The notes below the pieces were generated by a model. That model did not search any database. It was not told the origin of the DNA and worked only from the letters and a program-made list of their open reading frames with translations. A stretch of DNA of 33,445 bases from contig VYEX01000037.1 of assembly GCA_009842675.1 (NCBI GenBank), forward strand, positions 1 to 33,445, written 5' to 3'. Made by a program: the position numbers and the translations under genes. Positions 1 to 33,445 of the stretch are shown here, piece after piece; position 1 is the stretch's first letter, and every line of letters begins with the position of its first letter. This DNA comes from Acidimicrobiia bacterium (GTDB taxonomy: Bacteria; Actinomycetota; Acidimicrobiia; Acidimicrobiales; Bin134).

Positions 1-69
1 GAGCTCAACCCCGACTACTCATTCTACATCCCCCCCGGAATCGCCAACCCCGCCCTACGCAGGCTCTAG
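1..69 (+). CDS. C-terminal end of an unidentified protein (partial)
   Basis: The first frame is open from the window edge and ends at TAG (67-69), giving 22 residues that finish in NPALRRL. Codon third positions are mostly C or G, as in the real genes nearby. Too little is present to name it. It converges on the Liv fusion gene; the two stop codons overlap in a shared CTAG at 66-69. Confidence 0.5.
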   Translation, partial: ELNPDYSFYIPPGIANPALRRL

Positions 70-2924
70 CTAGACCGCTCTCCAGAGCGTTCGATGGCCC
101 GCACATCGGTGCCCAGGTACGAGGCGATCACCAAAGGATCGTTACGCACCTCGTCTGGCGAGCCCTCGGAGATCACTGATCCTGCCTCCAAGCAGTACAC
201 CCGGTCGCTGATGCTCATGACCAGCGGCATGTCGTGCTCGATCACCACCACCGCCGCGCCCAGCTCGGCTTGGATGCGGCGGATGAGCGGTCCGAACGCC
301 TCGCTCTCCCGCTGGGCTACCCCGCCGGTGGGCTCGTCTAGCAGCAGCACCTTGGCGTCCACCGCCAGCAGGCTGGCCAGCTCAACGATGCGGCGGGTGC
401 CAGTGGACAGGTTGGAGATGAAGTGGTCGGCGTAGCGCCCCAACCCCACAAAGTCCATGAGACTGTCCACGTCGGCCCGCTTGCGCCGCTCTTGGCCCGG
501 CGACGGCGGAATCCCCAATAGCGAAGGAACCAGCAGCGAGCGGTCGCGAGCCTCCATCGCCACCATCAACGCCTCTCGCACGGTGAGGTCGGGATAGATC
601 TTGGCATGCTGGAACCCCCGCCCCAGGCCGCCCCGGTGGCGACGGTATGACGGTAGCCGGGAGATATCGCGTCCCAGCACCTCTACCTGGCCATTGAACG
701 GCACGAAGCCGCTGATGGCATTCATCAAAGTGGATTTCCCCGCCCCGTTGGAGCCGATCAGACCGACCAACTCCCCCTGGTGAACTTCGATGGACACTTC
801 GTCCACCGCCACCTTGCCGCCGAAGTGCACGTGTACGTCTTGAACTGCCAACCACGGGAGTCCCGGCTCCATGTCCACAGTGCGCTCACTGGTGATGGGC
901 ACCGGCTTGTCCAGCGCCGGCACCGGCTCGGGAATGTTCCGGGCCGCCATCCGCTCATCGGCCATTCCCAGCAAGAAGTCGCGCAGCTTGTAGAGGAGTT
1001 GCATGATTCCGCCGGGGAAGTACATCAACAGCAACAGCAGGCCCACGCCGGAGGTGAGCAGCCTCACCTCGTCGCTGGCCCCGAATATGGCCGGGATGCC
1101 CTTCACCCACAGCACGCCCAAGAGCGGCCCAGCTATCGACCCCAGCCCGCCGATGATGGCGATGGCGATGACGTTGATCGACTCGTTGGCGTTGAACAGC
1201 ACCTGGGGGTTGATGGTGGGCTCGCCCGTGATGATCAGCCCGCCGCCCAATGCAGCCAGTCCCCCGGCCAGCGTGAACGAGATGAGCTTGATCCTGCTGC
1301 CCGACACGGTGGACGCCGCGGCCATGTCCTCGTTGTCTCGCACCGCAATCATCATCCGTCCGATGCCGGTCTTGCGCAGGTGGGCCACCATCCACACGGC
1401 CAGGGCCAACAGCACCAGCACCATGAAGAAGAACGATTTTCGGGAGGCGGTGAAGTCGAACGGGCCCCACACCGGCGGCACCACCTTGGGGGTGTTGGTG
1501 GCGCCCTGGGTGAACACGTCCTGCCCGAATATCCACGACATGGCAGCAATGGCAAACGCCAGCGTGGTCACCGCCAGCATCAACCCCTTCACCCGCAGCG
1601 CGGGCACCCCGATGATGAACGCGGTGACCATCCCCGCCGCTACCGCGATCACCATGGCCACTCCCCACGGCAGGTCGAACGACCAGTCCCACCAGTCGAA
1701 CGGGATGGGGATGTCGCCACCCTCGGTTAGAGCCACAACGGTGAGGCCGCCCACTCCAGCAAAGGCAAACTGGCCCAGCGAGAGCTGGCCGGCCCAGCCG
1801 GTGAGCATCGACACCGACAAGGCGATCAACGCAAAGCCCAAGATGCGAGTCCAGGTGTACAGGTTGGAGTTCTTGGTGAGGAACAGCCCCAGCAGCGCAA
1901 GACCGCCGAACAGGGCCACGAACCCGAACCGGGACAGGTTTCGGATGTACCACAGGCCGCGGAGCCGTTCGGGAATGGCCTTCACCTTGGGCGAGAGCGA
2001 CCACTCCCCCTCATCCTCGGTACCCCGGCGAGCGAACATCACCGTGATCACCAGGATGGCAATGAAGAAAATCACATCCACCGCCTCGCGGATCTCCCGG
2101 TCTACGTTGCCCTGGAACAGGCGCTGGAAGATGCCCAGGCCAATGCCAGCGATCAGCGTGACCCACAGCGACCGCATTCGAGCGATGAGCGCAACCAACA
2201 GCACCCGAAGCAACAGACCGGGACCGAGGCTGGCGGTACCCGCATCGGCGGCGCTCACCCGGAACGGCGCCAACAGGATGAGCGTAATCCCAGCCAGCGC
2301 CCCGCCGATGGTCCACACCATGGTGGACACCCGCCGCACACTGATGCCGAACAGCCGTCCGGTGTCGGAGTTGTCCGCCGAAGCTCGGATAGCGAGCCCG
2401 AATCGAGTGCGGCCCAAGAACAGCGCCAGGATCGTGATCACCAGCGGCACCATGATCACCACGATGAGCTCGCGCCCTCCGATGCGCAGGTGATCGGTCA
2501 CCTCCCAGCGGAATTCTTGGGCGGTGAGCTTGGGGGGCAGCGGAAACGGCCCCGGCCGGGACACGTCAGGAAGCTGGATGGCGGCGAAAATGGCCAGCTG
2601 GGCCACCCCCAGAGTGGCGATGAACAGCACCAGGCGGGGTGAGTCGAACAGCCGCCGCACCACCACCAGCTCGGTGACCATGGCAAAGCCGGCCGCCGCC
2701 CCAACTGACAAGAAGAAGGCCAGCCAATAGGGCACGTCGTAGCGGAACGTCAGCATCGCCATCAGGGCGACGCCGAAGCTGCCGATCTCGGCGTGGGCGA
2801 AGTTCAACACTCCGGTGGACCGGTAAATGAGCACGAAGCCGGCGGCCAGGGCGGCCACGATCAGCCCCTGAACGCTGCCCGAGAACAGGTCTTGCTGAGA
2901 GATCTCCCAGCCGATGTCGATCAC
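66..2924 (-). CDS. Branched-chain amino acid-type ABC transporter, LivH-LivM-LivG fusion
   Basis: A 952-residue protein combining three subunits that are usually separate. Residues about 1-300 are a LivH-type permease with many membrane segments. Residues about 330-650 are a LivM-type permease (LTGWAGQLSLGQFAFAGVGG is the typical LivM signature). Residues about 690-945 are a LivG-type ATPase with Walker A GSNGAGKST, an LSTGTRR signature of the kind seen in actinobacterial LivG, and Walker B VLLLDEPTGG. It would form the membrane channel plus one nucleotide-binding domain of an importer for branched-chain amino acids or other small amides or acids; the substrate cannot be told from sequence. 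The start is GTG, 50 bases after the upstream MFS-LivF gene, so the two are probably one operon. LivM-LivG fusions are common; adding LivH as well is less so. Confidence 0.93.
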   Translation of the reverse strand: MIDIGWEISQQDLFSGSVQGLIVAALAAGFVLIYRSTGVLNFAHAEIGSFGVALMAMLTFRYDVPYWLAFFLSVGAAAGFAMVTELVVVRRLFDSPRLVLFIATLGVAQLAIFAAIQLPDVSRPGPFPLPPKLTAQEFRWEVTDHLRIGGRELIVVIMVPLVITILALFLGRTRFGLAIRASADNSDTGRLFGISVRRVSTMVWTIGGALAGITLILLAPFRVSAADAGTASLGPGLLLRVLLVALIARMRSLWVTLIAGIGLGIFQRLFQGNVDREIREAVDVIFFIAILVITVMFARRGTEDEGEWSLSPKVKAIPERLRGLWYIRNLSRFGFVALFGGLALLGLFLTKNSNLYTWTRILGFALIALSVSMLTGWAGQLSLGQFAFAGVGGLTVVALTEGGDIPIPFDWWDWSFDLPWGVAMVIAVAAGMVTAFIIGVPALRVKGLMLAVTTLAFAIAAMSWIFGQDVFTQGATNTPKVVPPVWGPFDFTASRKSFFFMVLVLLALAVWMVAHLRKTGIGRMMIAVRDNEDMAAASTVSGSRIKLISFTLAGGLAALGGGLIITGEPTINPQVLFNANESINVIAIAIIGGLGSIAGPLLGVLWVKGIPAIFGASDEVRLLTSGVGLLLLLMYFPGGIMQLLYKLRDFLLGMADERMAARNIPEPVPALDKPVPITSERTVDMEPGLPWLAVQDVHVHFGGKVAVDEVSIEVHQGELVGLIGSNGAGKSTLMNAISGFVPFNGQVEVLGRDISRLPSYRRHRGGLGRGFQHAKIYPDLTVREALMVAMEARDRSLLVPSLLGIPPSPGQERRKRADVDSLMDFVGLGRYADHFISNLSTGTRRIVELASLLAVDAKVLLLDEPTGGVAQRESEAFGPLIRRIQAELGAAVVVIEHDMPLVMSISDRVYCLEAGSVISEGSPDEVRNDPLVIASYLGTDVRAIERSGERSS

Positions 2925-2974
2925 AGCACGCCCGCCTGGTCTTCGGCTCGGTCTTCGTCAATCCGGCTCACTGG

Positions 2975-5209
2975 CTAGCCACCCTCCGCGCCCAAGAACA
3001 CCGCCCGGACCAGGTCGTCCCGCTCGGCCAGTTCCTGGGCTGGTCCCTCAAAGCGAACCCGACCCTTCTCCATGAACACCGCCCGCTCGGCCACGCTCAA
3101 AGCCACGTTGAGCGACTGCTCCACGATGATCATGGTCAGTCCTGTCTCCTTCAGCTGCTCTACCACCTCCAGCAGCTCTTGCACCACCACCGGGGCCAAG
3201 CCCAGCGACAGCTCGTCGATGAGCAGCACCTCGGGCTCGTGCATCAGCCCCATGCCAAAGGCCAACATCTGCTGCTGGCCTCCTGAGAGGTCGCCAGCGG
3301 CCTGGTTGCGCTTCTCCCGCAGCACGCCAAATACGTCGTACACCCGCTCAACCCGCCGATAGATCTCGTCCTTCTCCTCCTTGGTGCTCAACATCGTGGC
3401 CAGGAGGTTCTCCTCCACAGACAGCCCGGGGAACACACCGGCACCGCCCCGCACCTGCACGATTCCCTGTTTGAAGCGCAGCTCGGCATCGGCGTAGGTG
3501 ATGGTGCGCCCGTTAAGCCGGATGGCCCCCCGGTCGGGCACGCCCAGGCCGCTAACGGCCCGCAGCAGGGTGGACTTGCCCGCGCCGTTGGTGCCCAGCA
3601 GGGCCAGCGTCTCGCCCCGGCGAACCTCCAAACCGCAGTCGAACAGCACCTGCACCGGGCCGTAGCTGTAGTCCAGTCCCCGCACCTGGAGCACCGGGAT
3701 GTCGTCGGGATGCTCCGACATGCGGCGCATCTCCTCCTGCTCTTCCACCAGCTCGCTCACTGCCAGCGAGATATCTCGTTTGATGTACCGGGAGCCGTAG
3801 GCCACCAGCAGTCCGCCGATGATCGACGCCGGCGGGGCCACGATGCTGATGGCCAGGCGTTCTCCGTGGGCGTCGCTGATCGACCCGGCGATGATGCTGC
3901 CCATGAAGCCGCCCATCAAGAATATGAACACCGGCAGCAGGGCAAAGGCCTGGGCCCGCATCCGGTAGGGGGCCACTGCGCCGATAGTGGGGGCGGCAGC
4001 CACAAATGAGGCCGAAGTGCAGGCGTTGGCCAGGCTGATGCCGAAGATCATGATGGCGGGCTGGTGGAATCGCATGGCGACAAGCACCAGAACGCCCGAC
4101 ATGATGATGAGGGTGCCCGCGGTCCTCACCATCTTGCTGGGATCCTCACGAAACATCCCGTCGAATTTGAAGCCCGAAATCGGGATGGCAACCAGGCTGG
4201 CCAGCCACACCAGCGACGTCACCCATCCCCGCTGGAACGCCTCGTAGCCGTACTCGTCCTTCAGCATGAGGTTGAGCTGACTGGGCAGCGTCACCAGCGC
4301 AAAGCCGAGGGTGCCAACGCCCACGGCCAAGAAGTAGAAGGTCTTGACCTTCTTGAGCCGGGCGAAAGCAGTGGACATCGATACCGGCAAATCCGAGCCG
4401 ATGGGGGGCATCTCGTACTGCTCGCCCAAGATGGCCTGCTGTTCGTTCCCCGCGCGAGGGGGTTCCTTGAGCAGCAGCGACACCAGCGCGAGGACAATCG
4501 GTGGAATGGCGAAGATATAGAACGCCCACCGCCACCCGTCGTCGCCACCGGCGATCGAGGCGATGGCTCCGGCCAGCACTGGGCCGATGAGCAAGCCGAT
4601 GGGCCGGCCCATGCCCTCGAAAGCGAAAATCCGGGCTCGGGCGGGAATGGGATAGGTGTCGGTGAGCAGCGAGGAGTGAACCGGCAGACGGTTGGCCTGG
4701 CCCGCCCCGGTAAGTACCCGGGTCCAGAAATACTGGAACGGGTTCCTCACCAACCCGGTCAAAAACACGCTCACCGCCCACCCTGCGGTGGCGATGGGCA
4801 CGATTAGAGTGCGCTTCACCCGGTCGGCCAGCCAGGCCAACGGCACTGCTCCCAGCACTAGGGCCACGCCGCCGAATGAGGAGATGCCCAGGATCACGGT
4901 GTCGGACACCCCGAAGGCCTCCTGGAGGTCGGGGAGGAGTACGGCGATCGCCACCCGATCGAATTCGTCGATCACGTTGAGCAGGAACAGCACCACCAGC
5001 ATGCTGGCCCCGCCGGCCCGGATGCCCTGCTTGAGGGTCATGGGCTCCTCGCCCACGCCGGGCAACAAGTCGTCGGGAAGCACTATGACCTCCGACTTGG
5101 CCTCTTGCTCGGCTAGGCGCTTGGACTCCTCCTCGAAGACCGCCGAGGCCAGACTGGCCGGATCATCCAGCTGAGAGTCTTCGACTTCCGGTTCTACCGA
5201 GTCGTCCAT
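2975..5209 (-). CDS. MFS transporter fused to LivF-type ABC ATPase
   Basis: A 744-residue protein (752 if the in-frame GTG at 5233 is used; I prefer ATG 5209, preceded by a GGGGG ribosome-binding site). After an acidic cytoplasmic N-terminus of about 55 residues, residues about 60-490 form a major facilitator superfamily domain with roughly 12 hydrophobic segments and the loop motif WLADRVKR. Residues about 510-740 are an ABC ATPase of LivF type: Walker A GTNGAGKST (about 539), LSGGQQQ (about 641), Walker B LLIDELSLGLAP (about 660). The downstream gene supplies LivH, LivM and LivG, so this supplies the missing LivF. MFS carriers run on ion gradients and normally need no ATPase, so an ATPase attached to one is odd. 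Either the MFS part is a second carrier held at the complex, or ATP use drives or gates it. No frameshift or internal stop marks the join. Confidence 0.9.
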   Translation of the reverse strand: MDDSVEPEVEDSQLDDPASLASAVFEEESKRLAEQEAKSEVIVLPDDLLPGVGEEPMTLKQGIRAGGASMLVVLFLLNVIDEFDRVAIAVLLPDLQEAFGVSDTVILGISSFGGVALVLGAVPLAWLADRVKRTLIVPIATAGWAVSVFLTGLVRNPFQYFWTRVLTGAGQANRLPVHSSLLTDTYPIPARARIFAFEGMGRPIGLLIGPVLAGAIASIAGGDDGWRWAFYIFAIPPIVLALVSLLLKEPPRAGNEQQAILGEQYEMPPIGSDLPVSMSTAFARLKKVKTFYFLAVGVGTLGFALVTLPSQLNLMLKDEYGYEAFQRGWVTSLVWLASLVAIPISGFKFDGMFREDPSKMVRTAGTLIIMSGVLVLVAMRFHQPAIMIFGISLANACTSASFVAAAPTIGAVAPYRMRAQAFALLPVFIFLMGGFMGSIIAGSISDAHGERLAISIVAPPASIIGGLLVAYGSRYIKRDISLAVSELVEEQEEMRRMSEHPDDIPVLQVRGLDYSYGPVQVLFDCGLEVRRGETLALLGTNGAGKSTLLRAVSGLGVPDRGAIRLNGRTITYADAELRFKQGIVQVRGGAGVFPGLSVEENLLATMLSTKEEKDEIYRRVERVYDVFGVLREKRNQAAGDLSGGQQQMLAFGMGLMHEPEVLLIDELSLGLAPVVVQELLEVVEQLKETGLTMIIVEQSLNVALSVAERAVFMEKGRVRFEGPAQELAERDDLVRAVFLGAEGG

Positions 5210-5271
5210 TGATCCCCCATCGGGGCGCGACACTAGGCCATCAGCTAGGCGCAGCGCACGGTATCAGCCGG

Positions 5272-5300
5272 TTCACAGCCATTCATTCATCGGCTAGGGT
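5272..5300 (+). promoter_or_regulatory. Promoter of the substrate-binding lipoprotein gene
   Basis: TTCACA (5272-5277) and TAGGGT (5295-5300) are separated by exactly 17 bases. They lie upstream of GTG 5331, which has its own ribosome-binding site AGGGGG at 5320-5325. This gene therefore has a short leader, unlike the leaderless genes elsewhere in the window. Confidence 0.5.
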
Positions 5301-5330
5301 TCACCGTTCAAACGCACGTAGGGGGTAACC

Positions 5331-7028
5331 GTGTCTCACAAGATGCTCAAGATTCTCGGAGCGCTGCTGGCGCTGGTGCTCATCGCCTCGGCATGCGGGG
5401 GCGATGACGACGATGATGGAGGGGCTCAACCAGCACCTTCCGAGCAGACCGCCGCTCCGGCCCCCGATGAGCCGGATGCGCCTGCCGACACCGGCGACGG
5501 GGACGAGCCCGCCCCGGCCGAAGAAGAGACGACAGCTCCTGCTCCCGACGAACCCGAGGCGCCTGCCGACACCGGCGACGGGGACGAGCCCGCCCCCGAA
5601 GAGCCGGTGGAGATCGGTTTCGACGAGCCCCGGGGAGACATGTTCATCGAGTTCCACCGGACCTTCGACCGGACTCACCCGTTCCAGCCGCTGGACGTGT
5701 TCTGCACGGCCACGCCCGATCCCGACTCGCCGCCGCAGGCTACCGATAGGGGAATCACCGAAGACTCGATAACCATCGTCCATCTCCGCACCAAGCTGGA
5801 GGAGTTGGAGGGCATCGGCTTCGCCATCCCCGTCGGCGACGTCATCAACCAATTCGACACCTTCACCAAGGTGATCAACGAGCAGTGCAACGGCATCTGG
5901 GGCCGCAAGATCGACCTCCAGCTCGTCGAGGTTTCCGCTCTGGGCGGCGGCGGTGAGGACATTGACACCCTCCGCAACCAGGCCTGCATCGAGGCCACTG
6001 AAGACAAGAACGCGGTGATCGTGGTCAACACCTCCGGATTCCAAGGCACCGCCATCTTGTGCATTGCCGAACACGACACCCTGTTCCTCACCACCCAGGG
6101 CAACCCCCGCAACTTCCACGAGCAAGCCAATGGCCTGCTGTATTCGCTCAGCCCGGTGGCCGAAGACTCAGTGGTCAACATGACCAAGGCCATCATCGCC
6201 ACCGGCGCCCTCGAAGGCAAGACCATCGCCGTGGTCTGGCCCGACACCCCCGGCCAACCCGAAACCGTGCAGGCCGGGATCATCGACGTTCTAGAAGACG
6301 CTGGTTACGAGATCGCGGTCGCCGAGCAGATCGGCTGCGGTGGGGCTACCCAATGCACTCTCGGCAACGACATCACGGTAGAGCAGATGATTGAGGAGGG
6401 TGTCGACGTGCTCTTCCCCGCGCTCAACGTGCTGAGCCTGCCCCAGTTCATCAATGAGATGGTCAGCCAGGGATTCGCCCCCGGCGACGTGCAGTTCTAC
6501 AACTCCGACTTCAATAGCCAGGCCGGCGATCTGGTGTCGGGCAAGGTGGCCCAGTTCGGCGGTGACGCTGCTGCCGAGCTCTACAACGGCACCATCATCA
6601 TCGACGATGCCCCCACCGGGAACTTCCGGGTCTCCGATCCGGTGCTCAGCTTCAATGCGCCGCTGAACATCATGTGCAACGAGACCTACGCCAACAACAA
6701 CGACATTGGCGCCGCCAACATCCGGGATGTGTACGGGAGCTACGACAGCGCCTACGGCATGACCAACACGGTGTGTAGCGAGATGCGCATGGTGGCTAGG
6801 GCCCTGTATGACGCCGGTCCCAACCCCACCCGCGAAGACATCTTCAACGCCTTTAGGAATATGGGCTCAGTCGACATCCAGCACCAGCTTCCTGCCACCT
6901 TCGGTCCCGACAAGTTCGGCGCTCCCGATGTGGTGACCGAGCTGGTGTTCAACTTCCCGTGCCCCAACGACCCCGACATTCCCACCTGCATCGAGCAGAC
7001 GGCACCATACCGACGCATCGGGGAGTGA
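5331..7028 (+). CDS. ABC transporter substrate-binding lipoprotein (LivK-like)
   Basis: A 565-residue exported lipoprotein. The N-terminus is a signal peptide ending in a lipobox-like ASAC (Cys22), followed by an acidic D/E-A-P-rich tether up to about residue 95. The rest resembles type I periplasmic binding proteins of the Leu/Ile/Val family: TEDSITIVHL near the start, VVNTSGFQ and the hinge-region KTIAVVWPDTPGQPETVQAG. It should bind substrate outside the membrane and deliver it to the LivHM channel encoded divergently. Start GTG 5331 has AGGGGG five bases upstream. The tether contains an 81-bp internal duplication. The protein is longer than typical LivK (about 370 residues), partly from the tether. 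Confidence 0.88.
   Translation: MSHKMLKILGALLALVLIASACGGDDDDDGGAQPAPSEQTAAPAPDEPDAPADTGDGDEPAPAEEETTAPAPDEPEAPADTGDGDEPAPEEPVEIGFDEPRGDMFIEFHRTFDRTHPFQPLDVFCTATPDPDSPPQATDRGITEDSITIVHLRTKLEELEGIGFAIPVGDVINQFDTFTKVINEQCNGIWGRKIDLQLVEVSALGGGGEDIDTLRNQACIEATEDKNAVIVVNTSGFQGTAILCIAEHDTLFLTTQGNPRNFHEQANGLLYSLSPVAEDSVVNMTKAIIATGALEGKTIAVVWPDTPGQPETVQAGIIDVLEDAGYEIAVAEQIGCGGATQCTLGNDITVEQMIEEGVDVLFPALNVLSLPQFINEMVSQGFAPGDVQFYNSDFNSQAGDLVSGKVAQFGGDAAAELYNGTIIIDDAPTGNFRVSDPVLSFNAPLNIMCNETYANNNDIGAANIRDVYGSYDSAYGMTNTVCSEMRMVARALYDAGPNPTREDIFNAFRNMGSVDIQHQLPATFGPDKFGAPDVVTELVFNFPCPNDPDIPTCIEQTAPYRRIGE
5478..5596 (+). repeat. Tandem duplication in the lipoprotein tether
   Basis: A 38-base sequence at 5478-5515 recurs identically at 5559-5596. 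The 81-base period (27 codons) keeps frame and duplicates the peptide APADTGDGDEPAP. It lengthens the acidic linker between the lipid anchor and the binding domain. Confidence 0.9.
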
Positions 7029-7046
7029 TTCAGGCCGCTACCCCGG

Positions 7047-7052
7047 TAACAT
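7047..7052 (+). promoter_or_regulatory. -10 element of the first selenoprotein gene
   Basis: TAACAT ends seven bases before GTG 7060, so transcription would begin at or next to the start codon. The GGGAGG directly abutting the GTG is too close to act as a ribosome-binding site, which favours leaderless initiation. There is no clear -35. Confidence 0.45.
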
Positions 7053-7059
7053 CGGGAGG

Positions 7060-8058
7060 GTGAGAGCTCGAGCCCTGCGCAGCGGCGGCCACAACGGGGG
7101 GCTTGCCGCGGCCCTGGGGCTCGCGCTGGCATTGAGCTTGGTCGCGGTCGCCTGCGGGGGTTCTGAAACGCCTGGCACCGAAAGCGCCGAGGTGGCGGAC
7201 GCGCCCACCCCAGGATCCGCCGGCACCGAATCGGCTCAGGATCCGACACCCACCGAGGCCGCGTCCGCCGAGGCGACGCCTACCGCGGCGTCCACGGTGT
7301 CGAGTTCCGACCAAGACAGCGTGGAAACTTCCACCGACTCACCCGAGCCGGAAGAAGCTCCAACGTCGGAGCCGACTGATGCAGGGCCAACCAGCGCTCC
7401 CACTGAATCAGCGTCCACTTCCCAGCCGACTTCTGCTCCTACGCCAGCGTCCACTCCCGCTCCCGCGGCCACTTCGGCTCCTCAACCGACCCCACGAGCG
7501 ACACCCGCCTCCACGCCGGCAGCATCTCGGCCCACCCCAGCACCTACCCCCGAGCCAACGCCGCCGCCCACTCCGCGGCCCACACCAGCGCCAACGCCAG
7601 AACCAACGCCAGAGCCGACCCCCGAGCCAACGCCGGTTCCCCCATCAGACTTGCCTTCGGTGCAGATGGTGAACGTGGCCACCGGCGCCACCGTGAACCT
7701 GGCCAGCTTCGCCCCGTCCGACCGGCCCATCGTTCTGTGGTTCTGGGCGCCCCATTGACCCACCTGCCGCCGGGAAGCCCCCGGCCTCGACCAGTTGGCT
7801 CGAGACAACACCGACAAATTCACACTCATCGGAGTGGGTGCCCGGGACAGCCTAGGACAGGCTGAGGATTTCGTGAACAGAACCGGGGCCACCTTCACCA
7901 TGTTGTGGGATTCATCCAGTGCCTCCTGGAACGGACTGGGAATCACCAGCCAGCACCGAATAATCGTGCTCAACCGGTTCGGCCAGGAGGTCGATCGGCG
8001 GGCCAACCCCTCGGACAGCTGGATCCTGGACAAGGTGGCCGGCATTGGAGAAGCCTGA
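7060..8058 (+). CDS. Putative TlpA-like selenoprotein lipoprotein, UPTC active site (copy 1)
   Basis: Read straight, this frame stops at TGA 7756-7758 after 232 codons, directly after VLWFWAPH. In TlpA/thioredoxin proteins the next residues are CxxC, as in FWAPxCxxCRxEAP. Here the TGA stands at the first Cys and is followed in frame by PTCRREAPGLDQLA, then about 85 more residues of a thioredoxin-fold C-terminus, to TGA at 8056-8058. Read with selenocysteine the protein has 332 residues, with Sec233 and Cys236. The N-terminus is a signal peptide with a weak lipobox (AVAC, Cys32). A long Ser/Thr/Pro-rich tether with PTPEPT repeats follows, and the domain begins near residue 207. It is probably an extracytoplasmic thiol-disulfide oxidoreductase or peroxide reductase; the partner is unknown. 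The usual cis-Pro position holds His299. Standard gene callers would report two fragments (ending 7758 and starting 7795). The selenocysteine biosynthesis genes are not in the window. Confidence 0.82.
7769..7785 (+). promoter_or_regulatory. Candidate bacterial SECIS hairpin, copy 1
   Basis: GCCGGG (7769-7774) pairs perfectly with CCCGGC (7780-7785) around the loop AAGCC. The stem starts 10 bases after TGA 7756-7758 and the loop lies 17-21 bases after it, inside the range known for bacterial selenocysteine insertion elements. If the closing G-C pair opens, the loop begins with G, as many bacterial elements do. SelB binding is inferred. The GC-rich coding sequence makes chance hairpins possible, so its recurrence after the second TGA is the better argument. 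Confidence 0.6.
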
Positions 8059-8059
8059 C

Positions 8060-8653
8060 GTGGGTGCCCTGACGAAGACGAAGGTACTCGCCATGGCTTT
8101 CTGCTTGGCCCTAGGCGCAGCTGCTTGCGGAGACAGCGTCGACAGCCCTGCGACTGCTCCCACCGAGGCACCGGCCCCAGCCGAAGCCCCTGCCACGCAG
8201 GCCCCCGCGCCCGAACCGGCGACAGAGAGCGCCGCCCCAGCTCCAGAATCTGATCTGCCCTCGGTCGAGTTGGTGGACATTGCCACCGGGGCCACCGTGA
8301 ACCTGGCCAGCTTCGCCCCGGCGGAACAACCCCTCGTCCTCTGGTTCTGGGCGCCCCATTGAACCATCTGTCGCCGGGAAGCCCCCGGCGTCGAGCAGTT
8401 CGCTCGAAACAACTCTGACAAACTCACCGTCATCGGTGTAGGAACCCAAGACAGCCTCGGGCTGGCCGAGAGCTTCGTGGAATCCACAGGAACCACCTTC
8501 ACCATGCTCTGGGACCCCACCTTTGAGTCCTGGCGCCAATTGGGGATCTCCGGCCAGCCCGCAGGGATGCTGCTGGACGCCAACGGCACAATCCTCACCT
8601 CTTGGCGCGGCGCCATCCCCCAAAGCCGGGTGCTCGAGGCCGTCGGCGCCTAG
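8060..8653 (+). CDS. Putative TlpA-like selenoprotein lipoprotein, UTIC active site (copy 2)
   Basis: A paralogue of the preceding gene, starting one base after its stop (GTG 8060, with GGAG at 8047-8050; TTG 8045 is an alternative). The frame meets TGA at 8360-8362 after VLWFWAPH and continues with TICRREAPGVEQFA to TAG at 8651-8653. Read with selenocysteine it has 197 residues, with Sec101 and Cys104. The N-terminus is a signal peptide with AAAC (Cys23), then a short Ala/Pro/Glu tether. The domain keeps the cis-Pro loop (GQPAG, Pro167) and the strand MLLDANG, which fit TlpA-like redoxins. ATGATVNLASFAP before the active site is identical in both copies. The same TGA position, a conserved downstream frame and the retained second Cys argue against decay. 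It converges on gcvT with a 7-base gap. Confidence 0.83.
8372..8390 (+). promoter_or_regulatory. Candidate bacterial SECIS hairpin, copy 2
   Basis: CGCCGGG (8372-8378) pairs with CCCGGCG (8384-8390) around the loop AAGCC. This is the copy 1 hairpin with one extra base pair. The loop is again 17-21 bases after the TGA (8360-8362). The sequence from the stem through the loop is unchanged between copies, while codons just before it differ (CCC ACC TGC against ACC ATC TGT). Confidence 0.6.
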
Positions 8654-8660
8654 CGCCCCG

Positions 8661-9722
8661 CTACACGAACGGGAGTTTGACCACGGCGGCGGGCGTGGGG
8701 GTGCCCCGCATATCCACGGCCAGCTCGTCGCCGATTTCGGCGTCGGGGGGCACAAAGGCCAGGGCGATACCCGTCTCCAGCATGGGCGAGAAGTTGCCCG
8801 ACGTGACTTCCCCCACCACCTCGTCGCCCCGCAGCACTGATTGACCCTCTCGGGGCGGGCGACGGCCTTCCACCCGCAGTCCCCGCAATCGCCGGTGGAT
8901 GCCCCGCTCCTGCTCCGCGGCCAGCGCCTCCCGGCCCCGAAACGAAGCCTTGTCCCAGCGCACTACCCAGCCCAGCCCGGCTTGCAGTGGGGAGATGCCC
9001 GGGCCGAGCTCATGGCCGTGCAGGGGCAAGCCCTTCTCCAGGCGAAGCGTGTCCCGGGCTCCCAGTCCGGCGGGAATGATCCCCGCCGCAGTCACCGCAT
9101 CCCAGAGTTGCTCAGCGGCTTCGACAAGAACGGCGATCTCCACCCCGTCCTCGCCGGTGTAGCCGGTGCCGGCCACGGTCAGCGCAGTGCCCTCCCACTG
9201 CACCGTGGCCACGCAGTTGCGGGGCACCTCCGACGCGCTGGGCGACACCTGGGCCAGTCGACTGCGGGCCTCGGGACCCTGCACCGCCAGCACCGCCCGA
9301 CTGGCGGTCACATCAACGGCCTGAAACCTGGTACCGGTTTCAGCGCTGCCCAGGGCATCGGCCACCCGGTCGGTGTTGGAGGCATTGGGCATCACGTCGA
9401 AGCTCTCCGGCGCCACCCACCACACGATGATGTCGTCGAGCACCGAACCGTCGTCGTCCAGGAGATGGGTGTACTGCGTGCGTCCCGGGGCTATTCGAGC
9501 CAGATCATTGGTGAACGCCTGCTGAAGCCGCTCGTAGGCATCGGGACCAGACGCCCTAAGCGTGCCCAGATGGCTCACATCGAACACCACCGCTTCGGTC
9601 CGGCAGGCCCGATGCTCGGCCAGCGTGCCCGACGGATAGGAAAGCGGCATCTCCCAGCCGCCGAATGGAACCAGCTTGGCCCCCAGCGCCCGATGACGGC
9701 CCTCCAACGGGGAGGAACGCAC
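8661..9722 (-). CDS. gcvT: Glycine cleavage system aminomethyltransferase (T protein)
   Basis: A 353-residue T protein. It takes the aminomethyl group from the lipoyl arm of H protein and, with tetrahydrofolate, yields 5,10-methylene-THF and ammonia. Family features are clear: LGAKLVPFGGWEMPLSY at the N-terminus, FDVSHLGTLRASGPDA, the folate-site region YTGEDGVEI, LGARDTLRLEKGLPLHGHEL, and the C-terminal barrel motif GEVTSGNFSPMLETGIALAFV. Start GTG 9722 has GGAAGGG eight bases upstream. The partner gcvH lies 3.3 kb away on the same strand; the P protein is not in the window. The TMxN-type YPSG near residue 29 suggests a normal enzyme rather than the YgfZ paralogue. Confidence 0.93.
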   Translation of the reverse strand: MRSSPLEGRHRALGAKLVPFGGWEMPLSYPSGTLAEHRACRTEAVVFDVSHLGTLRASGPDAYERLQQAFTNDLARIAPGRTQYTHLLDDDGSVLDDIIVWWVAPESFDVMPNASNTDRVADALGSAETGTRFQAVDVTASRAVLAVQGPEARSRLAQVSPSASEVPRNCVATVQWEGTALTVAGTGYTGEDGVEIAVLVEAAEQLWDAVTAAGIIPAGLGARDTLRLEKGLPLHGHELGPGISPLQAGLGWVVRWDKASFRGREALAAEQERGIHRRLRGLRVEGRRPPREGQSVLRGDEVVGEVTSGNFSPMLETGIALAFVPPDAEIGDELAVDMRGTPTPAAVVKLPFV

Positions 9723-9739
9723 GTGTATTTCCCTTCCGG

Positions 9740-10105
9740 CTAACCGGTCCCGGCGCCGGCGCCAGTATGGGTCAGATCACCGTCCATTCCGGCGACATCG
9801 TCGAAGCCGTACTTGCTCAACAAGCTGTGATAATCCCGCTGGCAAAGCACAACGACATCGATGTCGGGATAGCACTCCCGCAACCGGCGAACTTTGCCGT
9901 TCTTGCGGGTGATGTACTTCTGGCGCGCGGTGGTGATTTCCACGTAACGGCCGAATTGGGGCAGGTAGAAGTCGGGAGTAAAGGCCTCGGCCACTTCGCC
10001 TGATTCGTTGCGGGAGAGCACAAAGGTCTCGGGCTCATATCGCCACTCGACACCATAAAAGTCGAGCAACTCGGCGAATTGCCGCTCGGAATCGTGGGCG
10101 AACAC
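9740..10105 (-). CDS. Conserved protein with a PD-(D/E)XK nuclease-like core
   Basis: About 121 residues from GTG 10105, which has AAGGAGG at 10117-10123 overlapping the stop of the MerR gene upstream; a TTG at 10192 would extend it to 150 residues inside that gene. The core resembles a small nuclease-like fold: SERQFAELLDFYGV (candidate Glu), then FTPDFYLPQFGRYVEIT (PD...E), then a basic stretch with KNGKVRRLRE and YPDIDVVVL. The usual Lys after the Glu is replaced (EIT instead of ExK), so catalysis is uncertain. I recall relatives in actinobacteria with an ELT...KKNxKxRxLRE signature and no assigned role. It is probably co-transcribed with the MerR gene. Confidence 0.7.
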   Translation of the reverse strand: MFAHDSERQFAELLDFYGVEWRYEPETFVLSRNESGEVAEAFTPDFYLPQFGRYVEITTARQKYITRKNGKVRRLRECYPDIDVVVLCQRDYHSLLSKYGFDDVAGMDGDLTHTGAGAGTG

Positions 10106-10121
10106 GCTTTCGGCGGCCTCC

Positions 10122-10619
10122 TTAAGAGCCGGTTTGGGCCGTGCTGACGCCGGTTTGGGGCTCAGCAGTATCCACAGGAAGGGGCTCTTCAACGGGAAGC
10201 TCTCTCACGGCGGCCTCTACCTCTTCGATAAGGCCTTCCATGCGAAGGTAAAGAGCACCCTGGCCCTGGCGCAGGGCATCCAGAATTTGCTCATCAGTCC
10301 GAACCAGGAGCGATTGGTTGCCGTTGATCACCAGATCGGCGCTGGCCACTTCCTCTCCCAGTTCGTCGCGCAGGTAGTCGAATACTTCGCGCACCCGCTG
10401 TAGGGCGATTCCCTCGTCCAAAAGCCGCTTGATCAGCTTTAACTCCAACAAATCGTTGTAGGAATACCGGCGGCGGCTACCGCTTCCCTCGGCAACCTGC
10501 GCGGTAGACGTCACCAACCCCGTGCGTGTCCAGTAATCCAGTTGGCGGTAAGTGATGCCGACAATCTCAATGGTTTGGGGGGAACTGAAGTCGCTGGCTA
10601 CTTGTCCGTACTCGCTCAT
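10122..10619 (-). CDS. MerR-family regulator (Rv1830-like position)
   Basis: A 165-residue regulator from ATG 10619, preceded by GGAG; an upstream in-frame start would give 178 residues. The winged-helix DNA-binding domain is at the N-terminus (IVGITYRQLDYWTRTGLV, then SGSRRRYSYNDLLELKLIKRLLDEGIALQRVRE). It is followed by a helical effector or dimerisation part with no Cys-rich metal site. Two MerR genes flank the DUF151 gene as in mycobacteria (Rv1828 and Rv1830 around Rv1829); this one occupies the Rv1830 position. Its own promoter, 10690-10722, contains a dyad and may be autoregulated (inference). Confidence 0.88.
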   Translation of the reverse strand: MSEYGQVASDFSSPQTIEIVGITYRQLDYWTRTGLVTSTAQVAEGSGSRRRYSYNDLLELKLIKRLLDEGIALQRVREVFDYLRDELGEEVASADLVINGNQSLLVRTDEQILDALRQGQGALYLRMEGLIEEVEAAVRELPVEEPLPVDTAEPQTGVSTAQTGS

Positions 10620-10689
10620 CTGACTCTCCAGTGCCGGGGCGCGTTCCCAATTCGGCATATTACACCGGGGAAACTACGCCAATGAACTT

Positions 10690-10722
10690 CCACAGGGTAA
10701 ACCTCGATCTGTGGATTGTCAA
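10690..10722 (-). promoter_or_regulatory. MerR gene promoter with overlapping dyad
   Basis: On the minus strand, consensus TTGACA (10722-10717) and TACCCT (10699-10694) are separated by 17 bases. A dyad TCCACAG-N13-CTGTGGA (10689-10695 and 10709-10715) lies across the spacer and -10. This is where MerR-family regulators typically bind, though classic MerR promoters have 19-20-base spacers. The next 74 bases are leader up to ATG 10619. Confidence 0.55.
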
Positions 10723-10747
10723 GAAAGGAATTTGAGGCGAGAAAGCG

Positions 10748-11248
10748 TCAGCCGTTGAAGTCGTCTGGGGTCACCTGGTCCAAGAATTCCCGAAATTGGT
10801 CCAGAACTTCCTCGGCCGGGGGCTCTTCCCCTTCAGGCTCGTCGGGCTCCACTGTGTGCCCGGCAGCTTCCAGCACCGATTCGTCGGCGAAGATTGGGGC
10901 GCCGGTGCGCACGGCCAGGGCCACCGCGTCAGAGGGGCGGCTTGAAATCCGCCGGGCCCCGTTTCCTCCCGCCAACTCCAGTTCGGCATAGAACGTCCGA
11001 TCCCGCAGTTCGGTGACCACGATTCGCTCGATCCGCACCCCCAAATCGTCGAGCACGTTCTTGAACAGGTCGTGGGTCATGGGTCGAGGAGTCTCCACCT
11101 CTTCCATGGCCAGAGCGATGGCCTGAGCCTCCGCTCCTCCGATGAAGATGGGCAGAAGCCGGCAGTCGCCGTCGGTTTCCCGAAGCAGCACAATCGGGGC
11201 ATTCGACGGAAGTTCGATCCGAACCCCGACCAGCTCCATCTCCTTCAT
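10748..11248 (-). CDS. DUF151 / bifunctional nuclease family protein
   Basis: About 166 residues from ATG 11248 (GTGGAG just upstream); ATG 11278 would overlap hpt by 20 bases. The protein opens with MELVGVRIELPSNAPIVLLRE and contains LPIFIGGAEAQAIALAMEEVETPRPMTHDLF and RPSDAVALAVRTGAPIFA, the hallmark blocks of the DUF151 fold. Characterised plant and bacterial members have nuclease activity; the cellular role in actinobacteria is not established. The C-terminus is acidic. It matches Rv1829 in position between two MerR genes. Confidence 0.9.
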   Translation of the reverse strand: MKEMELVGVRIELPSNAPIVLLRETDGDCRLLPIFIGGAEAQAIALAMEEVETPRPMTHDLFKNVLDDLGVRIERIVVTELRDRTFYAELELAGGNGARRISSRPSDAVALAVRTGAPIFADESVLEAAGHTVEPDEPEGEEPPAEEVLDQFREFLDQVTPDDFNG

Positions 11249-11258
11249 CGACTCCACG

Positions 11259-11816
11259 TTAGTAGAGGATAGAGACATAGGCGTCGGGATCGTCGGCCAA
11301 TAGACCAGGATCTCCGATTACCAACCGGTCCAGGTTCCGGTACCGGCCGTCCCAGTCGAGGCCGTAGCCCAAGAAGAACTCATCGGGGGCCTCAAATCCC
11401 ACAAAGTCGGGCTCCAGCGGCAAGATGCGACGAGCGTTTCGGTTCAACAGCGCGGCCACCGCCACCGAGGCAGCCGACCGGCGGCGCAGCTCTCCCATCA
11501 GATAGCCGAGGCTCAACCCGGTGTCCACGATGTCCTCCACCAGCACCACTTGGCGTCCTCCCACATCGCAGTCCAGGTCCTTGACCAGCCGGACGCGGCC
11601 CGAGTCGGCCGCAAACCGGGACAGCGCAATGAAGTCCACCTCCACCTCGATGTCCACCGCCCGGACCAGGTCGGCAAGGAAGGGCAGGCTCCCCTTCAAC
11701 ACAGACACCAGCACCACTCCATCGGAGCATTGCTGCGATATCTCAACTGCGACGCGCTCAACGGCCTGCTCTATGGCCTCCCGGCTGGCGAACAACTCGG
11801 GGTCGGCGCGGTTCAC
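11259..11816 (-). CDS. hpt: Hypoxanthine phosphoribosyltransferase
   Basis: A 185-residue type I phosphoribosyltransferase converting hypoxanthine (and guanine) plus PRPP to IMP (GMP) for purine salvage. The PRPP-binding motif VVLVEDIVDTGLSL is present, with VSVLKGSLPFLADL (PPi loop) earlier and the base-binding region FVGFEAPDEFFLGYGLDWDGRYRNL near the C-terminus. Start GTG 11816 is four bases after the stop of the FtsR-like gene, so the two are probably translated in series. In mycobacteria hpt sits near tilS and ftsH; its place inside this regulator cluster is unusual. Confidence 0.94.
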   Translation of the reverse strand: MNRADPELFASREAIEQAVERVAVEISQQCSDGVVLVSVLKGSLPFLADLVRAVDIEVEVDFIALSRFAADSGRVRLVKDLDCDVGGRQVVLVEDIVDTGLSLGYLMGELRRRSAASVAVAALLNRNARRILPLEPDFVGFEAPDEFFLGYGLDWDGRYRNLDRLVIGDPGLLADDPDAYVSILY

Positions 11817-11820
11817 GCCG

Positions 11821-12549
11821 CTAATTGCGATTCCCAGTGTGGTTGGCCAAGGCTCCCCGGAGCAGCGAGAGCCGCAGCTCCGAGCCGAGGTTGATCAGCT
11901 CCACCAGCACGTCTTGGGACTGCTTGCGGGACTTGGGTGTGCGCTGCATCACCAGAGGCATGATCCGCTGCTCCAGCAGGCCTGCCTCCCGCTCGGCGGC
12001 CGATTTGTAGGCCCGCAGATGGCGGGGCTCCAGCCCATGGGCCAAGAACCCGGCGGCCACCTTGGCCACGATGACCGCTTCGGCGCCGTAGTGCGAGAGC
12101 GCTCCGTCGTCCAGGGGCTCGATGAGGCCGAATTTCTCAAGCTCGACGACTTTGGAGCGGCTCAGTCCGCTGGCCGATGCCAACTCGTCGAGGGTCAGCG
12201 ACACCGACACCGCCCCGGTGTCCAACGGGTTGGGACGCCCGGACGTCCGGGAGCGAGGGGCGGCTTCGTCCCCGCCGGACTCCCCGCGTCCGTCCACCTC
12301 CTCGAAATCCTCACCGTCGATTCGCTCCTTGATGACCTTGAGGGGCAGGAAGTGATCTCGCTGCTGCTCCAGTATCCACCGCAGCCGGTTTATGTCGGCC
12401 TCGGTGAATTTCCGGTACCCAGACTGGTTGCGCTCGGGATCGATGAGGCCCTGGCTCTCAAGAAAGCGGATCTTCGAGATGCTTATGTCGGAGAACTCGT
12501 CTTTCAGCAGGTCCAAGACCTGGCCGATCGACCGGTGCTGGACGGTCAT
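11821..12549 (-). CDS. MerR-family regulator, FtsR/Rv1828-like
   Basis: A 242-residue protein with an N-terminal MerR winged helix (RSIGQVLDLLKDEF, ISISKIRFLESQGLIDPERNQSGYRKFTEADINRLRWIL). A Ser/Gly-rich linker follows, then a second helical region with a winged-helix-like segment LDELASASGLSRSKVVELEKFGLI. This two-part layout and the position next to the GarA-like gene match Rv1828 and corynebacterial FtsR, which activates ftsZ; that role is inferred by homology. The ATG overlaps the stop of the GarA-like gene (ATGA), indicating coupling. Confidence 0.9.
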   Translation of the reverse strand: MTVQHRSIGQVLDLLKDEFSDISISKIRFLESQGLIDPERNQSGYRKFTEADINRLRWILEQQRDHFLPLKVIKERIDGEDFEEVDGRGESGGDEAAPRSRTSGRPNPLDTGAVSVSLTLDELASASGLSRSKVVELEKFGLIEPLDDGALSHYGAEAVIVAKVAAGFLAHGLEPRHLRAYKSAAEREAGLLEQRIMPLVMQRTPKSRKQSQDVLVELINLGSELRLSLLRGALANHTGNRN

Positions 12550-13034
12550 TCGCTGGTCCCGTCGTAGAACACCAGCTTGAATCGGCCGATCTGGAGCTCG
12601 TCGCCGTTCTTCAAACCGGCATCCTCGACTCGCCGACTGTTCAGATAGGTGCCGTTCAGCGAACCCATGTCCTTGACGTGTTGAACCAGACCGTCCCGAT
12701 AGACCTCGGCGTGCCGTCGGGACACCGTGATGTCGTCCAAGAAGATGCCGGAGTCGGGATGGCGACCCACGGTCACCCGGGCTTCGGACAGCTCGAATCG
12801 GCTGCCCGCGGTCGGTCCCTGGGTTACCACCAATACCGCCGGATGCCTCACCAGATCGGCCTCGAGTTCCAACTCGGTGGTCGGTTCGTCCACCGATCCA
12901 GCCCCGTCAGGGTCGCCTGTCGGTTTGAGGAAATAGCCGCACGAAGCGCAGAAGTTGGCCCCAGCCTCGCTGACATAGCCGCATTGCGAGCAGACGACCC
13001 CTTGGGTCTCTCCATCATCAGGTCGGGAGGTCAA
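12546..13034 (-). CDS. GarA-like FHA-domain protein with N-terminal zinc ribbon
   Basis: The likely start is TTG 13034, which overlaps the gcvH stop (TTGA) and has GGAG upstream, giving 162 residues; a longer reading would lie wholly inside gcvH. Residues 15-36 form a zinc ribbon (CSQC...CASC). Thr52-Thr53 in EPTTELE matches the position of the phosphorylated TT of mycobacterial GarA. Residues about 66-160 are an FHA domain with GRHP (90-93), SRRH (105-108) and GSLNGT. GarA binds and inhibits 2-oxoglutarate dehydrogenase and glutamate dehydrogenase until kinases phosphorylate it. The same switch here is inference. The zinc ribbon is absent from mycobacterial GarA as I recall it. Confidence 0.88.
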   Translation of the reverse strand: MTSRPDDGETQGVVCSQCGYVSEAGANFCASCGYFLKPTGDPDGAGSVDEPTTELELEADLVRHPAVLVVTQGPTAGSRFELSEARVTVGRHPDSGIFLDDITVSRRHAEVYRDGLVQHVKDMGSLNGTYLNSRRVEDAGLKNGDELQIGRFKLVFYDGTSE

Positions 13035-13417
13035 TCGACGGTCTCCGTCAGCTCGGTGTAGGCCGCCGCGTCCAGGAGGCTGTCCAGCTCCGACAGATCG
13101 GAGGCCTCGATCACGCAGATCCACCCCTCGCCGTAGGGGTCCTCGTTGAGCCGCTCGGGGTGGTCGATCAGATCGGTGTTCACCTCGACGATGGTGCCGC
13201 TCAGCGGCGCGTATATCTCTGACACCGACTTGGTGGACTCGACCTCGCTGAACGGATCGCCGCTGACCACGTCCGTCCCCACCGGAGGAAGATCGATGTA
13301 GACGACGTCACCCAGGGCATCCTGGGCGTAATCGGTGATGCCCAAGCAAACCCGGTTGCCCTCAACCCTGGTCCATTCGTGGTCTTCGGAATAGCGGAGT
13401 TCGGCCGGTACGTTCAT
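13031..13417 (-). CDS. gcvH: Glycine cleavage system H protein
   Basis: A 128-residue lipoyl carrier shuttling the aminomethyl intermediate between the P, T and L proteins. YSEDHEW at the N-terminus, GITDYAQDALGDVVYIDLP, and the lipoylated Lys in EVESTKSVSE are diagnostic, as is the NEDPYGEGW tail. ATG 13417 is chosen over an upstream GTG because the family begins there and TACGGT lies seven bases before it, suggesting a leaderless mRNA. It heads a run with the GarA-like and FtsR-like genes and hpt, each overlapping or nearly touching the next. Confidence 0.95.
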   Translation of the reverse strand: MNVPAELRYSEDHEWTRVEGNRVCLGITDYAQDALGDVVYIDLPPVGTDVVSGDPFSEVESTKSVSEIYAPLSGTIVEVNTDLIDHPERLNEDPYGEGWICVIEASDLSELDSLLDAAAYTELTETVD

Positions 13418-13424
13418 TGAGGAC

Positions 13425-13430
13425 ACCGTA
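13425..13430 (-). promoter_or_regulatory. -10 element of gcvH
   Basis: TACGGT on the minus strand ends seven bases before ATG 13417, and no ribosome-binding site fits that start. It would drive the gcvH-garA-ftsR-hpt run as a leaderless transcript. Confidence 0.4.
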
Positions 13431-13455
13431 CCGGCTGGCGTGAAAACTCTCAACC

Positions 13456-14043
13456 TCAGCTTGAGGCTGCGGTTCGGCCCGCCCTCCCCTCGGCAAGGGC
13501 CTGACGGGCCCGGGGGATGTACTCCACCGCGGCGTAGTAGCTGAGCGCCAAGGACGGGATGCCCAAGCCCCAGCCGACGCCCCGCAGCGCGGCGCCCCCT
13601 CCCACGCTCGAGTCGCCGAGCAGCAAGAATGGCAGAGCGAACATGAGGCCGAACGTGGACGTCTTGCCGGTCCAGGTCACATCGATCCTGCGGGCCCCCA
13701 TTGCCGCCAGCACCACAGTGGCCAGCGATACCGCGGCCTCTCTCGCCAGCATGGTCACCCCGAATGCCGCATGGAGCGACCCGTCCACCATCATCACCAC
13801 CACCGCGGCCAAGAACATCAAGCGGTCGGCCGTGGGGTCCAGAATCTTTCCCAGCTCGGAGCCCTGGTCGAATCGCCGGGCGATATAGCCGTCAACCCAG
13901 TCGGTGGCCCCCAGTACTCCCAAGAGGATGGCCGCCCCAGCCCGGTTTCCCATGCCTAGAAGCAGCACGCAGAACACCGGCACGCACCCCAGCCGCAGCA
14001 CGGAAATCAAATTCGGCACCGTCAGCACCTGCCGCCCGGACAT
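13456..14043 (-). CDS. CDP-alcohol phosphatidyltransferase (PgsA-like)
   Basis: A 195-residue membrane enzyme. The CDP-alcohol transferase signature D-x2-DG-x2-AR-x8-G-x3-D-x3-D is intact (DWVDGYIARRFDQG then GKILDPTADR). Several hydrophobic helices follow. It most resembles phosphatidylglycerophosphate synthase, which joins CDP-diacylglycerol to glycerol 3-phosphate for phosphatidylglycerol and cardiolipin; other head-group acceptors cannot be excluded. A pgsA homologue also lies near gcvH-garA in mycobacteria. It is transcribed divergently from the HIT gene across only 22 bases. Confidence 0.88.
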   Translation of the reverse strand: MSGRQVLTVPNLISVLRLGCVPVFCVLLLGMGNRAGAAILLGVLGATDWVDGYIARRFDQGSELGKILDPTADRLMFLAAVVVMMVDGSLHAAFGVTMLAREAAVSLATVVLAAMGARRIDVTWTGKTSTFGLMFALPFLLLGDSSVGGGAALRGVGWGLGIPSLALSYYAAVEYIPRARQALAEGRAGRTAASS

Positions 14044-14052
14044 ACCCAGGTC

Positions 14053-14059
14053 ATACTAT
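14053..14059. promoter_or_regulatory. Shared bidirectional -10 between pgsA-like and HIT genes
   Basis: The heptamer ATACTAT reads TACTAT on the plus strand (14054-14059), six bases before ATG 14066, and TAGTAT on the minus strand (14058-14053), nine bases before ATG 14043. The whole gap is 22 bases. One AT-rich palindrome therefore appears to serve as the -10 in both directions. Confidence 0.5.
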
Positions 14060-14065
14060 GAGCAG

Positions 14066-14467
14066 ATGCCCAGCGTGTTCACGATGATCATCAACGGCGA
14101 CCTACCCGGACACTTTGTATGGGAAGACGACGACTGCGTGGCCATCTTGTCCATCAACCCCATACAGACCGGCCACGCGCTCGTCGTGCCCCGAGCCGAG
14201 ATCGACCATTGGTTGGATGTGCCTCCCGAATTGGCCGCCCATCTGATGGTCGTGGCCCAAGAGGTGGGTGCTGCCCAGATGGCCGCATTCGGGCCGCCCC
14301 GGATCGGTCTCATCATCGCCGGCCACGAGGTGCCCCACACCCACTTGCACGTCATCCCGATGTTCGACATCGGCGATCTGAGCTTCGCCAACGCCAAAGC
14401 CTCGGTTCCCCCCGAAGAGCTGGCCGAGGCCGCTGAGGCCTTGCGCTCTCACATCTCCGGGAACTAG
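14066..14467 (+). CDS. HIT-family nucleotide hydrolase/transferase
   Basis: A 133-residue histidine-triad protein. It opens with SVFTMIINGDLPGHFVWEDD, and the triad HTHLHVIP is intact, with the final His acting as nucleophile on nucleoside monophosphate esters or amides. Family members cleave AMP-amidates or dinucleoside polyphosphates; the substrate is unknown here. ATG 14066 is the family start. A longer open frame to 13904 lies over the divergent gene and is rejected. The stop shares CTAG (14464-14467) with the convergent DUF2079 gene. Confidence 0.9.
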   Translation: MPSVFTMIINGDLPGHFVWEDDDCVAILSINPIQTGHALVVPRAEIDHWLDVPPELAAHLMVVAQEVGAAQMAAFGPPRIGLIIAGHEVPHTHLHVIPMFDIGDLSFANAKASVPPEELAEAAEALRSHISGN

Positions 14468-15993
14468 CTCTGGATCACATTGCGGAGCCGGTAGACGCGC
14501 AGGCCCGCATCCCCCTCCTCCAGTTGCAGGCGCTCGAAACCGGTCCTCCGGATATCCAAATCGAAGCTCTCGATATCCAGGGGACTCCATTCGGGGGCGG
14601 ACTCGGCGTCGAACACGATCCACTCCACCTTGGGGGTGGCCGCCACCGCGGCGCTGTCGGGGTCGTCCCCGGCATGCAGCACATACAGCCGGGTGCGGTC
14701 CGACAACAGGGGAAGGACCTGTTCTGAAGCTCGCACTGACGCATCGGTCGGAATCAGGTCGGCGGCCTCTTGGCGGGCGATGTCCATCGTGTCGCGCTGG
14801 CCCCAATTCCACGGCCTCTCGTACAGAGAGCTAGGGGCGTCGCGCAAGAAGAAGAGGCTGGCCGTCAGAACCAGGGCAGTGAGCAGGCGGCGGTCCACGT
14901 TAACCCGCTCCACTAGGACTCTCCCCGATCGGGCCAGGGCAAACACCGTGGCAGCAAAGACGAACGGGATCATCGGCACCGTCTGGGAGGCCTCCGCCAA
15001 CGGACCGGAGGGCACGTCGGCCACCAGATACACCGCGAACAGGGGAAGCACCGGCAGCACGTAGCGGGGCGCCACCAGCGGCAACAGCATGACCGGAGCC
15101 AACAGGAAGACGATCATCTGGAAATTGGCCTGCGACACCGCGTCGGCAACTACTTGGTGGGGGGCGGAAATGAAACCCCACAGCACCGATCCCGGATGGC
15201 TGCTGCCAAAGTCGGAGAACGCCTCGATGTGGGGGAATCGCCCGCCGTTGAATCGAGGCTGGATAGCCGTCATCGCCACCAGCCCATAGGCGAGGCCGCC
15301 GAGAGAAATGGCGATTCCGGGTCGGCGGCGGCCCTCCAGCAGCACCAGCAGGCCCAGTCCGGAGAGGGCGAAGGCCAGGTCCGACCGGCAGGTCACCACC
15401 ACCAGCGCGAACACCGCGAACCAGTTCCACCGCCCCTTGAAGGCAGTGAGCACCGCGGCGAACAGCGCGGGCACGGCCAGGGCCTCAGGGTGGAAGTCGG
15501 AGAGGTTGATCGAATGGACCGCCGGATAGGCGCAGTAGGCAAAGACCACCGCGAACGCCGCTCCCGACTTGAGGCCTCCCACGTCGCGTGCGATGCGCCA
15601 CAGCGGCACCACAGCCAACCCCAAGGCCGCGGCTTGCAGGCACAAGAGGGTGGGCTGGTCGGGAAACAGGGCGATCAGCCCGGCCACCGGGTAGAGGATG
15701 AACGCGGCCTGCTCCCACAACAGGTTGTGCCCGGCCACACTGGAGCGCGGCTCGTAGCCCTCACCGATGAGCCACAGCCCCTGAAGGTGGGCTGACAAGT
15801 CGGCACCGGCATCCAGCTGATGGGCCCGAGTCAAAGCCAGACCCGAGAGGGCCGCGCCCAGCAGCACCGCGATGATCCACGGAACAGCTTGATCGAACCG
15901 CCGGGTGTCGAAACGGGCCTGCCAGCGCAGCGAGAAGATCTCCAGCCGGCGCCGCGACTGGGCCAGCGTTACCTTGGCCTGCTCTAGATCCAC
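14464..15993 (-). CDS. DUF2079 family polytopic membrane protein
   Basis: A 509-residue protein from GTG 15993, which shares its G with the stop of the upstream deacylase gene (TAGTG). After about 35 basic N-terminal residues there are roughly ten hydrophobic helices, then a soluble C-terminal part with PTDASVRASEQVLPLLSDRTRLYV. The first external loop (ADLSAHLQGLWLIGEG, GHNLLWEQAAFILYPVAG) matches DUF2079, a family related to GT-C-type membrane glycosyltransferases; no activity is established. The coupling to the deacylase gene suggests co-expression only. Confidence 0.85.
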   Translation of the reverse strand: MDLEQAKVTLAQSRRRLEIFSLRWQARFDTRRFDQAVPWIIAVLLGAALSGLALTRAHQLDAGADLSAHLQGLWLIGEGYEPRSSVAGHNLLWEQAAFILYPVAGLIALFPDQPTLLCLQAAALGLAVVPLWRIARDVGGLKSGAAFAVVFAYCAYPAVHSINLSDFHPEALAVPALFAAVLTAFKGRWNWFAVFALVVVTCRSDLAFALSGLGLLVLLEGRRRPGIAISLGGLAYGLVAMTAIQPRFNGGRFPHIEAFSDFGSSHPGSVLWGFISAPHQVVADAVSQANFQMIVFLLAPVMLLPLVAPRYVLPVLPLFAVYLVADVPSGPLAEASQTVPMIPFVFAATVFALARSGRVLVERVNVDRRLLTALVLTASLFFLRDAPSSLYERPWNWGQRDTMDIARQEAADLIPTDASVRASEQVLPLLSDRTRLYVLHAGDDPDSAAVAATPKVEWIVFDAESAPEWSPLDIESFDLDIRRTGFERLQLEEGDAGLRVYRLRNVIQS

Positions 15994-17738
15994 TACCCGA
16001 CCAGCACGGTTTCGGTGTCGCGCCCCGACCGCAGCAGGGTGCCGGGCCGAGCATCGGTCGCCTGCCCATCGCTCACGATCAGCTCCCCGTTCACCAGCAC
16101 ATGTTCGACGCCGACCGAATCGGCGAACAATCGAGGCGAGCCGCCTGGCAAGTCGTCCACCATGCGCATGGCACCGGAGTCGATCGTGTCGGGGTCGAAT
16201 ACCACGAGATCGGCACGCCATCCCCGCTCGATGCGGCCTCGCTCCCGCAGGCCGAACAGCCGGGCCGGGGCGTCGGTCAGCATGTGTATGGCCGTCTCAA
16301 GCGAAGCCAGCCGCCGGCCCCGCAGACAGTCGCCCAAAAACGCGGTGGTGTAGGGAGCGCCGCACATTCGGTCGAGGTGGGCACCGGCGTCGGAGCCGCC
16401 CAAGAGCGTGTGCTCGCTCTGCCACGCTTCGGCCCGCAGCCGCCAGCTCTCCTCATCGTCGTCGGTGGGCGCCGGCCACAGCACGGTGCGCAGCTCGTCG
16501 GCCAGCACGACGTCGACCAGGGTGTCGAAGGGCTCGGTTCCCCGCTCCGCGCCGATTTCCGCCACGGTGCGCCCGGTAAGTCCATCGTTGGCCGAGCTGA
16601 AGGTGTCGCCGATCCGATAGCCGCCCCAGCCGGTGAGCCGGCTGAACACCCCGGCGTCGGGCGAAGCAGCCCGCTCAGCCAGATGCGCTCTGGTTTGGGG
16701 ATCGGCAAGGCGGGCCATCCGCTCGGCCACCGGCAGGCCCAGGACATCCCCCCAGTCGGGCAGCATGTTGAGGGCGCAGTAGTTGAGGAAGCTCATGTTC
16801 ATGCCCACTAGCACCGGCATGGTCAGCGCCACCACCCGGGCCCCGTGCTCGGCAGCCCGCACCGAGGCGCCGAGCTGTTCCCGGTAGCGGTCGGGGTCGG
16901 CCGAGTCGATGGTAAGCACGTTCCAGTTCAGCGGCCGCCGGGCCGCTCGACTCATGGCGACCATCAGGTCGAGCTCCTCTTCAGTGAAGCCCTGCATGCA
17001 GCCGTCGGTGACGTACTCCAGGGTGGTGCCCTCGTGCTCGGAAACCACCGAGCACAGCGCTACAACCTCGTCGTTGCTGGCGAAGCGGGAGGCCACCGGT
17101 GCGCCGTCGCCGTCGTTGTGGGTGTAGGACAGCGAGGTAGAAAAGCCCAGGCCGCCCGCGGCAATGCCCTCGGCCAACATAGCCCTCATGGCCTCAAGCT
17201 GGTCGGGGGCGGCCTCGTTGCCAGTGGCGTCGGCGCCCATTACCGCCCGCCGGATGGCGCAGTGGCCCACCAGGAACCCGGCGTTCACGCCTAGATTGCC
17301 GTCCAAGCGAGCCAGGTAGTCGGAAAAAGAACGCCACGACCAGTCCAGCCCGGTCTCCAAGGCAGTGAGCGGCATGCCTTCTACTTTGGCCATCATCCGC
17401 TGGAGATAGGGGGCGTCGCCGGGATTGAGGGGCGCCAGGGTGAAGCCGCAGTTGCCTCCGATCACGGTGGTAACGCCGTGCAGGTTGGAAGGAGAGGCGG
17501 CTGGATCCCAGAACAACTGGGCGTCGTAGTGAGTGTGGGGGTCCACAAATCCGGGACAAACCACCCGGCCAGTGGCATCTATCTCGCTGCGCCCAGAATC
17601 GGCCACCTCGCCGATGCCGACAATCCGCCCGCCTTCGATGCCGACGTCTCCCGAAAAGCCCGGACTCCCCGACCCGTCGACAATCGTGCCCCCGCGGATA
17701 ACCAGGTCCAACACGGCCCCAATCCTACTAATCCGCAT
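15993..17738 (-). CDS. N-acyl-D-amino-acid deacylase family amidohydrolase
   Basis: About 581 residues from ATG 17738, preceded by GGGGGAG; TTG 17789 is a poorer start. Amidohydrolase features are in order: DLVIRGGTIVDGSG, the metal motif DPHTHYDAQLFWDP, GNCGF with the metal-bridging Cys of D-aminoacylases, LVGHCAIR, GGSDAGAHLDRM near the C-terminus, and a closing beta-sandwich with RADLVVFDPDTI. Members hydrolyse N-acyl-D-amino acids or related amides with a zinc centre. The exact substrate is open; the length (over 500) fits the actinobacterial branch rather than the roughly 480-residue classical D-aminoacylase. Confidence 0.88.
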   Translation of the reverse strand: MRISRIGAVLDLVIRGGTIVDGSGSPGFSGDVGIEGGRIVGIGEVADSGRSEIDATGRVVCPGFVDPHTHYDAQLFWDPAASPSNLHGVTTVIGGNCGFTLAPLNPGDAPYLQRMMAKVEGMPLTALETGLDWSWRSFSDYLARLDGNLGVNAGFLVGHCAIRRAVMGADATGNEAAPDQLEAMRAMLAEGIAAGGLGFSTSLSYTHNDGDGAPVASRFASNDEVVALCSVVSEHEGTTLEYVTDGCMQGFTEEELDLMVAMSRAARRPLNWNVLTIDSADPDRYREQLGASVRAAEHGARVVALTMPVLVGMNMSFLNYCALNMLPDWGDVLGLPVAERMARLADPQTRAHLAERAASPDAGVFSRLTGWGGYRIGDTFSSANDGLTGRTVAEIGAERGTEPFDTLVDVVLADELRTVLWPAPTDDDEESWRLRAEAWQSEHTLLGGSDAGAHLDRMCGAPYTTAFLGDCLRGRRLASLETAIHMLTDAPARLFGLRERGRIERGWRADLVVFDPDTIDSGAMRMVDDLPGGSPRLFADSVGVEHVLVNGELIVSDGQATDARPGTLLRSGRDTETVLVG

Positions 17739-17810
17739 GGGGCTCCCCCGATCAACCCTGCGGTAGGCACCGATGGGCCTCAATCCCAATTATCCGCATG
17801 GGGCTCCCCC
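17720..17810. repeat. Duplicated ribosome-binding site and start region before the deacylase gene
   Basis: The 19-mer ATCCGCATGGGGCTCCCCC occurs at 17731-17749 and again at 17792-17810, with similarity extending about 11 bases further left (from 17720 and 17781). The 61-base offset duplicates the GGGGGAG site and ATG of the gene. The outer copy opens a 15-codon frame (17799 to 17752, minus) ending before the true ATG. Confidence 0.85.
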
Positions 17811-17822
17811 ACGCAGCCGCAC

Positions 17823-17828
17823 TATGCT
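17823..17828 (+). promoter_or_regulatory. -10 element of tRNA-Pro
   Basis: TATGCT lies ten bases before the mature 5' end of the tRNA. There is no convincing -35. Confidence 0.4.
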
Positions 17829-17838
17829 CTCCCCGTTA

Positions 17839-17916
17839 CGGGCTGTGGCGCAGCTTGGTTAGCGCGTCGGTCTGGGGGACCGAAGGTCCCGGGTTCAAAT
17901 CCCGGCAGCCCGACCA
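17839..17916 (+). tRNA. tRNA-Pro (anticodon GGG)
   Basis: A full cloverleaf: acceptor CGGGCTG/CAGCCCG, D arm GCGC/GCGC, anticodon stem TCGGT/ACCGA with loop CTGGGGG (anticodon GGG, G37 as in proline tRNAs), T arm CCGGG-TTCAAAT-CCCGG, discriminator A at 17913, and an encoded CCA at 17914-17916. It reads CCC and CCU codons. No repeat of its 3' end is seen nearby, so it is not marking an integration site in this window. Confidence 0.96.
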
Positions 17917-17970
17917 GCGATTGAAGCGAATCACCAGTGCAGAGCGATGCCAATTGGCAGCCGCATCCTC

Positions 17971-18183
17971 TCAGAACAGCAGGGCGATGCCGTCGATGGC
18001 GCGCCAGGCGAGGTACACGCCGGCGGCGGTGATGGCTAGCCAGAAGTGCCATGGGACTCTCTGGCGGGCGGTGGAATCCACGTCGGACGCGGTTTCGACC
18101 AAGGTGCCGCAGGTGGGGCACTCCCCCATTTCTGTAACAGAGGAGGGGTTCCAGAACCGCTCACAGGGCTCACACCATGGCAC
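17971..18183 (-). CDS. Small zinc-ribbon membrane protein
   Basis: A 70-residue protein from GTG 18183. It has WCEPCERFWNPSS followed by ECPTCGTLVE, two CxxC pairs forming a zinc ribbon, then a short linker and one membrane helix (PWHFWLAITAAGVYLAWR) at the C-terminus. I recall similar small proteins in actinobacterial genomes (PWCE.C..FWNPNS...CPTCG, then PWHF and a helix) but no assigned function. The longer open frame upstream has no recognisable content. The start rests on where the conserved motif begins and has no strong ribosome-binding site. Confidence 0.7.
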   Translation of the reverse strand: MPWCEPCERFWNPSSVTEMGECPTCGTLVETASDVDSTARQRVPWHFWLAITAAGVYLAWRAIDGIALLF

Positions 18184-18460
18184 CTCATTAGCTTGCCACC
18201 GCCAGAGGCTGAGATCCCTGCCGCTGCCATCCCGAGCTGCCAACAGCGTCTTCTGCGGACGGCCGGGCGTTCGGAAGATGATGGTTTTGCACCGAGCGGT
18301 GGTAGCCTTTGCCTGTTTGGCCGAAGGTTTCGGCCGGTGGGCTGACAGCCGGGCTTCTTCTCTGATCCCGCGCAAGCTGCCCGAATTGCGTTTCGCCTCG
18401 CTGACGATTTCAGGCGCCAACGATCCCCAGAGCGCCCGCCACACGCGGGCAAGGAGCCCC

Positions 18461-19783
18461 ATGTCCCCCACTTTCGCCCAGCTGGGCGTGCCCGAACATG
18501 TCTGCCGCGCGCTGGAGCGCGGTGGCATCCTCAAGCCATTCGAAATCCAAGCCGCAGTCATTGCCGATGCTCTAGAGGGCCGCGACATCTGCGGGCGAGC
18601 GCCCACCGGATCGGGCAAAACCCTCGCTTTCGGTATCCCCCTGGTGGTCAATGTCGACCAAGCCAAGGCCCGCCGGCCCCGAGCGCTGGTCTTGTCCCCG
18701 ACCCGTGAGCTCGCCGACCAGATCGCGTCTGAACTGCGCTCTTTTGCCGGCCAGACCAAGATCGGCGCCGTATACGGCGGCGTGGGCTACGGCGTCCAGC
18801 AAAAGCAGCTCCAGCGGGGGATAGACATCCTGGTGGCCTGCCCCGGTCGGCTGGAAGACCTCATGGCCCAAAATGCGGTGAGCCTTCACGAAGTCGACCA
18901 AGTTGTCATCGACGAGGCCGACCGTATGGCCGACATGGGTTTTCTCCCCGCTGTTCGGCGCATCCTCGATCAAACCGCCACCGACCGCCAGACCGTCATG
19001 TTCTCGGCCACTCTCGACCGCGACGCAGCCAAGATCACCCGGGACTACCAACACCGCCCAGTCACCCACGAAGTTGGCGAAGTAAAACCTGACATAGAGG
19101 CGGCTGATCACCGGTTCTGGTCGGTGGACAAGACCGAGCGGATCGCCGCCTGTGTCGATGTAATTTCGACTACTGGATCGGCCATCGTGTTCTGCCGAAC
19201 CCGCCACGGATCAGACCGGCTGGCCCGCCAGCTAGTCCAAAGAGGAGTAAACGCTTCCGCGATACACGGTGGCCACGCTCAGAACCGGCGCAGGCGCACT
19301 CTCCAAGAGTTCATCGACGGCCGGGTCCAAGCCCTCGTCGCCACCGATGTCGCCGCCCGCGGAATTCACGTGGACAGCGTGGCGTCTGTCATCCACTTCG
19401 ATCCGCCCGAAGACCAAAAGGCGTACCTACACCGCTCGGGGCGCACTGCCCGAGCGGGCCAGAAAGGCCTCGTAGTGTCGCTCGTCCAGTCCAATCAGGT
19501 TGGCGACACAAAACATATGCAGCGCCAACTCGGCCTGAAACAGCCCATCACCAGCCCCGATCTAAGCGACGATCACACAGTGCCACCCCGTCCCCGCAAG
19601 CAATCCGACCAGCAGAGCAAGAGCCGCAACGGACAAGGGCCAAAACGGCAATCCCAAGACGGCCGCAACCGGTCAGGGCCAAAGAACAAGAACCGCAACG
19701 GACAAGGGCCAAAAGGGCAGTCCCAGGGTCGCCCCCATCGGCAGAACCGGAACAAGCCCAGGAGCGGGGCCTCTTCTCGCTAG
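18461..19783 (+). CDS. DEAD-box RNA helicase
   Basis: A 440-residue helicase from ATG 18461, with AAGGAG four bases upstream. Motifs are in order: Q motif with FEIQAAVI, motif I APTGSGKT, Ia PTRELADQ, motif II DEAD (IDEADRM), motif III SAT, motif IV region IVFCRT, motif V ATDVAARGIH, motif VI HRSGRTAR. It should unwind short RNA duplexes or remodel RNPs with ATP. A basic low-complexity tail of about 70 residues (repeats of NRNGQGPK and QSQ) probably adds RNA affinity. The 277 bases between this start and the zinc-ribbon gene hold no other gene I can support and may serve as its leader; cold-shock helicases often have long leaders, but nothing specific is seen here. Confidence 0.94.
   Translation: MSPTFAQLGVPEHVCRALERGGILKPFEIQAAVIADALEGRDICGRAPTGSGKTLAFGIPLVVNVDQAKARRPRALVLSPTRELADQIASELRSFAGQTKIGAVYGGVGYGVQQKQLQRGIDILVACPGRLEDLMAQNAVSLHEVDQVVIDEADRMADMGFLPAVRRILDQTATDRQTVMFSATLDRDAAKITRDYQHRPVTHEVGEVKPDIEAADHRFWSVDKTERIAACVDVISTTGSAIVFCRTRHGSDRLARQLVQRGVNASAIHGGHAQNRRRRTLQEFIDGRVQALVATDVAARGIHVDSVASVIHFDPPEDQKAYLHRSGRTARAGQKGLVVSLVQSNQVGDTKHMQRQLGLKQPITSPDLSDDHTVPPRPRKQSDQQSKSRNGQGPKRQSQDGRNRSGPKNKNRNGQGPKGQSQGRPHRQNRNKPRSGASSR
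19624..19714 (+). repeat. Direct repeats encoding the helicase tail
   Basis: A 22-base sequence at 19624-19645 recurs at 19693-19714 (69-base period, in frame), with a degenerate third copy near 19662. Each encodes the peptide RNGQGPK. Confidence 0.8.
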
Positions 19784-19796
19784 CGCGGCCTAAGAC

Positions 19797-20906
19797 TCAG
19801 GCCCGGCGGACGGCGAGGATGGCCACGTCGTCGGTGATGGTGCCGTCGGCAAAGTCTCGAGCGGCCTCCAGCAGCGACTTGCACAGCACATCGGGGGAAA
19901 CAGTGGGATCGCGGCGCAGGTGCTGGGAGATTCGGTCTTCTCCAAATTGGGCGTCGCCGTAGCGCACCTCGGCCAGGCCGTCGGTGTACATGAGCACCAT
20001 GTCGCCCGAGTCCAGGGGGATCTCCCGGCTGAAATAGGTGCTGTCGGGGTCGAGCATCAACAGGGCCCCAGTGGCCCGCAGCGGCTGCACCTCGCGCTCA
20101 TGCCACAGCCAGGCGGCAGGGTGGCCGGCGGAGGCGTACCGCATGGACTGGGCCTCGGTGTCGAACACCACGATCACCACCGAGATGAACTCCTCGGCCC
20201 GCTCGATGGACGACATCTGGGCATTCAGCTCCTCAAGGGCCTGGGCCGGGTCGCGGAACTGGCGCAGGAAAACCCGGAGCAAGTACTTGGCCTGGAATGC
20301 GGTGATGGATGACTCGATTCCCCGTCCGGCCACATCGCCGATGACGGCGGCTACCCGGGTTGGGCCCACCCGGAACACGTCGAAGAAGTCGCCGGCCATC
20401 ACCCCTTCGCCGGCCTGGTACACCCGGCCCATCTCGTAGCCGACGAAGTCGGGCAGGTCGTCGGGGGCCAGGCGGCCGGCCCATGCCTGGGGGGCGAGGT
20501 CGCCCTGGCTCAAGGTCTCCTCGGCTCGACGCTCCATCTCGAACCGCTCCTGGGTGAGGCGGGCCTCGGCTACCGAGCGGCGCCCCCACCACAGCGGGAA
20601 GAGAGCGGGCACCACCACCAGAGCCAAAACAGCGGCTACCGCCCGCGACTCCAGCACCGCGGTCAAGGCCGCCACCACGGTCAGCGCCGCATACAACAGG
20701 GCGGAATGGGCGTCCCGGCGGAAGCTGGACTGGGCCAAAGTGTGGGCCGCCTCGTACGCGCTCTCACCCTCTTCGTCGTATCCCTCCCCTGCGTGGGTGT
20801 GCTCAACCCGGAGCAGGAACCGGTAGCGGTGTCGGGCTGCTCGGGTGAAGACGCCGGCGGCGAAAGCGCACACACCCGCGGTCAGCACCAGCAGGAGGGT
20901 TTCCAT
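19797..20906 (-). CDS. Membrane-anchored SpoIIE-type PP2C serine phosphatase
   Basis: A 369-residue protein. There is an N-terminal membrane helix (residues 1-22), a loop, then two more hydrophobic helices (about 68-108) and a linker helix. The C-terminal domain is a PP2C/SpoIIE phosphatase: GVMAGDFFDVF, GDVAGRGIESS, YASAGHPAAWLW, MYTDGLAEV and TDDVAILAV carry the metal-binding Asp and Gly residues. Such enzymes usually dephosphorylate anti-anti-sigma factors; no partner is encoded nearby. TAATCT ends six bases before ATG 20906, suggesting a leaderless mRNA. Confidence 0.9.
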   Translation of the reverse strand: METLLLVLTAGVCAFAAGVFTRAARHRYRFLLRVEHTHAGEGYDEEGESAYEAAHTLAQSSFRRDAHSALLYAALTVVAALTAVLESRAVAAVLALVVVPALFPLWWGRRSVAEARLTQERFEMERRAEETLSQGDLAPQAWAGRLAPDDLPDFVGYEMGRVYQAGEGVMAGDFFDVFRVGPTRVAAVIGDVAGRGIESSITAFQAKYLLRVFLRQFRDPAQALEELNAQMSSIERAEEFISVVIVVFDTEAQSMRYASAGHPAAWLWHEREVQPLRATGALLMLDPDSTYFSREIPLDSGDMVLMYTDGLAEVRYGDAQFGEDRISQHLRRDPTVSPDVLCKSLLEAARDFADGTITDDVAILAVRRA

Positions 20907-20912
20907 CGCAGA

Positions 20913-20918
20913 AGATTA
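20913..20918 (-). promoter_or_regulatory. -10 element of the PP2C phosphatase gene
   Basis: TAATCT on the minus strand ends six bases before ATG 20906. No ribosome-binding site fits the start. The 61-base gap to der otherwise holds only a weak 5-bp hairpin without a T-tract. Confidence 0.4.
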
Positions 20919-20967
20919 CCCCGCAAAATGGCGAAATTCTTGCCGCTTTTGAGGCAAATGCCGGGGA

Positions 20968-22326
20968 TTACTCGCCCGAACGGCGACGAACCCGCAGCTT
21001 GACCGGCACCGATCCCAAGTCGAATGCCTCCCGAAAACGGCGCTCCAGATAGCGCAGATAGGTGCGGGGAAGGGTCCGATTGGCGAAGAGCGTGAAAGTG
21101 GGGGGATCGGCCGCCCCCTGGGTGGCATACAGCACCCGGGCCCCGTCGGGGGCAGGATGGGCGGCCTGGGCGTCGCGCAGCACCCGGTTCACCGCCTGGG
21201 TGGGGATTCTCCGCCGATATTCGGCGATCACCCCCCGAAGCTCGGGCAGGAGCCGGTTCAGCCCCTTACCCGACAGGGCGCTCACCCTCAACACCGCGGC
21301 GTCGCCCAAAAAGTGCAGGCGGTGGTCGATGTCGAGGGCTATCGCCTCCCGGGCCTCGGTGTCGAGCATGTCCCACTTGTTGAGCAGCACCACGATGGGA
21401 CAGCCTGCCCCGTCGATGCGCTCGGCCAGGCGCTGGTCCTGGTGGGTTACCCCCACCGTGGCGTCGACCACCAACAGGGCGATGTCGGATCGGTCGACTG
21501 CGGCCAGCGCCCTTAGCAGCGAGTAATACTCGGTGGCCTGATCGATGCGGGCCCGGCGGCGCATGCCCGCGGTGTCCACAAACCGGATCGGGCCCAACTC
21601 GGTTTCCACCACGGTGTCGATGGCGTCGCGGGTGGTGCCCGGCTGGTCGTGGACCACCGACCGGTCGTCGCCGATCAGCCGGTTGAACAGGGTGGACTTG
21701 CCTGCGTTGGGCCGGCCCACGATGGAAACCGACACCATGTGGGCGTCGGTGCCTGATTCGGAAGCAGTCTCCGCCTCAGCCTCCGCACCAGCTTGGGCTC
21801 CCTTCGCCCACTCCTCAGGAAGCTCAGCCATCACCGCATCCAGCAGGTCGCCCACTCCCCGTCCGTGCAGCGCGCTCACCGGGAACGGATCGCCCAGCCC
21901 CAGGCCGATGAACTCCCAGATGAGGTTCTCGTGGACCTCGTCGTCCACCTTGTTGACCGCCACCAACACCGGCCCGGGCCGGCCCCGCAGCCGCCCCGCC
22001 ACTCCCTCGTCATCGCCGGTGATGCCCGCCTGGGAGTCCACCACCAACACCACCACGTCGGCGTCGTCCATCGATTTCTCGCTTTGGGCGGAGACCTTGG
22101 CGTCCATCGAGGCGTTGTCACCCGCGCCTTGGGGCAGCCAGCCGCCGGTGTCCACCACCGTGAACTCCCGCCCCTGCCAGCTAGCCGGCATCTCCTTGCG
22201 GTCGCGGGTCACACCGGGCTGTTCGGCCACGATGGCCTCTCGACGGCCCAAGATTCGGTTCATTAGCGTGGACTTGCCCACATTGGGCCTCCCCACAATC
22301 GCCACCGTAGGCAGAGACCTACCCAT
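20968..22326 (-). CDS. der: Ribosome assembly GTPase Der (EngA)
   Basis: A 452-residue protein with the defining two tandem GTPase domains. Domain 1 has GRPNVGKST (about residue 10), DTGG and NKVD. Domain 2 has GRPNAGKST (about 205), DTAGMRR and NKWD. The C-terminal KH-like domain ends in YLERRFREAFDLGSVPVKLRVRRRS. Der acts in assembly of the 50S subunit. An acidic Ala/Glu-rich insert (GAEAEAETASESG) lengthens the linker between the GTPase domains. Its start overlaps the DUF512 gene by 8 bases. Confidence 0.97.
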   Translation of the reverse strand: MGRSLPTVAIVGRPNVGKSTLMNRILGRREAIVAEQPGVTRDRKEMPASWQGREFTVVDTGGWLPQGAGDNASMDAKVSAQSEKSMDDADVVVLVVDSQAGITGDDEGVAGRLRGRPGPVLVAVNKVDDEVHENLIWEFIGLGLGDPFPVSALHGRGVGDLLDAVMAELPEEWAKGAQAGAEAEAETASESGTDAHMVSVSIVGRPNAGKSTLFNRLIGDDRSVVHDQPGTTRDAIDTVVETELGPIRFVDTAGMRRRARIDQATEYYSLLRALAAVDRSDIALLVVDATVGVTHQDQRLAERIDGAGCPIVVLLNKWDMLDTEAREAIALDIDHRLHFLGDAAVLRVSALSGKGLNRLLPELRGVIAEYRRRIPTQAVNRVLRDAQAAHPAPDGARVLYATQGAADPPTFTLFANRTLPRTYLRYLERRFREAFDLGSVPVKLRVRRRSGE

Positions 22327-23680
22327 CGAGGGCTCGTCTCAGCGCGGCCCCGTCGGTGGGAACCACCTCCACAGGGCGGGGCAGATCGCCGGGCCGGGTT
22401 CCGTCCAAGAACATCCCCTGCGAGAGGCACACGTCGGGCAGCAGGTAGCGGTGTCCCTCAGGCTGTTCGGCCAGTGTGCGGGCTATATCGGCACCCACCA
22501 GCAGCCCGGCCACCGCGGTGGTTCCGCCGAAGAATCGGTTCTCCACCGGCACCACCCACACATCGTCGCGACCCAGCGAAGCGACCAGCGGTCCCAGCAC
22601 CGCGGCCCCGTACTTTCCGGTAATCACTCCCACCGGCGAGCCCTTGCGGGGACGCAGGCCAATGGGCGTGGAGCCATCGGTCCTCGGCGCCCGGTAGCCC
22701 TCGGCAGGGGCCCCCTCCACCCAGGCGAAGAATCCGGCCCGGGTTCCGGTCACCTCCTCGGTCTGGCCCCAAAACTCCATTTCCAGCGTGGTCGCCATGC
22801 CCACGCCGTCTTCGTGCATGGGAAATCCCTCATAGGCCTCCGGATCGGGAAACTCGATCCCGGCCAGCAGGTAGTACTCGTCAGCGGCGAACACCAGCCG
22901 GCGGCCCAGAATCTGCCGGTTGATCTTTTGCCATTCGTGAACTGCCTCGACCACCGCAACCGCCTCGGCCCGGGTGTGGGGTCTCAGCCGGGGCTCAGAG
23001 GTGTGCCGCGACACCCCCAGGGGCACAACGCACACGCTGGCCAGCTCCGGGTACTCGTCGGCCACTCCGGCCAGAGTGTCCTCCAGCACATCGCCGTCGT
23101 TCACGTCGGGGCACACCACCACCTGCCCATGCACCTCGATGCCGTGGTCCAACAGCGCCCGCAGCCAGCGCAGGCTGGTGGCCCCCCGGCGATTACGCAG
23201 CATGTCGGCCCTCACGTCGGGGTCGGTGGCGTGGATGCTCACGTTCAACGGCGAAAGCCGCTCGGTGACCACGCGCTCCAGGTCGGCTTCGGTGAAGCGG
23301 GTCAGGGTGGTGAAGTTGCCGTACAGAAAAGAGAGCCGGTAGTCGTCGTCCTTCAGATACAGGCTGGGACGCAGCCCCGGCGGAAGCTGGTAGATGAAGC
23401 AGAACTCGCAGTGGTTGTCGCAGGTCCGCACCCGGTCAAACAGCGCCGAATCCACCTGTGCGCCCAGCGGCTCCCCGGCCCGCTTGTGCACCTCGAGTTC
23501 CAGCACCACCCCGTCGCGGCGCACGTCGAGGCTCACCTCGGGCTCGTCCACCAGCTGTTGATACTCGATGACGTCTTTGGGGACGCTGCCGTTCACGGAA
23601 AGAAGCTCGTCACCGGCCCTCAGGCCGAATTGCTGAGCCACCGACCCGTCGGCGACCGCTGTGACCCGAGGCGCGGACAT
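22319..23680 (-). CDS. DUF512 protein with PDZ-like domain and CxxxCxxC cluster motif
   Basis: A 453-residue protein. A PDZ-like N-terminus (GSVAQQFGLRAGDELLSVNG) is followed by CDNHCEFCFIYQLPPGLR, a CxxxCxxC motif of the radical SAM type. Then come YLKDDDYRLSFLYGNFTTLT, the SIHATDPDVRADMLRN region and a C-terminal DUF512 domain. The family is conserved next to der in many bacteria but has no established reaction; a SAM-dependent radical enzyme binding a 4Fe-4S cluster is the reasonable inference. Its 8-base overlap with der and shared operon hint at a link to ribosome assembly or RNA modification, which is unproven. Confidence 0.92.
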   Translation of the reverse strand: MSAPRVTAVADGSVAQQFGLRAGDELLSVNGSVPKDVIEYQQLVDEPEVSLDVRRDGVVLELEVHKRAGEPLGAQVDSALFDRVRTCDNHCEFCFIYQLPPGLRPSLYLKDDDYRLSFLYGNFTTLTRFTEADLERVVTERLSPLNVSIHATDPDVRADMLRNRRGATSLRWLRALLDHGIEVHGQVVVCPDVNDGDVLEDTLAGVADEYPELASVCVVPLGVSRHTSEPRLRPHTRAEAVAVVEAVHEWQKINRQILGRRLVFAADEYYLLAGIEFPDPEAYEGFPMHEDGVGMATTLEMEFWGQTEEVTGTRAGFFAWVEGAPAEGYRAPRTDGSTPIGLRPRKGSPVGVITGKYGAAVLGPLVASLGRDDVWVVPVENRFFGGTTAVAGLLVGADIARTLAEQPEGHRYLLPDVCLSQGMFLDGTRPGDLPRPVEVVPTDGAALRRALDG

Positions 23681-23687
23681 GCCTGAA

Positions 23688-23693
23688 ATGATA
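23688..23693 (-). promoter_or_regulatory. -10 element of the DUF512-der operon
   Basis: TATCAT (one mismatch to TATAAT) on the minus strand ends seven bases before ATG 23680. No ribosome-binding site is seen, so the mRNA is probably leaderless. Confidence 0.5.
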
Positions 23694-23721
23694 CGAGGCT
23701 CGCAACGCCGGGGTAGACCGC

Positions 23722-23727
23722 TAAATT
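23722..23727 (+). promoter_or_regulatory. -10 element of ispH
   Basis: TAAATT ends six bases before GTG 23734. No ribosome-binding site is seen. It stands back to back with the -10 of the divergent DUF512 gene. Confidence 0.45.
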
Positions 23728-23733
23728 GGTCCC

Positions 23734-24771
23734 GTGAACGTGGACAAGGTGATCTTGGCCGCTCCCCGGGGGTTCTGCGCCGGAGTGGAGATGGCCATCA
23801 AGGCGCTGGCCTGGCTGGTTCGCACCTTCGACGCGCCGGTGTACTGCTACCACGAGATCGTGCACAACAAGCTGGTGGTCCGCCGCTTCGAGAAGCTAGG
23901 CGTGGTGTTTGTGGACGACATCTCCGAGGTGCCCGCAGGCCATCCCATCATGCTGTCGGCCCACGGCTCGGCCCCCGAGGTGGTGGAGGCGGCCACCGAG
24001 CAGGCCAGCTACATGGTGGATGCGGTGTGCCCGCTGGTCACCAAGGTCCACCACGAGGTCAAAGTTCGGGCCGGTAAGGGATACCGCATCGTGTACGTGG
24101 GCCACGAAGACCATGAGGAGGCGGTGGGCACCATGGCGGTGGCCCCAGAGGCCATCCACCCGGTGGAGAGCATCGACGACGTGGAGGCGCTCCCCGATTT
24201 CGACGACCCTGTGGCCCTGCTGGCCCAGACCACACTGTCGCATCGCGACTGGGAGGGGGTAATGCACGCGGCCCGCGACCGGTTCCCCGACATGTGGACA
24301 CCGGGGCGCAGCGATTTGTGCTTTGCCACTACCAACCGGCAGGCGGCGCTGACCGGCATTGCCGAGCAGTGCGGCACCGTCGTGATCGTGGGCTCGGCCA
24401 ACTCCTCCAACACCATGGCCCTGGAGAAGCTCGCCCGGGAACTGGGCTGCGAGCGGGTGTTCCGGGTGAATCGGGCCTCAGAGCTGCCCGACGACATTTC
24501 CGGGGTGGTAGGGCTCACCGCCGGGGCCTCGGCCCCAGAGGAGCTGATCAACGAGGTGCTCGACCGGCTCGCCCCGGCCAATGGCATCGAAGAGGTGTCC
24601 ATCACCGATGAGGACGAGTACTTTCCCCCGCCTCGCAACCTGCGCGATCTGATTGAGGCCTCCGGTTCTCTGGCCTCCTTCAGCCTGGGAGGACCCCCCT
24701 CACCCGTCCCGATGGTGGACCGCAAGGTGGCGGCCAGCGACGTGCTCGACGGGCTTATTGCCAGCCGCTAG
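23734..24771 (+). CDS. ispH: 4-hydroxy-3-methylbut-2-enyl diphosphate reductase
   Basis: A 345-residue final enzyme of the MEP isoprenoid pathway, reducing HMBPP to IPP and DMAPP. The three cluster-binding cysteines are present: Cys15 (APRGFCAGV), Cys99 (VDAVCPLV) and Cys196 (DLCFATTNRQ). Substrate-site blocks YHEIVHN, SAHGSAP and GSANSSNT are intact. The C-terminus extends about 30 residues past the core. GTG 23734 follows a -10 element by six bases. It is divergent from DUF512-der and convergent with plsC (12-base gap). Confidence 0.97.
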   Translation: MNVDKVILAAPRGFCAGVEMAIKALAWLVRTFDAPVYCYHEIVHNKLVVRRFEKLGVVFVDDISEVPAGHPIMLSAHGSAPEVVEAATEQASYMVDAVCPLVTKVHHEVKVRAGKGYRIVYVGHEDHEEAVGTMAVAPEAIHPVESIDDVEALPDFDDPVALLAQTTLSHRDWEGVMHAARDRFPDMWTPGRSDLCFATTNRQAALTGIAEQCGTVVIVGSANSSNTMALEKLARELGCERVFRVNRASELPDDISGVVGLTAGASAPEELINEVLDRLAPANGIEEVSITDEDEYFPPPRNLRDLIEASGSLASFSLGGPPSPVPMVDRKVAASDVLDGLIASR

Positions 24772-24783
24772 AGGCCAGCAGGA

Positions 24784-25503
24784 CTACTCAAACTCGTCTC
24801 GATCCCAGACGGGGATGCCTAGCTCCTGTTGGACCCCGTCGAACATTTCTTGGAGGATCTCCCGCAGCTCGTCGGAATATTGGGTAAGAGCGTCACGGCT
24901 CACCCGCCCCCGGGGGTCTGTCTCGGGCGGGGCCAGCGGCTCGCCCCACACGAGCCGCGCCGTGCGGGGCCGGGGCATCCGCACACCGATGCCCATGGCC
25001 CGCTCGGTGCCCCCGATGGCCACCGGTACCACCGGCACCTGGGCTTTGGCCGCCAGCCAGGCCACCCCGTCAAGCAGCGGGTGGATGCGAGTGCCCGATT
25101 TGCGCTCCCCCTCGGGGAACACCACCAGCGGCTGCCCGGCTTCCAGCACCACTAAGGCGGCCTTGAGGGCGCTGCGGTCGATGGTGTCGCGCCGGACCGG
25201 AAATGCGCCCATGGTCACCAGCATCCACGTGGTTATCGGACCCTTGAACAAGCCGCTCTTGGCGAAGTACCGCAGCGGGCGCCCCGCTGATGCCCCGATC
25301 ATCGGGGTGTCCAGGTTGGATCGGTGAGTGGGGGCGATGATCACGCCACCCTGGCGTGGCATGTTGCGCCGACCTCGGGTGTAGCAGCGGAAATACGCTC
25401 CAAAAACCGCTCGGGCCAACCGCTGCACGAAGAAGTGGAAAATCACTCCAGCTATTCGCCCCCTGGCCTCCAGTTCCTCGGGATGGAGGTCGACCTGGTT
25501 CAT
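24784..25503 (-). CDS. 1-acyl-sn-glycerol-3-phosphate acyltransferase (PlsC family)
   Basis: A 239-residue acyltransferase with the HX4D motif (THRSNLD), motif II region GPITTWMLVTMGAFPVRRDT, motif III VVFPEGERKSG and motif IV PVVPVAIGGTE. It should transfer acyl groups to lysophosphatidic acid or a related acceptor at the membrane. Its ATG overlaps the cmk stop by four bases (ATGA), the last step of a long coupled operon. Confidence 0.92.
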   Translation of the reverse strand: MNQVDLHPEELEARGRIAGVIFHFFVQRLARAVFGAYFRCYTRGRRNMPRQGGVIIAPTHRSNLDTPMIGASAGRPLRYFAKSGLFKGPITTWMLVTMGAFPVRRDTIDRSALKAALVVLEAGQPLVVFPEGERKSGTRIHPLLDGVAWLAAKAQVPVVPVAIGGTERAMGIGVRMPRPRTARLVWGEPLAPPETDPRGRVSRDALTQYSDELREILQEMFDGVQQELGIPVWDRDEFE

Positions 25504-26165
25504 CCCAATCGGGCGATCAGCTCGTCTACCACCTGGTCGACGGTGAGGTCGGTGGTGTCGATGTGTACGGCGTCGGGGGCCTGGGTCAGCGGGTCGTGCT
25601 GGCGGGTGGAGTCGGCCGCATCCCTTGCCGCCAGGTCGGCGGCCACCGTCTCATAGTCGAGGGCGCTTACCTCGCCGGCCCGCCGCTCAGCCCGCACTGA
25701 GACCGACGCACTCAAGTACACCTTGAGTTCGGCGTCGGGAAATACAACCGTGCCGATGTCGCGGCCCTCCAAGACCCCTCCGCCCCGTTCCACCGCCCAG
25801 GCTCGTTGGCGCACTCGCAGCACCTCTCGCACCCCGGAGATGGCCGCCACCGTGCTCACCGAGCGGGTCACCTCCGGGCCTCTGATCTGGGTAGTGGCGT
25901 CCACTCCGTCGACGACCACCGTGGTGTCGTCAATTTGGATATCACTGGTTCGGGCCAGTTCGACGATGGCTTCAGCATCGGCCAAGTCGATTTCCCGGGC
26001 CATTGCCGCGAAGGCCACCGAGCGGTACATCGCCCCGGTGTCCAGATACTCCAGTCCCAGCCGTTCGGCCAGCCGCCGAGCCACGGTGGACTTTCCCGAT
26101 CCAGCCGGACCGTCTATGGCGATCACCCTCACGCCCTCCCCCATTGGTTCGGTGGGACCGCTCAC
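25500..26165 (-). CDS. cmk: Cytidylate kinase
   Basis: A 221-residue CMP/dCMP kinase. Walker A GPAGSGKST, LGLEYLDTGAMYRSVA, VTRSVSTVAAISGVREVLRVRQR and the GRDIGTVVFPDAELKVYLSAS block are diagnostic. It phosphorylates CMP and dCMP with ATP. The start is GTG 26165, overlapping the aroA stop by four bases (GTGA); an in-frame ATG seven codons on is possible. Confidence 0.96.
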   Translation of the reverse strand: MSGPTEPMGEGVRVIAIDGPAGSGKSTVARRLAERLGLEYLDTGAMYRSVAFAAMAREIDLADAEAIVELARTSDIQIDDTTVVVDGVDATTQIRGPEVTRSVSTVAAISGVREVLRVRQRAWAVERGGGVLEGRDIGTVVFPDAELKVYLSASVSVRAERRAGEVSALDYETVAADLAARDAADSTRQHDPLTQAPDAVHIDTTDLTVDQVVDELIARLG

Positions 26166-27436
26166 GGCGTCCTTCCCCAGCTGGCGTCCAGATCGCGGGC
26201 AAAGCCCGGATAGCTCGTGTGGGTGGCCTCAAAACCCTCAACCGTCATCGAGCCGTTGCCCACTGCTCCGGCGATGGCCGCGGCCATGGCCATCCGGTGG
26301 TCTCCACGGGAGTCCACAGTACCGCTGCCCAATGCCTCGGCGCGACCGACTCCGGTGATCGCCAGCGTGTCGCCATCGATCTGGCATCCTGCACCCAAGA
26401 CGGCAAGCAACTCGGCGACCGCCGCCACCCGGTCGGTCTCTTTGACCCGCAGTTCATCGATCCCCTCGAACACGGTGGTCCCTTCGGCGGCCGCCGCGGC
26501 CACGGCCAGAATGGGCACCTCGTCTATGCAGCCCGGCAGCTCCTGGGCCGTCACCAAGGTTCCCCTGAGCTCGCTAGAGCGAGCTTCGATGTCGCCCGAA
26601 TCCTCGTCAACGGTTATGTCGGCGCCCATGCGCTGCAATACCTCGACGAAGCCTCCCCGGGCCGGGCCTAGGTAGACGTTTTCCACCGTGAGGTCGCTGT
26701 TGGGGGCCGTGCAGGCGCCCACCACCCAAAAGGCAGCTTGGGACGGATCGCCGGGCACTTCGACATCGGGTGGGTCCACCTCTCCAGGCCACAGGGTGAC
26801 CGAGCAGTCCCCGCGCTCCAACCTCACCCCGGCGGCGGCCAGCATCTCTTCGGTGTGGGCTCGGGTGGGTACCGTCTCGTGAACCGTGGACGGCCCCTCG
26901 GCCCTCAGCGCGGCGAGCAGCACCGCGCTCTTCACCTGTGCCGAGGCCACCGGCAGGGTGTATTCGATACCCCGCAGCGGCCGGCCCTCGATGGTGAGAG
27001 GTGCCAACGAGCCGCTGTCGCCGCGGCCGGTGATTGACGCTCCCATCTCGGTCAGCGGGGCCATGATTCGGTCCATAGGCCGTTGGCGGATGGATGCGTC
27101 TCCATCCAAGGTGGTGGTGAAGTCGAAGCCGGCCACCAGCCCGGCCATCAGCCGGATGCCGGTGCCCGAGTTTCCCAAGTCGATGGGGTTGCGGGCGCCG
27201 CTCATTCCCCCAGTGACGGTCACCTCGCCAGATTCGGCCACCTCTACTCGTGCGCCCAGCGCCTCAACGGCGAGGCGAGTGCGGACCACGTCATCGCCGT
27301 CTGACAACCCCTTTATGGCGCAAGGTCGCCGGCCTAGCGCGGCAATCATCAGCGCCCGGTGGGAAATCGATTTGTCGCCCGGCACCCGCAGGCACCCGGT
27401 AAATGGACGATTCCCCCCAACGGAGATGGCGGTCAC
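26162..27436 (-). CDS. aroA: 3-phosphoshikimate 1-carboxyvinyltransferase (EPSP synthase)
   Basis: A 424-residue shikimate-pathway enzyme joining shikimate 3-phosphate and PEP. Key blocks are GDKSISHRALM, LGNSGTGIRLMAGL (PEP loop), PGDPSQAAFWVVGA, ELRVKETDRVAAV and GDHRMAMAAAIAG. The loop reads LGNSGTGIR, where class I enzymes have LGNAGTAMR. I would treat this as suggesting a non-class-I enzyme, not as proof. Start GTG 27436 overlaps the tyrA stop (GTGA). Confidence 0.96.
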   Translation of the reverse strand: MTAISVGGNRPFTGCLRVPGDKSISHRALMIAALGRRPCAIKGLSDGDDVVRTRLAVEALGARVEVAESGEVTVTGGMSGARNPIDLGNSGTGIRLMAGLVAGFDFTTTLDGDASIRQRPMDRIMAPLTEMGASITGRGDSGSLAPLTIEGRPLRGIEYTLPVASAQVKSAVLLAALRAEGPSTVHETVPTRAHTEEMLAAAGVRLERGDCSVTLWPGEVDPPDVEVPGDPSQAAFWVVGACTAPNSDLTVENVYLGPARGGFVEVLQRMGADITVDEDSGDIEARSSELRGTLVTAQELPGCIDEVPILAVAAAAAEGTTVFEGIDELRVKETDRVAAVAELLAVLGAGCQIDGDTLAITGVGRAEALGSGTVDSRGDHRMAMAAAIAGAVGNGSMTVEGFEATHTSYPGFARDLDASWGRTP

Positions 27437-28536
27437 GACAGGATCCTGGACGATGGGGCGTAGCCCTGCTCTCTGAGAGCTTGCAATAGGCCCTCGGATG
27501 CCTCGGCGTTGACCACCAGGATGGCCACCCCCTGGCCGCCCTCCACCGAGTGGGCGATCTCCAAGTCGAAGATGTTCACTCCAATGTCGGTGGTGAGGCT
27601 GGTGATGCGGGCCAGCTCGCCAGGTCGGTCGAACACCGGCACCCTCACCTCGGACAGCGAGACGTCTCTGTCCAGGCCATAGGGCAGATGAGATCGGGCG
27701 CTGCGGGCCTGTTCCAGCAGCTCCAACAACCCGCCCCGGTTGCCATCAGCCACCAGGGTGCGGACGTCGGCCAGGTCCTCGATGAACCGGTCGAGTACCG
27801 AACAGATGGCCTCGGAGTTCTCATCGCAGATGTCGGGCCAGATCCCGGGGTGCCCCGAGGCGATGCGGGTCATGTCCCGGAAACCGCCCGCGGCCAACCG
27901 CAGCATCACCTGGTGCTCCTCAGAGCGCTCGTCGGCCAAAGCCATGAGCGTGGCGGCGGTGAGATGGGGAACGTGCGACACCACCGCCACCAAAGCGTCG
28001 TGGCGCTCCGGGGCCAGCGACACGACATCGGCCCCGAGGGAGGCCACCACCGAGCGGATACGAACCAGGGAATCATCGTCGGTGTCGTCGGTGGGGGTGA
28101 GAACCCACACTGCGTTCTGGAACAGATCGGCGCGGGCCCCAGCCACCCCCTCCTGCTCGCTGCCGGCCATGGGGTGGCCGCCCACAAAGCGGGGGCTGTC
28201 CACCGCCGACACGATCGGGGCCTTCACGCTGCCCACGTCCGTGACCGGCCCACGGCCCGCCGCCAGTGCCTTGCGGGCCTCGGGAGCGGCCGAACCCACC
28301 GGGGTGGCCACAAACGTGATGTCGGCGTCGGTGGACGGCCCTACCTCATCGAGCGCGCCCCGGCGCAGCGCCTCGGCGGCCACTGACTCGTCTTGATCGG
28401 TGCCGGAGACCCACCAGCCCCGCTCTCGCAAGGCCAAGCCGATGGAGCCGCCGATCAGCCCAGTGCCGATGATGGCGGCCGAGCCCGAGACTCCCGGCTC
28501 CCCGGTGCCGATAATGGCGGCCCGCTGTGCTGCCAT
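27433..28536 (-). CDS. tyrA: Prephenate dehydrogenase with ACT domain
   Basis: A 367-residue enzyme oxidising prephenate to 4-hydroxyphenylpyruvate for tyrosine. An N-terminal NAD-binding domain (AAIIGTGLIGGSIGLALRERG), substrate-site segment GGHPMAGSEQEGVAGA, VSHVPHLTAATLMAL, and a C-terminal ACT domain (VRVPVFDRPGELARITSLTT) suggest feedback control by an amino acid. ATG 28536 overlaps the aroH stop (TGATG). The heptapeptide AAIIGTG occurs twice at the N-terminus (residues 6-12 and 20-26). Confidence 0.93.
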   Translation of the reverse strand: MAAQRAAIIGTGEPGVSGSAAIIGTGLIGGSIGLALRERGWWVSGTDQDESVAAEALRRGALDEVGPSTDADITFVATPVGSAAPEARKALAAGRGPVTDVGSVKAPIVSAVDSPRFVGGHPMAGSEQEGVAGARADLFQNAVWVLTPTDDTDDDSLVRIRSVVASLGADVVSLAPERHDALVAVVSHVPHLTAATLMALADERSEEHQVMLRLAAGGFRDMTRIASGHPGIWPDICDENSEAICSVLDRFIEDLADVRTLVADGNRGGLLELLEQARSARSHLPYGLDRDVSLSEVRVPVFDRPGELARITSLTTDIGVNIFDLEIAHSVEGGQGVAILVVNAEASEGLLQALREQGYAPSSRILS

Positions 28537-28904
28537 CACTCGGGAAGGTCGTCGCGCAGCCCTCGTGCGCCTTCCAGGTAGATGTGGTGCAGTTCGTCGC
28601 GCCCCCGCTCCGTGTTCAGGTGGATCAGCACTCGCAGGCACAGCGGCGTTCCGTCCACAATGTCCAGCTCTTGGGCGCAGAGCAGCGGCACGTCGCCGAG
28701 GCCGAACTTCCGGGCCGCGGCCGCAGGGAAGGCCGAGTTGATATCGGAGGTAGCGGTGAAGACGATGCTGATCAAATCTCCGTGGTCGATGTCATTTCGA
28801 TCGAACATCTCAGCCAGCAGCGCAATAGTTCGCTCCTCCATATGCTCGGCGGAGTCGATATCGATGGTGGTGGCGCCCCGCAGGGCACGCACGGTGCTGC
28901 TCAC
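28536..28904 (-). CDS. aroH: Chorismate mutase, AroH type
   Basis: A 122-residue enzyme converting chorismate to prephenate, the substrate of the next gene product. The AroH fold markers are RALRGATTID (Arg near residue 7), CAQELDIVDGTPLCLRVLIH (the Glu78 and Arg90 equivalents) and TATSDINSAFPAAAARKFGL. GTG 28904 is seven bases after TACAAT, so translation is probably leaderless. A longer frame upstream lies over rluB and is rejected. Confidence 0.95.
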   Translation of the reverse strand: MSSTVRALRGATTIDIDSAEHMEERTIALLAEMFDRNDIDHGDLISIVFTATSDINSAFPAAAARKFGLGDVPLLCAQELDIVDGTPLCLRVLIHLNTERGRDELHHIYLEGARGLRDDLPE

Positions 28905-28911
28905 GGCCAAA

Positions 28912-28917
28912 ATTGTA
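28912..28917 (-). promoter_or_regulatory. -10 element of the aroH-tyrA-aroA-cmk-plsC run
   Basis: TACAAT (one mismatch to consensus) on the minus strand ends seven bases before GTG 28904, in the 38-base gap after rluB. It gives the aromatic genes a start point independent of scpA-scpB-rluB. Confidence 0.5.
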
Positions 28918-28942
28918 CCGACCCCTGGATGCGGCCCTGAAC

Positions 28943-29665
28943 TCAGTTGCCGGTGAGTTCGGCCCCCTGGCGCTCGAGTTCCCGAACTTCGCTGGGTTTG
29001 AGCACTCTCCACTGGCCGGGCGGCAGCCTTCGATCGGCCAGCGGACCGATGCGGGTTCGGACCAGTCGGATCACGGGATGGCCGACTGCCTCGCACATCC
29101 TCCGCACCAGGCGGTTGCGGCCCTCATGAACCACGATTCGGATCACCGACGGCTCGGGTAGCGACACCGCCACCGCTTGGGCCGCGCCATCGTCCAGTTC
29201 CACACCGTCGCGCAGTCTTCTCAGCGCCCCGCGGCTGGGTCGGCCCTCCACGTGGGCCAGGTACTCCTTGGGTACCCCGAAAGAGGGATGGGTCAGCCGG
29301 TGAGTCAGCCCACCGTCGTTGGTGAGCAACAGCAGCCCCTCGCTGTCGGCATCCAGGCGGCCCACCGGGAACACCCGAGGCTCGCCTGGCACCATGTCAA
29401 CCACGGTGGGGCGGCCCTGGGGATCGGACGCGGTGGTGACCACGCCGGACGGCTTGTTCAGCAAGTAGTACACCAGATCGGTCCGCAGCCCCACTGGATT
29501 GCCGTCCACCTCGACCTTGTCCTGGTCGGGATCGACTCGCTGGCCGAGGCGGGCGGGCTGTCCGTTGACCGTGATACGGCCCTCGGCCACCATCTCCTCC
29601 ACTGCCCGGCGACTGGCCACCCCCGCGGCAGCCAGGACCTTCTGGATTCGCTCAGGCTCGCTCAC
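28943..29665 (-). CDS. 23S rRNA pseudouridine synthase RluB-like
   Basis: A 240-residue enzyme of the RsuA/RluB family. An N-terminal S4 RNA-binding domain (RIQKVLAAAGVASRRAVEEMV) is followed by the catalytic domain with YYLLNKPSGVVTT and the catalytic Asp in VGRLDADSEGLLLLTNDG, then HEGRNRLVRRMCEAVGHPV. It isomerises a uridine in rRNA. Its position after scpA-scpB is typical for rluB in Gram-positive bacteria. The start overlaps the scpB stop by four bases. Confidence 0.94.
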   Translation of the reverse strand: MSEPERIQKVLAAAGVASRRAVEEMVAEGRITVNGQPARLGQRVDPDQDKVEVDGNPVGLRTDLVYYLLNKPSGVVTTASDPQGRPTVVDMVPGEPRVFPVGRLDADSEGLLLLTNDGGLTHRLTHPSFGVPKEYLAHVEGRPSRGALRRLRDGVELDDGAAQAVAVSLPEPSVIRIVVHEGRNRLVRRMCEAVGHPVIRLVRTRIGPLADRRLPPGQWRVLKPSEVRELERQGAELTGN

Positions 29666-30282
29666 ACTTCCAGCACATCGCTGTTGCCGCTCTCGGGCAA
29701 CGGTGCCGGGCGGTTGTCGGCCATCAGACTGGTCTCCAGGGCCTCAATCACCTCGGCGCCGGGCACGAAGTCGACCAGCGGGGGCAACTCGTCGAGGGAG
29801 TCGAGGCCCAGCCGCTCCAAGAAGGCCGGGGTGGTGGCGAAGAGGCGGGCCTGGCCCGGACCGGGGTCCCGGCCCACTTCCTGCACCAGTCCCCGGTGCT
29901 GGAGGGTGCGCATGGCCCCCTCGGCGTTCACCCCCCGGATGGCCGACACCTGGGCCCGCGACAGGGGCTGCTTGTAGGCCACGATGGCCAGGGTCTCCAG
30001 CGCGGCCGACGACAAGCGGGAGCTCTGGCCGCTGACCACGAATCGCTTGACGTACGACTCGGCGTCGGGGTGGCTGCGGAACCGATAGCCGCCGGCCACC
30101 CGGACCAGCTCAAATCCCCGCTCTTCGGCCCGGTACTCCTCGGCCAACTGGTCGCAGATGGCCTCCACTTGGCCGGTGGGGATTTCGATCAGCTGGGCCA
30201 TCAGCCCCGGTGGGACCGGCTCCTCGGCGACCATCACGATGGCCTCCACCGCTCGGCGGGCTTCAAGACTGTCATCGGTCAT
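29662..30282 (-). CDS. scpB: Segregation and condensation protein B
   Basis: A 206-residue partner of ScpA and SMC in chromosome condensation. Two winged-helix domains are visible: LEARRAVEAIVMVAEEPV...LAEEYRAEERGFELVRVAGGYRF, and LSSAALETLAIVAYKQPLSRAQVSAIRGV with TLQHRGLVQEVGRDPGPGQARLFATTPAFLERLGL. It follows scpA by 30 bases. Confidence 0.95.
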   Translation of the reverse strand: MTDDSLEARRAVEAIVMVAEEPVPPGLMAQLIEIPTGQVEAICDQLAEEYRAEERGFELVRVAGGYRFRSHPDAESYVKRFVVSGQSSRLSSAALETLAIVAYKQPLSRAQVSAIRGVNAEGAMRTLQHRGLVQEVGRDPGPGQARLFATTPAFLERLGLDSLDELPPLVDFVPGAEVIEALETSLMADNRPAPLPESGNSDVLEV

Positions 30283-30312
30283 CGGCTTCTGCTTCCCCGC
30301 TCGGCTCGGTAC

Positions 30313-31122
30313 TCATCCGTCATAGGAGTCCACTCCAACCAGCGGCTCGTCGAATTCGCCCTGGCCGGTCCAGGTGATGGCAATGCGGCCGAACGTCGAA
30401 GCCTGCAACACGTCCACCTGGCCTCGCTTGTAGAGCTCCAGCACGGCCAGGAAGTACACCACCACCTCGATGCCCGTCTCCAGATCCTCGGTCAGCTCCC
30501 GGAATCCCACCGTCCCGATCTCGGGCAGCCGCTCCATGAGATCGGCGGCCACCTCGTCCACGCTGATGGGGATGTCGGTGATGTGCTGCACGTTCACCCG
30601 CGGGGTGGGCCTTGCCACCGTGGCCCGCAGGAATGCGGCTCGGAGATCGTCGGGGCCGATCCCCTCCAAGAAGTCGGGCACCAGGTCTACATAGCGCTCG
30701 TCAGGTCCCGCAGTCCGAGGCTGGGCGCGCCCGGCCACCGCGGCCAACTGCTCGAGGGCTTGGGCCACCCCCTTGAAGGTCTGGCACTCCAGAAGACGAG
30801 CCAACAACAGGTCGCGCTCCGACCACAGGGCCAGCTCCTCGTCGAGGTCGAGCGACTCGCCGTCGGGCAGCAGGCGGGTGCTCTTGAGCTGGACCAGCGT
30901 GGCCGCGATCAGGAGGAACTCGGTGGCCACGCCCAAGTTGAGCTGCTCCATGCGGTTCAGCTCGGCCAGGTAGGCATCCACGATGTCGCCCACCCTCACT
31001 TCATAGAGATCAACCTCGTCGCGCAAAATGAGGTGCAGCAGCAGGTCGAATGGGCCCTCGAAAACCTCGGTTCGCACTTCGAACGGCCCTTCGGACACCT
31101 CCGTTTTCACCTGTGCGACCAC
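30313..31122 (-). CDS. scpA: Segregation and condensation protein A
   Basis: A 269-residue kleisin linking SMC heads. It has the N-terminal FEGPFDLLLHLILRDEVDLYEV block and the C-terminal winged helix. GTG 31122 has TACACT six bases upstream and no ribosome-binding site, which supports it as a leaderless start. Later GTG codons at 31110, 31098 and 31077 are alternatives. The first residues contain a near repeat, TEVSEGPF then TEVFEGPF. Confidence 0.93.
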   Translation of the reverse strand: MVAQVKTEVSEGPFEVRTEVFEGPFDLLLHLILRDEVDLYEVRVGDIVDAYLAELNRMEQLNLGVATEFLLIAATLVQLKSTRLLPDGESLDLDEELALWSERDLLLARLLECQTFKGVAQALEQLAAVAGRAQPRTAGPDERYVDLVPDFLEGIGPDDLRAAFLRATVARPTPRVNVQHITDIPISVDEVAADLMERLPEIGTVGFRELTEDLETGIEVVVYFLAVLELYKRGQVDVLQASTFGRIAITWTGQGEFDEPLVGVDSYDG

Positions 31123-31128
31123 CCGCCA

Positions 31129-31134
31129 AGTGTA
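31129..31134 (-). promoter_or_regulatory. -10 element of the scpA operon
   Basis: TACACT on the minus strand ends six bases before GTG 31122. No ribosome-binding site is seen. Confidence 0.45.
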
Positions 31135-31205
31135 GAACTCGCCTTCTGCCGGTTCGGGGTTTTGGGATCAGGGCTGGCACCTAGGGATTTCGGAACCCAG
31201 GCGGG

Positions 31206-31211
31206 TAGTTT
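31206..31211 (+). promoter_or_regulatory. -10 element of trpS
   Basis: TAGTTT ends seven bases before GTG 31219. No ribosome-binding site is seen. It is divergent from the scpA promoter 70 bases away. Confidence 0.4.
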
Positions 31212-31218
31212 GACCGGC

Positions 31219-32205
31219 GTGGCTCGAGTGTTCTCTGGCATCCAGCCGTCCGGCGGCATGCACCTGGGCAATCTGCTGGGCGCGCTGCGCAACTGGGTGG
31301 CCTACCAGCACGAGCACGACGCGGTGTACTGCGTAGTGGATCTCCACGCTCTGACCACCGCCCCCGACCCGGCTGAGCTGCGGGATAACACCCTGGCCGC
31401 GGCGGCCATGCTCCTGTCGGTGGGCATCGACCCCGATCGGTCCACTCTGTTCGTGCAGAGCTCGGTGAGCGAGCACGCCGAACTGGCCTGGATGATGGAG
31501 TGCACCGTGGGCTTCGGGGAGCTGCGCCGCATGACCCAGTTCAAGGACAAGTCCGACCGGTCTGAATTCGTGTCGGCCGGGCTGTTCACCTACCCCGCCC
31601 TTCAGGCGTCGGACATCTTGCTGTACGACACCGACCTGGTGCCGGTGGGCGACGACCAGCGCCAGCACATCGAGCTGTGCCGGGACATCGCCGAGCGCTT
31701 CAACCGGCGCTACGGCGAGACTTTCGTAGTGCCCGCCCATGTGATCCCCGAGGCGGGAGCCCGGGTGATGGATCTCCAGAATCCGGGCGACAAGATGTCC
31801 AAGTCGCTGGAGTCCGCTGGCACTGTGGCCGTGCTGGAGGAGCCCGACAGCGTGACCCGCAAGTTCAAACGAGCCGTGACCGACAGCGACAACGAGGTCC
31901 ACTACGACCCCGGAAAGAAGCCGGGGGTGTCCAACCTGCTGGGCATCCTGGCATCGGCCACCGGGCGGACCCCGGAAGCGGTGGCCGATGACTATGCCCA
32001 GTACGGGCCGCTAAAGGCCGACACCGCCGAGGCAGTGAACGAGCTGCTCTCCCCCATACGGGAGCGGTACGCCGAGCTTTCGTCCGACCCCGCAGAGATC
32101 GCCCGGGTGCTGGCCGCCGGGGCCGAAAAGGCTCAGACGGTGGCGGCAGCCACCCTGAAGAGAGCCCGCGACAACGCGGGGCTCATCCCCCGTTCCCCCG
32201 CATAA
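31219..32205 (+). CDS. trpS: Tryptophanyl-tRNA synthetase
   Basis: A 328-residue class I synthetase charging tRNA-Trp. The HIGH-like motif is MHLGN in FSGIQPSGGMHLGNLLGAL, and KMSKS is intact (PGDKMSKSLES). Blocks VPVGDDQRQHIELCRDIAERFN and KFKRAVTDSDN are typical. GTG 31219 matches the family start; the very long upstream frame covers scpA and scpB antisense and is rejected. Confidence 0.96.
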   Translation: MARVFSGIQPSGGMHLGNLLGALRNWVAYQHEHDAVYCVVDLHALTTAPDPAELRDNTLAAAAMLLSVGIDPDRSTLFVQSSVSEHAELAWMMECTVGFGELRRMTQFKDKSDRSEFVSAGLFTYPALQASDILLYDTDLVPVGDDQRQHIELCRDIAERFNRRYGETFVVPAHVIPEAGARVMDLQNPGDKMSKSLESAGTVAVLEEPDSVTRKFKRAVTDSDNEVHYDPGKKPGVSNLLGILASATGRTPEAVADDYAQYGPLKADTAEAVNELLSPIRERYAELSSDPAEIARVLAAGAEKAQTVAAATLKRARDNAGLIPRSPA

Positions 32206-32231
32206 CCACAAACATCCACCTGAGGAGACCC

Positions 32232-33362
32232 GTGTCCGAGATCACCCCGTTCACCGTCGAAATCCCCGATGCCGCGCTGGAAGACCTTCGGCGCCGCCTG
32301 AGGGAGGCCCGCTGGCCCGACCAGATTCCCGGCGTCGGATGGGACTACGGCGCGGATATGGGCTACATCCAGGAGCTGGCCCGGTACTGGGCTGACGAGT
32401 ACGACTGGCGGGCGGCAGAGGCCGAGATGAACGAGCTCGACCACTTCACCACCACCATCGACGGCCAGAACATTCACTTCATCCACCAGCGCTCCCCCCA
32501 TCCCGACGCCTATCCCCTGGTCATCAGCCACGGATGGCCGGGATCGGTGGTGGAGTTCCTCGACATGATCGGTCCGCTGACCCACCCCGACGACCCGGCC
32601 GACGCCTTCCATGTGGTGGCCCCCTCGCTGCCCGGTTACGGCTTCTCGGGGCCGACTGCCGATCGGGGATGGGACACCGCCCGCACCGCCAAGGCGTTCG
32701 CCGAGCTGATGGCGCGGTTGGGATACGGACGCTATGGAGCCCAGGGGGGTGACTGGGGCTCGATGATCTCCCAGAACATCGGACGATACGACCCCGACCA
32801 CTGCGAAGCCGTACATGTGAACTTCCTTTTCGCCACCGCCCCCGAGGGCGGGCCCGGCGAGCTCACCGAGGCCGAGCAGGCCGGTCTGGCCCGGGCCAAC
32901 CTCTACTTCACCGAGGGGGCGGGCTACATGCAGATCCAGAGCACCAAGCCCCAGACCCTGGCCTACGGCCTGACCGACTCCGCCGTGGGCCAGCTGGCGT
33001 GGATCGCCGAGAAGTTCCTGGCCTGGACCGACAACAACGGCACCATCGAATCGGCGGTGAGCCGCGACCGCCTGCTCACCAATATCTCGCTGTATTGGTT
33101 CACCGCCACCGCGGGCTCTTCGGCCCGGATGTACTACGAGACGCTGCGCCCCGGCGGGGCTGGTTTGGGCGACCCTCTCGAAACCCCCCTGGGTATGGCC
33201 AGCTTTCCCATGGAGATCATGCAGGCCCCCCGGCACTGGCTGGACGACAACTACAACATCGTCCACTGGTCAGACATGGATGAGGGAGGCCACTTCGCGG
33301 CCATGGAGGAGCCCGAGGCCCTGGCCACCGACATCCGCGAGTTCTTCCGCCGCTTCCGGTAG
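32232..33362 (+). CDS. Epoxide hydrolase, EHN plus alpha/beta-hydrolase
   Basis: A 376-residue protein from GTG 32232, with GAGGAG at 32222-32227. The N-terminal EHN domain (FTVEIPDAALEDLRRRLREARWPD) is followed by an alpha/beta hydrolase: oxyanion motif HGWPGS, nucleophile Asp174 in GGDWGS, and His354 in GGHFAAME. This layout is that of microsomal-type epoxide hydrolases, which open epoxides through an ester intermediate. The substrate is unknown. It lies 26 bases after trpS, probably by chance rather than function. Confidence 0.93.
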   Translation: MSEITPFTVEIPDAALEDLRRRLREARWPDQIPGVGWDYGADMGYIQELARYWADEYDWRAAEAEMNELDHFTTTIDGQNIHFIHQRSPHPDAYPLVISHGWPGSVVEFLDMIGPLTHPDDPADAFHVVAPSLPGYGFSGPTADRGWDTARTAKAFAELMARLGYGRYGAQGGDWGSMISQNIGRYDPDHCEAVHVNFLFATAPEGGPGELTEAEQAGLARANLYFTEGAGYMQIQSTKPQTLAYGLTDSAVGQLAWIAEKFLAWTDNNGTIESAVSRDRLLTNISLYWFTATAGSSARMYYETLRPGGAGLGDPLETPLGMASFPMEIMQAPRHWLDDNYNIVHWSDMDEGGHFAAMEEPEALATDIREFFRRFR

Positions 33363-33378
33363 TAAGCAATACGTCAGT

Positions 33379-33445
33379 ATGAAGCTGCCGTCGCTGCCTC
33401 AGGGATTGGCCGCCAACGCGGCTCGGGGGGCGGGGCGGCTGTCGC
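33379..33445 (+). CDS. N-terminus of a possible MurT-like Mur ligase (partial)
   Basis: ATG 33379 opens a frame running off the window with 22 residues, beginning MKLPSLPQGLAANAARGAGR. The basic, Ala-rich start resembles actinobacterial MurT-type Mur ligases (LAV.AGR...RLSR), which amidate lipid II with GatD. This is a weak call from so few residues. Confidence 0.35.
   Translation, partial: MKLPSLPQGLAANAARGAGRLS

Follow-up and report, generated by a model that had tools for sequence, protein, structure and literature searches.

Two adjacent frames in the genome of an Acidimicrobiia bacterium each contain one single in-frame TGA, located where a CxxC motif of the TlpA type has its first Cys, and the second Cys is retained in both. 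This raises the question of how the two TGA codons are read and what the encoded proteins would do. The window analyzed, i.e., the whole stretch of DNA considered here, comprises 33,445 nucleotides of contig VYEX01000037.1. We regard it as very likely that the TGA of both adjacent paralogues is decoded as selenocysteine (Sec); the products are predicted to be lipid-anchored TlpA-like proteins and would act as a pair of extracytoplasmic thiol-disulfide reductases. The relevant features are as follows.

5331 to 7028, plus strand: upstream neighbor, Peripla_BP_6 substrate-binding protein; conserved neighbor, outside the system
7060 to 8058, plus strand: gene 1, 332 residues including Sec; predicted to be a lipoprotein in which a long linker rich in Pro and Thr is followed by a TlpA-like UxxC domain at the C-terminus
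7756 to 7758, plus strand: gene 1 Sec codon, in-frame TGA, residue 233, first active-site position of U-P-T-C
7769 to 7785, plus strand: first hairpin of gene 1, variable, with a GCCGGG/CCCGGC stem
7786 to 7804, plus strand: SECIS-like hairpin of gene 1; its AGUU loop follows the UGA at a distance of 34 nt, the 6-bp core contains one mismatch, and the isolated hairpin has -6.9 kcal/mol
8056 to 8058, plus strand: gene 1 stop, TGA, with no hairpin according to the rule given below
8060 to 8653, plus strand: gene 2, 197 residues including Sec; predicted to be a lipoprotein combining a short linker rich in Ala and Pro with a TlpA-like UxxC domain that keeps cis-Pro
8360 to 8362, plus strand: gene 2 Sec codon, in-frame TGA, residue 101, first active-site position of U-T-I-C
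8373 to 8389, plus strand: first hairpin of gene 2, variable, behind the Sec codon
8390 to 8408, plus strand: SECIS-like hairpin of gene 2; its loop, AGUUC, follows the UGA at a distance of 34 nt, the core comprises 6 bp, and the isolated hairpin has -8.8 kcal/mol
8661 to 9722, minus strand: downstream convergent neighbor, GcvT-like aminomethyltransferase; conserved neighbor, outside the system

Gene 1 starts with GTG at 7060, reads FWAPH-TGA-PTCRREAP and continues for 99 sense codons behind the TGA until its terminal TGA (8056-8058). After a single intervening base, gene 2 starts with GTG at 8060, reads FWAPH-TGA-TICRREAP and continues for 96 sense codons until a TAG (8651-8653). The original prediction had placed the TGA codons and the genes exactly to the base, and its estimate of about 95 open codons behind each TGA is borne out by these counts. 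Upon read-through, both genes match AhpC-TSA, Redoxin, Thioredoxin_8 and Thioredoxin, all above the Pfam cut-offs. As had also been claimed, UGA is a normal stop elsewhere in the window, since 6 of the 18 Pfam-supported genes end in TGA, gene 1 itself has a terminal TGA, and a changed genetic code was rejected on this ground. Concerning the remainder of the window, a 751-residue frame on the minus strand (2975-5233) joins an MFS_1 domain to a following ABC_tran domain, an unusual transporter fusion, and the adjoining frame (66-2924) combines a permease and an ATPase, both of the branched-chain amino acid type. A tRNA-Pro (GGG; 17839-17916, plus strand) lies just within the start of a listed 661-aa ORF (17798-19783), so the true start of this ORF is probably later.

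The source genome consists of 81 contigs, is 95.5% complete and carries the gene pair on contig C47. A search for selA, selB, selD and tRNA-Sec, suggested along with the original prediction, revealed the presence of all four. The tRNA-Sec scored 67.5 bits with the Rfam model (cut-off 47) and was likewise called tRNA-SeC by ARAGORN, while SelB (268.9 against 242.25), SelA (403.3 against 267.9) and SelD (359.4 against 125) all exceeded their curated cut-offs. On contig C74, where the tRNA-Sec is also located, the reading frames of selA and selB share a strand and overlap. SelD itself contains one in-frame TGA within YSHGAG-TGA-AGK (L022:1501-2445, contig C39 of the source genome G000), which we take to be the known Sec position of this protein, and a hairpin with the loop GGTCA follows 32 nt behind the TGA. 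The SelD of this genome is thus itself a predicted selenoprotein.

Homologues with a conserved UGA, as well as homologues with Cys in its place, had been proposed as a further check, and both kinds were found. A scan of genome contigs for relatives yielded 18 loci (L030-L047); in 12 of them (L030-L041) the pair is complete, and all 12 have TGA at the two sites. These 12 loci are labeled Acidimicrobiia (eight), bacterium (two), Acidimicrobiales (one) and marine group Sva0996 (one); going by the labels of the relatives, the host, originally described as an actinomycete, is better referred to as a member of the Acidimicrobiia. Among the other loci, L042 (one TGA copy) and L043 (beginning behind the site) are fragments from contig edges, the two TGA copies of L044 are separated by 1880 nt, L045 (Ilumatobacter nonamiensis) has one TGA copy and L047 is a short low-complexity match. 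In L046 (Candidatus Poriferisocius aerobius, L046:1-900) the active-site stretch is absent from both copies, perhaps owing to an assembly fault or collapse in a repeat, or to a deletion. The same upstream binding-protein gene and downstream convergent GcvT gene flank the pair in 11 of the 12 loci; L041 starts within gene 1, and in L039 the match to the binding protein extends over no more than 79 residues. Three genomes of the window's genus (G322, G181 and G242) have a single strong match to gene 2, located between the same two neighbors in G322 and adjoining GcvT in G181 and G242. Given these single copies in the same neighborhood, a duplication within the genus is the probable origin of the tandem pair.

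At a broader scale, some match to gene 2 (E 0.001) was present in 392 of the 395 genomes of a class sample, as would be anticipated for a common fold. A strong TGA form, defined as a match of at least 80 bits containing TGA, was found in 57 of the 395, TGA matches below 80 bits being counted among the others. The TGA occupies the first active-site position in 56 of these 57 genomes, with G265 not confirmed by the pattern. SelA is present in 54 of the 57 (all but G188, G379 and G292) against 206 of the 338 others (Fisher p 4.8e-8, uncorrected for kinship; 260 of 276 SelA matches counted, 16 weak ones dropped), and in 2 of the 10 genomes whose best match reaches at least 72 bits with no stop. 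Of the 396 genomes in a phylum sample, 10 had a match at E 1e-20, eight of them with TGA, and G474 and G489, both outside the class, carry the TGA at the active site together with a pairing hairpin at the same offset. A plasmid collection gave 18 matching records, every one below 60% identity, and a protein search with gene 1 returned mostly linker matches.

Regarding the Cys versions, gene 2 had 24 matches in a database of 5.8 billion proteins; among the 13 examined, five are FWAPHCxxC proteins and three end exactly at FWAPH (P0008, P0017 and P0023). P0023, 119 aa long and originating from an 8.8 Mb contig, represents a large-genome relative with the same cut. A motif scan of the fetched loci identified 97 distinct copies, 80 with TGA and 17 with TGC or TGT; it overlooks copies with other letters ahead of the motif, which were seen separately, and the ratio is not a census, as the Cys copies come mainly from 20 stretches picked mostly for their no-stop rows. 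In a tree of 102 domains, built with a quick method and with 44 of 99 inner branches open, several Cys copies are located among Sec ones, and five Sec/Cys changes are needed, of which at least three are forced by starred branches.

The codons behind the TGA also appear to be maintained. In 13 copies each, pS and pN were 0.380 and 0.153 for gene 1, and 0.354 and 0.061 for gene 2, so that the region behind the TGA is under purifying selection. Within the first 18 of these codons, pS drops to 0.075 in gene 1 and 0.127 in gene 2, compared to 0.454 and 0.406 in the remainder, and this suppression of silent changes falls where a SECIS element should be. Gene conversion may add to the low pS near the TGA. 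The paralogues of L039 (2676, 3268) are identical for 157 nt from the TGA onward and those of L044 (3304, 5184) for 78 nt, being different elsewhere, as after gene conversion.

Behind the TGA, the RNA contains a variable hairpin and then a conserved one, TCGAGC-AGUUN-GCUCGA, with its loop 34 nt past the UGA. When TGA triplets were scanned with a hairpin rule (fixed offset, a G as the second loop base and no fewer than 5 of the 6 pairs), only the gene 1 and gene 2 Sec codons were followed by such a hairpin among the 356 triplets of the plus strand, while 2 of 434 on the minus strand passed, with other sequences. In an alignment (A1) of 66 distinct TGA copies, from which the L093 copy was excluded because its hairpin differs, 89.2% of 462 cells are paired, as compared to 17-41% when the register is slid. 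Both-sided changes were found in four of seven pairs (23 cells), and none of 500 shuffles was as high on paired fraction and both-sided counts, although the number of pair types was matched or exceeded in 130 of the 500 shuffles, so that this one covariation measure is not above chance. Locus L108 shows three pairs altered on both sides with pairing preserved. Since the outermost pair is open in 43 of the 66 copies, the core was taken as 6 bp, in agreement with RNAalifold. The 67 distinct TGA copies keep a mean of 6.2 of the 7 pairs, the 17 Cys copies 2.3; the hairpin is thus present in the former and missing from the latter, as should be the case for a bacterial SECIS. Codon choice also differs at this element, with GCT used for Ala in 62 of 65 cases at the hairpin (59 of 491 elsewhere) and CGA for Arg in 46 of 59 (44 of 372 elsewhere).

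The published bSECIS rule demands a stem of 4-16 bp, a G in the first two loop positions, a loop 16-37 nt after the UGA and at most -7.5 kcal/mol (PMC13188914). The covarying hairpin of gene 2 passes this rule (6 bp, loop AGUUC, 34 nt, -8.8 kcal/mol), while that of gene 1 fits in spacing and loop and deviates by one core mismatch or bulge and by its energy (-6.9 against -7.5 kcal/mol); orthologues of gene 1, e.g., in L030, have a complete stem. A covariance model of the hairpin region gave convincing E-values in the source genome at genes 1 and 2 only, both of which are in the model by construction, and the next four matches in that genome (E 0.03-0.6) are unlike selenoprotein genes. The TGA relatives in L093 and L143 lack the AGUU hairpin. 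The former belongs to a tandem of one Cys and one TGA copy in genome G043 (L093:689, L093:1439), and its TGA copy has another SECIS candidate, CCTC-GGTC-GAGG, roughly 26 nt downstream of its UGA. In the mechanism that we propose, the hairpin with the AGUU loop, 34 nt past each UGA, would be the binding site for SelB with Sec-tRNA while the ribosome is at the codon, and the TGA ending gene 1, which lacks the hairpin mark, would remain a stop.

The selenocysteine reading of the original prediction is therefore supported by the Sec machinery, the conserved TGA, the Cys homologues, the selection acting behind the TGA and the covarying hairpin. If the TGA codons were instead true stops, the genes would encode short lipoproteins ending at FWAPH with decayed remnants behind them, and P0008, P0017 and P0023 do end at this point; these entries reflect annotation practice, not biology, and with pN below pS behind the TGA, the same TGA in 12 genomes, a covarying hairpin and complete Sec machinery, such a reading is highly improbable. 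A pseudogene or a sequencing error was also rejected, given the same TGA in 12 genomes and by pN below pS. Finally, a reading of UGA as Trp or Cys through a suppressor tRNA or an altered code, which open frames taken alone would allow, has a negligible probability given the ordinary TGA stops of the window and the fact that the sole match above the tRNA-Sec cut-off is the tRNA-Sec itself, with anticodon TCA.

With respect to the proteins, both genes fit the lipobox pattern (ALALSLVAVAC and AFCLALGAAAC), and a lipobox-like signal is found in 72 of the 80 TGA copies; contig edges or N runs account for four of the eight copies lacking it. The lipid anchoring originally proposed is a prediction from this pattern. 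AlphaFold models, built with Cys in place of Sec, were confident, the mean pLDDT being 95.9 for the domain of gene 1 and 88.5 for gene 2 in full length. In both models a thioredoxin fold carries the CxxC-type motif, here UxxC, at the start of helix 1, and their best PDB fold matches were DsbF, MPT53 and ResA, with Etrx2 also among them. At the cis-Pro place ahead of strand 3, gene 2 keeps Pro (GQP) whereas gene 1 has His (SQH). The residue at this place is other than Pro in 35 of 80 Sec copies (His in 11, Ser in 24) and in 1 of 22 Cys copies, an association that is not independent evidence, as about four state changes on the tree underlie it and a test with independent pairs lacks power. In L039-L041, Pro is present at this place in both genes. 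Judging from its sequence, gene 1 is predicted to be an aberrant member of the TlpA/DsbE-type thioredoxin-fold oxidoreductases which lacks cis-Pro and would work like one.

It appears that the two proteins may act in the following manner. Each would be exported and anchored by its lipobox signal peptide, and the Pro/Thr/Ala-rich linker is predicted to span part of the cell wall. The selenolate would attack a disulfide or another oxidized group of the target, and the retained Cys would resolve this attack via a selenenylsulfide. A membrane protein resembling CcdA/DsbD and encoded in the same genome could then recharge the pair with electrons, most likely via gene 2. One DsbD_TM/CcdA-like protein was found in the genome, on contig C2, while no redox partner was present among the scanned neighbors of the pair. 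VKOR is the usual re-oxidant in actinobacteria. A VKOR search gave no match in the 95.5% complete genome and a match in 3 of 14 control genomes. The presence of the CcdA/DsbD-like protein and the absence of a VKOR match together favor reduction over oxidation. Regarding gene 2, a study of Helicobacter pylori HP0377 describes that a change of cis-Pro left this protein oxidized and inactive in vivo, which its authors attribute to the contact with CcdA (PMC5909903). Considering this result and the fact that Pro is kept only in gene 2, we propose that gene 2, not gene 1, meets the CcdA-like protein. Disulfide or peroxide reduction, as suggested in the original prediction, is a proposed activity, and the same applies to target and direction. 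The direction is the weakest step in this scheme, as the CcdA-like gene lies on another contig (C2), the scanned neighbors offer no partner and DsbF, the closest solved relative, is named as disulfide-forming.

The latter point also leads to the first functional alternative, namely that the pair consists of Sec-containing DsbE/DsbF-like enzymes working oxidatively and forming disulfides in exported proteins. The nearest solved structures, by both sequence and fold, are indeed mycobacterial MPT53 and the disulfide-forming DsbF; set against the missing VKOR match and the CcdA/DsbD-like protein, this alternative is rather unlikely, although an assembly gap or a divergent oxidase could explain the absence of VKOR. 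A second alternative concerns gene 1 only, which, having His at the cis-Pro place, could have ceased to be a general disulfide reductase; its selenolate site would instead bind a metal, or have small peroxide-like molecules as substrates, and would be served by gene 2. The difference between SQH and GQP and the frequency of non-Pro residues in Sec as opposed to Cys copies would agree with this, as would a study of the fold according to which cis-Pro may keep metals from binding to CxxC, with peroxiredoxins having Arg at that place (PMC2757866). However, the small number of cis-Pro changes on the tree does not establish a link to Sec, and L039-L041 keep Pro in both genes, so we consider this alternative doubtful. 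Returning to the reductase pair, a two-step selenium relay can be imagined, in which electrons would pass from the CcdA-like protein to gene 2, with its cis-Pro, and then, Se to Se, to gene 1, whose cis-Pro was replaced by His and whose linker of about 165 Pro/Thr-rich residues would reach far cell-wall targets; across Acidimicrobiia, Sec would then have let the fold lose cis-Pro, a residue among its most conserved. This extension is speculative and, in our view, improbable.

These observations have some practical implications. A clade of exported redox enzymes is masked by annotation, as three database entries stop just ahead of the active site, and the covarying SECIS, with its AGUU loop at 34 nt, could be used to locate and correct such genes. 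Furthermore, the family occurs in nature with Sec and with Cys, as tandem paralogues and with or without cis-Pro, and it thereby provides a testbed for the benefit of selenium outside the membrane and for the relaxation of cis-Pro.

Thioredoxin-fold selenoproteins with UxxC have been published since 2005, including thiol-disulfide isomerase-like proteins from the Sargasso Sea (PMC1088965), Trx-like 1 and Prx-like 3 in the GOS marine metagenomes (PMC2398784) and the rows cd02966 and PF08534 of a selenoprotein catalogue (PMC13188914). Like the pair studied here, they have a thioredoxin fold with Sec first in CxxC and are computational predictions; compared by description only, the accessible parts of these three sources present no tandem or lipoprotein pair and name no Acidimicrobiia, and the neighboring selenoprotein pairs in PMC2398784 belong to other families. 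The part of PMC5029168 that is accessible mentions Actinobacteria and not the TlpA-like UxxC pair family. The novelty originally claimed therefore holds for the pair, since no report of it, nor of the family in Acidimicrobiia, was found in the open-licence literature, and not for TlpA/thioredoxin-like UxxC selenoproteins as such, which the accessible texts of PMC1088965, PMC2398784 and PMC13188914 already include. The NCBIfam models WAxxUGC_long (NF041054), Rcas_1661 (NF041057) and HUIPC thioredoxin-like (NF047660) are thioredoxin-fold selenoproteins by name, and no NCBIfam family reaches its cut-off with gene 1 or gene 2; gene 2 scored 29.0 of 300 with NF041054 and 9.8 of 190 with NF041057, and no match to NF047660 was listed at E 1.

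Among characterized proteins, the nearest solved structures are those of mycobacterial MPT53 (DsbE) and DsbF, with 29-31% identity in the fold matches. Both are exported actinobacterial thioredoxin-fold enzymes with Cys rather than Sec, and they are not known to form a tandem lipoprotein pair. The nearest working analogue is Etrx1/Etrx2-CcdA of Streptococcus pneumoniae, which is not known to contain selenium. Etrx1 and Etrx2 are described as surface lipoproteins fed by CcdA1 and CcdA2 in a two-operon system (PMC3914529); as in our case, two lipid-anchored extracytoplasmic thioredoxin-fold paralogues occur in a cell with CcdA. However, both Etrx proteins keep cis-Pro while gene 1 lacks it, and their two operons with CcdA1 and CcdA2 contrast with the single locus without ccdA described here (PMC3914529). 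What is new here is the conserved tandem pair, the lineage in which it occurs, the loss of cis-Pro and the family as such, which has a SECIS of its own and lacks a curated model.
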